Source of the DNA: Flavobacteriales bacterium
GTDB taxonomy: Bacteria; Bacteroidota; Bacteroidia; Flavobacteriales_F; PHOS-HE28
DNA: 45,903 nucleotides
Assembly: GCA_017987115.1 (NCBI GenBank)
Contig: JAGNUG010000019.1
Span: 1-45,903 of the forward strand
Reading direction: 5' to 3'
Under the pieces are notes generated by a model. That model saw only the letters and a list, made by a program, of their open reading frames with translations, was not told the origin of the DNA and searched no databases. Both the position numbers and the translations under genes were made by a program. Shown here one piece after another: positions 1 through 45,903 of this stretch (position 1 is the first letter of the stretch; each line of letters starts with the position of its first letter).

Positions 1-3000
1 TATTCGTTGAGAGCACCGAATCCGGAACCCAAACGAACGAGGACCCGGGAGGACCTGTTGGTGAACCACCCAACGTTACTGAACCGCTCAAGAAAATAAA
101 TTGATCCGGACCTGCATCGGCGATCGGCAACTGTGTTACTGTGATCGTCACTTGATCGGTCGATGTACATGGACCATCAATTGCAGTTAATGTGAACGTG
201 TGGGTTCCTGGAGCCAACGTGCCAACATCGACCACTGCGGATGCTCCCACTTCCACATTCTGATCATCGGTCCATATGTACGTCGTCGCTCCTGTACTTC
301 CGGAACCATCCAGAAGCGTTATCGTTCCTGTGCATTGCGTTACATCAGGTCCTGCGTCGGCCTGTACTGGACTAAGTGCATTCACCGTAATAGTTGCTGT
401 TGCTGTACACAAGTTGTCATCAGTCACCGTTACCGTGTATGATCCAGGTGCCAAACTTGCAATATCCTCCGAAGCGGAAGTGAAATTGTTAGGCCCTTGC
501 CAAGCGATCACTGTTTGTCCGGTTCCTCCACCGATCGTGGAATTAATGAGGCCGTCCGTGGCAGTAAGACAACTCGCATCCACCACAGTATCGATGACGA
601 TCGTGACGGCAGAAGGTTCACTTATCGAGAATATCAATGTCGTATCACAAACAGTTCCATCATCGATCGTAACGCTTATAACTCCAGGACAAAGAGCCGT
701 TGCCTCGTTCGGAACAGGGCCGTTCGGTACGGTCCAAACATAGGAGTACACACCGGACCCACCTGTGGGTGATAGCACGATACTACCATCACAAGAACCA
801 TTGCAAAGAATATCCTGTTGCACAACGTTCGGATCGATCGGTGCATAAGGGAGAATGGTGAACGCAACGGTGGAATCACAACCCAGTGAGTCCGTGATCG
901 TTACCGAATAAGCTTGCGCACAAAGCCCGGTTACCGCATTTGTTCCTTGCCCCGTAATAACACCTGGTTCCCATAGGTACGTCAATGTGCCAGTTCCGCC
1001 TGTTGCAGATAACGTAGCTGTTCCGTCACAAGGACCCACGCATGTTTCGTTGGTGAACAAAAGAGCCGGGTCGATCGCGGATCCCTCAGTAATACCGAAT
1101 GGCAGGAGAAGCTGACATCCACCGGAATCGGCGATGATCAATTGATAGGTTCCTGAGCAGAGCGAACCGATCATGACCGTATCCTGATCGATCACTGTTC
1201 CATTTTGATCTGTCCAGGAAAGCGCGTAGGGCGGCACACCACCGCTGATGGTCGCCATGGCGGAACCGATGCAATTACCAGCGCATGTATTGTTGATCAA
1301 GTCCAGTTGGGCTTGCAGAAAAGGAGGATCGATCAACGTAATGGTGATCGAAGTATCGCATCCGTTCAGGTCCGTAATGGTCACGTCATACGTGCCAGCA
1401 CACAATCCAATCAAGCTATTGGTGTCCGGCAATAAAGGATCGGACCAAGCATAGGAATAGCCTGGCGTACCACCTTGCGGATCAATTGAGATCGTACCAT
1501 CACAAACGCCATTACAAGAAGGGTTCGTAGCGATGGAATTGGCGGTTAGCAGATCGGGCTCAAGGATCAGCGCGCTGAACAACGTGCTACAACCGATCAC
1601 GGTATCTGTTACCGTGACCGAGATCGGACCAGCACACAATTGCGTGGCTTGCGGTGTTCCTTGTCCAATAGGTGATGGGCTCCATACATAGGCGTACTCT
1701 CCGCTTCCTCCCGTCGGGGCGATCGTTGCGGAACCATCACATTCCCCGAAACAACTGACCTCCGTTGTACTCAAGTTCGGTACCAGATCAGGCGGAGCTG
1801 AAACTATGGCAGTTTCCAACGTGATGCAACCGGTAGCATTGGTTACCTGTACGAAATATGTACCTGCACAAAGACCGGATACTGTATTCGTGTTCTGTAG
1901 GAGATCATTTCCACCGACATCGAACCAAGCGATCGTGCAGCTTGGATCCGAACAAACAAAATCGACATTCACGGTTCCATCACATGTATTTGCACAGGTG
2001 GTCGTATCTCCGGAAGCGGTGATCACTTCTCCATCAATGTCCGTGACCGGTACGAGTAATGCAGCTTGACAACCGTTATCATCCGTAACAAGTACCGTGA
2101 AAAGACCAGCACAAACACCACTCAACACGCTATCTGTTCCGTAGATGGCGGCGCCCAATGTCCAGAGGTAGGTGTAGCCCGGCGAACCACCAATTACATC
2201 GACCTCCGCACTACCATTACAAATACCGCATTCGCTTTGAATGCTCGTTGCGGAAAGAACAATAGCCGGTGGTTCATTGATCGTCCAGGTCTGTATGGCA
2301 ATGCAACCATTCGAATCGGTAACGGTCAACGTATAAACATCCGAACACAATTGTGTCGCATTGTTAGTTCCTTGTCCAACCCCTGGTTCAGGAGACCATG
2401 CGTATGTAAGCGTTCCGGTACCCCCTGAAACCAATGTAGTGATCGTTCCATCACAGACCCCGTTGCAAAGTATATCCGTTGCTACACCAGAGATCGTGAT
2501 CGGTAATGGATCCTGGATCAATACCGTGACCGTGGTATCACATCCAGTTGAATCGGTGATGAGCACAGCGTAGATTCCTGCGCATAGATCAATGGCCTGT
2601 GGGGTTATTTGGTTATTTGGATCATCCCATACGAACGTATACGGAGCAACTCCGCCCATTACTCCAACAGTGGCCGTCGCATCGCAATCACCAGGACAGC
2701 TTGGCGGAGTGTTCGTGATGTTGATGGTCAACAAGGTCGATGGTAGAACCTGCGCCGTATCGATCGCTATACAACCATTGGCGTTCGTCACTTCAACGAA
2801 GTATTCTCCTTGACAAAGACCACTGACGGAAAGCGTATTCGCTATTGAATCCCCTATCGCGTTGTACCATATGGTGGTACAGGATGGAGCGCTGCACACG
2901 AAATCCACACTAACAGTACCATCACAACCGTTCGCACAGCTTGTGGAACCATCGATCAGGGTCAGCGCTTCCGCGTTGGCATTTTGAACAGGGACCAACA

Positions 3001-6000
3001 GCTGTGCAGTGCAACCACTGCTATCGGTCACGGTAAGGGTGTATAAGCCACCGCAAAGGTCCACTGCGTTCTGATCCGTACTCACCTCAGTACCATTCAA
3101 CATCCAGCTGAAGTTGAACGGCGGAGTACCACCAACAACCAGCGCACTAGCAGTACCATCGCATGCAGTACAACTACTGATCGTAATGGTCGCGGTCACA
3201 TCAAGTAGCTGAGGTTCGTTGATCGTGATCGTGTCCGTGATCGAGCAACCGTTTCCATCCGTTACGGTCAGAATATGATCTCCTGCACAGAGTCCGGTCG
3301 CTTGCGGAACACCTTGTCCGTTCGGTGGAGCAGGTGACCAGAAGTAGGTGTAGTTACCGTCGCCTCCTTGTGCTGTTGGCACAATGGTTCCATCACAATC
3401 CCCATTACACGAAACATCGCTTACAACCGGTGCAAGCGTTAATGGCAATGGTTCCAGGATCAATACGCTTACGGTCGTATCGCAACCAGCGCCGTATGTG
3501 ATCAGGATCGAATAGGATCCCGCACACAAACCAGTTACGGAAGGTGTCCCTTGACCGATGATCGGTGGAGGCTCCGGGCTCCAGGTGAACGTGAATGGAC
3601 CTTGCACTCCGCTCACGCCAACAGTTGCTTCGCCATCGCATTCTCCGAAACAACTCACCGGCACACTGCTGATGTTCGCTATTAGTCCTGTTGGAGGTGT
3701 AACGAACGCCGTATCCACCGAAATGCATCCATTGCCGTTGGTCACTAGCACGTAATACGTTCCAGGGCATAATCCTGTTGCTGAATCCGTAGGTTGATTA
3801 AGATCATTACCAAGTGCATCCGTCCATATTACCGTGCACGCAGGAGCGCTACAGACATACGAGACGGATACTGTACCATCGCATGAATTGGCGCAGCTAG
3901 TAATTCCATTGGAGGTGGTCAGAACTTCGCTATCCTCATCACTCACCGGGACTGTTGTCTGAACGGAACAACCGTTCGTATCCGTTACAACAACCGTGTA
4001 GAGACCAGCGCAGAGGTCGGTAATGGTTTCGGTGGACCCTACGTTATTCCCAAGCGCATCGCTCCACGCAATTACGAAACCAGGTGTACCTCCTGTGGTC
4101 TGCACCGTGGCTGTACCCAAGCACAAACTGCATTGGCTATTCGTACTCGAAGCGGATACGATCAGTACCGGCGGTTCGATCAGCACATACGTGAAGGTCG
4201 AGTCGCATCCGTTGCCATCCGTAACTGTAACGCTATAAGTTCCAGCGCATAGATCAATGACCGTTCCGGTACCCTGTCCCGTCACATTCGGGCTCCATGA
4301 ATACTGATACGTTCCACCGCCTCCCGTCGCATTCAATGTAATTGTTCCATCGCAATCACCACCGCATGAAATTGGCGTGACCACCGCATTATCCACTATT
4401 GGGTCCGGTCCTAAGATCAACACGGACTCCGTGTGCGGACAGCCCAAACTATCGGTGATCAACAAGTCATATGAACCCGGGCAAAGACCTGTTGCCATCG
4501 GCGTTCCTTGACCACCGCCAGGCTCGGGGCTCCACGCGAACGAATAGGGCGGAGTACCACCGGTCGGACCAGCAGTTGCAGTGCCATCACAGGTATCCGA
4601 ACACAGCGTTGGTGTGCTACTGATGTTGGCCAGAATATCAGTGAATGGATCCACATTGAACGTTATCGTCGTATCGCATCCGGCACTGTCAGTGAGCGTT
4701 ACGGTATAGGTCGTACCAGCACATAAGCCAGTGGCCGTGTATGTTCCTTGGCCACCGATGTTCGCGTCAGGTTGCCAATCAGCTACGATGGTTCCTTGCC
4801 CTCCCGTTGGAGCTACAGTAGCGGATCCGGTGCAGGGAGCCGCACAGTTCTCAGGCGTTACTGACAGATCAGGAATGATCGGTGGCGCAGTAGTAATGAT
4901 GATCGTGATCGTCGTGTCACACCCGGCTGCTTCCGAGATGTTCACGATATATGTTCCGGCACAAAGCCCGATTCCCGTGTCGGTCGTGTCCGAACCAATT
5001 GTAGGGGCCGGGATCCATTGATAGTGGAAAGGTGCGTTACCTGAAAGTGGATCAATATGTGCCTCACCTCCACATTCGTTCGCGCAAGAACCAGCGGTAA
5101 CTTCCACATCAAAACCAAGGATCGGTATAGGTAGTATAGTTGCAGAAACCGTTGTATCACATCCACCACCAAGATCCGAAATGGTAACACTGTAATCACC
5201 GGGACATAGCCCTGTTGCTTCCGATGTTCCTTGGCCTATTACGTTCGGTGTCCAGAGGTATTCATACGTACCTGTGCCTCCTGTTGGCATTACCGTTATC
5301 GTACCATCACACGGGCCGTTGAAGCATGTCTCATCCGAAAGCGTCAAGTTCGGATCGATCGGATCAACTCCACCCACATCGATCAATAAGGTCGTATCGC
5401 ACGCAGCAGCATCGGTGATGACCAGTGTATAGCTCCCTACGCAGAGATCGGTCACATTGGGTGTGCCTTGTCCATTGATCGGTGTTGGTGACCATACATA
5501 GGAGAGTACACCTGTACCACCAGTGGCTGGAACGCTGATCGCTCCATCGCACACATTTCCACAAGAAACATCCGTAACGTTCGGGACCGCATCGATCCCT
5601 GATGGCGTTCCGATGATGAATTGCAAAGTGGTATCGCAACCATTAGGACTCGTTACCGTGAGCGTATAGGGACCGGCGCAAAGGGCTGTTGCAGTTGGAG
5701 TTCCTTGGCCCGTGATAATTCCTGGTTCCCAGAGGTAAGTAACATTCCCGATCGTACCCGGTACGACGGCGGTAGCTGTTCCATTGCATACTCCGCCACA
5801 ATCAGTTTGAATAATATCCAGAGACGTTACAAGCGGCTGAGCATCGAGGATGGTAAACGCAATAACGGTATCGCATCCGGCAGCATCTGCAATGGTCAAT
5901 GTGTAGTTCCCGGCACATAGGTCAGTAGCCGTATCGGTCCCTTGACCATTGATCGGATCGGGTGCCCAAGTATAGGTAAGTGTGCCTGTTCCACCTGATG

Positions 6001-8953
6001 CGGTAACCGAAGCAGATCCGCTGCAAACTCCTGCACATGCAATATCGGTCGCAGTTAGTGCTGCATCTATCGCAACCGGTTCATCGATCTCAAAAACCAA
6101 CGTGGTATCGCATCCACCGGATGAGACCGTAACCGAATAATTACCAGCGCATAGATCAATCGCGCTTCCTGTTGATGACGTGATCACCGGTGTCCATACA
6201 TACGTGAACGTTCCATCACCACCGGTCGAAGTGAGAATGATCGATCCATCACAATCACCCGAACAGGATACATCACTCAGAACAGATGTTACGTTGATCG
6301 GGTCAGGCGCAGGAACTGTGAATGCGATCGTCGTATCACAGCCAGCAACGTCGGTGATCGTTACAGAATAGGCGATCGCACAAAGACCTGTAACGTTGGC
6401 TGTTCCTTGTCCGGTTCCGCTTGGATCCGGCACCCAGTTGTAAGTGAATCCTCCAGCACCACCACCTGCAATGACACCTGCTGTACCGTCGCATTCACCT
6501 GGGCAAGAAACAGGAGTTACTTGTAATGAGATCGTGATCGGAATAGCATCCAGTATCGTGAACGGAACCACAAGTTCACACCCGTTGTCATCCGTGATCA
6601 ACACGGTATGATCGCCTGCGCAAAGACCTGTCGCGTTGGGCGTGCCTTGCCCCGTCACGTCAGGGGTCCAGAGGTATGTGTAATCCAGTGTACCGCCACT
6701 TACTACAACCCCAGCTTCGCCAATGCACGCCGTTCCGCATGTAACATCGGTCTGTGAAGACACAGCGGACAATGGCAATGGTTCATTGATGATGAAGTTG
6801 ATCAACGTATCGCAACCGTTCATATCGGTGATCAACAAACTATGTGGTCCGGCGCAAAGACCCGTTGCGTTCGGAGTTCCTTGGCCTGTTACGTTCGGTG
6901 TCCAGAGATAAACGAATCCACCTGCCCCACCGGAAACTGAGGCACTCGCTGTACCGTCACAAATACCGTTACAGGAAACATCGGTGGTCGAAAGGTTTGG
7001 ATCCAAAGGTGGCGGCTCATTAACGACGAATGTCAATGTGGTATCACACCCTGAGTCATCCGAAATGGTTACTGTATAAGAACCGGCACAGAGGTCGATC
7101 GCGCTCGGCGTCGTGTTCACGAGCGGCGGTGCCCACAGATAGGAAAATATACCAGAACCACCCGTAGTGCTAAGAGTGATCGAGCCATCACAATCCCCTG
7201 CGCATGACACGTCCTCGATCGATGCTTGCGGATCAATGGACGTTGGTGAATCGATGGTGAAGTCGATCGTCGTGTCACAACCGCTCTGCGTATCCGTGAT
7301 CGTTACGGAATAAGGCAGTGCACACAATCCGCTGGCCGTACTGGTACTCTGTCCAACACCGGGATCGGGTATCCATTCGTAAGTATATGCGCCTGGGGCA
7401 CCACCAGGAGAAACAGTTGCTGCTCCATCACAAACTCCAAAACAACTCGCAGGAAAAGTAACGAGATCAGGAATGATCGGAGCTGGCTGATCTATTGTAA
7501 AGAGCTGCGTGGTATCACAACCATTTGCATCAGTTAGCGTTACGTTATAGTTTCCCGGGCACAAACCGCTTACACTATTGGTGCCTTGGCCAATAATTGT
7601 ACCCGGACCCCAATTGAATGTGAGCTGCCCTGTGCCACCCACAGGAGCAACCTGAGCCGTTCCGTCACAGTCCCCGAAACATGTAACATCCGTACTCGTG
7701 AGGTTCGGTATGATCGGTTGCAGGTTGAAAATGAACACCGTATCGAACGTACACATGTTCAGATCCGTGACTTGCAACGTATTCGTACCAGCGCAAAGCT
7801 GAGTGAACGAAGGGCCTGTACCAGCGCCATTGTTCCAATTATATTGTGGCGGCTGAACGCCACCAACGGCGAGTGCAGTGCGGGTACCATTGCAGACATC
7901 GGCACATGTAGGTGGTGTTCCTTGTCCAAAGAATATTACACCCAGTGGTGGTGGTTCCGAAACCGTTACCTGAACAGCACATGAAATACCTTGGCCTTCG
8001 TCGGTCACGATCACGATCTGTGGTCCGCCGCATGCCGCAGTCCATGTTTGGGTTTGTGGACCACCTAACCAACTATAGGTAAAAAAACCAACACCACCTG
8101 TTACGGATACTGTGACCGTTGCATTGCAATTCCCTCTGCACCGCACACCGAAACCGTTATAATTGCTGGTTACCGTTGCATCTATCGTGAATGGCGTTTG
8201 GCCCGGTCCGGTTCCACATACATTGATATCCCGATCATCCACATTCAGATCCGGGGCCCAAGGAACTTGGGTATCGCTGACCACGAGGAGCGCATTACCA
8301 TGGTCAATGGAATTCCTGACCAATACTTCGGCCGGCATTTCATTCAGTTTCACAATACCATTGTTCGCGAGCAGACGGCCACTGTATCTCCGGTCTTGAA
8401 GCAATGCTTTCGCCTCCAATTTATTACCGTTGGTGATCAGTGTTCCATTATTCAAGTAAAGATCTCGACCGGCGATGACAAAGTCGCTTTGCATGGACCA
8501 GGATCCACTTGCATCACAAACAACAGCAGCGTTGATCGGCGTTCCGTGGAGGTCAAGCAATTCCCCTCCGTGCCGTTTGATCAACTTCACTGTTCCACTT
8601 TGCGCCCATTGAACATCACCCATTGCGGACCACCCTCCTGCTATATTGATCTCCGAATTGCTTCCCCCTTCAACACGAATGTTCGCAAGTGACCCGTCGA
8701 CACGCAGGCCCGCGCACCAAGCAACTCCGTCAATCGCTATTGCGGTATTAGCCTGAGGTACTATTACGACATCGTTCTGAATGCGTGGAACACCTGCGCC
8801 CCCGATGCCATTTGCCGTGGCGCTCCAATTCCCGGCATCATTCCATGATCCATTGCCACCTACCCAATAAAGGGTCTGAGCTTGGACCACAACGGAAATC
8901 GTTGCAAGCAGAATGAGCAGTGCGGTCTTGATCGTGTTATGGATCCGCTTCAT
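1..8953 (-). CDS. Giant SprB-repeat surface adhesin, 3' end beyond the window
   Basis: Reading from ATG at 8953, 2984 codons lie in the window. The frame is open at both ends, and the repeat marker codons at 7519, 5638 and 649 are all in this frame. Residues 1-26 are a signal peptide ending VVQAQ. A domain starting YWVGGNGSWND follows to about residue 260. Then come about 32 SprB-type repeats of about 79 residues, each of the form CxGxCDGTA...GG...W...GQGT...LCAG...VTDxNGCDTT. The last 200 codons change to Ig/PKD-like modules starting ADAGPD. SprB-type proteins are known T9SS-exported cell-surface adhesins, some of them used in gliding. The gene starts 14 bases after the PorP/SprF stop and is last in that operon within the window. 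A CHU_C or T9SS sorting domain is expected off the left edge (inference). Its role in motility, attachment or cell contact is unknown. Confidence 0.93.
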   Translation of the reverse strand, partial: MKRIHNTIKTALLILLATISVVVQAQTLYWVGGNGSWNDAGNWSATANGIGGAGVPRIQNDVVIVPQANTAIAIDGVAWCAGLRVDGSLANIRVEGGSNSEINIAGGWSAMGDVQWAQSGTVKLIKRHGGELLDLHGTPINAAVVCDASGSWSMQSDFVIAGRDLYLNNGTLITNGNKLEAKALLQDRRYSGRLLANNGIVKLNEMPAEVLVRNSIDHGNALLVVSDTQVPWAPDLNVDDRDINVCGTGPGQTPFTIDATVTSNYNGFGVRCRGNCNATVTVSVTGGVGFFTYSWLGGPQTQTWTAACGGPQIVIVTDEGQGISCAVQVTVSEPPPLGVIFFGQGTPPTCADVCNGTRTALAVGGVQPPQYNWNNGAGTGPSFTQLCAGTNTLQVTDLNMCTFDTVFIFNLQPIIPNLTSTDVTCFGDCDGTAQVAPVGGTGQLTFNWGPGTIIGQGTNSVSGLCPGNYNVTLTDANGCDTTQLFTIDQPAPIIPDLVTFPASCFGVCDGAATVSPGGAPGAYTYEWIPDPGVGQSTSTASGLCALPYSVTITDTQSGCDTTIDFTIDSPTSIDPQASIEDVSCAGDCDGSITLSTTGGSGIFSYLWAPPLVNTTPSAIDLCAGSYTVTISDDSGCDTTLTFVVNEPPPLDPNLSTTDVSCNGICDGTASASVSGGAGGFVYLWTPNVTGQGTPNATGLCAGPHSLLITDMNGCDTLINFIINEPLPLSAVSSQTDVTCGTACIGEAGVVVSGGTLDYTYLWTPDVTGQGTPNATGLCAGDHTVLITDDNGCELVVPFTILDAIPITISLQVTPVSCPGECDGTAGVIAGGGAGGFTYNWVPDPSGTGQGTANVTGLCAIAYSVTITDVAGCDTTIAFTVPAPDPINVTSVLSDVSCSGDCDGSIILTSTGGDGTFTYVWTPVITSSTGSAIDLCAGNYSVTVSSGGCDTTLVFEIDEPVAIDAALTATDIACAGVCSGSASVTASGGTGTLTYTWAPDPINGQGTDTATDLCAGNYTLTIADAAGCDTVIAFTILDAQPLVTSLDIIQTDCGGVCNGTATAVVPGTIGNVTYLWEPGIITGQGTPTATALCAGPYTLTVTSPNGCDTTLQFIIGTPSGIDAVPNVTDVSCGNVCDGAISVPATGGTGVLSYVWSPTPINGQGTPNVTDLCVGSYTLVITDAAACDTTLLIDVGGVDPIDPNLTLSDETCFNGPCDGTITVMPTGGTGTYEYLWTPNVIGQGTSEATGLCPGDYSVTISDLGGGCDTTVSATILPIPILGFDVEVTAGSCANECGGEAHIDPLSGNAPFHYQWIPAPTIGSDTTDTGIGLCAGTYIVNISEAAGCDTTITIIITTAPPIIPDLSVTPENCAAPCTGSATVAPTGGQGTIVADWQPDANIGGQGTYTATGLCAGTTYTVTLTDSAGCDTTITFNVDPFTDILANISSTPTLCSDTCDGTATAGPTGGTPPYSFAWSPEPGGGQGTPMATGLCPGSYDLLITDSLGCPHTESVLILGPDPIVDNAVVTPISCGGDCDGTITLNATGGGGTYQYSWSPNVTGQGTGTVIDLCAGTYSVTVTDGNGCDSTFTYVLIEPPVLIVSASSTNSQCSLCLGTATVQTTGGTPGFVIAWSDALGNNVGSTETITDLCAGLYTVVVTDTNGCSVQTTVPVSDEDSEVLTTSNGITSCANSCDGTVSVSYVCSAPACTVIWTDALGNDLNQPTDSATGLCPGTYYVLVTNGNGCISVDTAFVTPPTGLIANISSVPVSCFGECDGEATVGVSGVQGPFTFTWSPEPPPIIGQGTPSVTGLCAGSYSILITYGAGCDTTVSVLILEPLPLTLAPVVSDVSCNGDCDGTIVPTAQGGDGNYTYFWSPAPPNGQGVPQATGLCAGDHILTVTDGNGCSITDTITINEPQLLDVTATITISSCTACDGTASALVVGGTPPFNFSWMLNGTEVSTDQNAVDLCGGLYTLTVTDSSGCTAQLLVPVQNANAEALTLIDGSTSCANGCDGTVSVDFVCSAPSCTTIWYNAIGDSIANTLSVSGLCQGEYFVEVTNANGCIAIDTAQVLPSTLLTINITNTPPSCPGDCDATATVGVMGGVAPYTFVWDDPNNQITPQAIDLCAGIYAVLITDSTGCDTTVTVLIQDPLPITISGVATDILCNGVCDGTITTLVSGGTGTLTYAWSPEPGVGQGTNNATQLCSDVYTLTVTDSNGCIAIQTWTINEPPAIVLSATSIQSECGICNGSAEVDVIGGSPGYTYLWTLGAAIYGTDSVLSGVCAGLFTVLVTDDNGCQAALLVPVTDIDGEVITASGDTTTCANTCDGTVNVDFVCSDPSCTIAWFDVGGNDLLQNTNTVSGLCAGTYFVQVTNATGCITLETAIVSAPPDLVPNLSTTEVSCFGECDGSATIAPTGGSGEYAYVWSPSPIGQGTPQATQLCAGPISVTVTDTVIGCSTLFSALILEPDLLTANSIATNPSCNGVCDGTISIDPQGGTPGYSYAWSDPLLPDTNSLIGLCAGTYDVTITDLNGCDTSITITLIDPPFLQAQLDLINNTCAGNCIGSAMATISGGVPPYALSWTDQNGTVIDQDTVMIGSLCSGTYQLIIADSGGCQLLLPFGITEGSAIDPALLFTNETCVGPCDGTATLSATGGTGTLTYLWEPGVITGQGTNAVTGLCAQAYSVTITDSLGCDSTVAFTILPYAPIDPNVVQQDILCNGSCDGSIVLSPTGGSGVYSYVWTVPNGPVPNEATALCPGVISVTIDDGTVCDTTLIFSISEPSAVTIVIDTVVDASCLTATDGLINSTIGGGTGQTVIAWQGPNNFTSASEDIASLAPGSYTVTVTDDNLCTATATITVNALSPVQADAGPDVTQCTGTITLLDGSGSTGATTYIWTDDQNVEVGASAVVDVGTLAPGTHTFTLTAIDGPCTSTDQVTITVTQLPIADAGPDQFIFLSGSVTLGGSPTGPPGSSFVWVPDSVLSTN
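640..8160 (-). repeat. Array of about 32 SprB-type coding repeats (about 237 bp each)
   Basis: The marker encoding GCDTT or a variant recurs at roughly 640, 868, 1108, 1352, 1590, 1828, 2066 and so on up to 7975, about every 237 bases and always in the same frame. Each repeat carries about four cysteines (CxGxC, LC, GC), so disulfide-stapled beads are likely if the protein is oxidised at the surface (inference). The copies are well diverged at DNA level, so this is an old array apart from the higher-order block at about 1050-4440. Confidence 0.9.
1050..4440 (-). repeat. Higher-order repeat: four-module unit (about 945 bp) iterated three times plus a partial copy
   Basis: Within the SprB array the modules fall into four subtypes in fixed order. 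Type A ends CI(A/S/T)(I/V/L)(D/E)TA (near 3720, 2770, 1828). Type B ends VLI or ALI followed by (D/E)P (near 3480, 2540, 1590). Type C ends in an (N)EPP- or DPP-like string (near 3245, 2305, 1352). Type D ends LLVPV or a relative (near 3015, 2066, 1108). Each A-type marker is preceded in the reading direction by a TSCANxCDGTV string (near 3875, 2925, 1985). A partial B-C-D set lies at 4440-3965. Same-type spacing is about 945 bases, which implies duplication in blocks of four modules. Confidence 0.8.
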
Positions 8954-8967
8954 GTTTTGTTCTTTAC

Positions 8968-9909
8968 CTAATCGAATGCCGGGCAATTGATCATTCGTTT
9001 ATCTTTCCCTGCTTTCGAGCAGGGCGTAACTCCCAGAATGATCTCGTGCGTATTGGAACTACCTTCACGCAAACGTGAAGTGGTAACATCATAACTATAA
9101 CCGAGTTGAAAGAATTGCAGGAATCCGACCTTCATCATTAAGGTCAATGCATCTCCGTTCCTATACCCAATACCCAAGGCAATGATCCTGTTCCATTCGA
9201 CCATGGCGTTGAGATCCAATGCTACTGGTGAACCCGCTGCGATCTTGAACATGGTGCTTGGTGTAAAGGACATGTTCCTGCCCAGTTTGAAGCGGTAGCC
9301 AGCACTAAGCTTGAAGTGGCGCGACAATTTGGAATTCGTTCCGATGTTCTTGATCTTATTACCCAATGCTTGTTGCAATGCCAATCCACCCCAGAAGCGC
9401 TTTCCGTACATCCAGATACCAGGAGAAATGTCCGGGACGACCAGCGATGTGGCCTTACCGTCGAGCGCAGGGTCTCCGGCATCGCTCAGGAATGCTTCGC
9501 CCACATCAAATTTCATTTGCTGCACTCCTGCGTATGTGCCCAAGGCCATGTAGTAATCCTTCGACATTTGAATGTGGTAAGCATAGGCAAGGAGAAATCG
9601 TGTATACCCCCAGTTTCCGGCTTGATCTGCTTCCACGAACATGCCAATGCCGTGTTTGTTATTCTGGAACGGTTTGTTCTTTCCCTTCAAGGAAGCATGC
9701 AAACTTGCCCATCCTGTAGTAGGTGCACCAGGAAGTCCAACCCATTGCTGACGGAATCCTAATCTCACGTCCAAACAATCCTTGCTTCCAGCAACCGCCG
9801 GGTTAATGCTGAATTGATTGAACACGTATTGCGTGTACTGCGAAAGTTGTTGAGCACGACACACGGTCCCGCCAAGCACGATGAAACACGCTATCAAAGC
9901 ACCCCTCAT
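8968..9909 (-). CDS. PorP/SprF family type IX secretion membrane protein
   Basis: A 313-residue protein with an N-terminal signal peptide (cleavage likely after CRAQ) and the family opening QLSQYTQYVFNQFSINPAVAG. The remainder is glycine- and aromatic-rich beta-strand sequence typical of an outer-membrane barrel. PorP/SprF proteins are known partners of T9SS substrates with CHU_C or SprB modules; SprF is needed for SprB to reach the surface in Flavobacterium. The start ATG overlaps the upstream CHU_C gene stop (ATGA at 9906-9909), and the giant adhesin follows 14 bases downstream, so the three are one operon. It is most likely the dedicated anchor or export partner of these two neighbours. 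Confidence 0.9.
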   Translation of the reverse strand: MRGALIACFIVLGGTVCRAQQLSQYTQYVFNQFSINPAVAGSKDCLDVRLGFRQQWVGLPGAPTTGWASLHASLKGKNKPFQNNKHGIGMFVEADQAGNWGYTRFLLAYAYHIQMSKDYYMALGTYAGVQQMKFDVGEAFLSDAGDPALDGKATSLVVPDISPGIWMYGKRFWGGLALQQALGNKIKNIGTNSKLSRHFKLSAGYRFKLGRNMSFTPSTMFKIAAGSPVALDLNAMVEWNRIIALGIGYRNGDALTLMMKVGFLQFFQLGYSYDVTTSRLREGSSNTHEIILGVTPCSKAGKDKRMINCPAFD

Positions 9910-10904
9910 CGCACGATAGAGATAAAGCCCAAATACGGGTCGCTCTGCCCTTGAAGTATGTTCAGCTTGATACTGTAGTAATACGTACCCTCAGAAAGTT
10001 TTTTCCCCTTATTGGTGCCATCCCATGGCTCCCTGTATCCAATGGCCCTGTACACTATTTGACCCCATCTATCATGGATCACTACTTCGGCGCCGGGGTA
10101 ATCATTGATGCCAGGGATCTCCCAAGTGTCATTGAAACCATCATCATTCGGAGTAAGCGTATTCGCCGGCTCTATTAACCGTATAACATTCACCGTTACC
10201 TGGTCAACGTAAGTACAACCGTTGGTCGTGGTGGTTACCGTATAGGTCGTTGATCCAGTAGGTGCTGCAATGGGGTTAGGAATATTGTTGTCGCTCAATC
10301 CTGTTGTTGGAGACCATGTGAATGAACTCCCAGCTGGTCCGGTCGCATTCAATTGCGTATTACCTCCCTGCCCGATCTCAACGTCCGGTCCAGCAGAATA
10401 ATCAACACCGACGATATCCATTCCGGGACCACTCACGTCTATCGTAAAATCACATTGGGCCGCATTCAGAGCACCACCATTGGGTGCCCCGGCAACGGTG
10501 AGCCAATACTGTGTTGAAGCGTTCAGCGTTTGGGTTGTAAATGAAAAATCCTGCGAATCAGAGACACATGGCGGCACAGCGCTGAATGTGGAAAGTGTAC
10601 AGGAGCCATCGCCGCTGAGAATAAGAGCGGTCAGCATGTTGCCCATATTGGCAACTTGCGGGCAATCGATTCCTGTGATATCCACATCCACGACACCACC
10701 GATTGAATTCGTTGTGAACGTATACCAGACCACATTATTCGTATTCGTGCAAAGCCCGGGGATCCCCGCTGGTCCCGCATTATTACCTCCTAAAGGTTGC
10801 TGTCCACAAAGTGTTTGTGCCGTCGCACAGCTATTGTTCGGCGGTTGCGCGAAAGCGGTAGACCCAGCTAGTAGCAAACATGAAATGACAACGGCAATGC
10901 GCAT
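9906..10904 (-). CDS. T9SS substrate with CHU_C (gliding-motility-associated) C-terminal domain
   Basis: A 332-residue secreted protein. Residues 1-19 are a signal peptide (ending AFAQ). Residues 20-160 form a cysteine-containing beta domain (NNSCATAQTLCG, then VVWYTF). An Ig-like module of the SAGPD kind lies near 170-240. Residues 245-332 form the CHU_C domain (NTLTPNDDGFNDTWEIPG, HDRWGQIVY, WDGTNKGK, EGTYYYSI). CHU_C domains are known T9SS targeting regions. It is the first gene of the operon with porP/sprF and the giant adhesin. Its SAGPD module shares TGPxGSSFxWxP with the visible C-terminal part of the giant protein. The exact role is unknown. Confidence 0.88.
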   Translation of the reverse strand: MRIAVVISCLLLAGSTAFAQPPNNSCATAQTLCGQQPLGGNNAGPAGIPGLCTNTNNVVWYTFTTNSIGGVVDVDITGIDCPQVANMGNMLTALILSGDGSCTLSTFSAVPPCVSDSQDFSFTTQTLNASTQYWLTVAGAPNGGALNAAQCDFTIDVSGPGMDIVGVDYSAGPDVEIGQGGNTQLNATGPAGSSFTWSPTTGLSDNNIPNPIAAPTGSTTYTVTTTTNGCTYVDQVTVNVIRLIEPANTLTPNDDGFNDTWEIPGINDYPGAEVVIHDRWGQIVYRAIGYREPWDGTNKGKKLSEGTYYYSIKLNILQGQSDPYLGFISIVR

Positions 10905-11088
10905 GGAACAGAAAAAGTGCGTTAGCCGTGTACACGTACGGCAACGCCGAAGGTAGGATCTGACGCATCCACCTTTTCCGTGCGAACACGCTCATTTTCA
11001 CACAAGAAGTTGTTAAGCGTGTATTGCTGACCGATCGCCATGGGAACCGGACCGGGCAACTAATGGAACGGAGGCCTTCCAAGACTTG

Positions 11089-11160
11089 TGACCCCACCAG
11101 GAGTCGAACCTGGATCTAGAGTTTAGGAAACTCCTATTCTATCCATTGAACTATGGGGCC
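11089..11160 (-). tRNA. tRNA-Arg (anticodon CCU)
   Basis: On the minus strand the cloverleaf folds by eye. The acceptor is GGCCCCA/TGGGGTC with one G-U pair. The D stem is GTTC/GAAT. The anticodon stem is GGAGT/ACTCT with loop TTCCTAA, so the anticodon is CCT (reads AGG). The T arm is CCAGG-TTCGACT-CCTGG. The discriminator base is A and CCA is not encoded. It lies between the adhesin operon and the glycosyltransferase pair. Confidence 0.95.
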
Positions 11161-11198
11161 TTCACCGCACGTATGAATGACGCGCTAAAAATCGGCGG

Positions 11199-11206
11199 CA
11201 AAAGTA
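11199..11206 (-). promoter_or_regulatory. Probable -7 box of the tRNA-Arg promoter
   Basis: The minus strand reads TACTTTTG, matching the Bacteroidota -7 consensus TAnnTTTG, about 38 bases before the mature tRNA. The context CCCTACTTTTGC matches that of the metG promoter at 15739-15746. I could not identify a clear -33 TTG. Confidence 0.55.
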
Positions 11207-11406
11207 GGGGAACGGCTGATAATAGGGCGTAATTGAATTCATTCACAACCGATCGGTGGAACCTTGTCACCATATTATCGTACCAATCCATCGTATTAGT
11301 ATGAACTTCGCATACCGCAGGACCGTAAAGTCTTGTGGTTTCGATGGTCGGACCAATGCTCTCCACAGGTCTCATACTTAGGTAGAACGAAATTGAGCGA
11401 TCGCAA

Positions 11407-12354
11407 ATGACCAAGAGCATGGATACAGCATCTTCACCGTTGGAGACGGCTGTTTTATTCCTGATATTCAATCGACCGGACACTACGGATAAGGTTTTTG
11501 AAGCCATACGCAATGCACGGCCTCCAAGGCTTTACCTAGCATGTGATGGTCCCCGGCCGGGCAAGAAAGGCGAAACCGAATTGGTTGATGGTCTCCGAAG
11601 GTCGCTTCTTGAAAAAGTGGATTGGCCCTGTGAGGTTCACACGCTCTTCCGGGATACCAACTTGGGATGCAAATTGGCTGTTAGCGGCGCGATAACCTGG
11701 TTCTTCAGTAAAGAGGAACAAGGGATCATTCTGGAAGATGATTGCCTGATAAGCCCGACCTTTTTTCTATTCTGTCAAACGCTCCTACAGCGGTATGCGA
11801 ACGACGAAAGCGTAGCAGGAATTACTGCCGATTTCCGACCACTGAAAAGCAAAAACGGAGCGGACACATTCGGTCGGGTCGGGTATCCATTGATCTGGGG
11901 TTGGGCAAGTTGGCGTCGCGTTTGGAAGAACTATGACCCGGATGTGAAGAAATGGACGGGCACTATCAATGATTTCCCACGTTTGGCCGCAAAACCGTCA
12001 GGTACCCAGCAGTACCTAAAAATGGTATTCGACGGTGTAAAAGAAGGACAATTGGATACGTGGGACTTTCAATTCAACTTCATGTGCCAATTGCACGAAC
12101 AGGATTTCCTTTACCCTCACGTGAATATGATCACGAACATCGGTTTTGCGGGAAATGCGACCCATACGGACAATCCGCATGACTCCAACGCGATGCTTGC
12201 AAGAGCTGATGTGATATTCCCTCTAGCCGCTGAATTGCCGGGTAGAGCCTATGAACATTGGCTGGATAAAAAAGTATTCTCAGCTAAAAGCATCACTACA
12301 AAAGCGATGAACCGACTGTACCGATGGTCAATGGCCATGCGTTCGAATTCATGA
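11407..12354 (+). CDS. Glycosyltransferase, GT-A / family 2-like
   Basis: A 315-residue protein without signal peptide or clear membrane segment. It opens with a nucleotide-sugar-binding strand, FLIFNRPDTT (residues 18-27), and has an acidic metal-binding EDD motif at 110-112 (GIILEDDC). A GWASWRRVWKNYDPD segment near 165-179 is typical of this HlpA/nucleotide-diphospho-sugar transferase-like group. It probably transfers an activated sugar in surface polysaccharide or glycoprotein assembly; donor and acceptor cannot be read from the sequence. Its stop overlaps the start of the next glycosyltransferase (ATGA at 12351-12354), so the two are translationally coupled. An alternative start is Met5 (11419). 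Confidence 0.8.
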   Translation: MTKSMDTASSPLETAVLFLIFNRPDTTDKVFEAIRNARPPRLYLACDGPRPGKKGETELVDGLRRSLLEKVDWPCEVHTLFRDTNLGCKLAVSGAITWFFSKEEQGIILEDDCLISPTFFLFCQTLLQRYANDESVAGITADFRPLKSKNGADTFGRVGYPLIWGWASWRRVWKNYDPDVKKWTGTINDFPRLAAKPSGTQQYLKMVFDGVKEGQLDTWDFQFNFMCQLHEQDFLYPHVNMITNIGFAGNATHTDNPHDSNAMLARADVIFPLAAELPGRAYEHWLDKKVFSAKSITTKAMNRLYRWSMAMRSNS

Positions 12355-13592
12355 ACGTATTGATCATTAACTCTGCTGATCTTGAAGGAGGCGCTGCGCG
12401 TGCCGCGTTCCGCTTACATCAAGGCTTACGGCGTATTGGCGTAGGTTCCCAGCTCATGGTACAGAGCAAAACCAGTGATGATAGATGGGTACAAGGCCCT
12501 GTCGGTACGTTCGATAAGGTAATGTCCAAAGTGCGGCCGAGCATTGATATTATGCCTGTGAACCGCTACCCGGAAGGCAAAGGCAAAATATTCTCACCTT
12601 CCTGGCTTCCATTTTCCGGCATGGTGGATAAGATCAATGCGAGCGATGCCGATGTGGTGCATTTCCACTGGATAAACGGCGGCATGCTGCGAATAGAGGA
12701 TATTGCCAGGATCAATAAACCGATCGCTTGGTCCTTGCATGATATGTGGCCCTTCACGGGTGGCTGCCACTACGATGGTGAGTGCGGACGGTATACGGAT
12801 CGATGCGGCAAATGCCCTGTTCTTGGGTCGACCGATGAGAATGACCTGAGCCGAAAGATCTTCCGTCGTAAGGAAAAGACATATGCGAACAAGAAATTGA
12901 CGATCATTGGTCTAAGTCGCTGGATGGCGGATTCTGCCCGTTCCAGTACGCTACTGAAAAACCACAACGTGGTGAATTTACCAAACCCGATAGACACAGA
13001 GGTCTTTAAACCGATCGACAAGCAATTCTGCAAACAGTTGCTCGGTCTTCCGGCGGATAAACCGTTGGTTCTGTTCGGAGCGGTCAATGCAACAGCAGAC
13101 CCGCGGAAAGGATTCATACATGTGAGTGAGGCGCTTCGCAGATTGCCAAAAGGCAGTGTAGAACTTGCTGTATTCGGTGCTTCGCGCCCGGAACAACCAC
13201 CCGATCTTGGGCACCCGATCCATTACTTGGGACGCCTGCATGATGATACTTCCCTATGCATTCTTTACAACGCCGCAGATGTGGTGATCGTACCATCATT
13301 ACAGGAGAATTTGAGCAATACGATCGTGGAAAGCCTTGCTTGCGGAACACCTACGGTTGCCTTTGACATTGGCGGGAACAAGGACATGATCGACCACCAT
13401 GTGAACGGCGCATTGGCAAAAGCCTTCGATGCCGATGACCTTGCTACCTGTATTCGTTGGGTGCTGGAAAACCCTGACCCTGCTACGCTATCTGCGAATG
13501 CACGGCGCATTGCCATGGAGCGCTTTGAAATGGCAACCGTTGCGCGTCGTTATGAGGCGTTGTATGGGGACATGATCGCGCGCGGTAACTAG
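12351..13592 (+). CDS. Glycosyltransferase family 4 (GT-B fold)
   Basis: A 413-residue protein. I place the start at 12351 because the protein then opens MNVLIINSADLEGGAARAA, the usual GT4 N-terminus with its glycine-rich loop, and because ATG overlaps the upstream TGA. The C-terminal half has the GT4 donor-site pattern E-x7-E in QENLSNTIVESLACGTP, followed by VAFDIGGNKDMI. Between them is a small cysteine cluster (CHYDGECGRYTDRCGKCP) seen in colanic-acid-type GT4 enzymes. It likely adds a sugar to a surface glycan together with the preceding GT. It converges on metG and the two stop codons share CTAG at 13589-13592. Confidence 0.85.
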   Translation: MNVLIINSADLEGGAARAAFRLHQGLRRIGVGSQLMVQSKTSDDRWVQGPVGTFDKVMSKVRPSIDIMPVNRYPEGKGKIFSPSWLPFSGMVDKINASDADVVHFHWINGGMLRIEDIARINKPIAWSLHDMWPFTGGCHYDGECGRYTDRCGKCPVLGSTDENDLSRKIFRRKEKTYANKKLTIIGLSRWMADSARSSTLLKNHNVVNLPNPIDTEVFKPIDKQFCKQLLGLPADKPLVLFGAVNATADPRKGFIHVSEALRRLPKGSVELAVFGASRPEQPPDLGHPIHYLGRLHDDTSLCILYNAADVVIVPSLQENLSNTIVESLACGTPTVAFDIGGNKDMIDHHVNGALAKAFDADDLATCIRWVLENPDPATLSANARRIAMERFEMATVARRYEALYGDMIARGN

Positions 13593-15706
13593 CGCACTTC
13601 CGATCCGTTCGGAACTGGACTCTTTGGCTGAACGAACACCAACTTTCCTTCGGCATCCTCGCCCATTAGCACCATTCCTTGGCTTTCTACGCCGCGCATT
13701 TTTCGAGGGTCGAGATTGCATAGAACGAGTACCTGAGCTCCAACGATCGCTTCCGGCTCGAAATGTTCCGCAATGCCACTAACGACGGTCCGTAGTGTAG
13801 GTTCACCCACGTCGATGGAGAGCTTCAGGAGCTTATCCGCTTTCGGGATCTTCTCCGCTGCGACAATAGTCCCTGCTCGCAGATCCAACTTGGTGAACTC
13901 CTCGAACGTGATATTCGATTTAGTAACATGCTCTTTCTCCATTGGTGTTGGAACAGTAGCTTTTGAGTCAGTTGTCGCAATAGCAATATTCGCTTCAGAA
14001 GTAGCATGCAAACGCTCAACCTCCACGGCGATCTCTTCGTCAGTGATCGGCTTGAACAAGTGTTCTGCTTTGGCCAATTGCATACCCGGCTTGATGAGGT
14101 CAGCACGTAATGCATCGTCCCAGTTCAGTTCATTCAACCCCAACATAGCACGTAGTTTTGCTGTGGTATGTGGAAGGAACGGCTCCAACACTACGCTCAA
14201 TAGGCCGCAGATCCGCAAGCCATTGTAAAGCACAGTACGTGTACGTTCCGGATCGGTCTTTTCCAGTTTCCACGGCTCAGTATCGGTCAAAAAGCGATTC
14301 CCGATCCTTGCGGCATGCATCGCACTTGCCAATGCTTCGCGGAATCGGAACCGATCATTCTCAGCTGCAACCTTGTTGGGGATCACATTCAGTTCGGCCC
14401 ATAGTTCATCATCCTGCACTGTTCCAGCGCCAGGTTCCGGAGCCTTTCCATCATAGTACTTATTGCACAACACAAAGATCCGCTGAACAAAGTTCCCAAG
14501 TATCGCAACAAGTTCATTGTTGTTCTTGTCCTGGAAATCCTTCCATGTGAATTCCGCATCCTTGAACTCTGGCAGGATCGTAGCCAACGCATAACGCAAC
14601 TCATCCTGTCTATTGGGCCAACGATCCAAATACTCGTGCAACCAGACCGCCCAATTCCTGCTGGTGCTGATCTTCTGCCCTTCGAGATTCAGGAACTCGT
14701 TCGCTGGTACATTCTGCGGAAGAATAAAACCACCATGCAACTTCAGCAACATCGGAAAAATGATGCAGTGGAAAACGATATTATCCTTTCCGATGAAGTG
14801 TATAAGACGGGTATCATCTGCTTTCCACCACTTCTCCCAATCCTCCGTTGACCCATGATCCATCGCCCATTGCTTCGTTGCGCTGATGTATCCGATGGGA
14901 GCATCCAACCATACATAAAGCACCTTTCCATCTGCTCCAGGCAATGGAACAGGTACACCCCAATCCAGATCACGTGTCATGGCCCTTGGGCGAAGGCCTT
15001 CCTTCAACCAACTATTGCACTGGCCTAGCACTTGCGGTTTCCATTCATCCGGGTCATGCTGTTGAACGCCATCCAACTCGCCCGTATTGATCCACGCTTC
15101 CATCCACTGCTGACTGCGCTCCATGGGCAAATACCAATGCGAAGTGGGCTTAAGAACAGGAGTGGCTCCGCTCAAGGTACTTCGCGGGTCCTTCAATTCT
15201 TTGGGACTGAGCGCACTACCACATTTCTCGCATTGATCACCATAAGCATTCGGATTCTCGCAATTCGGGCACGTGCCCATGATGTAACGATCGGCCAAGA
15301 ACTGGTTGGCTTCCGGGTCGAAATACTGTTGTTCTTCCTTCACCGTGAATACCCCTTTCTTTTCAAGTTCCAAAAAGAACGCTTGCGAAGTTTCCTTATG
15401 AAGTTGACTGCTCGTTCTGTGGTAGATGTCGAATTCTATCCCGAAATCAGCGAAGGCCTTCTCCATCATGGCGTGGTACTTGTCCACGATCTCCTGGGGT
15501 GGTATACCCTCTTTGATCGCCCGTATGGTGATCGCAGCTCCGTGCTCATCGCTACCACAAACGAACAGGACATCCTTGCCTTGCAGTCGTAAACAACGCG
15601 CATGAATATCGGCAGGTAGATAAGCACCTGCAATATGTCCAATATGCAAAGGTCCGTTCGCATATGGTAAAGCGGCGGTAAGGGTATGACGTGCTGGTTG
15701 TTTCAC
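13589..15706 (-). CDS. metG: Methionyl-tRNA synthetase with C-terminal tRNA-binding domain
   Basis: A 705-residue protein starting at GTG 15706 (next residues KQPARHTLT). It charges tRNA-Met with methionine in the cytoplasm. Visible features are the class I HIGH motif at 21-24, a zinc knuckle with Cys146, 149, 159 and 162 (CPNC...CEKC), and the KMSKS-equivalent KISTS at 345-349. An anticodon-binding helical domain follows to about residue 560. A Trbp111-like OB fold occupies about 605-705 (FTKLDLRAGTIVAAEKIPKA, then LCNLDPRKMRGVESQGM). Length and order match the long MetRS form. The GTG start lies about 32 bases after a strong -7 box. The gene is divergent from the LD-carboxypeptidase. Confidence 0.97.
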   Translation of the reverse strand: MKQPARHTLTAALPYANGPLHIGHIAGAYLPADIHARCLRLQGKDVLFVCGSDEHGAAITIRAIKEGIPPQEIVDKYHAMMEKAFADFGIEFDIYHRTSSQLHKETSQAFFLELEKKGVFTVKEEQQYFDPEANQFLADRYIMGTCPNCENPNAYGDQCEKCGSALSPKELKDPRSTLSGATPVLKPTSHWYLPMERSQQWMEAWINTGELDGVQQHDPDEWKPQVLGQCNSWLKEGLRPRAMTRDLDWGVPVPLPGADGKVLYVWLDAPIGYISATKQWAMDHGSTEDWEKWWKADDTRLIHFIGKDNIVFHCIIFPMLLKLHGGFILPQNVPANEFLNLEGQKISTSRNWAVWLHEYLDRWPNRQDELRYALATILPEFKDAEFTWKDFQDKNNNELVAILGNFVQRIFVLCNKYYDGKAPEPGAGTVQDDELWAELNVIPNKVAAENDRFRFREALASAMHAARIGNRFLTDTEPWKLEKTDPERTRTVLYNGLRICGLLSVVLEPFLPHTTAKLRAMLGLNELNWDDALRADLIKPGMQLAKAEHLFKPITDEEIAVEVERLHATSEANIAIATTDSKATVPTPMEKEHVTKSNITFEEFTKLDLRAGTIVAAEKIPKADKLLKLSIDVGEPTLRTVVSGIAEHFEPEAIVGAQVLVLCNLDPRKMRGVESQGMVLMGEDAEGKLVFVQPKSPVPNGSEVR

Positions 15707-15738
15707 GGGGATCGATCTAAGAGCAAACGAATGTGGCG

Positions 15739-15770
15739 CAAAAGTAGGGCGCTGGTAATTGCGATATCAA
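15739..15770 (-). promoter_or_regulatory. metG promoter (-33 TTG, -7 TACTTTTG)
   Basis: Read on the minus strand, TTG (15770-15768) is followed 21 bases later by TACTTTTG (15746-15739), which fits the Bacteroidota TTG / TAnnTTTG promoter. Transcription would start near 15734, giving a leader of about 28 nt to the GTG at 15706. Confidence 0.65.
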
Positions 15771-15795
15771 TGCGGATCGATCCCGCTCGAAATGC

Positions 15796-15803
15796 GACCT
15801 TCG
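15796..15803 (+). promoter_or_regulatory. Candidate -7 box abutting the LD-carboxypeptidase start
   Basis: GACCTTCG differs from TAnnTTTG at the first base and by T to C in the tail. It ends exactly four bases before the ATG at 15808, the same spacing as at 28728, 42423 and 43114. If active it would give a leaderless mRNA. Confidence 0.35.
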
Positions 15804-15807
15804 CCCC

Positions 15808-16752
15808 ATGAATGTGATCACCCCAAAGCCGTTGCGCAAAGGAGACCTCATTGCCATAATTCCTACGGCACGTGCCATAACTGCTGAAGAGCTAAAGGAT
15901 GGTATTGCGTTGGCCGAAAGTTGGGGCCTACGTGTTCGATTGGGTGCTGGCGTTGGTCGTAAGCATTTCCAGCAAGCTGGTACGGACCAGGAACGCGCTG
16001 CTGACCTACAAGCTGCGATCAACGATCCGGAAGTGCGTACGATCTGGTGTGCACGTGGCGGCTATGGCACCATTCACCTTATGGACAAGTTGGATCTAAC
16101 CCCATTGCTTAAAGACCCGAAATGGATAGCCGGATTCAGCGATGTCACCGTGTTGCACAATGCTTTGCACAACTTGGGTGTGGCCAGTCTTCATGCACAG
16201 ATGCCGTTCATGATCGCAAAAAAGACCGAAGCCTGCCGAGAAACATTGCGTGCTGCGTTGTTCGATGAGGCGCAAGAGATCAGTTACCGATCTGAAACCG
16301 CTGGAACGAAAGATGCATTGACCCGAACAGGCGAAGCCACAGGTCAACTGGTAGGAGGCAACCTCAGCATTCTATATGCATTAAGAGGTTCTCAACTCGA
16401 TATCGACCCTACTGGAAAGATCCTGTATCTGGAAGACCTCGACGAGCTCAATTACCATTTGGATCGCATGTTACAGAACCTGAAGTACAGCGCTTGGTTC
16501 AAGAACCTTGCAGGGCTTGTGATCGGGCACATGACGGATATGCACGACAAGAATGAGGAGGATCCGTTCGGGCAAACGGCACATGCCATGATCAAAGCCG
16601 CCATGGGCGATGTGAGCTACCCTGTTTGCTCCTATTTTCCGGCAGGCCATGATGCGGACAACCGCGCACTGATCCTCGGTAAAATAACAACCCTCAACGT
16701 CACCGATAAAGGTGCTACGCTGAGGGTTGAAAAAGAAGGTATTGGGATCTAG
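15808..16752 (+). CDS. LD-carboxypeptidase (peptidase family S66)
   Basis: A 314-residue protein that removes the terminal D-alanine from tetrapeptides during murein recycling (family knowledge). The S66 catalytic set is visible: nucleophile Ser111 in GFSDVT, Glu209 in YLEDLDE and His281 in FPAGHDADN. ARGGYG at 82-87 and the opening PLRKGDLIAIIPTAR are family hallmarks. No signal peptide, so it is probably cytoplasmic, as LdcA is. Its TAG shares CTAG (16749-16752) with the TAG of the convergent DUF4412 gene. It is divergent from metG across about 100 bases. Confidence 0.93.
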   Translation: MNVITPKPLRKGDLIAIIPTARAITAEELKDGIALAESWGLRVRLGAGVGRKHFQQAGTDQERAADLQAAINDPEVRTIWCARGGYGTIHLMDKLDLTPLLKDPKWIAGFSDVTVLHNALHNLGVASLHAQMPFMIAKKTEACRETLRAALFDEAQEISYRSETAGTKDALTRTGEATGQLVGGNLSILYALRGSQLDIDPTGKILYLEDLDELNYHLDRMLQNLKYSAWFKNLAGLVIGHMTDMHDKNEEDPFGQTAHAMIKAAMGDVSYPVCSYFPAGHDADNRALILGKITTLNVTDKGATLRVEKEGIGI

Positions 16753-17384
16753 TTACGCTCGAATTTATTGTAACCGACCGGGATCTCGAAAAGAGCATCC
16801 TTCTGTGGACCTTTTACAATGTTGGATACTTCCAACCGACCCACCTCAGCACCATCGATCTTCTGTTCCATACCCACGATCGGAAATACACCTTTTGAAT
16901 CCGGGATCTCGAGGAAGAACACAGCTTGCTCATCCTTACGATTCAGGGTTTGCAATAATGGAATAAAGAAATCGAATGCATCGGCAGCGACCCAATACGT
17001 GATCAGCCTGTCCTCTGCGTTGCTCTTCACGACCCACTTTTCGCACTTATAGTTGAGCATCTCTTTGGTTTCGTTCGTTTTGGTGATGCTGGTCTCCACC
17101 TCCTTCGGTAAACGCATATTGGGAACGTCCATGAACAATTTACGCTCTGGGCTCAGCGCCACCACGGTCTTATCATGGGTATCCACAAGCATTATGCCTT
17201 GAACTTCCCCTTTGGAACTGACCTCTTCGATCCGTACGTGGTCACCTTTGACATAATACTTGTAACTGGTAACAACAGGACCGGATGTTTTTTTGAACTC
17301 AATGACACCCTCGAAGGATTGAGCTTGCGTCATGGTCGTGAAAAGGCCAGCTACCAGCGCTAGATTTCGCAGTGATCGGATCAT
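16749..17384 (-). CDS. DUF4412-type secreted protein
   Basis: A 211-residue protein when started at ATG 17384. That start gives a clean signal peptide (MIRSLRNLALVAGLFTTMTQ, cleavage after QAQ) and is preceded by the A-rich AAAGAACAGA leader typical of this genome; a longer upstream reading has no such leader. The mature part opens FEGVIEFKKTSGP and contains YYVKGDHVRIEE and KYKCEKW-like strands, the pattern of the DUF4412 family of periplasmic or outer-membrane-associated proteins. Function is not established. It converges on the LD-carboxypeptidase and is divergent from yraN. Confidence 0.75.
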   Translation of the reverse strand: MIRSLRNLALVAGLFTTMTQAQSFEGVIEFKKTSGPVVTSYKYYVKGDHVRIEEVSSKGEVQGIMLVDTHDKTVVALSPERKLFMDVPNMRLPKEVETSITKTNETKEMLNYKCEKWVVKSNAEDRLITYWVAADAFDFFIPLLQTLNRKDEQAVFFLEIPDSKGVFPIVGMEQKIDGAEVGRLEVSNIVKGPQKDALFEIPVGYNKFERN

Positions 17385-17490
17385 TCTGTTCTTTATGAGT
17401 GATGCCGGATGAACGGCCAACGAAAAGTTCCTCAATTTTAACCCTTGTAACGAGCCTGATCACCGAAGGGTTACGATAACTTATCGACGA

Positions 17491-17871
17491 ATGGCAGAGC
17501 ATAACGTACTCGGGATCCAAGGAGAGCAACTTGCATGCCGATTTCTGGAACAGCGGGGATATTTGATCCTGGAGCGGAATTGGCATCATGCCAAGCACGA
17601 ATTGGATATTATAGCCCAGATCGGAAAGGAACTCGTGATCGTGGAGGTGAAAACCCGTAGCAGTGATAAACATGGGGAACCGGAAGATGCCGTAAAACCA
17701 GGGCAACGAAGTCGGATCGTGAAAGCCGCCAACGCCTATGTAATGGCAAGTAATTGTGAATTAGGTCTCCGATTCGACATCATTAGTGTGATCTTGCACC
17801 CGTTAGGCAAGCCATACATCCATCATATTGCCGATGCTTTTTACCCCAAATTGAATGACCGAACGCTCTAA
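17491..17871 (+). CDS. UPF0102 (YraN-like) nuclease-fold protein
   Basis: A 126-residue protein of usual family length. It shows the PD-(D/E)XK-like core: GEQLACRFLEQRGY at 11-24, HELDIIAQ with the catalytic-type Asp, and IVEVKTRSS with Glu-x-Lys. The end, DIISVILHP, is also typical. YraN-family proteins are predicted Holliday-junction-resolvase-like nucleases of poorly known function. Its last 17 bases overlap the next gene, so the two are likely co-transcribed. Confidence 0.9.
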   Translation: MAEHNVLGIQGEQLACRFLEQRGYLILERNWHHAKHELDIIAQIGKELVIVEVKTRSSDKHGEPEDAVKPGQRSRIVKAANAYVMASNCELGLRFDIISVILHPLGKPYIHHIADAFYPKLNDRTL

Positions 17872-19078
17872 AAACCCTCGTGGAAGAGGCCAGGATAAAC
17901 GCACTTCAGAACCAAAAAGAAGCTCAGAACGTTCTGAAAAAGGGCAAGGAGGTGAGCGTTCCGAAGGTTCGGATGAACGCAAGCCACGCGGTGAATCTGA
18001 CGATGACCGCTGGAAAAAGCGCAGCGGAGTTGGTCGTCCAGGCAAGCGTACCGCTAGCGGTTCAGGCAAACGCGGTGCCAGTGCCGGTCGTGGAGAAGAA
18101 GGGCCTGAAAGACCATCTGCACGTGCCGGCAAGAGGCCACCTGCCGCAGGAAGATCTCGCACAGGTGAAGCACCTGGCAGTCGTGGAGGCGGCCGCTCTC
18201 CATCCAAAACGAGCGATGGTGAACGTAGCGAACGCCCGGCACCAAAGAAATTCAGTAAGGAAAGATCGCGTGCAACCCGCGATGCACGCACCGCAGGCCG
18301 AGGCTTGGGTCGTGGCCAGAACCGCAACAGTAAACGGGGCCGCATAGCCGAAGAAGGCAACGACGATGGCCTTATTCGTTTGAACCGCTATTTGGCACAA
18401 AGTGGCGTGGCGAGCCGCCGCGAAGCTGATGACCTGATCAAAGCAGGCGTGGTACAAGTGAACGGCGTGATCGTAACCGAACTTGGAACAAAGGTGAGTC
18501 CTACCGACCGTGTGCATTACGGCGGGCAGCGCCTCACCACCGAGAAAAAACGGTACGTCCTGCTGAACAAGCCAAAGAACTTCATTACTACCACGGACGA
18601 CCCACAGGACCGCCGGACCGTAATGGCACTGATAGACGATGCCTGTACGGAACGCCTTTACCCGGTAGGCCGATTGGACCGGCACACGACCGGTGTGTTG
18701 CTCATGACCAATGATGGCGACCTGGCAAAAAAGCTTACCCACCCCAGCTTCGGAGCCGAAAAGATCTACTCCGCAACATTGGATCACCCCATGACCAAAG
18801 CCGACCTGGAACAACTGGTGATCGGAGTTGAACTGGAGGATGGACCAGCGGTTGCTGACGAAGCCAGTTTCGTTCAAGGCAAGCCCAAGAACGAGGTAGG
18901 CATCAAGATCCACATGGGTAGGAACCGTGTGGTCCGCCGCATGTTCGAAGCGTTAGGCTACGAAGTTCTGAAGCTCGATCGCGTTATGTTTGCTGGTCTT
19001 ACTAAGAAAGATCTACCTCGCAGTAAGTGGCGCCATTTATCCGAGAAAGAAGTCCTGTTCTTGCGAAAGCGAAAGTGA
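17855..19078 (+). CDS. RsuA/RluB-type rRNA pseudouridine synthase with long basic N-terminal tail
   Basis: A 407-residue protein. Residues 172-220 are an S4 RNA-binding domain (IRLNRYLAQSGVASRREADD). The pseudouridine synthase domain follows (YVLLNKPKNFITTT), with catalytic Asp275 in VGRLDRHTTG and the C-terminal motif IKIHMGRNRVVRRMFEALGY. It should isomerise a uridine in 23S or 16S rRNA; RluB-like specificity for 23S is likely but not provable here. About the first 168 residues are low-complexity Arg/Ser/Gly/Lys/Glu, presumably disordered and RNA-binding. The start overlaps yraN by 17 bases; a shorter start inside the tail is possible. Confidence 0.92.
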   Translation: MTERSKNPRGRGQDKRTSEPKRSSERSEKGQGGERSEGSDERKPRGESDDDRWKKRSGVGRPGKRTASGSGKRGASAGRGEEGPERPSARAGKRPPAAGRSRTGEAPGSRGGGRSPSKTSDGERSERPAPKKFSKERSRATRDARTAGRGLGRGQNRNSKRGRIAEEGNDDGLIRLNRYLAQSGVASRREADDLIKAGVVQVNGVIVTELGTKVSPTDRVHYGGQRLTTEKKRYVLLNKPKNFITTTDDPQDRRTVMALIDDACTERLYPVGRLDRHTTGVLLMTNDGDLAKKLTHPSFGAEKIYSATLDHPMTKADLEQLVIGVELEDGPAVADEASFVQGKPKNEVGIKIHMGRNRVVRRMFEALGYEVLKLDRVMFAGLTKKDLPRSKWRHLSEKEVLFLRKRK

Positions 19079-19380
19079 TCCGGGTGATGAAATTGTGCAG
19101 CACAAGACATGGCCCGCTGCTTAAGCTCAGTTCAACCTAAGTACGGATGGTTGGAACGATGGCATCTACATACTTTCCATAACAGGCAAGGACAGAACCA
19201 CTGCGTTGCGACTAGTTGTAGCGCACTAGAACTTTGTTCGCGCAGAGCAGCGTAGAACCCAGTCTCAGGGAAAGAACAACACGGTGCACATGCCCTCTAT
19301 GAGCACGGTGCCGAAAATTTTCTTCACAACCAACATCCGTCTGTGAACGAACTTCCCCATTTCCAGCGTTATAGCATGAA
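19079..19380. other. Intergenic stretch with no gene seen
   Basis: About 300 bases between the pseudouridine synthase and the AsmA-like gene. I see no convincing coding frame, hairpin-plus-T terminator or RNA gene on either strand. The reverse frames running into it from 19727 are antisense shadows of the AsmA-like gene. Confidence 0.5.
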
Positions 19381-19389
19381 ATGCCTCGA

Positions 19390-19397
19390 TACTTTCG
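19390..19397 (+). promoter_or_regulatory. Candidate -7 box of the AsmA-like gene
   Basis: TACTTTCG resembles TAnnTTTG and lies 10 bases before ATG 19408. If real, it excludes the in-frame ATG at 19381 as the start. Confidence 0.35.
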
Positions 19398-19407
19398 CAT
19401 CTTGCCG

Positions 19408-22104
19408 ATGCTCCGCCTATTCCGTAATGCCCTGCTCGTACTGGCCACTCTCGTGGTTCTAGGTGCGGGTGCGTTGGCGGTTTTGGCCCATGTATACGAG
19501 GATGAAGTGAAGGCAACCTTGGTCAGTGCCATTAACGAACAACTGAGCACGCCGGTAAGTGTTAGCGAAATGGACCTCACGCTGGTAGCGCGTTTCCCGC
19601 AGGCCAGCATGCGTTTGCACAACGTATTGGCCAAAGAAGTACGCACCGATGACGTTGTACCGGACACGCTTCTATTTGCTCGTGAGCTCTTCTTGGAGTT
19701 CAGCCTATGGGATCTGTTCCAAGGCAATTACACCGTGGAACAAGTACACGGCGAGGAGGTCCGTTTGTACGCCGGCCTCGATGGAAATGGAAATGAGAAT
19801 TACATCATCTGGAAAACCGATACCACCACAACGGCTTCTACCGCGATCGCCCTCAATAAGGTGAGTGTTGATGACCTTACTGTCCGGTTCACGGATACGC
19901 GGACCGATCTGCACATTCTGGCTCATCATGATAAAATGGTCGTTCGAGGTCAATTCAGTGATGCCATCAGCGAGCTTGATCTGACCGGTGACATTTCGCT
20001 GGCGCATTGGAGACAAGGTGAACGCACCCTGCTCAAAGATCGTGCGGGGCATGCGAGTCTGGCGATGGACTTCGGAGGCACGGACGGTGTCTTTCGAATA
20101 ACAAAGGGCCAAGTGACCACCGGCAATATGCCCATCGACCTCACACTTGTTGTAACGCCAATGAAGGATGGAAAAGTCCTGGATCTCCGCGCCAATGGCC
20201 TTGGATTGGAACTTTCCGATGTTATCGCGGCACTTCCAGAGGGACTCACCTCATCGATCAAAGAATACGGCATGAAAGGCGAAGTGGATCTCGCCATACA
20301 CTATGCTGGGCCCTTGGATAAGAGCGGTCCGGAACTATCTGTCGGTGCGAAGATCACCAATGGTCAAATGAAAGAAAGCCATTCAGGTACCAAGTTCACC
20401 AACATCAATGGCGAATTGGCCTTGGACCTAACAGCAACCGGCGTCGCGAAGAAACTTGCGGTCAAAAGCTTCTCGGCCCGGAGCGGTAGTGGAAGCATAA
20501 GTGGTAACTGGAAAAGCAACGGGCTCTCCAATGCAGAGGTCAAAGCAGACTTCAAAGGAGATATTGCACTAGCGGACCTTTTGCGATTCGCCCAGATCGA
20601 CACGTTGGAGAAAGTAAGCGGTAGATTAAAAGCGAATGCACAGATCGCAGGGAAGCTGCGCGATATGGGCAACATACGGGCCAATGACCTTGCTGCACTA
20701 AGGATCACAGGCACATTGACCTTGCGCGATGCGGATCTGAAAATGAAAGGCGTTCGACACCGGATATCACATTTGGATGCTGATCTGGCTTTGCACGGGA
20801 ATGACGCTACTGTGCAAGGTCTACGTGCAGAATTTCATGAAAACCCGGTCGTTCTAAGTGGCACATTGCGCAATTTGGTGCCATACATCCTGTTCAAGGA
20901 CCAGCGCTTGGTCATTGAGGCCAAGGGATCCTCTCCACATATCGATCTTGCCGCTTTGTTACGCAGTGATGATGCGCCAACTACCAATGCAAAGGACTAT
21001 ACGTTGATCCTTCCGGCAAGCATCGAACTGGACCTACAAGCACATGTAGCCGAACTGGTATTCGAAGAGTTCACAGCAACGGACATCGACGGTCGCTTGC
21101 GCATGAAGGACCGCGTTTTCACCGCATCACCTGTATCCTTCAGCACAGCTTCAGGTAAAGTGACCGGAACACTTTCATTGGATGCCAGCACCGGCAGACC
21201 GAACCTCGCCCAATCGGCGATCATGCCTTATCCGTTGGCCATTAACGCAGTGGTTACTAACATCAATGTTACTGCCCTGTTCAAAGAATTCCAGGACTTC
21301 GGACAGGACTTCATCGGTCATCACCACCTTAGTGGAACGATCAATGCGGAAGTTGCATTCAACGCACCATTAAGCGCAAGTATGAAGTTGGACCCCGACC
21401 AAGTGGCATGTGTCATGGACATCAACATGATGAATGGCACGATCAAGGGTCATCGACCATTGCTACAGGTGGCTGACTACTTGCAACAGAACAAGCTCGT
21501 AGCCCCATTCGTTGACACAAAAGCCTTGCGGAAGAATTTGGGCGACGTCCATTTCGCGACCTTGGAGAACCAGATCGCGATTCGCGATGGAGCCGTTCAC
21601 ATCCCGAACATGCTCGTAAGCAGCAATTTGATGGACATTGAGCTGAGTGGCACGCACTACTTCGATGACCGCATCGACCACCACCTCAACTTCCGGTTGA
21701 GCGATCTGCTGCGCACAGGTGAATTGGCGGATGAGTTCGGTCCGATCACAGATGACGGCACAGGCATGCGCATCTTCCTGCATATGTCCGGCACTGCGGA
21801 TGATCCTGAATTCTCCAACGACGGTGCCATGGCAGCGGACCGTAGAAAGAAGCAGTTCCAGAATGAAAAACAAGAGTTGCGTTCCATCCTTCGCGAAGAA
21901 TTCGGTCTAGCGAAAAAATCGAATAGCGACCCGGGTGCAACAGCCAGTACCGGTGCACCCAAAACTCAATTCACAGTGATCCCGGCAGGTGCGGATACAT
22001 TACAGACGGCAGGCGCTCAAGGTCCCAAAAAGCGCACGGGCTTAGAAAGGTTCCTCAACACCAAGGAAGAAGAACCGAAAGCGGTCTTCGAGGTGGAGAA
22101 TTGA
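19408..22104 (+). CDS. AsmA-family large envelope protein
   Basis: About 898 residues from ATG 19408 (907 from ATG 19381). I prefer 19408 because a TACTTTCG box lies between the two ATGs and because the protein then opens with a short basic stretch and one signal-anchor helix (LLVLATLVVLGAGALAVLA). The long exported part is AsmA-like beta sequence: SVSEMDLTLVARFPQASMRL near the N-terminus, and an AsmA C-terminal region with LDASTG, ALEN-type repeats and MLVSSNLMDIELSGTHYFDD. Its last 70 residues are hydrophilic and probably disordered. AsmA-like proteins are implicated in envelope lipid transport and outer-membrane assembly; the substrate here is unknown. It looks monocistronic. Confidence 0.82.
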   Translation: MLRLFRNALLVLATLVVLGAGALAVLAHVYEDEVKATLVSAINEQLSTPVSVSEMDLTLVARFPQASMRLHNVLAKEVRTDDVVPDTLLFARELFLEFSLWDLFQGNYTVEQVHGEEVRLYAGLDGNGNENYIIWKTDTTTTASTAIALNKVSVDDLTVRFTDTRTDLHILAHHDKMVVRGQFSDAISELDLTGDISLAHWRQGERTLLKDRAGHASLAMDFGGTDGVFRITKGQVTTGNMPIDLTLVVTPMKDGKVLDLRANGLGLELSDVIAALPEGLTSSIKEYGMKGEVDLAIHYAGPLDKSGPELSVGAKITNGQMKESHSGTKFTNINGELALDLTATGVAKKLAVKSFSARSGSGSISGNWKSNGLSNAEVKADFKGDIALADLLRFAQIDTLEKVSGRLKANAQIAGKLRDMGNIRANDLAALRITGTLTLRDADLKMKGVRHRISHLDADLALHGNDATVQGLRAEFHENPVVLSGTLRNLVPYILFKDQRLVIEAKGSSPHIDLAALLRSDDAPTTNAKDYTLILPASIELDLQAHVAELVFEEFTATDIDGRLRMKDRVFTASPVSFSTASGKVTGTLSLDASTGRPNLAQSAIMPYPLAINAVVTNINVTALFKEFQDFGQDFIGHHHLSGTINAEVAFNAPLSASMKLDPDQVACVMDINMMNGTIKGHRPLLQVADYLQQNKLVAPFVDTKALRKNLGDVHFATLENQIAIRDGAVHIPNMLVSSNLMDIELSGTHYFDDRIDHHLNFRLSDLLRTGELADEFGPITDDGTGMRIFLHMSGTADDPEFSNDGAMAADRRKKQFQNEKQELRSILREEFGLAKKSNSDPGATASTGAPKTQFTVIPAGADTLQTAGAQGPKKRTGLERFLNTKEEEPKAVFEVEN

Positions 22105-22302
22105 AGTGGGACCCGCATTCGCTTTTACCAAGAAGACGCCACATCAGCACGTTTTCAATTTCAATTCCGGTCAGATCATTCCTTCCTACACTCGTCACTC
22201 CGAGCTACGACCGGGAGTGCGTTCCAACTCTTCGACCATGCATGCGCAACATCGGGTGCTAAGACACTCTGGAGAGCGTGAAACGGTCATCCGGGGCTAA
22301 TT

Positions 22303-22339
22303 GTCTGATCGTCTGATCATCTGATTTTCCAATTGTCTG
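22303..22339. repeat. Short TCTGAT tandem repeat in intergenic DNA
   Basis: Two exact copies of GTCTGATC (22303-22310, 22311-22318) and a degenerate third (22319-22326) are bracketed by direct repeats AATTGTCTG (22299-22307 and 22331-22339). The stretch lies just upstream of the histidine kinase. Similar low-complexity intergenic strings are common in Bacteroidota genomes; function unknown. Confidence 0.6.
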
Positions 22340-22368
22340 CTCCTCATTCCCGAACTTCACGCCGCATA

Positions 22369-23919
22369 ATGGATCTCTACTCCCGCAAACAACGATGGAA
22401 ACTCGTGCTCGCCGCTGTGGCGTTGTTGCTCGTTGGTGCGTCGTTGTGGTATAGCAGCAGCATTGTAGAGCGGGTGCGATCGGAAGAACGGCGGAAAGTG
22501 AAACTTTGGGCAGAAGCGGTGCAGAACCGGGCCCAATTGGTCAACTACACTGAAAAATTGTTCGATCGGTTGCGCGAAGAAGAACGCAAGAAAGTAGAAC
22601 TCTGGGCAGAAGCGATGCTTCGGTTGGTGAACACCAAGGAAACGGACTTTTCTTTCTACTTGAAGGTGGTGAGCGACAATACCACGGTGCCCGTGATCAT
22701 TACGGATGCAAAAGGCGAAGTGAAATTCCATCGGAATCTGGATGAAGGGATAAGTGACGACCCGAGCAAGCTCAAAGCAGAAGTAGCCGAAATGGCCAAG
22801 CTCCATGAACCGGTTGAGATCGCGATCCATGGCGATCAAAAACAATTTCTTTACTACACGGACTCAAAAGTGTTCACTGAGCTACAGGAGGTCATGGATG
22901 GGATCATCAGTTCCTTCATTTCGGAAACGGTAATGTCCACTGCCGCAGTGCCCGTGATCTATACGGACAGCACACGAACCAAGGTGATCGAGAGTGGCAA
23001 CATCGAACCTGAGGTAATGGCTGACACCACGGCGTTGAGCGCGCGGATCCGATCCATGGCAAAAGCGAACACACCGATCGTGATCGACCTACCTGGAAAA
23101 GGACGCAACTACATTTTCTATGAGGAGTCCCTGGTGATCACGCAGCTGCGCTATTTCCCGTTCGTACAGTTGGCCATATTGGGGCTGTTCCTTCTGGTTG
23201 CTTATGCCCTTTTCAGTTTGTTCCGCAATGCCGAACAGAACCAGGTTTGGGTCGGTATGGCCAAAGAAACCGCGCATCAATTGGGTACACCACTCAGCTC
23301 ACTGATGGCATGGATGGAATTACTGAAAGCACAGAATGTTGATCCCGATGCGCTCGCCGAAATGCGCAAGGACGTCGACCGTTTGGAGGTGATCACAGAG
23401 CGCTTCAGCAAGATCGGAAGTGCACCCGCTTTGGAACTCGAAAAGCTCTACTATACGCTTCGTGCAACCGTATTGTATCTACGTCCTCGCCTACCCTCAC
23501 ATGCAAAGATCGAGGTGATACCACCTGCTGATCCGGAACAATTGGTTCCGTTGAACAGGGCGCTCTTCAGCTGGGTGATCGAGAATTTGATCCGCAACGC
23601 CATCGATGCCATGGAAGGTGAAGGGTCCATCACGCTGGAGATGATCCCGGAAGGCAACGAAATACATGTCGATGTTACCGACACTGGCAAAGGCATACCG
23701 ATCTCTCAACAACGGACCGTCTTCCAACCAGGGTTCACGACCAAAAAGCGCGGCTGGGGACTTGGCCTTTCGCTCAGCAAGCGCATCGTCGAACAATACC
23801 ACGGTGGCCGGATAGTAGTCAAGAAAAGCACTCCCGGTGTTGGTACAACATTTCGGATCACGCTTGCGGCAGAGACCTTGGGCAGCAAGATCGTGACCGA
23901 ACCCATTACCAACGTATGA
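22369..23919 (+). CDS. Membrane sensor histidine kinase with duplicated sensor region
   Basis: A 516-residue protein from ATG 22369; an upstream TTG at 22333 gives a poorer N-terminus. TM1 is about residues 12-29, followed by a sensor region to about 262 and TM2 at about 265-284. The H box is KETAHQLGTPLSSL with phospho-acceptor His303. The ATPase domain has N (ENLIRNAIDAM), G1 (DTGKGIP), F (FQPGFTTKK) and G2 (GWGLGLSL) boxes. There is no HAMP domain. The sensor is internally duplicated: coiled segments ending RKVxLWAEA at about 43-50 and 75-82, and two VPVI(I/Y)TD halves at about 107 and 194. No response regulator is adjacent. Its TGA overlaps the hemW ATG (23916-23919). Confidence 0.92.
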   Translation: MDLYSRKQRWKLVLAAVALLLVGASLWYSSSIVERVRSEERRKVKLWAEAVQNRAQLVNYTEKLFDRLREEERKKVELWAEAMLRLVNTKETDFSFYLKVVSDNTTVPVIITDAKGEVKFHRNLDEGISDDPSKLKAEVAEMAKLHEPVEIAIHGDQKQFLYYTDSKVFTELQEVMDGIISSFISETVMSTAAVPVIYTDSTRTKVIESGNIEPEVMADTTALSARIRSMAKANTPIVIDLPGKGRNYIFYEESLVITQLRYFPFVQLAILGLFLLVAYALFSLFRNAEQNQVWVGMAKETAHQLGTPLSSLMAWMELLKAQNVDPDALAEMRKDVDRLEVITERFSKIGSAPALELEKLYYTLRATVLYLRPRLPSHAKIEVIPPADPEQLVPLNRALFSWVIENLIRNAIDAMEGEGSITLEMIPEGNEIHVDVTDTGKGIPISQQRTVFQPGFTTKKRGWGLGLSLSKRIVEQYHGGRIVVKKSTPGVGTTFRITLAAETLGSKIVTEPITNV

Positions 23920-25040
23920 GCGGCATCTACGTTCATGTACCGTTCTGTAAACAAGCCTGCACCTATTGCGATTTTCATTTTTCAACTTCCGTAAAAAGCA
24001 GAACGGAAGTGCTGAATGCCATGGTCCTGGAATTGGAATTGCGCAAAAATGAAGTGGACGGTACGGTGAGCACCATCTATTTCGGAGGTGGGACGCCTAG
24101 TCTTCTGGATCCAACATGGATCGCATCTACCATTAAAAAATGCAGAGCGCTTTTCAACGTTACGAATGATGCCGAGATCACATTGGAAACAAATCCGGAT
24201 GATATCACCGAGGAACGGTTGGCGCAATGGCTGAGCGCAGGCATCACGCGCATGAGCATGGGCACCCAGAGCTTTAGAGAAGATCGTTTGAAGTTCATGG
24301 GACGTGCTCATACTGCCACTGATGCAATGCGTGGTATTGAATTGATCTCGTCTGCGGGTTTCGCTTCTTGGACCATCGACCTGATCTACGGATTACCTCA
24401 AATGGATCTGAAAGAGTGGAATGAGCAACTTAACATAGCATTGGATCACGGTATGCCACACCTCTCTGCCTATTGTTTGACCGTTGAACCGCGCACCGTG
24501 TTGGCGCACCAAGTACAAGAGGGCACCATAAAAATTCCGGGTGATGATGCGCAAAGTGCACAGTTCGAGTGGTTAATGGAGCGCATGGAAGGAGCTGGCT
24601 TGGACCATTACGAGATCAGCAATTTCGGAAAGCCCGGACATTGGTCGCGGCACAATACAAGTTATTGGAATGGTGTTCCGTACTTAGGAATAGGGCCTTC
24701 AGCACATTCATTCAACGGCACTGAAAGGCGTTGGAATGTGGCGAACAACGCCCAATACTTGAATGCGATCAATGAAGGTTCAATGTTCTGGGAAAGTGAA
24801 ATGCTGACTACTGCGCAACGGACCAATGAGCTTCTGATGACGGGGTTGCGCACAAGTTCAGGGGTCGATCGCACGAAATTGGAAAAAGATCCGTTCACGA
24901 TCAATTCATCGGCAATAAACAACCATGTATCGAAGGGGCATTTGTTGGTAACAGCCGAGCGATTAGTTTTGAGCAAAGCGGGACGTCATTTTGCGGACCG
25001 AATTGCATCTGATCTATTCGTACCAGAAGATGATCGCTGA
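23916..25040 (+). CDS. hemW: Radical SAM heme chaperone HemW
   Basis: A 374-residue protein. The radical SAM cluster motif is C11-x3-C15-x2-C18 (CKQACTYCDF) with Phe following, where HemN has an additional Cys, so it is HemW (heme chaperone) rather than coproporphyrinogen dehydrogenase. Other HemN/HemW landmarks are YFGGGTPSLLD, ETNPDD, GIxRMSMGTQSF-like sequence, DLIYGLPQM and the C-terminal YEISNFGKPG...YW. HemW binds heme and hands it to respiratory enzymes at the membrane (family knowledge). It is coupled to the kinase upstream (ATGA) and overlaps the cyclase-family gene by 11 bases. Confidence 0.95.
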   Translation: MSGIYVHVPFCKQACTYCDFHFSTSVKSRTEVLNAMVLELELRKNEVDGTVSTIYFGGGTPSLLDPTWIASTIKKCRALFNVTNDAEITLETNPDDITEERLAQWLSAGITRMSMGTQSFREDRLKFMGRAHTATDAMRGIELISSAGFASWTIDLIYGLPQMDLKEWNEQLNIALDHGMPHLSAYCLTVEPRTVLAHQVQEGTIKIPGDDAQSAQFEWLMERMEGAGLDHYEISNFGKPGHWSRHNTSYWNGVPYLGIGPSAHSFNGTERRWNVANNAQYLNAINEGSMFWESEMLTTAQRTNELLMTGLRTSSGVDRTKLEKDPFTINSSAINNHVSKGHLLVTAERLVLSKAGRHFADRIASDLFVPEDDR

Positions 25041-25791
25041 GATCTCACACCACGGCCGTAAGTTCAAGGTTGACCTTTCCAAACCGCTCGACCTCTCCAT
25101 TCCGATCCGTTCGGGAACGGGACATTTGCGCGCATGGGGTGTTGATCCAGTTCGCATTGAACCTGTTCAGAACGGTGATATGGTCTATGCCGTCCAGCAA
25201 GGTGCTCCGGTAAATTTCCGGAATGTATTCTTCAACCCGCATGGACATGGCACCCACACTGAATGTGTAGGGCACATTTCACCCATCGTTCATTCGGTGG
25301 GCAGTATTTTCAAGCGTTATTTCTTCACCGCTCAATTGCTCAGCATCCGACCCCAGGATCGCAGGACCGAAGGGCAAACAGTGGATAACGTGATCACTTT
25401 GGAGCAATTACGTAGCGCCGTATCTGAGCGTCCTCCGGAAGCTTTGGTGCTTAGAACATTGCCCTACGTTGATCACCGGGATCATGACTGGACAGGAACC
25501 AATCCGCCCTATATCCAATCCTCTGCGTGTTCATGGTTACGAAGCATCGGCGTGAAGCATTTGTTGCTTGATCTTCCGAGTGTTGACCGCGAGGAGGATG
25601 GCGGAAAGTTGGAAGCGCACCACGCATTTTGGGGGCACCCGCACACGCGTGATCAGGAAAGCACGATAACCGAATTGATCAACATACCAATTGAGATACG
25701 GGATGGGAACTATCTCCTGGAAATACAACTGGCCAACTTCGTGAACGACGCTGCACCCAGCCGTCCGGTGCTTTACGCGATCATCCCATGA
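25030..25791 (+). CDS. Cyclase-family (kynurenine-formamidase-like) metal hydrolase
   Basis: A 253-residue protein starting at ATG 25030 inside the end of hemW; a longer reading from 24991 only adds residues read through hemW. The signature metal-binding motif HGHGTHTE (His71, His73, His76) is present, with DLSIPI near the N-terminus and LLLDLPSVDRExDGG further on. The family includes arylformamidases and other cyclase-like hydrolases using Zn or Mn. The substrate cannot be assigned: no tryptophan-degradation genes are nearby. ATGA overlap couples it to the next gene. Confidence 0.85.
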   Translation: MIAEISHHGRKFKVDLSKPLDLSIPIRSGTGHLRAWGVDPVRIEPVQNGDMVYAVQQGAPVNFRNVFFNPHGHGTHTECVGHISPIVHSVGSIFKRYFFTAQLLSIRPQDRRTEGQTVDNVITLEQLRSAVSERPPEALVLRTLPYVDHRDHDWTGTNPPYIQSSACSWLRSIGVKHLLLDLPSVDREEDGGKLEAHHAFWGHPHTRDQESTITELINIPIEIRDGNYLLEIQLANFVNDAAPSRPVLYAIIP

Positions 25792-26138
25792 CCTTACAGG
25801 AATTCCGAGATCATTGTCTTAAGAAAGAGTGGTTCAGTGAGGACCTGCCATTCGATGAAAAAACGCTGGCATTCCGTGTTGGAGGAAAGATCTTTGCATT
25901 GATGGATACCGACATTTTCGCGAGCGTGAATTTGAAATGTGATCCAGAACGTGCGATCGAATTGCGAGAGCGTTATTCCGGAGTTACGGGAGGATACCAT
26001 ATGAACAAGCAACATTGGAACACCATTGTTACGGACGGATCCGTGCCCGGCAAGTTATTGCTGGAGCTCGCGGACCATAGCTATGACCTTGTTCGTGCGT
26101 CGCTCACAAAGAAGCAACGTGATGCAATGGGAGCGTGA
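25788..26138 (+). CDS. MmcQ/YjbR family protein
   Basis: A 116-residue protein of family length. Characteristic pieces are LPFDEKTLAFRVGGKIFALMD, NLKCDPERAIELRERY, and GYHMNKQHWNTI followed by VPGKLLLELADHSYDLV. The fold is known as a small DNA-binding-like or CyaY-like alpha/beta domain; molecular function is not settled. It is last in the overlapping histidine kinase / hemW / cyclase / yjbR run, each pair overlapping by 4 to 11 bases. Confidence 0.9.
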   Translation: MTLQEFRDHCLKKEWFSEDLPFDEKTLAFRVGGKIFALMDTDIFASVNLKCDPERAIELRERYSGVTGGYHMNKQHWNTIVTDGSVPGKLLLELADHSYDLVRASLTKKQRDAMGA

Positions 26139-26163
26139 TCGGAAAAGCTGATCCGCGTTCCTG

Positions 26164-26171
26164 TAGATTTG
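26164..26171 (+). promoter_or_regulatory. Candidate -7 box upstream of the DUF502 gene
   Basis: TAGATTTG is an exact match to TAnnTTTG, 22 bases before ATG 26194. I see no clear -33 TTG at the right distance. Confidence 0.4.
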
Positions 26172-26193
26172 CCACTCCGGATAGGGAATACGC

Positions 26194-26778
26194 ATGAACT
26201 CTCGCAGACCATTTCAATACCTACTTAGCCTATTCTTCAGAGGCTTGTTGTTGCTTGTTCCGGCCACGATCATGATCTGGGCAATGTGGACGGCATTGAA
26301 ATTCCTGGATGGCATCATCCAGACGGAAATACCAGGGCTAGGGCTCATCATCCTGATCACGATCATTACGCTTGCAGGCCTGTTAGGCACCACCTTTCTT
26401 TTTCAGCCTCTGGCTGCTATCGGCGAAGAATTGTTGCAGCGGATCCCCTTCCTGAAGACATTGTACGATGCATTAAAGGATCTTGTTGAAGCATTGGTCG
26501 GTAGTAAGCGGAAATTCGACCGTCCAGTCCTTGTGCGGATCGGTGACGGTTACGATGCACAAAGGATCGGATTCGTTACACAGAATGACCTCAGTCACTT
26601 GGGACTTGGAACAGATAAGGTAGCGGTCTACTTGCCCCATGCCTTCAATTGGAGTGGTAATTTATTCATTGTACCGGTCAGCAACATCACACCGCTGAAT
26701 GCCAAAGCGAAAGACGTAATGAAATTCGTTGTAAGTGGCGGTGTATCCCAGGTGGACGATGAAACAGAAACCACCTGA
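26194..26778 (+). CDS. DUF502 family membrane protein
   Basis: A 194-residue protein. Two hydrophobic segments lie at about 13-35 and 43-68 (LFFRGLLLLVPATIMIWAM and LIILITIITLAGLLGTTFLF), followed by the conserved cytoplasmic or periplasmic part RIPFLKTLYDALKDLVEAL and GFVTQ...VAVYLPHAFNWSGNLFIVP. This pattern is diagnostic for DUF502, an integral-membrane family of unknown function also found in plants. Its end lies 31 bases before the start of the coiled-coil protein gene, so the two may be co-transcribed. Confidence 0.92.
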   Translation: MNSRRPFQYLLSLFFRGLLLLVPATIMIWAMWTALKFLDGIIQTEIPGLGLIILITIITLAGLLGTTFLFQPLAAIGEELLQRIPFLKTLYDALKDLVEALVGSKRKFDRPVLVRIGDGYDAQRIGFVTQNDLSHLGLGTDKVAVYLPHAFNWSGNLFIVPVSNITPLNAKAKDVMKFVVSGGVSQVDDETETT

Positions 26779-26809
26779 TCCATCACGCCGGTTGCATCAA
26801 GCCATCACC

Positions 26810-27679
26810 ATGAATTCACGCATCTTGCTCATTGCACTTTTGCTTACGACTTGGGTTTCTTCGTTTGCACAAACCACGGTTACACCAGGATCATATGCAT
26901 TCAGCACTGGTGTACATCCTACATTCAACTTCATCTTCGAAGGCACCAGTCCAAAGTATGTGGAGAGTTATTGGAAGGATGAATTGAAGAAGATCAGTGT
27001 TGGTGTATCGAATAAAAAAGAGGTAACAGGCGAAGGCAGTTTGATCCCATCGATCTCGCCGGACACGTTACGGATCTTAATGAAAGGGGAACAGAGCAAG
27101 GGCAGTCCGTTGCTTACTGCCTACGTATCAATTCAAAGCACCAATGGGTACATAGGACCCGATAGCGATTCTGCTGTGTATGCCTCAGCCGTTGCCTTCA
27201 TACAACGTCATTCCACAGCCATCCGTAGGCAATTGGCGCAACAGGAACTAAGCGCTTCGGAAAAAGACCTCGATCGATTGCGGAACGACCTGGAGCTCTT
27301 GGAACGGGAAAAGGAAAGAGCCGAGGCAAGCATCATCAAAAGCAATGAAAAAGCCGCTGAAGCTGCTCAGGAACAGATCACAACACGCGCCGAAATGGAT
27401 GACCTTGGTCCGAAAGTCATCGCTATGCGAACGGAGGTGAACACAACAATGAACGAGGATCTCGCGAAGGAATTGAAAGGGTTGGAAAAGGACGAAGCCA
27501 AAGCGATCGCAAAGAACCGTCGTGCCATTGACCAGGAGCAGGACATGAAGAAAAAAGCCGAAGATCTGGCATTGGAGATCACGAAGAACGAGGAGGACCA
27601 GGAGCGTAAAAAAGTAGCGATCGAGCAACAAAAAACGCTGGTCAAAGCACTTAAGGAGAAACTGGATTCGATCCGTTGA
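26810..27679 (+). CDS. Secreted coiled-coil protein of unknown function
   Basis: A 289-residue protein from ATG 26810, which gives a clean signal peptide (ILLIALLLTTWVSSFAQ). The mature part has an N-terminal folded region of about 120 residues (PTFNFIFEGTSPKYVESYWK, then YVSIQ...GYIGPDSDSAVYASA). About 150 residues of charged heptad-rich coiled coil follow (KDLDRLRNDLELLEREKERA and onward). I do not recognise a named family; the head could be a small envelope domain on a stalk. It likely acts in the periplasm or at the outer membrane. Upstream readings in the same frame overlap the DUF502 gene and lack a signal peptide. Confidence 0.8.
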   Translation: MNSRILLIALLLTTWVSSFAQTTVTPGSYAFSTGVHPTFNFIFEGTSPKYVESYWKDELKKISVGVSNKKEVTGEGSLIPSISPDTLRILMKGEQSKGSPLLTAYVSIQSTNGYIGPDSDSAVYASAVAFIQRHSTAIRRQLAQQELSASEKDLDRLRNDLELLEREKERAEASIIKSNEKAAEAAQEQITTRAEMDDLGPKVIAMRTEVNTTMNEDLAKELKGLEKDEAKAIAKNRRAIDQEQDMKKKAEDLALEITKNEEDQERKKVAIEQQKTLVKALKEKLDSIR

Positions 27680-27683
27680 AACT

Positions 27684-27752
27684 AGTTGGCAATTGGCCGT
27701 AGGCAATTAGCAGTTGGCAATTGCACACTGCCAACTGCCCGCTGCTAACTGC
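27684..27752. repeat. Intergenic repeat cluster with hairpin
   Basis: AGTTGGCAATTG occurs at 27684-27695 and 27712-27723. CAGTTGGCA (27711-27719) pairs perfectly with TGCCAACTG (27729-27737) around a 9-base loop. The block fills most of the gap between the coiled-coil gene and the EamA gene. It resembles the short TTGGCAATT/GCAATTAG strings scattered between genes in many Bacteroidota; it may also act as a weak terminator or mRNA-stabilising hairpin. Confidence 0.7.
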
Positions 27753-27761
27753 ACCCCGCAC

Positions 27762-28673
27762 ATGCACGCCCGCCGCAACGCACTGTTGCTCCTTCACCTG
27801 ATCGTATTCATCTGGGGCTTTACCGGCATCCTAGGCAAATTGATCGAACAATCACCGTTGCACCTTGTATATACACGTACAGTGATCGGATTGGTAGGCA
27901 TGGCATTGGCGTCCTGGTGGTTGGGCCGCACGATTTCTCCATTCACATCCCATTTACGGAACTATTTGCTTACCGGTTTGATCATCGCAGGCCATTGGAT
28001 CACCTTCTTTGCTGCCATCAAACTGAGTACTGCCAGCATTGCTGCAGCATGCCTAAGCACCAGCACCGTGTTCACGGCTCTATTGGAACCATTCTGGTTC
28101 AAACGCAAGATCCGCATGTATGAAGTTGTACTTGGCGTGATCGTTGTTGCAGCCTTGCTCATGATCTTCGGTATCGAGACCAAGCATCGCGTTGGCATTG
28201 CGGTGGCCACATTGAGCGCATTCCTTAGTGCGTGGTTCAACGTGATCAATGCGGTGCTTGTAAGTCGGGATAATGCGATCAGGATCGGTTTCTACGAAAT
28301 GCTCGCCGTGGTACTTTCCACTGGGGTCTACCTTTTGTTCACCAATGACCTACCCTTGCCCCTTTGGGAATTGCCGACCGATACGATCATTTATCAATTG
28401 CTCCTTGGCCTTGTGTGTACATCGTTCGCATTCGTCATAGGAATAGCCGTCATGCGGCAGCTGTCTCCGTTCACGGTGGTACTAACGGTGAATCTCGAAC
28501 CGATCTATACGATCATCATCGCTTTGATGATCTGGGGAGCAGAAGAGCAAATGAAGTTGGGGTCATACTTTGGTATCGCATTGATCCTGGGCTGCCTGAT
28601 GGTGAATGGCTGGTTACAGCGCAAGAAAGCACGCGGCGAGGTGGTAACGCCAGCGCCATTGACCCAAGGTTGA
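27762..28673 (+). CDS. EamA/DMT-superfamily transporter
   Basis: A 303-residue protein with about ten hydrophobic segments arranged as two EamA repeats. The first includes LIVFIWGFTGILGKL and later ASIAAACLSTSTVFTALLEP. The second includes GLVCTSFAFVIGIAVMRQLSPF and VNLEPIYTIIIALMIWGAEE. EamA proteins are small-molecule permeases, often for amino acids, nucleosides or other metabolites; no substrate can be inferred here. I use ATG 27762 because the upstream TTG at 27714 lies inside the intergenic repeat. Confidence 0.88.
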   Translation: MHARRNALLLLHLIVFIWGFTGILGKLIEQSPLHLVYTRTVIGLVGMALASWWLGRTISPFTSHLRNYLLTGLIIAGHWITFFAAIKLSTASIAAACLSTSTVFTALLEPFWFKRKIRMYEVVLGVIVVAALLMIFGIETKHRVGIAVATLSAFLSAWFNVINAVLVSRDNAIRIGFYEMLAVVLSTGVYLLFTNDLPLPLWELPTDTIIYQLLLGLVCTSFAFVIGIAVMRQLSPFTVVLTVNLEPIYTIIIALMIWGAEEQMKLGSYFGIALILGCLMVNGWLQRKKARGEVVTPAPLTQG

Positions 28674-28715
28674 CCAAACGGAACAAGTTCAAAGCGGAAG
28701 GAACCGGAAAACCCC

Positions 28716-28723
28716 GAACTTTG
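28716..28723 (+). promoter_or_regulatory. Candidate -7 box abutting the DUF4230 start
   Basis: GAACTTTG matches TAnnTTTG except for the first base and ends exactly four bases before ATG 28728. If used, the mRNA would be leaderless. Confidence 0.35.
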
Positions 28724-28727
28724 TGCC

Positions 28728-29351
28728 ATGCGAAAAGTCTTCGGCATCGTGTTACTGGCTGCGTTCGGCCTGTTGGTGTTCTTCATTACCAGAGAAGCAT
28801 ATCAGCCGGAGGCATTGGGAAGCGAAGTAAGCTCCACGGTGTTACTCGAGCGAGTGCGACCCGTATTGAAGCTTGTTACTGTCGAAGGTGATTTCAGCGA
28901 ACTTTATACGTTCAAAAAAGCAGATGCAAGTTTCGAGTTCTTGAAACAATTCACCGCATTCCAAAAGCAGGCTATCGTTCGTGTACAAGGTAAGGCCAGC
29001 ATTGGTTATGATCTGGAAGGCATGGAACTCACCTTCGATACGACCACGCATACCGTTCGCCTTACCGGTATGGATAAACCAAAGTTGCTTTCATTGGAAC
29101 ACGATATGGACTATTACGACCTGGAAGCAGGCGCCTTTAATTCCTTTACTGCGGCCGATATGACCAGGATCAATGCCGAATCGAAACAACTTATTTCCAA
29201 CAAGATCAATAGCAGTGGACTTTATGAAGCTGCCGCAACACAGCGTGACCAGATGCTTGCAGTAATGCGTGCAGTGATCGAGAATTCCGGATGGAATTTC
29301 GAGGACAACGTTTCACCCCGCGATGGTCGTTCGCGCCTGAATGTGGAATAG
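28728..29351 (+). CDS. DUF4230 family membrane-anchored protein
   Basis: A 207-residue protein with an N-terminal signal anchor (VFGIVLLAAFGLLVFFI) and a periplasmic domain carrying the DUF4230 pattern: LVTVEGDFSELYTFKK, VQGKASIGYDLEGMELTFD, and C-terminal AxxQRDQMLAVMRAVIENSGW. Function of the family is unknown. It ends 30 bases before ispG on the same strand, so read-through into ispG is likely. Confidence 0.85.
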   Translation: MRKVFGIVLLAAFGLLVFFITREAYQPEALGSEVSSTVLLERVRPVLKLVTVEGDFSELYTFKKADASFEFLKQFTAFQKQAIVRVQGKASIGYDLEGMELTFDTTTHTVRLTGMDKPKLLSLEHDMDYYDLEAGAFNSFTAADMTRINAESKQLISNKINSSGLYEAAATQRDQMLAVMRAVIENSGWNFEDNVSPRDGRSRLNVE

Positions 29352-29381
29352 CAGCTCTTTACCTCAGACCACAGTAAACAA

Positions 29382-31331
29382 ATGCCTGATACGATCGTGA
29401 TCCCCACGTATAAATACTGCCCCTCACTATTCCAATACGAACGTTGGAATACCCGATCCGTGCAAGTTGGTGACGTAGGTATCGGAGGAGGGAATCCCAT
29501 TCGCGTGCAAAGCATGACCACCACGGACACGATGGATACAGCGGCAACCGTTGCGCAAAGCATACGGATGATCGAAGCCGGGTGTGAGCTGGTCCGGATC
29601 ACTGCACCGAGTAAAAAAGAAGCGGAGAATTTGGCATTGATCAAAAAACAATTGCGTGATCAGGGATACACTGCGCCACTTGTTGCTGACATCCACTTTA
29701 CACCGAATGCCGCCGAGATAGCAGCACGTATCGTGGAAAAAGTTCGGGTCAATCCAGGCAACTACGCGGACAAAAAGAAGTTCGATGTCCGCGAGTACAG
29801 CGATACACAGTACGCAGCAGAACTGGAACGCATACGTGATCGATTCATCCCATTGGTGCGCATCTGCAAGGAAGAAGGAACAGCCATGCGCATCGGCACC
29901 AATCATGGAAGCTTGAGCGATCGCATCCTGAACCGTTATGGCGATACACCACAAGGCATGGTGGAAAGTGCCTTTGAATTCCTGCGGATCTGTAAGGATG
30001 AGAACTACCATGAGATCGTGCTGAGCATGAAAGCCAGCAACGTTCAGGTCATGGTACAAGCATATCGCCTATTGGTGCATCGCATGATGGAAGAGGGTTG
30101 GAACTACCCTTTACACTTAGGCGTGACTGAAGCTGGTGATGGCGAAGATGGTCGTGTTAAAAGTGCCGCCGGTATTGGCGCATTATTGGAAGATGGTCTG
30201 GGTGATACCGTTCGTGTAAGTCTAACGGAAGAGCCTGAAGCGGAGATCCCCGTTGCGCAAGCATTGGTGAAGCGTTATGGTGATCGATCTGGTCATAGTA
30301 CGATCCCCGCCATGGAAAAGATCGTGGTCGATCCATTCACGCATGAGCGCAGGCAAACGCGAGAAGTACTCAATATAGGAGCTCGTCATGTGCCTATCGT
30401 ACTCGCTGATCTCAGCGCAAAGAAGTCGATATCACACGCTGCATTTTTTGCTTGGGGATATCGGTACAGTGTTCCATTGGATAAGTGGAACATTACTGAC
30501 CAAGCGTGCGACTATGCGTACATCGGCCGGAACACCATCAACTTTGAACTACCGGGTACTTTAGGCATTTTACAGGATCACGCGACATGGTTGAACAATA
30601 AGAACAGGGGCCAACATTACCCATTGATCCAAAAGCAAGCTTACGTTGCGGGCGTGGAACTTCATCCACAATTCAACTTGGTACGTGCAACGTTGCAGGA
30701 TCTTGACGACGCATTCATATCCAAATTGAAAGCCGACCCAACTGCGGTGCTACTGATCGAAACGAACAACGCACATGGAATGGCGGAGCAACGGCGCTTG
30801 TTCTTTGAATTGATCGAACAAAATTGCGAGGTACCGGTCATCGTTGGTCGAACATATGGCAACTGCACCAAAGAGGAATTGGTATTGCAGAGCAGTACCG
30901 ATATGGGTCCACTTTTTCTGGATGGAACCGGTGATGGGATCTTTATTTCAGACAAAGAACTTGGCCGAGAAGATCTCGTTTGCCGCACGGCATTCGGCAT
31001 TCTTCAAGCCACGCGAACACGCACCAGTAAGACGGAATACATCAGTTGCCCAAGCTGTGGCCGCACGCTGTTCGACCTCCAAGAAACAACAGCAAAGATC
31101 CGTTCGCGAACCAGTCATTTGAAAGGCGTTAAGATCGGCATCATGGGGTGCATCGTGAATGGTCCTGGCGAAATGGCCGATGCCGATTATGGATACGTGG
31201 GCACGGGTCAAGGGGTGATCACGTTGTACAAAGAGAAGGACGTTGTGAAACGCAATGTGCCGAGTGCAAATGCAGTGGATGAATTGATCGATCTGATCAA
31301 GAAAGGCGGGGACTGGGTGGAGGTGGAATAG
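29382..31331 (+). CDS. ispG: IspG, (E)-4-hydroxy-3-methylbut-2-enyl-diphosphate synthase, large three-domain form
   Basis: A 649-residue enzyme of the MEP isoprenoid pathway. It converts methylerythritol cyclodiphosphate to HMBPP in the cytoplasm using a [4Fe-4S] cluster. The N-terminal TIM barrel has VGDVGIGGGNPIRVQSMTTT and MRIGTNHGSLSDRI. A middle insertion of over 200 residues (around 340-560) marks the long form known from plants, Chlamydiae and Bacteroidota; proteobacterial IspG is near 370 residues. Cluster ligands sit in the C-terminal domain: CPSCGRT (two Cys) and GCIVNGPGE (Cys and Glu). It was probably co-transcribed with the DUF4230 gene 30 bases upstream. Confidence 0.97.
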   Translation: MPDTIVIPTYKYCPSLFQYERWNTRSVQVGDVGIGGGNPIRVQSMTTTDTMDTAATVAQSIRMIEAGCELVRITAPSKKEAENLALIKKQLRDQGYTAPLVADIHFTPNAAEIAARIVEKVRVNPGNYADKKKFDVREYSDTQYAAELERIRDRFIPLVRICKEEGTAMRIGTNHGSLSDRILNRYGDTPQGMVESAFEFLRICKDENYHEIVLSMKASNVQVMVQAYRLLVHRMMEEGWNYPLHLGVTEAGDGEDGRVKSAAGIGALLEDGLGDTVRVSLTEEPEAEIPVAQALVKRYGDRSGHSTIPAMEKIVVDPFTHERRQTREVLNIGARHVPIVLADLSAKKSISHAAFFAWGYRYSVPLDKWNITDQACDYAYIGRNTINFELPGTLGILQDHATWLNNKNRGQHYPLIQKQAYVAGVELHPQFNLVRATLQDLDDAFISKLKADPTAVLLIETNNAHGMAEQRRLFFELIEQNCEVPVIVGRTYGNCTKEELVLQSSTDMGPLFLDGTGDGIFISDKELGREDLVCRTAFGILQATRTRTSKTEYISCPSCGRTLFDLQETTAKIRSRTSHLKGVKIGIMGCIVNGPGEMADADYGYVGTGQGVITLYKEKDVVKRNVPSANAVDELIDLIKKGGDWVEVE

Positions 31332-31400
31332 GATCCCGGTTCAAATGGAATTGCCGTATGACCTACATTAGCAGGACTTGAAATTTCTGATCAACACTGA

Positions 31401-32015
31401 ATGCTTAAGCAACTATTAGCGACCATAACGGTTATTATATTACCTCTTGTTTCACTCGCACAGAATAGCTCTTCCCTTGAAGCATTGGCTTCGATAATGG
31501 AAGGCAGCTATTCAAGTTCAGCGCAAGCCTTGCTCGACACCAACTACTTCAACATCGAATTGGAAATGGTTCGCATTTGGCCGGAGCGCATTGATGGGGC
31601 GTGGTTGTATGTAGAACAAGCAACAGCCGCGAATAAGGAAAAACCCTATCGCCAGCGGGTGTATCATGTTCAGCAAGTAAATGAAGACACATTCACAAGC
31701 GATATCCTTTCGATCAACAGTGGTGAGAAGTATTATGGCGCATACAAGGATCCGTTATTCCTCTCACAGATTTCTCCTGACTCGGTTGCAATGCTCAGTG
31801 GCTGCACGATCACGTTGACGCAGAAAGGCGACAACTATGTTGGCAGTACCAACGAACGTGATTGCAGTAATGCTTGGGGCAAGGCATCCTACGCAACCAG
31901 CGAAGTATCCATTTCTCCCGGGCTAATGGTTTCATGGGATCGCGGTTACAACGATGCTGGTGAACAGGTCTGGGGTGCAGAGAACGGAGGATATCACTTC
32001 GTGAAAAAGCCTTAA
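31401..32015 (+). CDS. CpcT/CpeT-like secreted protein
   Basis: A 204-residue protein with a signal peptide (about 1-20, ending SLAQ). The mature sequence follows the CpcT/CpeT family: MEGSYSSSAQA, RIWPERIDGAWLYVEQA, PYRQRVYHV, GCTITLTQKGDNYVGST, TSEVSISPGLMVSWDRGY and VWGAENGGYHF. In cyanobacteria this family attaches bilins to phycobiliproteins. This genome segment has no such partners, so the protein is presumably a homologue with a different small-ligand or envelope role (inference). It converges on the porP/sprF gene at 32030; the 14-base gap is part of a short inverted repeat. Confidence 0.8.
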   Translation: MLKQLLATITVIILPLVSLAQNSSSLEALASIMEGSYSSSAQALLDTNYFNIELEMVRIWPERIDGAWLYVEQATAANKEKPYRQRVYHVQQVNEDTFTSDILSINSGEKYYGAYKDPLFLSQISPDSVAMLSGCTITLTQKGDNYVGSTNERDCSNAWGKASYATSEVSISPGLMVSWDRGYNDAGEQVWGAENGGYHFVKKP

Positions 32016-32029
32016 CCGGCAACAGCGGT

Positions 32030-33091
32030 TCACATTGATCTATGCTTCGGCAATTTCATGCGTTTATCGCTGAACATACCGATCCATTGTAAGCTTACTT
32101 CCATGCCTCCGCGAAAGGTGGTCTGTGCGCGGAGCTTGCTGATGTTGACATCATAACTGAGGCCGGCCATCAACTTGCGTTTCCATTCGAATTGTAGGGC
32201 TGGAACAACAGCGTCCTTATATCTGTAGAAACAACCGAAATAGAAAGCCGACGAATTCTTGTCGGTCGTGTACCGGCTGTCTACTCCGATCCTGCGGTGC
32301 AACAAACCACCCACGTTGATCTCGCGGCTTGCACCTTGCTGCGCCAAGAAGAACTTCGGTAACCATATCCAACGTTCGCCTTCGATCCGCAATTCACCAT
32401 GCACCACATACCGGCGCAACAGACGATCCGAATTCGACCCGAACAAAGAGACCTTGGCTTGGTTCAAATGCATCACTGATGCACCTGCTTTCCAGCCGAT
32501 CCCGTTCTTCAACTCGCCTTTGCCAAGCACACCTGCACCAAAGTCGACGAAGGATGCACTACTGTTTGCAATGGACTCATTTGTCGGCAGATCAGGGTTG
32601 TATCCTGCGCCATTGTATTGGCTGTCCCACCGCATGCCATCGAGCACTCCACTGCGCTGTCCGTAGCCGCCTTGTAGACCGAATGCGATCAGGCTTTCCT
32701 CTCCGCTTTTGATCGCGTAGGAAACACTGAGGTTGGCCTGAGCATCTCCGAATCGCGTACTGCCTGCTTTGTCACTGAATGCGCTGACCCCGATACCAAG
32801 ATAGCGGCCATTACCGAGTTTCCCGGTAAGGACAGGTAGGTCGTAACTGAATGCATCCGTACGGAATGGACTACCTACACTGCGCCATTGCTCGCGGTGG
32901 ATCAGAACGAGTCGCTGATCACCTTCAATATCTCCAGCGTTCGCCGGATTGATCACGAGCGGTGCGTTGTAGAATTGACCAAAATGTATGTCTTGTCCGA
33001 AGAGCAGAACGCCAAGTAGCATTCCGGATATAAGTAGCGCAACGCGCAACATGATCGGAGCAACGTTCGATATGTTCATTGTTCCGGTCAT
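32030..33091 (-). CDS. PorP/SprF family type IX secretion membrane protein (second locus)
   Basis: A 353-residue protein. The signal peptide is best read from the internal Met (MLRVALLISGMLLGVLLFGQ); the mature part opens QDIHFGQFYNAPLVINPANAGD, the PorP/SprF hallmark, and continues as outer-membrane barrel sequence (GLSYDVNISKLR near the end). Its ATG at 33091 overlaps the stop of the upstream CHU_C gene (ATGA), the same arrangement as at 9906. It is the last gene of the seven-gene operon and probably anchors or exports the 1162-residue protein encoded just upstream. Confidence 0.9.
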   Translation of the reverse strand: MTGTMNISNVAPIMLRVALLISGMLLGVLLFGQDIHFGQFYNAPLVINPANAGDIEGDQRLVLIHREQWRSVGSPFRTDAFSYDLPVLTGKLGNGRYLGIGVSAFSDKAGSTRFGDAQANLSVSYAIKSGEESLIAFGLQGGYGQRSGVLDGMRWDSQYNGAGYNPDLPTNESIANSSASFVDFGAGVLGKGELKNGIGWKAGASVMHLNQAKVSLFGSNSDRLLRRYVVHGELRIEGERWIWLPKFFLAQQGASREINVGGLLHRRIGVDSRYTTDKNSSAFYFGCFYRYKDAVVPALQFEWKRKLMAGLSYDVNISKLRAQTTFRGGMEVSLQWIGMFSDKRMKLPKHRSM

Positions 33092-36000
33092 CGCACCAGA
33101 GTGATGTTACCTGTTCGTTGAATGTCTTCACCTTTCTCGGTCAGTGCGATCAAGGTGTATATGTAAACGCCACTTGCACCGGTCCTTCCATCAACGATGC
33201 CGTCCCAGCCATTGTCCATGCTATTTGTGCTGAACACGGAATTTCCCCAGCGATCGTATACCACGAACTCAAGTTCGATCACGGTCGGTGCGCGCACATA
33301 AAGCACATCATTGTTGCCATCGCCATTCGGACTGAAGACATCGGGAATGAACACCACATCACTACCGCGTATGCACATATCCAACGCCATCGAATCAACG
33401 CAGCTGCCTTCGTTCCAAACCACTAATTGCACTTGGTAGTAGCCCGCAACACCATGGTCATAATTCGGGTTGGTCCCATAGCTGTATGGAACAGTGTCCG
33501 CGTCCATCACCCAGTAACCGCCTACCGCATTATTGCTCAGGTCTATGAACGTAACATCCTTTTGATCGAAATCCACACACGATTCATTCGGATTGGCACT
33601 GAAGAGCGCCGTGATCGGTGGCCAACTGGGTACCTGTACCAAGCTGTCCGTGGCACAGCCCGTTTCATTGTTGGTCACTGTTACGAACGCCAATCCACCT
33701 GAAGGCAACGCGATGCTATCTCCTTGCAATTCGGAATCACCCACCTCCCAATCATAGTTGTATGTGCCGCTTCCTATCACGCTTCCAACAACATATCCAT
33801 CATCGCCATAACACTGCAAGGGCGGGAAATTGAACACCGGTGCAAAGGGCGGATGTACCACGATCGTAATACTGTCCAACACTGGACCACTGCATCCGTC
33901 AGTGGTCATTACCGTGTAGGTTGTTGTTGTAGAAGGCGAAACATTTTGCGAAGAAGCAGGAAATAATCCATGGTCCCATTGGTGGTTGATGATCGCTTCG
34001 GGATCGCCACCACTGGTTTGTACTTCGATGGAGCTGCCGCCACCTGCACAGATCGGATTGTTCAACACAACGAGCTGCGTTGTCAATGCCGGATGATCCG
34101 TAAAGAGCAATGTATCTGCACTGAGGCAGGCACCTGACCCTACTGAATAGATCAGTTCATAGTCACCATCAGCCAACGTCGAAGGATTGAATGTTGCGGA
34201 GTTGAGTCCCGTGAAATTGCCGCCTGTTGGCGAGAAGGTGATCGTTACATCCACATCGTTCGAGCAGTACATCGGTTGCACACCACCAAGTTGCGCTTGC
34301 TGGAAAGGAAGTACGCTTACGGATACAGAGTCGCTGCAACCCGCGGGTGTATCATAGTGGATCATGTGAGCGCCTTCACCTGCAGCAGCTGGATCGAAAA
34401 TGCCATTCTGATCAACACCATTTCCTGTGAACGTAGCACCCAGAGGCACGGTCGCGATGGCAAAGGGATCAACGTTGCTACAAATGGTCATATCAGAAAC
34501 GGATAATGAAGAAGGATGCACGATCGCCAACAAGGAATCGCCACAAGTGTTCGCATCGAAGTGCAATGTGTGAATTCCAACTCCAGCGAACTGAGGGTCG
34601 AAGAACCAGTCCTCATCAGCGTTCTGACTTATCGCTGTTCCGCTCCAACTTCCATCCCAAGGCGTACGACCGGTGCTTTCGCGATCCAACAGCAGCGCAT
34701 CATCTTCCGAACAAAAGAACAAGGTGTCGACATCCAACGTGGTATAACCGACCAGGATCCCGATCGTATCAACACAACCATTCGCCGCGAAGTAGAGCAG
34801 CTCATCCCATCCGTTTCCGGCCTGGACGGGATCATACGTTCCTACGGTCGCATCGACAATTCCTGCACCTGTCCAAACGCCACCAGGAGGGATCGCAACT
34901 GGGTCCAACGTGATCGGCGCGGGTTGCGATGGACATGCACTTCTGCTCGATCCGATATCGATCGGTTTCACATGGATCGTGAATTGCTCATCGCATCCAT
35001 GCAATGCGTATGTCAAAATGTGTGTACCTCCTTCCGCTTCATCGGCATCGAACGTGCCGCTCAATGAATCAACAATGCCCGAACCGTACCAACGTCCACC
35101 CCATGGTTGTACCGGAATATCGAACGGATAGGTACTCTGACAAACGGTATCAAGTTGTGTTTGTCCGGTGATATGGTCAACGTTGATCGTCTTCGTATCC
35201 GAACATGCTCCAGCTGTATACGTGACCACATACGAGCCCACAGTAGATGGATCGAACATACCATTCGGTTGAATGAACGGTCCGCTCCAAGTGCCGCCTT
35301 GCGGAGTATTATCGACGATCATAAAAGGTGCTGTTCCGGGACAAGCAGCTTCATCGAAACCTGCATCCATACTGTCCACGAGCAAGAGTATTGTGGCTTC
35401 GCAACCGCCGGGAATACCGTAATTCAGCACGTGGTTACCGGGACCCGCAGTATCTGGATCGAAGGTCCCTGAAATGCTGTCCAATATGCCCGCACCACTC
35501 CACCATCCTCCGGGAGGTGTGGCCGAAAGGTCGAACGCTTCGAGTGATTGACATACGTTGGCCGGGGCACCGTTTATCTGCGGATCGAGCACCACGATCA
35601 TTCGACTGTGTGTGGCCTGCGCCCCTGTTCCGTTCTCGGTTACAACAACAGTATAGGTGGTCGTTGAAGTTGGGCAAACACTGATCGGACCTTCAACAGG
35701 AGCTAGTCCATTATCCCAACTGTAGGTGTAGCTCAAGCAGCCGTTCACATCCGCCGATAAGTTCGCGCAAGACCCAGCGCAGATGGTATCGTTCGTAGCC
35801 ATCACTTCCACTGCAATTGGGCACGAAATGATCTGCGTGTTCGCGGTCAAAGTGAAGAACCAAAGTGAATCGCAACGATCACGTAAACCGATCCGGAACG
35901 AAACAGTGTATGGACAGTTCCTGACGAAGGCTGGATCCACGCTCAAGTTCATGGTCTGTGATTCACCACCTACGCACGACAACGGAGTTGCACCGGTTAC

Positions 36001-36576
36001 ACTTGGAGCCCCTTCACCAATGATCGTGAATGCGGAAGATGAAATGGAATCACACGGGATCGGATAACTGAATCGGATCCCAACGGCGCCACTATTGCAT
36101 GCAGGTGCAACGGGGATCGACATCACCGGCGGCACAGGTGGGTCAACGATGCTGGTCCATTGGGCTTCGAAACCGCAGTACGCTACAGTAGGGTCACTCA
36201 CAAAATGCACGGTCAAAACGCCGCTGGTCGCAACGATCGGCGGCGGAGCTATTGTACCGGAATACGCAGGACCGATCTGCGGCGAATTGATCGAAGGACC
36301 GTTATGGAAGGTGAGCAGATCATACCCCTGTTCCAAACAGAAAGTGGATGTGAAAACCAACGTGACCTGTGATCCTGCGTCGATGGTAAACACATGGTCT
36401 TCATTGTTCCCGTAGATATTTCCGCCAGGGCCATCCTCACTATCCAGCAGGATCCCTTTGCATATCGTTACCACGGTATCGCTCATGTTGAACTCCTGCA
36501 ACACTTGCGCATGTGCAACAGGGGTCAATGCGACCACGGATGCTAGTGCAATGTTGCGGATCATGTTCATGGCCAT
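33088..36576 (-). CDS. Large T9SS substrate: CUB domain, Ig-like repeats, CHU_C C-terminus
   Basis: About 1162 residues from ATG 36576; a TTG two codons earlier would overlap the preceding stop. A signal peptide ends VAHAQ. A CUB-like domain covers about 30-150 (YDLLTFHNGPS, then LTVHFVSDP). A series of short Ig-like modules follows, several with the recurring GGxWxGxGIxDxxxGTFDP pattern. The C-terminal about 85 residues are a CHU_C domain (IPDVFSPNGDGNNDVLYV, VYDRWGNSVF, WDGIVDGRTGASGVYIY). It should be exported by the T9SS and held at the surface; ligand unknown. It starts two bases after the upstream lipoprotein stop and is coupled to porP/sprF by ATGA. Confidence 0.9.
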   Translation of the reverse strand: MAMNMIRNIALASVVALTPVAHAQVLQEFNMSDTVVTICKGILLDSEDGPGGNIYGNNEDHVFTIDAGSQVTLVFTSTFCLEQGYDLLTFHNGPSINSPQIGPAYSGTIAPPPIVATSGVLTVHFVSDPTVAYCGFEAQWTSIVDPPVPPVMSIPVAPACNSGAVGIRFSYPIPCDSISSSAFTIIGEGAPSVTGATPLSCVGGESQTMNLSVDPAFVRNCPYTVSFRIGLRDRCDSLWFFTLTANTQIISCPIAVEVMATNDTICAGSCANLSADVNGCLSYTYSWDNGLAPVEGPISVCPTSTTTYTVVVTENGTGAQATHSRMIVVLDPQINGAPANVCQSLEAFDLSATPPGGWWSGAGILDSISGTFDPDTAGPGNHVLNYGIPGGCEATILLLVDSMDAGFDEAACPGTAPFMIVDNTPQGGTWSGPFIQPNGMFDPSTVGSYVVTYTAGACSDTKTINVDHITGQTQLDTVCQSTYPFDIPVQPWGGRWYGSGIVDSLSGTFDADEAEGGTHILTYALHGCDEQFTIHVKPIDIGSSRSACPSQPAPITLDPVAIPPGGVWTGAGIVDATVGTYDPVQAGNGWDELLYFAANGCVDTIGILVGYTTLDVDTLFFCSEDDALLLDRESTGRTPWDGSWSGTAISQNADEDWFFDPQFAGVGIHTLHFDANTCGDSLLAIVHPSSLSVSDMTICSNVDPFAIATVPLGATFTGNGVDQNGIFDPAAAGEGAHMIHYDTPAGCSDSVSVSVLPFQQAQLGGVQPMYCSNDVDVTITFSPTGGNFTGLNSATFNPSTLADGDYELIYSVGSGACLSADTLLFTDHPALTTQLVVLNNPICAGGGSSIEVQTSGGDPEAIINHQWDHGLFPASSQNVSPSTTTTYTVMTTDGCSGPVLDSITIVVHPPFAPVFNFPPLQCYGDDGYVVGSVIGSGTYNYDWEVGDSELQGDSIALPSGGLAFVTVTNNETGCATDSLVQVPSWPPITALFSANPNESCVDFDQKDVTFIDLSNNAVGGYWVMDADTVPYSYGTNPNYDHGVAGYYQVQLVVWNEGSCVDSMALDMCIRGSDVVFIPDVFSPNGDGNNDVLYVRAPTVIELEFVVYDRWGNSVFSTNSMDNGWDGIVDGRTGASGVYIYTLIALTEKGEDIQRTGNITLVR

Positions 36577-36578
36577 GT

Positions 36579-37031
36579 TCAAATACTATCCTGCGGAAGG
36601 ATCGTGATCATTGGTGTTACGATCTCATTGCTCCTATTCCCAGCGCGATCGATCACATGGAACGAATACGTCATTTGCTCTTCGGTTCCGTTGCCCAATA
36701 GGAATAAAGGAGAAAGCTGCACTTCCAATTCTCCCTTGATCGCCAACTCAGTATCGGGCGGCGCTAATGGAATGATGTGATACCCATCCGCGGTATTCAA
36801 TCGGCTGTCCTTTACCCACAACGAGTGATCATCCGGATCATCCCTTCCAAGATCACCATCGCCATCCTCGTAACTGAAACGTAGAACAACCGGTTGCTGG
36901 AATTCGATCACTGTAGAAGGGCCGACCGAGATCAGTTCGACCGATGGTTCGCGCGGTATGATGTCCACAACCTCCTTCTTACAAGCCGCAAGAAAACAGA
37001 CCACTACAAGCAGGGATGCGAACTTTCTCAT
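36579..37031 (-). CDS. Small outer-membrane-type lipoprotein
   Basis: A 150-residue protein with lipobox FLAAC at Cys17, followed by KKE. The mature part is one predicted beta domain (VVLRFSYEDGDGDLGRDD, then MTYSFHVIDRAGNRSNE). The acidic DGDGDLG stretch could bind calcium and recalls cadherin-like or thrombospondin-like loops (inference). No named family is recognised. It is sandwiched by a 4-base ATGA overlap with the cytochrome-like gene and a 2-base gap to the CUB/CHU_C gene, so it belongs to the same transcript and probably the same complex. Confidence 0.82.
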   Translation of the reverse strand: MRKFASLLVVVCFLAACKKEVVDIIPREPSVELISVGPSTVIEFQQPVVLRFSYEDGDGDLGRDDPDDHSLWVKDSRLNTADGYHIIPLAPPDTELAIKGELEVQLSPLFLLGNGTEEQMTYSFHVIDRAGNRSNEIVTPMITILPQDSI

Positions 37032-37969
37032 GATGCGATCCGAAAGGTGAAGTAGTTCAACATCGGTGCCGTGGTGCCATCGTTCGGGATCTCAGTTGGA
37101 GCGGAATGAGCGCCATCGTCAACGTAAACACGTACGAAGAGTACGGTGCCCGGTGAATACGCACCAAGCTGTAATTGAACCTTATGCGTAAACGTTGTGG
37201 CGGTGTTGCCAAGATCCGGACCGGACACTGAGTTCGAAGTGATCAACGTTAGCTCTGGAACGGTTCCGAATTCACTTATCGTTGTTGCCACTTTCACTTT
37301 GTTATACGTGAGAGCATTGCTCGCTGTCTCATCATCGGAAAAGGCAAACCAGAGGTCGATAGCAGAACCAGATACTTCGATCGGCTGTACACCTTCCCCA
37401 TCGCCGCGTGGGAACGCGTTATTTGTTGCACCTGCAGCAAACGCAAGGACACCGATCACTTGTGGTTCCAGATTCCCCGGTGTGGGTGTGTTGCCGAACA
37501 TGTCCTTTGCACCGGATGCGATCCAATTGTTTATCACTGCACGATAGGCATTACTATTCGCTGGCCAGTCTGAGTCAGCGGTCAGTTCCAACGGCATTAT
37601 GCCTGAAGTGTTCGGCACGAAGACCGTCAACCGTTCATGCAGGAACGATCCATCCACATCACCAGGAACAACACGATAGGTAAAGCTCCCTTGAGGGGTG
37701 TTGGCGATCGTTGGGTGATAGACCAACGAGTTATATGCGCTTCCAATGGATCGGAATTCCGGTTCAAAATTGCCGTCGTGGCATCCACTCACGGCGCAAC
37801 TAGGCCGAAGTATTTTTTGATGGATCCACGCAAAGTTGTCCTGCGGAATATTCTCTACCGTTGGGTTTGGTGAACCCCGTTCCAACTCGTCGTAAGGATT
37901 TGGCGTGTCCTTCTTGCATGCTGCGATCGCAAGAACAATTAGTAATATGATGATCCAGGTACCGCGCAT
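37028..37969 (-). CDS. Cytochrome-c-like lipoprotein with CX4CH motif
   Basis: A 313-residue lipoprotein: lipobox AIAAC at Cys18, then KKD. Residues 45-165 resemble planctomycete-type cytochrome c modules: FAWIHQKILRPSC, GCHDG, RVVPGDVDGSFL, GIMPLEL (possible distal Met) and AVINNWIASGAKD. The heme site reads C58-AVSG-C63-H64, four residues between cysteines where classical c-type cytochromes have two. The C-terminal half is a separate beta-rich domain (IEVSGSAIDLWFAFSDDET). It either carries heme attached in a non-standard way or is a heme-less relative. It lies 3 bases after the DUF1501-like gene. Confidence 0.78.
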   Translation of the reverse strand: MRGTWIIILLIVLAIAACKKDTPNPYDELERGSPNPTVENIPQDNFAWIHQKILRPSCAVSGCHDGNFEPEFRSIGSAYNSLVYHPTIANTPQGSFTYRVVPGDVDGSFLHERLTVFVPNTSGIMPLELTADSDWPANSNAYRAVINNWIASGAKDMFGNTPTPGNLEPQVIGVLAFAAGATNNAFPRGDGEGVQPIEVSGSAIDLWFAFSDDETASNALTYNKVKVATTISEFGTVPELTLITSNSVSGPDLGNTATTFTHKVQLQLGAYSPGTVLFVRVYVDDGAHSAPTEIPNDGTTAPMLNYFTFRIAS

Positions 37970-37972
37970 GAC

Positions 37973-39304
37973 TCAGATCCGATCGAACAATGATTGTGTG
38001 CCAGGCTCCAGGAATCCAGCGCTCAAGACTTCATTCTTCACACCAAGGATCTCCGCGATCGTAGGTACCACATCGGTCACGATACCAACCGGATCGTCCT
38101 CACTACCGATACTCAGGTTCGATGGAACACTTGCGCCGGCCATCATGCCGAAGACGCGTAACGAATTACTGTCGCTGTGATCGAACGAGTACCAATCATT
38201 TTGATCTTGGATCGCATTGGGTTCCGAATTGCGGCCGCATTCCGGAATGGCGATCACTACAGTATTGTTCGCCATCTCTGGGATGTTATTGTTGATGTAA
38301 TCCCACACATGTGCAACGGCGTGATCAGCGCGATGAAGTGCCGCGAGATAACCGGTGAAGCTGCTGTGGCATCCATCCACGCCGCTCATGTTCACCACGG
38401 TAAGCGCGGGTTTGAACCACTTCATCACTTCGCATGCATAACCAACTGTTGTTAGGTCACCACTGTCGTGAACAGGTGGATGCGCGATGGTACCGTTGTG
38501 CGTTTTGGTGAACATTTCAGACATGAACGCCTTGATATCCTGCTTCTCTTCCGGTGTGTTCCCGATGCTTGTTGGTACTGATCCCAAGTGCTCGAAACTA
38601 TTATCGAGGAAGGATTTCATTTCGTAGATCGGTGCCAACTGATCTTGCGGATGATACACTTTAGCATCGGAGAGGTATTGATCCCCTGGAGGTCCGAACG
38701 TGATATTGGGAGCGAAGAAATTTGCGCCATATTGAGCGCCGTAATTCGGATGGATGCTGTAGTTCAGCAACGGTACGCTATTCCCGATCGAGTTGCCAAT
38801 GAACCAGGTCTTACTGGCCGGCACACCGCCATGTCGACGGAGATACTCGAAGATCGTTGGATTCAATGGTTTCTGTTGAAGACCTTGCGTCGCCGCCGTA
38901 TTTCCTTGCAACAACGAATTCAATCCACCATAGTGGCCAGCACTAACGGCACGCATCTCACGGAAAAGTGTGCCTTGTTGTTGTAGCGTTTGGCCAAGGA
39001 TCGGTTGAATGGGATTGATACCACCCAGACCTGTACCGTAAACGATCTTCTGTGGCGGAGGAGCACCGTCCAACATATTGTACATGATGTTGCCTTCGGT
39101 GGGGTCGCTTTGGCTATCACTGAGATAGCGTTGCAACACACTTTCCTGTTGGCGAACACCGCCGGCGAACAACACGAATACAACGTGCTGCGCTAGCTGC
39201 GCCCCGGAGGCGGCAAACAAGCGACCACTTGGCAGGATGTAAGGTGCAGCGATCAATCCCGCCGCCGCGGCACCCGTTCGTTTTATGAATTTTCTGCGGT
39301 TCAT
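37973..39304 (-). CDS. DUF1501-like protein with Tat signal
   Basis: A 443-residue protein with a twin-arginine signal, NRRKFIKRTGAAAAGLIAAP. The body follows the DUF1501 / alkaline-phosphatase-like pattern: VVFVLFAGGVRQQE, AVSAGHYGGLNSLLQGN, VVNMSGVDGCHSSFTGYLAA, HRADHAVAHVWDYI, VVIAIPECGRNSEPN and IVTDVVPTIAEILGV near the end. In Planctomycetes and Bacteroidota DUF1501 proteins are commonly encoded next to cytochrome-like/DUF1549 partners, which agrees with the neighbours here. Enzymatic activity is unproven. Folded Tat export fits a metal- or cofactor-containing protein (inference). Confidence 0.85.
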   Translation of the reverse strand: MNRRKFIKRTGAAAAGLIAAPYILPSGRLFAASGAQLAQHVVFVLFAGGVRQQESVLQRYLSDSQSDPTEGNIMYNMLDGAPPPQKIVYGTGLGGINPIQPILGQTLQQQGTLFREMRAVSAGHYGGLNSLLQGNTAATQGLQQKPLNPTIFEYLRRHGGVPASKTWFIGNSIGNSVPLLNYSIHPNYGAQYGANFFAPNITFGPPGDQYLSDAKVYHPQDQLAPIYEMKSFLDNSFEHLGSVPTSIGNTPEEKQDIKAFMSEMFTKTHNGTIAHPPVHDSGDLTTVGYACEVMKWFKPALTVVNMSGVDGCHSSFTGYLAALHRADHAVAHVWDYINNNIPEMANNTVVIAIPECGRNSEPNAIQDQNDWYSFDHSDSNSLRVFGMMAGASVPSNLSIGSEDDPVGIVTDVVPTIAEILGVKNEVLSAGFLEPGTQSLFDRI

Positions 39305-39341
39305 GGTTGTTCTACTAGTTGTTCCGATCCCAGGTACGGGG

Positions 39342-39845
39342 TCAGTAGAATAAATACTCCTCGCTTAATGCGAAAGAGAAGTAGATGAGTTCAGGTGTCA
39401 CATTCGGGTCCGCCGTGATCTTATTACGGAACCAGGTCTTTTCGGCCTCGGTAGGGTTACGTACCAAGAACCGGTTGTACGTGGCAGTGATGAACACATC
39501 AAGATCCGCATTCATTTCAGCAGCTGTCGGGATCTGCACACCGGGTTTGTTCATGAAGTTGCTGATGATCACTTCGCGCGCCAACTGCTTGTCTCCAATA
39601 CTTTGGATGCACTGATCAATTTTGTACAGATCGTTCGGTGATAGCGCGGTCTGAAACAGGTTCGCGTGCAGGATCGCTGCATACTCCTGGTTGGATTTTT
39701 CGCGATCCTTAACACCATCATTCAAGTCCAGATCGACCGGATCAAGCTCGTAGACGAACAGGTCTTTCTTACAACCGGTCATTAGCAGCGCGACCCCTAG
39801 GAGCATTGCCACCGATCGTAGTATGGATGTTGTGTTGTGTTGCAT
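39342..39845 (-). CDS. Lipoprotein with FLxRxP/SEEY motif
   Basis: A 167-residue lipoprotein: lipobox LMTGC at Cys25 followed by KKD. The C-terminal 60 residues contain TYNRFLVRNPTEAEKTWF and then FALSEEYLFY. The same FLxRxP...S(D/E)EY layout appears in the C-terminal part of the upstream lipoprotein, and DUF1549/DUF4214-type proteins have comparable LLGRxP motifs, so the two may be paralogous halves. No catalytic motif is recognised. It lies 37 bases upstream of the DUF1501-like gene and 19 bases downstream of the next lipoprotein gene. Confidence 0.78.
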   Translation of the reverse strand: MQHNTTSILRSVAMLLGVALLMTGCKKDLFVYELDPVDLDLNDGVKDREKSNQEYAAILHANLFQTALSPNDLYKIDQCIQSIGDKQLAREVIISNFMNKPGVQIPTAAEMNADLDVFITATYNRFLVRNPTEAEKTWFRNKITADPNVTPELIYFSFALSEEYLFY

Positions 39846-39864
39846 GGCGATCTATTCCAAATCC

Positions 39865-40809
39865 TCAGTTAGCGCTATTACTCAGACCAGCATATTCATC
39901 GCTGATCAGGATGGTCCGTTGAAGTCGTTGGAAGTCATGGTCACTTTGATATGTTGTTGTGATCTGATAGGATTCGAACGTTGAAGGATCACGGCCTAGG
40001 AAGGACCGGTAGCAGAACCTTACCAGACCTTCATTTCCTTCGGGGCTGTTCACCAGAATATCCAGATACCCGGACTTGTTCTGTGCGCTTGCACCAAAGA
40101 GAATCGCGCTCGCGTTGTACTCTACCATTGTGAACCCGGCGGTGAATTCCGCGTTGGTCGGATACCGGAACAACATGTTGTCGAACGACGCATTCACGAA
40201 ATTGAATGAATTCATATTGATGAAGTCGAACACTGAATTGAACATCATGCGCTTCACCACTTCGTTCGCTGTGATCAACCCATCACGGTGATCAACACGG
40301 GCATTCTTCAAGCGAAGCAATTTCTGTAATGTGCTGTTGCTTTCGCTTGCACCTTGCGCATTGCCGCTCAATGAATCCGCAAGAGCAGCTTGTTGGGCGT
40401 CACTGATGTAACCATCAATAACATCATCGCTCACTCCTTCCAGAAAACGCGCTTTGAAAGACCCATAGAGACGTTGGTGATAAGCTTCCTTGTACGACGA
40501 ATCACCTTGCACGAATGCCGTGCTGGTCATCAACTTATTCACCAAAGAGACACGCGCATCACTATTCAGTCCCGCGTTCTCCAGGTCGGCTACTTCTGCA
40601 TCCATCTCGGCATCCACCGGTTCGCGGCCCAAGAGATCGATGAACAGCCGGTTCACGTAATTCCGTGTCACCACGGTCGGTACACCATCGTAGTCAGGTG
40701 CCACATTGTCCGGGCGAACTTCCAACTCCTGTTTCTTGCAGGCCGAACATATCAACACGGCCAGAAGTACTGGCAGGTGGTTCGTTCGGAAGGTGTGCGT
40801 CGTTGACAT
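39865..40809 (-). CDS. DUF1549/DUF4214-like lipoprotein, first gene of the seven-gene operon
   Basis: A 314-residue lipoprotein; the lipid cysteine is Cys24 (LICSAC) followed by KKQE. Near the N-terminus it has RNYVNRLFIDLLGREPVDAE, the type of motif that opens DUF1549-like modules. Near the C-terminus it has CYRSFLGRDPS and ILISDEYAGL. The protein therefore seems to hold two copies of an LLGRxP/SxEY unit. DUF1549-type proteins are typical companions of DUF1501 and planctomycete cytochromes. Function is unknown. I could not find a confident promoter in the 250 bases upstream. Confidence 0.75.
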   Translation of the reverse strand: MSTTHTFRTNHLPVLLAVLICSACKKQELEVRPDNVAPDYDGVPTVVTRNYVNRLFIDLLGREPVDAEMDAEVADLENAGLNSDARVSLVNKLMTSTAFVQGDSSYKEAYHQRLYGSFKARFLEGVSDDVIDGYISDAQQAALADSLSGNAQGASESNSTLQKLLRLKNARVDHRDGLITANEVVKRMMFNSVFDFINMNSFNFVNASFDNMLFRYPTNAEFTAGFTMVEYNASAILFGASAQNKSGYLDILVNSPEGNEGLVRFCYRSFLGRDPSTFESYQITTTYQSDHDFQRLQRTILISDEYAGLSNSAN

Positions 40810-41062
40810 GGATAGCTATCTCAGATTCCTGTACGCAGTTGGTTCCGGGAAGTGACTTAATCTCGGCAGAAAGGGTACACGGCTACGACCAAGGCTCAAT
40901 TCCATCGACGAATACACATTAGAGGTACGGTGAATCTGATCCGTGTTTCATGGCACTTTGCTCAATTAAGACCCCATTGCCAATGATCAGCGCATACAGG
41001 TAACAATACAACTTGAACTACGTACAGTATCTTCATTTCCATAATAACGGCACCGTTAAAAA
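40810..41062. other. Non-coding stretch upstream of the seven-gene operon
   Basis: About 250 bases that must contain the promoter of the minus-strand operon starting at 40809. I see no exact TAnnTTTG box on the minus strand and no coding frame or RNA gene I can support. Confidence 0.4.
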
Positions 41063-41098
41063 GGGAAACGCCCCGTGATGACCACAGGGCGTTCTTCC
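41063..41098 (-). terminator. Rho-independent terminator
   Basis: Read on the minus strand, AACGCCC (41093-41087) pairs with GGGCGTT (41073-41067). The inner GTG/CAC extends the stem with one mismatch around a short loop. It is followed by TCCCTTTTT. It would end transcripts coming from the 41220-41372 region. Confidence 0.7.
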
Positions 41099-41105
41099 AA
41101 TGTTT

Positions 41106-41210
41106 TCACCCAAAGGTGATTCTGGATGGCAGGTCCTTCGTTTCGCCGAAGGAGAATACCCCGGTTACATGCGACCATAGAACATTAGCTCTGTCGCTTT
41201 TCACCGGCAT
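41106..41210 (-). CDS. Possible 34-residue peptide
   Basis: An ATG at 41210 opens a 34-codon frame (MPVKSDRANVLW... ending SRITFG) stopping at TGA 41106, directly before the terminator at 41063-41098. There is no hydrophobic segment and no recognised family. Position between a small gene and a terminator is the only support; it may be chance, or the interval may encode a structured RNA instead. Confidence 0.2.
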   Translation of the reverse strand: MPVKSDRANVLWSHVTGVFSFGETKDLPSRITFG

Positions 41211-41219
41211 TAAGGTTGC

Positions 41220-41372
41220 TCAACGATTAACCGCGATCTCCGCTTCGGAGGAATTTTGATCCGAAGGTGGTTCGTAGGTCACAACAACAATGGCGAGAAG
41301 CGCCGCTATAGCAGCCGCTTGTATCATGGTGAGGTATTTCGGTTCCATGGTGAATTGTTCTAATTGGTTCAT
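41220..41372 (-). CDS. Possible 50-residue single-pass membrane peptide
   Basis: From ATG 41372 the frame runs 50 codons to TGA at 41220. Residues 14-33 form one hydrophobic helix (LTMIQAAAIAALLAIVVVTY), flanked by a short polar N-terminus (MNQLEQFTMEPK) and an acidic tail (EPPSDQNSSEAEIAVNR). Met9 and Met16 are alternative starts. The polar-helix-polar organisation and a terminator about 120 bases downstream support a real small gene; no family is recognised. Confidence 0.45.
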   Translation of the reverse strand: MNQLEQFTMEPKYLTMIQAAAIAALLAIVVVTYEPPSDQNSSEAEIAVNR

Positions 41373-41502
41373 CCCTTGCTACGGGTGCACTCCTGGAAAT
41401 GTGACGCAAAGTCGACATAAAGCGATCTGATATTGCCGAACCTCCACAGTTCATCGACGGAATACCCGGATGCGAAACCTCAACAGAACCGGATCCGAAT
41501 GG

Positions 41503-41790
41503 TCATGGTGTCAAATAACCTTTGATCGAATCCACATACGTTCCGAACGCAGCAGCCCCCTTAGGCGATATGGAACATGTGGTAAGCGGATAATTATCAC
41601 GGAAACCTTTCTTAACACGAACGTATCCCGCTTCCTTCAGCTTGCTGATCTGCACGCTGAGGTTACCTCGCGTTGCACCTGTTTGCTCGAGGAGCCACGT
41701 GAAATCGGCGTGCTCAACACCTACCAATAAGCTCATTACTGCAAGTCGAAGCTGATTGTGCAATACCGGGTCCAAAGGTTCAAACGCCAT
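41503..41790 (-). CDS. Winged-helix transcriptional regulator (HTH_34-like)
   Basis: A 95-residue protein consisting almost only of a winged helix: DPVLHNQLRLAVMSLL, DFTWLLEQTGATRGNLSVQ (helix-turn-helix), HxxKLKEAGYVRVKKGF-like recognition and wing, and PLTTCSISPKGAAAF. This matches the compact MarR-like HTH_34 family common in Bacteroidota. It overlaps the membrane-protein gene by 11 bases and is co-transcribed with it, so it probably controls its own operon through the palindrome at 42377-42388 (inference). Confidence 0.88.
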   Translation of the reverse strand: MAFEPLDPVLHNQLRLAVMSLLVGVEHADFTWLLEQTGATRGNLSVQISKLKEAGYVRVKKGFRDNYPLTTCSISPKGAAAFGTYVDSIKGYLTP

Positions 41791-42352
41791 TCTCGTGCCG
41801 CCTAAGTAGGATGCCTGGGATCAAATAACCAAGTACGATCGCCCCGGCAAATACCAATGAAGAGTACTCCTGCAGATAAAAGAATGACAAGATCCCGAAT
41901 GCCCAAAAGACCACTCCACCGACCAACAACGGTCGAAATCGGATCAGCGCACCCGTGGTGAAAGTCGGTAGCCCGGTAAGCAAAAGTATGAAAGGATTAG
42001 GGTCAAGGCGTTGAGAAACCGTGCCAATGATCACGAGGACCAAAGTAATTCCGAACGCACCCCATATCGTGGATTGAACACGATCCATAACGGTACTAAC
42101 GCCTCGCTTTTTGCCTTCACGGTATCCGTAAACAGTAGACACCACACCACCTATCACGCCGGCAATTACCCATGCTGCCCCTTTGGTCTGAATGCCGTTG
42201 ATCCGTAGATAGTGATCGGCGATCCCTGCCGTGGCAAGCAGCACGCCCCATAACAGGAAAAAGAAATTCGATCGTTGAAATGAACGTTTCGCTTGAGCGA
42301 CCATCTGGTTGATCACATCCAAGCTTTGTGCGGGTGTCAATTGATTTTCCAT
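41780..42352 (-). CDS. Multi-pass membrane protein of unknown function
   Basis: A 190-residue protein from ATG 42352; a longer in-frame start at 42373 would lie inside the promoter. About six hydrophobic helices are visible, for example FFFLLWGVLLATAGIADHY, AAWVIAGVIGGVVSTVYGY, FGITLVLVIIGTV and SLVFAGAIVLGYLIPGILL. The N-terminal 30 residues are cytoplasmic-looking (LTPAQSLDVINQMVAQAKRS). It is first in a two-gene unit with a winged-helix regulator, a recurring pairing in Bacteroidota; a sensor or regulated-membrane role is inferred only. Confidence 0.8.
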   Translation of the reverse strand: MENQLTPAQSLDVINQMVAQAKRSFQRSNFFFLLWGVLLATAGIADHYLRINGIQTKGAAWVIAGVIGGVVSTVYGYREGKKRGVSTVMDRVQSTIWGAFGITLVLVIIGTVSQRLDPNPFILLLTGLPTFTTGALIRFRPLLVGGVVFWAFGILSFFYLQEYSSLVFAGAIVLGYLIPGILLRRHENGV

Positions 42353-42370
42353 TTTGATGTATTTATAGTG

Positions 42371-42402
42371 CAAACATAAACTAGTTTACGTTATAAACCA
42401 AA
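42371..42402 (-). promoter_or_regulatory. Promoter of the membrane-protein/regulator operon
   Basis: On the minus strand TTTG (42402-42399) is followed after 20 bases by TATGTTTG (42378-42371), an exact Bacteroidota -33/-7 pair. Transcription should start near 42366, 13-14 bases before ATG 42352. Confidence 0.75.
42377..42388. promoter_or_regulatory. Candidate operator palindrome
   Basis: TAAACTAGTTTA is a perfect 12-base palindrome. It overlaps the first two bases of the -7 box and fills part of the -33/-7 spacer of the minus-strand operon. It also lies just upstream of the plus-strand -7 box at 42411. A regulator bound here could repress both directions. Confidence 0.45.
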
Positions 42403-42410
42403 TTTCACGA

Positions 42411-42418
42411 TAAATTTG
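42411..42418 (+). promoter_or_regulatory. -7 box of the NAD(P)-binding gene, leaderless spacing
   Basis: TAAATTTG is an exact TAnnTTTG match ending four bases before ATG 42423. The predicted start site coincides with the A of the start codon. Confidence 0.5.
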
Positions 42419-42422
42419 TGCA

Positions 42423-43061
42423 ATGTCATTCACACTATTGATTGCAGGCGCTACCGGGTTGGTCGGAAAAAAGACGCTGGAACTCGCACTTGCTGATCCG
42501 ATGATCGAAAAGGTCATTGCACCGGTCCGCAGGAAACTACCGGATCATCCCAAGCTTGAACAATGGATGGATGGCGACCTAACAAAGGCACTGCGTCCCT
42601 TAAGAACAGATGCGGTGATCTGCTGCCTAGGGACCACGATCAAAACTGCTGGCAGCAAGGAAGCATTCCGTCATGTGGATCACGATCTGGTCGTTATGCT
42701 TGGAAAGTGGGCGAAGGAACATGGAGTTGGAACATTCTGTGTTGTGAGTTCCATGGGAGCTGATGCCGGCTCGATGATCTTCTACAATAAAGTAAAAGGT
42801 GAAATGGAACGGGACCTGAAAGCGCTTGGGCTCCCTACCCTTCACATCTTTCATCCATCCATCCTGAAAGGACCAAGAGAAGAAGAACGCATTGGTGAAC
42901 GGATCGGAATTGCTGTAATGAGCGCACTCTCGGGAATTACACCCGACAACTATAAGCCAATGCCTTATGATGTCTTAGCGAAAGCATTGATCAGCGCCAT
43001 CAGGATCGAAACCAGCGGCACGCATGCGTATCGAAAGATCCTTGAACTCGCTGGTAGCTGA
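42423..43061 (+). CDS. NAD(P)-binding Rossmann-fold protein, atypical SDR
   Basis: A 212-residue protein with the dinucleotide-binding motif GATGLVG at 9-15, VICCLGTTIKTAG, VVSSMGA and the SDR-like YNKVKGEME (Tyr-x3-Lys spacing). The C-terminal HPSILKGPREEERIGERIG is typical of HTATIP2/YbjT-like atypical short-chain dehydrogenases. The reaction is unknown; some relatives act as redox-sensing or chaperone proteins. It is divergent from the regulator operon, from which a palindrome and two promoters separate it. Confidence 0.88.
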   Translation: MSFTLLIAGATGLVGKKTLELALADPMIEKVIAPVRRKLPDHPKLEQWMDGDLTKALRPLRTDAVICCLGTTIKTAGSKEAFRHVDHDLVVMLGKWAKEHGVGTFCVVSSMGADAGSMIFYNKVKGEMERDLKALGLPTLHIFHPSILKGPREEERIGERIGIAVMSALSGITPDNYKPMPYDVLAKALISAIRIETSGTHAYRKILELAGS

Positions 43062-43101
43062 ACAAATTTGCTTTCGACACGAACCCGAAGGAGGGTTACT
43101 G

Positions 43102-43109
43102 TATATTCG
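43102..43109 (+). promoter_or_regulatory. -7 box of the T9SS-sorted protein gene, leaderless spacing
   Basis: TATATTCG matches TAnnTT(T/C)G and ends four bases before ATG 43114. No clear -33 element is seen at 17-23 bases upstream. Confidence 0.45.
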
Positions 43110-43113
43110 TGAT

Positions 43114-43977
43114 ATGTTCCGAGCAATTACCGTTTGGCTGTTACTCGTTGTCACCTATGCCCAAGGTCAGAACGATTCGATCTTCCCGAGTATCTCAGGT
43201 TATTGGTTCATGCAAACGGTTAGTTGGGATTTTGATGGAACGAATATGAACTTCATAATTACGGATCACGACTTGTTCTATTCAGCACAGCCAGAGCAAT
43301 TAGCTAATGGCCTTTCTTGGGGTGCCGTGACGAACTTGAATGACGCGCCCATCGGATTGTTAGCGGTGGACGGGAGCCGTATCTATTTTAAAAGCACTGG
43401 GCCATATGACGTTGGATACGAGACGTACTATGACACGACGATGCGGCAAGTCTACGATTTCAACTTAGCCGTCGGAGATACGGCATACATGGGCAATCCG
43501 AATAGTTCACCCTATCCGGTTATTGTATATGACATAGACACTGCTTTCATTGCAAGTGCACCAAGAAGACGCTTCCAAATGGACAATGGCGACATTTGGG
43601 TCGAAGGCGTCGGGAGTTTAGAAGGACTGCTCAGGCCACTATTATATACGTTCGAAAACGGCTTCGAACTGCTCGATTATTGTGGTGAATATTTGGATAC
43701 GGATAGCGTTCAGTACACCGGTTGTTGGCCAACTGGTGTTGGAGCGAATGAGCTATTGAAGCCTGAAATTCTGGTCCATCCAAATCCGAATGATGGAGAG
43801 TTCTCCATTTTGAATTCCGACCCTGGTGCCAAGTTCAGCGTATGGGATATGCGAGGCGCGACAGTTGCAACTGGTCGAGTTGTGGGAGCAAGCACACGTG
43901 TTCGGCTACCAACACTTGCTACGGGTCTTTATGTTCTGGATGTGAACGACCAACGCACTAAGCTGATCATCGAGTAG
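43114..43977 (+). CDS. Secreted protein with T9SS type A sorting domain
   Basis: A 287-residue protein. ATG 43114 is chosen because it gives a signal peptide (MFRAITVWLLLVVTYAQGQ) and sits four bases after a -7 box; an in-frame ATG at 43024 lies inside the previous gene. The middle (about 30-200) is a beta-rich domain of unknown family (FPSISGYWFMQTVSWDFDG). The C-terminal about 75 residues are a T9SS type A sorting signal: ILVHPNPNDGEFSI, FSVWDMRGATV and ATGLYVLDV, ending KLIIE. The protein is expected on the cell surface or released. Function unknown. Confidence 0.83.
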   Translation: MFRAITVWLLLVVTYAQGQNDSIFPSISGYWFMQTVSWDFDGTNMNFIITDHDLFYSAQPEQLANGLSWGAVTNLNDAPIGLLAVDGSRIYFKSTGPYDVGYETYYDTTMRQVYDFNLAVGDTAYMGNPNSSPYPVIVYDIDTAFIASAPRRRFQMDNGDIWVEGVGSLEGLLRPLLYTFENGFELLDYCGEYLDTDSVQYTGCWPTGVGANELLKPEILVHPNPNDGEFSILNSDPGAKFSVWDMRGATVATGRVVGASTRVRLPTLATGLYVLDVNDQRTKLIIE

Positions 43978-44091
43978 GCCTTTCAAAAGATTGAGATCAA
44001 GCCAGACCTCATGAATAGAGCCGGGTGAAACCTGTAGGTTCAAGAAGACTTTTGAGCTTATGCGAGATCATTCGCATTATACCTTTCCGTA

Positions 44092-45372
44092 TCAGAAAGT
44101 AACCACCTTGATCTTGCGCGCAACGGCCAATTCCGCACCGTCAAGTTCGCTCGTTCGTTCCACGCGCATACGATCGAAGGCTGGTCGTAGCTCTTCCGCC
44201 AATGGCTCTGTATTCGGAAATTCCTCGCGGCGGTGATCCACTTGAACACCATTCTTCCAGAAACGGAAACAGACATGTGGTCCTGTTGCCAAGCCCGTAC
44301 TGCCCACCTCACCGATCACGTCTCCTTGTTGAACAGCATCACCTGCTTTCACCAAGGTCTTCCGCATATGTAGATATTGAGTAGAGTAGGTGCCGTTATG
44401 TCGGATCTTCACGTAATTCCCATTTCCACCGGTATACCCGGCCTTTTCCACGACCCCATCCCCTACTGCCAAGATGGGTGTACCGTATGCCGCGGCGTAA
44501 TCCGTTCCAAGGTGTGCTTTCATCACTTTCTGAACTGGGTGCAATCGCCTGCTGGAGAAACCGGATGAGATACGACTGAATTTGATCGGTGATTTCAGGA
44601 ACGCTTTGCGCATACTGTTCCCTTCGTTGTCGAAATACTGCTGCACGCCATCGGCCTGAGCGAATTCAAATGCTTCTTTCACTGTACCGCCACTGGCATA
44701 GCGCGCGGCAAGGATCTCCGGTCTTCCATAAGACTTGCCATCAACGGTCTGCTCGCGGTAGACCACGGAGAAAATGTCATCCTTCTGGATCCGATAGAAA
44801 TCAATGGTCCATGCGAATACATCGGATAATTGCATTGCAAGGGCCGGATCGGCTCCTGCCGAAATGAAATCATTGTAGAGCGCTCCGGTCACTACACAAG
44901 CAACGCTATGTTCTTCAACTTTGATCGGACGATGACCTACGCGTACGTGCAGACTATCCTTCAGTCCGAATACGACATATTCCACAGGGTCCGATTCGTA
45001 AACAAAGTATTCCGGGCTATTCACGCTGTCCGCCCTGTAGACGAATGCATAAGGGTGTCCTGCACGCAACCGCCGAACATCGAAATAAGGTTCAGCCAAT
45101 TCCACCATATCCTGCACGGTGTTCATGGACACGCCTTGTTCGGATAACAGGTCGCCAAAAGTCGAACCGGACTTTACGGTCCCTTGCTCAATGGAATAGC
45201 CTGACATTTGAATTCCATAAGCGCTCGGCGGCAACGGAACGGTATCCAAAATGACAACGGAATCACTATCCGGCTTATATTCCACGTGGGGGCGAATGTC
45301 CACGGTCAGCAATGTACCCACTACTCCTGCCGTCAGTGCTGAGCCCAACGCCCATTTGATCCAAACTTGCAT
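44092..45372 (-). CDS. M23 family metallopeptidase with His-x-Cys variant site
   Basis: About 426 residues from ATG 45372; a TTG at 45381 is less likely. An N-terminal membrane anchor or signal (WIKWALGSALTAGVVGTLL) leads into an OapA/LysM-like region of about 200 residues, then the LytM domain. The HLGTDY motif supplies His287 and Asp291. The usual HxH pair reads GPHVCFRF, keeping His366 but with Cys368 where the second zinc His normally stands. Cysteine can ligate zinc, so activity remains possible. M23 enzymes cut peptidoglycan cross-links in the periplasm or outer envelope. The gene converges on the T9SS-sorted protein. Confidence 0.9.
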   Translation of the reverse strand: MQVWIKWALGSALTAGVVGTLLTVDIRPHVEYKPDSDSVVILDTVPLPPSAYGIQMSGYSIEQGTVKSGSTFGDLLSEQGVSMNTVQDMVELAEPYFDVRRLRAGHPYAFVYRADSVNSPEYFVYESDPVEYVVFGLKDSLHVRVGHRPIKVEEHSVACVVTGALYNDFISAGADPALAMQLSDVFAWTIDFYRIQKDDIFSVVYREQTVDGKSYGRPEILAARYASGGTVKEAFEFAQADGVQQYFDNEGNSMRKAFLKSPIKFSRISSGFSSRRLHPVQKVMKAHLGTDYAAAYGTPILAVGDGVVEKAGYTGGNGNYVKIRHNGTYSTQYLHMRKTLVKAGDAVQQGDVIGEVGSTGLATGPHVCFRFWKNGVQVDHRREEFPNTEPLAEELRPAFDRMRVERTSELDGAELAVARKIKVVTF

Positions 45373-45526
45373 ACAGTGCAAATAACGTGCGTTCAGAATG
45401 AAAGGATCGCATCCTGTTGAAGATCATTTCCACCAACGCGTGTTGGTTCTGAGTAAGCAGGAGGTGGATGAGAATGGTTCTGAAAAGCAGATCTGTTGAT
45501 CCCATCATCAACCAACTCCTCTGCAA

Positions 45527-45903
45527 TTACTCTTTTGCAATTGGATGTGCGAGGCCTTCGTAGCTGGCAAGTTCCATCTTAATGGAACCCACAAGTACTT
45601 TCGCTTGGGCCAGCACGGGAATGTGATTCCCATCTTCTGTGATCCACACATTCAGGTCATCATTCCCCTCGAAAATACGCCCCTCTTGCACTACTGGCTG
45701 GAATTTTAGACACCTGTATTTACCATTCCGGAGTTTGATGGTCTCTTTACCCATGAACTGCATGCGCAGCGGCCAAAGCTCACCGTCCATAAACGTCTCG
45801 ATGGTGTACACATCACCAACGGCAGCAGTGCTATAGTTGATCGTACGTGCATAGTAGAATGCGCTAAGCATGTCCTGAACACTGCCTGGAACTTTGTACA
45901 CCT
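45527..45903 (-). CDS. DUF3108 family protein, N-terminus beyond the right edge
   Basis: The last 125 or so codons of a minus-strand gene whose 5' end is outside the window. The visible part contains VPGSVQDMLSAFYYAR, TIETFMDGELWPLRMQFMGK, RCLKFQPVVQEGRIF, NDDLNVWITEDGNHIPVLAQ and a C-terminal IKMELASYEG. This is the DUF3108 pattern, a periplasmic lipocalin-like beta family of unknown function in Bacteroidota and other phyla. It lies upstream of the M23 gene in the same orientation, 154 bases away. Confidence 0.82.
   Translation of the reverse strand, partial: VYKVPGSVQDMLSAFYYARTINYSTAAVGDVYTIETFMDGELWPLRMQFMGKETIKLRNGKYRCLKFQPVVQEGRIFEGNDDLNVWITEDGNHIPVLAQAKVLVGSIKMELASYEGLAHPIAKE

Follow-up and report, generated by a model that had tools for sequence, protein, structure and literature searches.

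An ordered five-gene envelope cassette of Bacteroidia with likely kinship to the PSCyt/DUF1501 gene pairs

Five adjacent genes of Bacteroidia, here called g1 to g5, are inherited and retained as a single ordered unit. They constitute an invariant core, which in one type of cassette (type I) is extended by g6, coding for a substrate of the type IX secretion system (T9SS), and in a few lineages also by g7, coding for a PorP/SprF-family protein. The genes were analysed in a window of 45,903 nucleotides, which is the whole stretch of DNA studied, from a Flavobacteriales bacterium. It is likely that g1-g5 are such a unit and that this unit is also related to the gene pair consisting of a PSCyt1-PSCyt2-PSD1 protein (PF07635/PF07583/PF07587) and a DUF1501 protein. 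This pair occurs in Planctomycetes, Verrucomicrobia and some Bacteroidota and its function is unsolved (PMC5615132). PSCyt and DUF1501 are abundant families of the Planctomycetes and Verrucomicrobia, into which the cassette provides a new way. A literature search retrieved no paper describing the cassette itself, which seems not to have been described before.

Layout of the locus

An ORF check of the window located all seven genes on the minus strand between 32030 and 40809 (Table 1). The tight packing noted in a preliminary description of this DNA, with gaps of 37 bases or less, was confirmed, the intergenic distances being 19 bases for g1/g2, 37 for g2/g3 and 3 for g3/g4. Of the several ATGA overlaps that it listed, those of g4/g5 (37028-37031) and g6/g7 (33088-33091) are true overlaps, while that of g5/g6 requires g6 to start from a TTG at 36582, which is less likely than a start from the in-frame ATG at 36576. 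A terminator-like hairpin separates the upstream genes from g1, and the unit thus probably begins after it. The CpeT-family gene at the other end, together with IspG, marks a fixed cassette site in the genus of the window. A reading of the locus as a defence system was dropped, as PADLOC gave no match.

Table 1 Features of the cassette locus in the window
Feature	Position	Strand	Description
g1	39865..40809	-	314-aa helical lipoprotein; two LLGRxP-type motifs; DUF4214/phycobilisome-linker/PSCyt2-like
g2	39342..39845	-	167-aa lipoprotein; C-terminal DUF4214-like domain; kin to C-terminal part of g1
g3	37973..39304	-	443-aa Tat-exported protein; alkaline-phosphatase superfamily, DUF1501-like; without the canonical first Asp and the nucleophile
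g4	37028..37969	-	313-aa lipoprotein; PSCyt1-like c-type cytochrome domain and C-terminal beta-sandwich
g5	36579..37031	-	150-aa lipoprotein; invariant acidic DxxGDxG motif
g6	33088..36582	-	Secreted protein of ~1162 aa; N-terminal CUB, Ig/PKD-like repeats, C-terminal CHU_C/type B T9SS signal
g7	32030..33091	-	PorP/SprF-family outer-membrane protein; lineage-limited
CpeT-family gene	31401..32015	+	Convergent; boundary, outside the unit
Terminator-like hairpin	41066..41094	-	13 pairs and T tract; upstream of g1, 5' boundary
HTH_34 winged-helix gene	41503..41790	-	Other boundary of the fixed site; outside the unit

Conservation and distribution of the cassette

Homologues that are separate in most genomes, which the preliminary description had regarded as evidence against a unit, were not what we found. 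The order and the strand of g1-g5 were identical in all 39 g1-anchored loci that were long enough to tell, and in none of these informative loci did g1 stand apart from g2-g5. An independent search anchored on g3 likewise recovered the order in nearly all sufficiently complete loci. The order persists down to about 30-40% identity and across many families, and each of the seven genes has a dN much lower than its dS, the latter being saturated or nearly so. Therefore, the arrangement is not due to chance. In a sample of the class, g1 was present in 89 of 395 Bacteroidia, i.e. in about one in five species, and spread over 53 of 196 genera. A phylum-wide sample contained it in only 2 of 326 cases; this rarity is probably an effect of the families drawn, and the class sample corrected the picture.

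Two types of cassettes, which coexist in many genomes, can be distinguished. In type I, g6 is added in 25 of 26 loci, whereas the 13 type II cassettes consist of g1-g5 without g6. Moreover, g7 is restricted to the genus of the window and a few further lineages (L025, L138, L155 and L164). The "seven-gene machine" is thus a local variant: the proposed co-occurrence of all seven families holds for g1-g5 throughout and for g6 in type I, but it extends neither to g6 in type II nor, outside a few lineages, to g7. What stands of the proposed single unit is the link of g1-g5 to a T9SS protein and the behaviour of the block within the genus of the window, where the set is either present or cleanly absent at the one fixed site and all seven genes are gained or lost jointly. 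This natural presence and absence is an added experimental advantage of the cassette. The loci could also represent two unrelated neighbouring operons, namely the lipoprotein/DUF1501-like set and a CHU_C/PorP pair, that are here merely cotranscribed. Such a juxtaposition would accommodate the type II cassettes lacking g6 and the absence of a PorP gene from most type I loci. However, it is very improbable in view of the joint gain and loss and of g6 directly following g5 in all but one of the type I loci, in many families and between otherwise unrelated flanks. In several type II cassettes, a gene for an M20-type peptidase is located upstream, which is taken as ordinary synteny.

The lipoproteins and their relationship to the PSCyt families

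The four lipoproteins that had been predicted are borne out by their relatives, since a clear lipobox cysteine is present in 23/23 members of the g1, 23/25 of the g2, 20/24 of the g4 and 23/23 of the g5 family. The sequence C-K-K-(D/E) is frequent in all four families, and only some members have the full C-X-K-(D/E)2, the surface lipoprotein export signal of C. canimorsus (PMC5080379). Unrelated lipoprotein controls reached an E value of 4e-6 in profile comparisons with signal peptides included. As the signal peptides inflated the scores, the comparisons were repeated with the mature parts.

The CX4CH motif that had been noticed in g4 is invariant (C58-x4-C63-H64; 24/24 relatives), as is M125-P126. 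None of the 24 g4 members matched PSCyt1 (PF07635) at the Pfam cut-off. However, hhalign aligned mature g4 to PSCyt1 with an E value of 6.3e-6, placing CX4CH on CXXCH, followed in order by MP and WIxxGA, and the g4 HMM matched fusion PSCyt proteins down to 3.9e-7. The PDB matches listed in a fold search were all beta-sandwiches and included no cytochrome, and they are uninformative for the cytochrome half. Judged from its sequence, g4 is probably a haem protein, and the own genome encodes cytochrome-c assembly proteins.

For g1, the best E values of members against Pfam were 2e-9 for DUF4214, 1.6e-7 for PBS_linker and 4.5e-5 for PSCyt2. DUF4214 (PF13946) was matched by 20 of 23 g1 members and 22 of 25 g2 members (best 6.9e-7 for g2), with g1 and g2 of the window both under the cut-off. 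The Pfam cut-offs of PSCyt2 and PSD1 (PF07583/PF07587) were reached by neither g1 nor g2; g1 of the window scored 16.3 bits against PSCyt2 (cut-off 29.8), and the best member had an E value of 0.0023 for PSD1. In the profile comparisons, mature g1 showed weak similarity to the start of PSCyt2 (E 2.1e-4, prob 45) and E 1e-4 (prob 57) to mature g2, and the similarity between g2 and PSD1 was also weak. By eye, g5 was predicted to be beta-rich, and a search for a sequence relative of g5 in the PDB found none.

Comparisons of profiles and folds relate, with varying strength, g4 to PSCyt1, g1/g2 to PSCyt2/PSD1/DUF4214-like helical domains and g3, with its alkaline-phosphatase-superfamily fold, to DUF1501. 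The cassette therefore looks as if the pair of PSCyt1-PSCyt2-PSD1 and DUF1501 had a counterpart that is split up and anchored by lipoproteins. At locus L076, one PSCyt1-PSCyt2-PSD1 fusion, which is matched by the g1, g2 and g4 models, adjoins a DUF1501 gene matched by the g3 model. Both systems combine adjacent cytochrome-like, PSCyt2-like LLGRxP and PSD1-like C-terminal domains with an exported partner of the alkaline phosphatase clan. They differ in that the cassette has the domains on separate small lipoproteins, carries CX4CH instead of CXXCH as the haem motif, contains a g3 below the DUF1501 cut-off and adds g5 and the T9SS protein g6. The genuine DUF1501 protein of the own genome, whose gene adjoins DUF1800 (L075), is likewise exported with a partner protein. 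However, this pair lacks a cytochrome and lipoproteins, bears the T9SS tail on DUF1501 itself, and the g1 model had no sequence match to DUF1800.

The alkaline-phosphatase-fold protein g3

Tat export of g3, as previously suggested, agrees with a TIGR01409 match over the cut-off. Its fold is that of the alkaline phosphatase superfamily, as indicated by a VIA Z of 25.6 over 299 residues with PafA and by hundreds of Foldseek matches. The assignment to DUF1501 survives as a remote resemblance. At the Pfam level (PF07394, gathering cut-off 27 bits) g3 of the window had no match and one of 24 members gave an E value of 0.2; a PF07394 search of the own genome did not find g3, the match above the cut-off being another gene. 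Profile-profile comparison with DUF1501 yielded E 2.2e-12 for the full length including the Tat signal and, with signals removed, E 1.2e-5 (prob 81) over the C-terminal part only. Mature g3 was closer to metalloenzyme/phosphodiesterase relatives (E 3e-23), which had been preselected as g3 matches. With the PafA/SPAP alkaline phosphatases and the Phosphodiest/Metalloenzyme proteins, g3 has the fold and several metal-site positions in common, but it lacks the first Asp and the Thr nucleophile, at 12-13% identity.

In the alignment, the strand-1 Asp position is occupied by Ala47/Gly48 and the nucleophile position, which is Thr, Ser or Cys in the superfamily enzymes, by His124, in 24/24 members each. 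These replacements argue against ordinary hydrolysis. They would also suit a dead pseudo-enzyme in a structural or adhesive scaffold without chemistry, in which CX4CH forms a disulphide rather than a haem site, and the adhesin-like g6 is in line with this. We regard such a scaffold as improbable: even among members with no more than about 40% identity, H124, D310, H313, E355, R358, D375 and H376 do not vary, suggesting a retained site, and the invariant M125-P126 of g4 fits a haem ligand and not a disulphide.

The link to type IX secretion

The CUB and CHU_C domains of g6 and the PorP_SprF domain of g7 exceeded the Pfam cut-offs, as had been proposed. Furthermore, CHU_C/TIGR04131 and T9SS_PorP_fam were over the cut-off and SprA is encoded in the own genome, which assigns g6/g7 to type B of the T9SS. 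PorP-like proteins are binding partners of type B CTD proteins (PMC9143113; PMC12618676), and g7 is presumed to be the shuttle or anchor of g6. In order and domains, g6-g7 are like the type B (CHU_C) substrates with a downstream PorP/SprF shuttle, e.g. SprB-SprF (PMC12618676). Here, however, the pair is preceded by five lipoprotein/Tat genes, and most homologous cassettes lack g7.

It is conceivable, although unlikely, that g1-g5 are accessory factors for the secretion, folding or anchoring of the adhesin g6, with g4 or another member handling disulphides or anchoring and the lipoproteins serving as a surface base. The 34 cysteines of g6, its regular presence as an orthologous partner in type I and the anchoring of type B proteins by PorP-like proteins (PMC9143113) speak for this role. 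However, the type II cassettes retain g1-g5 without g6, and in known cases a type B substrate has a PorP/SprF partner for its secretion and retention, without such lipoproteins (PMC12618676).

Proposed function

As a whole, we tentatively propose that the cassette is a dedicated envelope unit of Bacteroidia, akin to PSCyt/DUF1501, that forms a surface complex processing a polymer; the polymer-processing function taken by itself is possible but doubtful. In this model, g1, g2, g4 and g5 on the outer membrane would scaffold g3, which would be exported folded via Tat and bind or cleave the substrate at a remodelled metal site, while g4 would act as an electron carrier through a c-type haem. In type I, g6 would be secreted by the T9SS, held by PorP/SprF and capture the substrate at the surface. 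The substrate would most likely be a polymer outside the cell, for example a polysaccharide. PSCyt genes have carbohydrate-binding modules and sulfatases as neighbours (PMC5615132), and DUF1501/DUF1800 occur in operons with chitin synthase (PMC5122149). That g3, through its rebuilt active site with His at the nucleophile position, and the CX4CH haem lipoprotein jointly modify the polymer, with a T9SS capture arm, is rather unlikely; if true, the same chemistry would explain the PSCyt/DUF1501 systems of Planctomycetes.

The lipoproteins and the T9SS tie the PSCyt/DUF1501 family to the outer surface, and the compact version of Bacteroidia, with its domains as separate genes, offers separable subunits for deletion and pull-down experiments. 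The flanks of the cassettes are mostly unrelated between loci and appear random, with no linked substrate gene among them. Domains like those of g4 and g5 were also found in other contexts outside the cassette.

Organisation and conservation of the cassette

The genes g1 to g7, numbered in transcription order, span positions 32030-40809 according to the reading of open reading frames in the window, with ATGA overlaps at two junctions and a widest intergenic gap of 37 bases (see table). Upstream of g1, the strong terminator-like hairpin is directly preceded by a candidate small ORF of about 50 aa (41220-41370, minus strand). At 31401-32015, a gene of the CpeT/CpcT family, which is known from cyanobacterial bilin lyases, adjoins ispG in a member of the Bacteroidota.

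Genes of the cassette region and the hairpin upstream of it
Feature	Product	Length	Coordinates	Strand	Place
g1	predicted lipoprotein	314 aa		minus	first
g2	predicted lipoprotein	167 aa		minus	second
g3	Tat-exported protein	443 aa		minus	third
g4	predicted lipoprotein	313 aa		minus	fourth
g5	predicted lipoprotein	150 aa		minus	fifth
g6	CUB/CHU_C protein	1164 aa from TTG start; 1162 aa from the likelier ATG	ATG at 36576	minus	sixth
g7	PorP/SprF	353 aa		minus	seventh
Hairpin, 13 pairs	terminator-like		41094-41066		between g1 and genes upstream

A GTDB genome scan anchored on g3 yielded 26 loci (37-90% identity), in which g1-g2-g3-g4-g5 are contiguous in that order wherever the contig extends; the exception is L042, among the most distant of these loci, where g2-g3 are present and g4 and g5 were not recognised. 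A second test was anchored on g1, a design able to reveal g1 standing alone. This gene occurs in 89 of 395 Bacteroidia genomes (72/339 good genomes; 53/196 genera). Forty g1 loci were read, of which one is broken off at a contig end, and g1-g2-g3-g4-g5 lie on a single strand in all 39 informative loci. The flanking genes are mostly unrelated between loci, and the boundaries of the cassette are therefore sharp. Directly after g5, g6 is found in 25 of 26 high-scoring loci (type I; exception L141) and it is missing from 13 lower-scoring loci (type II), and a PorP/SprF gene after g6 is confined to the window's genus and to L025, L138, L155 and L164. The seven-gene form is therefore one local version. 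Several genomes (e.g. G370, G377, G408, G411 and G418) contain one cassette of each type, and the two types apparently diverged anciently. Across the class sample, many Bacteroidia genomes have both, for example G418 with its loci L133 and L146.

Carriage within the genus

In the window's genus, 17 of 45 genomes contain g3. Where a carrier's contig also includes IspG, only a few kilobases separate the two, and these carriers share one site. Among eight non-carriers read, HTH_34 adjoins CpeT/IspG in five, with none of the seven genes in between, and the site is rearranged in the remaining three. In one non-carrier (L080, 3200-13225), roughly 10 kb of other genes stand in place of the cassette, among them a transposase-like ORF and a cation ATPase. 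The IspG tree requires at least seven changes in carriage, some non-carriers being incomplete genomes. G023 is placed near the base of the genus by the g3 tree, whereas its IspG is close to those of non-carriers, and its cassette (L085, 4609-13244) appears older or foreign relative to its IspG. This disagreement suggests that the cassette may also have been exchanged between species, possibly at the fixed site.

Protein families of the cassette

The AlphaFold2 model of g3 (mean pLDDT 79, pTM 0.83) has the alkaline phosphatase superfamily fold, with a VIA Z of 25.6 and 3.8 A over 299 residues against PafA. In an alignment with superfamily relatives, Ala/Gly stands in for the strand-1 Asp and an invariant His124 takes the position of the Thr nucleophile; D310, H313, E355, R358, D375 and H376 are also invariant. 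Pfam does not call g3 a DUF1501 protein; with signal peptides removed, the two match at E 1.2e-5. In its strand-1 GG motif and its ExGR motif, g3 resembles DUF1501.

In g4, CX4CH and MP are invariant and a beta-sandwich forms the C-terminus. The mature protein matches the PSCyt1 domain found in fusion proteins at E 6.3e-6; in this alignment CX4CH pairs with CXXCH, MP with MP and WIxxGA with WIxxGA. We infer that g4 binds haem; cytochrome-c assembly proteins are encoded in the same genome. Free-standing proteins that have a g4-like cytochrome domain and are about 140-180 aa long occur in many Bacteroidota of the phylum sample (e.g. G252:C5:345156-345509) and may constitute an unnamed cytochrome family.

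Profile comparison showed that g1 and g2, which have DUF4214/phycobilisome-linker/PSCyt2-like motifs, are related to one another. The lipoprotein g5 has an invariant acidic motif, and no relative of solved structure was found for it. From the lipoboxes and Bacteroidota practice it follows that g1, g2, g4 and g5 would be outer-membrane lipoproteins. Their surface exposure is possible, and the surface-export motif (PMC5080379) is matched in part only among these families.

CUB is present in 16 and CHU_C in all of 17 g6 proteins. Since known type B pairs consist of a type IX secretion system (T9SS) substrate and a holding PorP-like partner (PMC9143113; PMC12618676), and SprA is present in the genome, it follows that the T9SS would secrete g6 and that g7 would hold it.

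Kinship and possible function

In a single fusion protein (L076:8134-10566), PSCyt1, PSCyt2 and PSD1 all score above cut-off; the g1, g2 and g4 models all match it, while the g3 model matches the adjoining DUF1501 gene. The parts list of the PSCyt1-PSCyt2-PSD1 and DUF1501 pair matches the cassette, in which those parts are split into separate lipoproteins. The analyses establish the gene unit and its family resemblances. No paper combining DUF1501, Bacteroidetes and cytochrome was found among open-licence papers, and those found term PSCyt/DUF1501 uncharacterised. From papers on its relatives, one might guess that the cassette acts on an extracellular polymer, because PSCyt genes have carbohydrate-binding modules and sulfatase neighbours (PMC5615132) and DUF1501/DUF1800 occur with chitin synthase (PMC5122149). 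The genome containing the window also has a DUF1800-DUF1501 pair (L075, contig C126, 4554-7798), the DUF1501 protein of which bears a type A T9SS tail (Por_Secre_tail), which places a relative of g3 at the cell surface.
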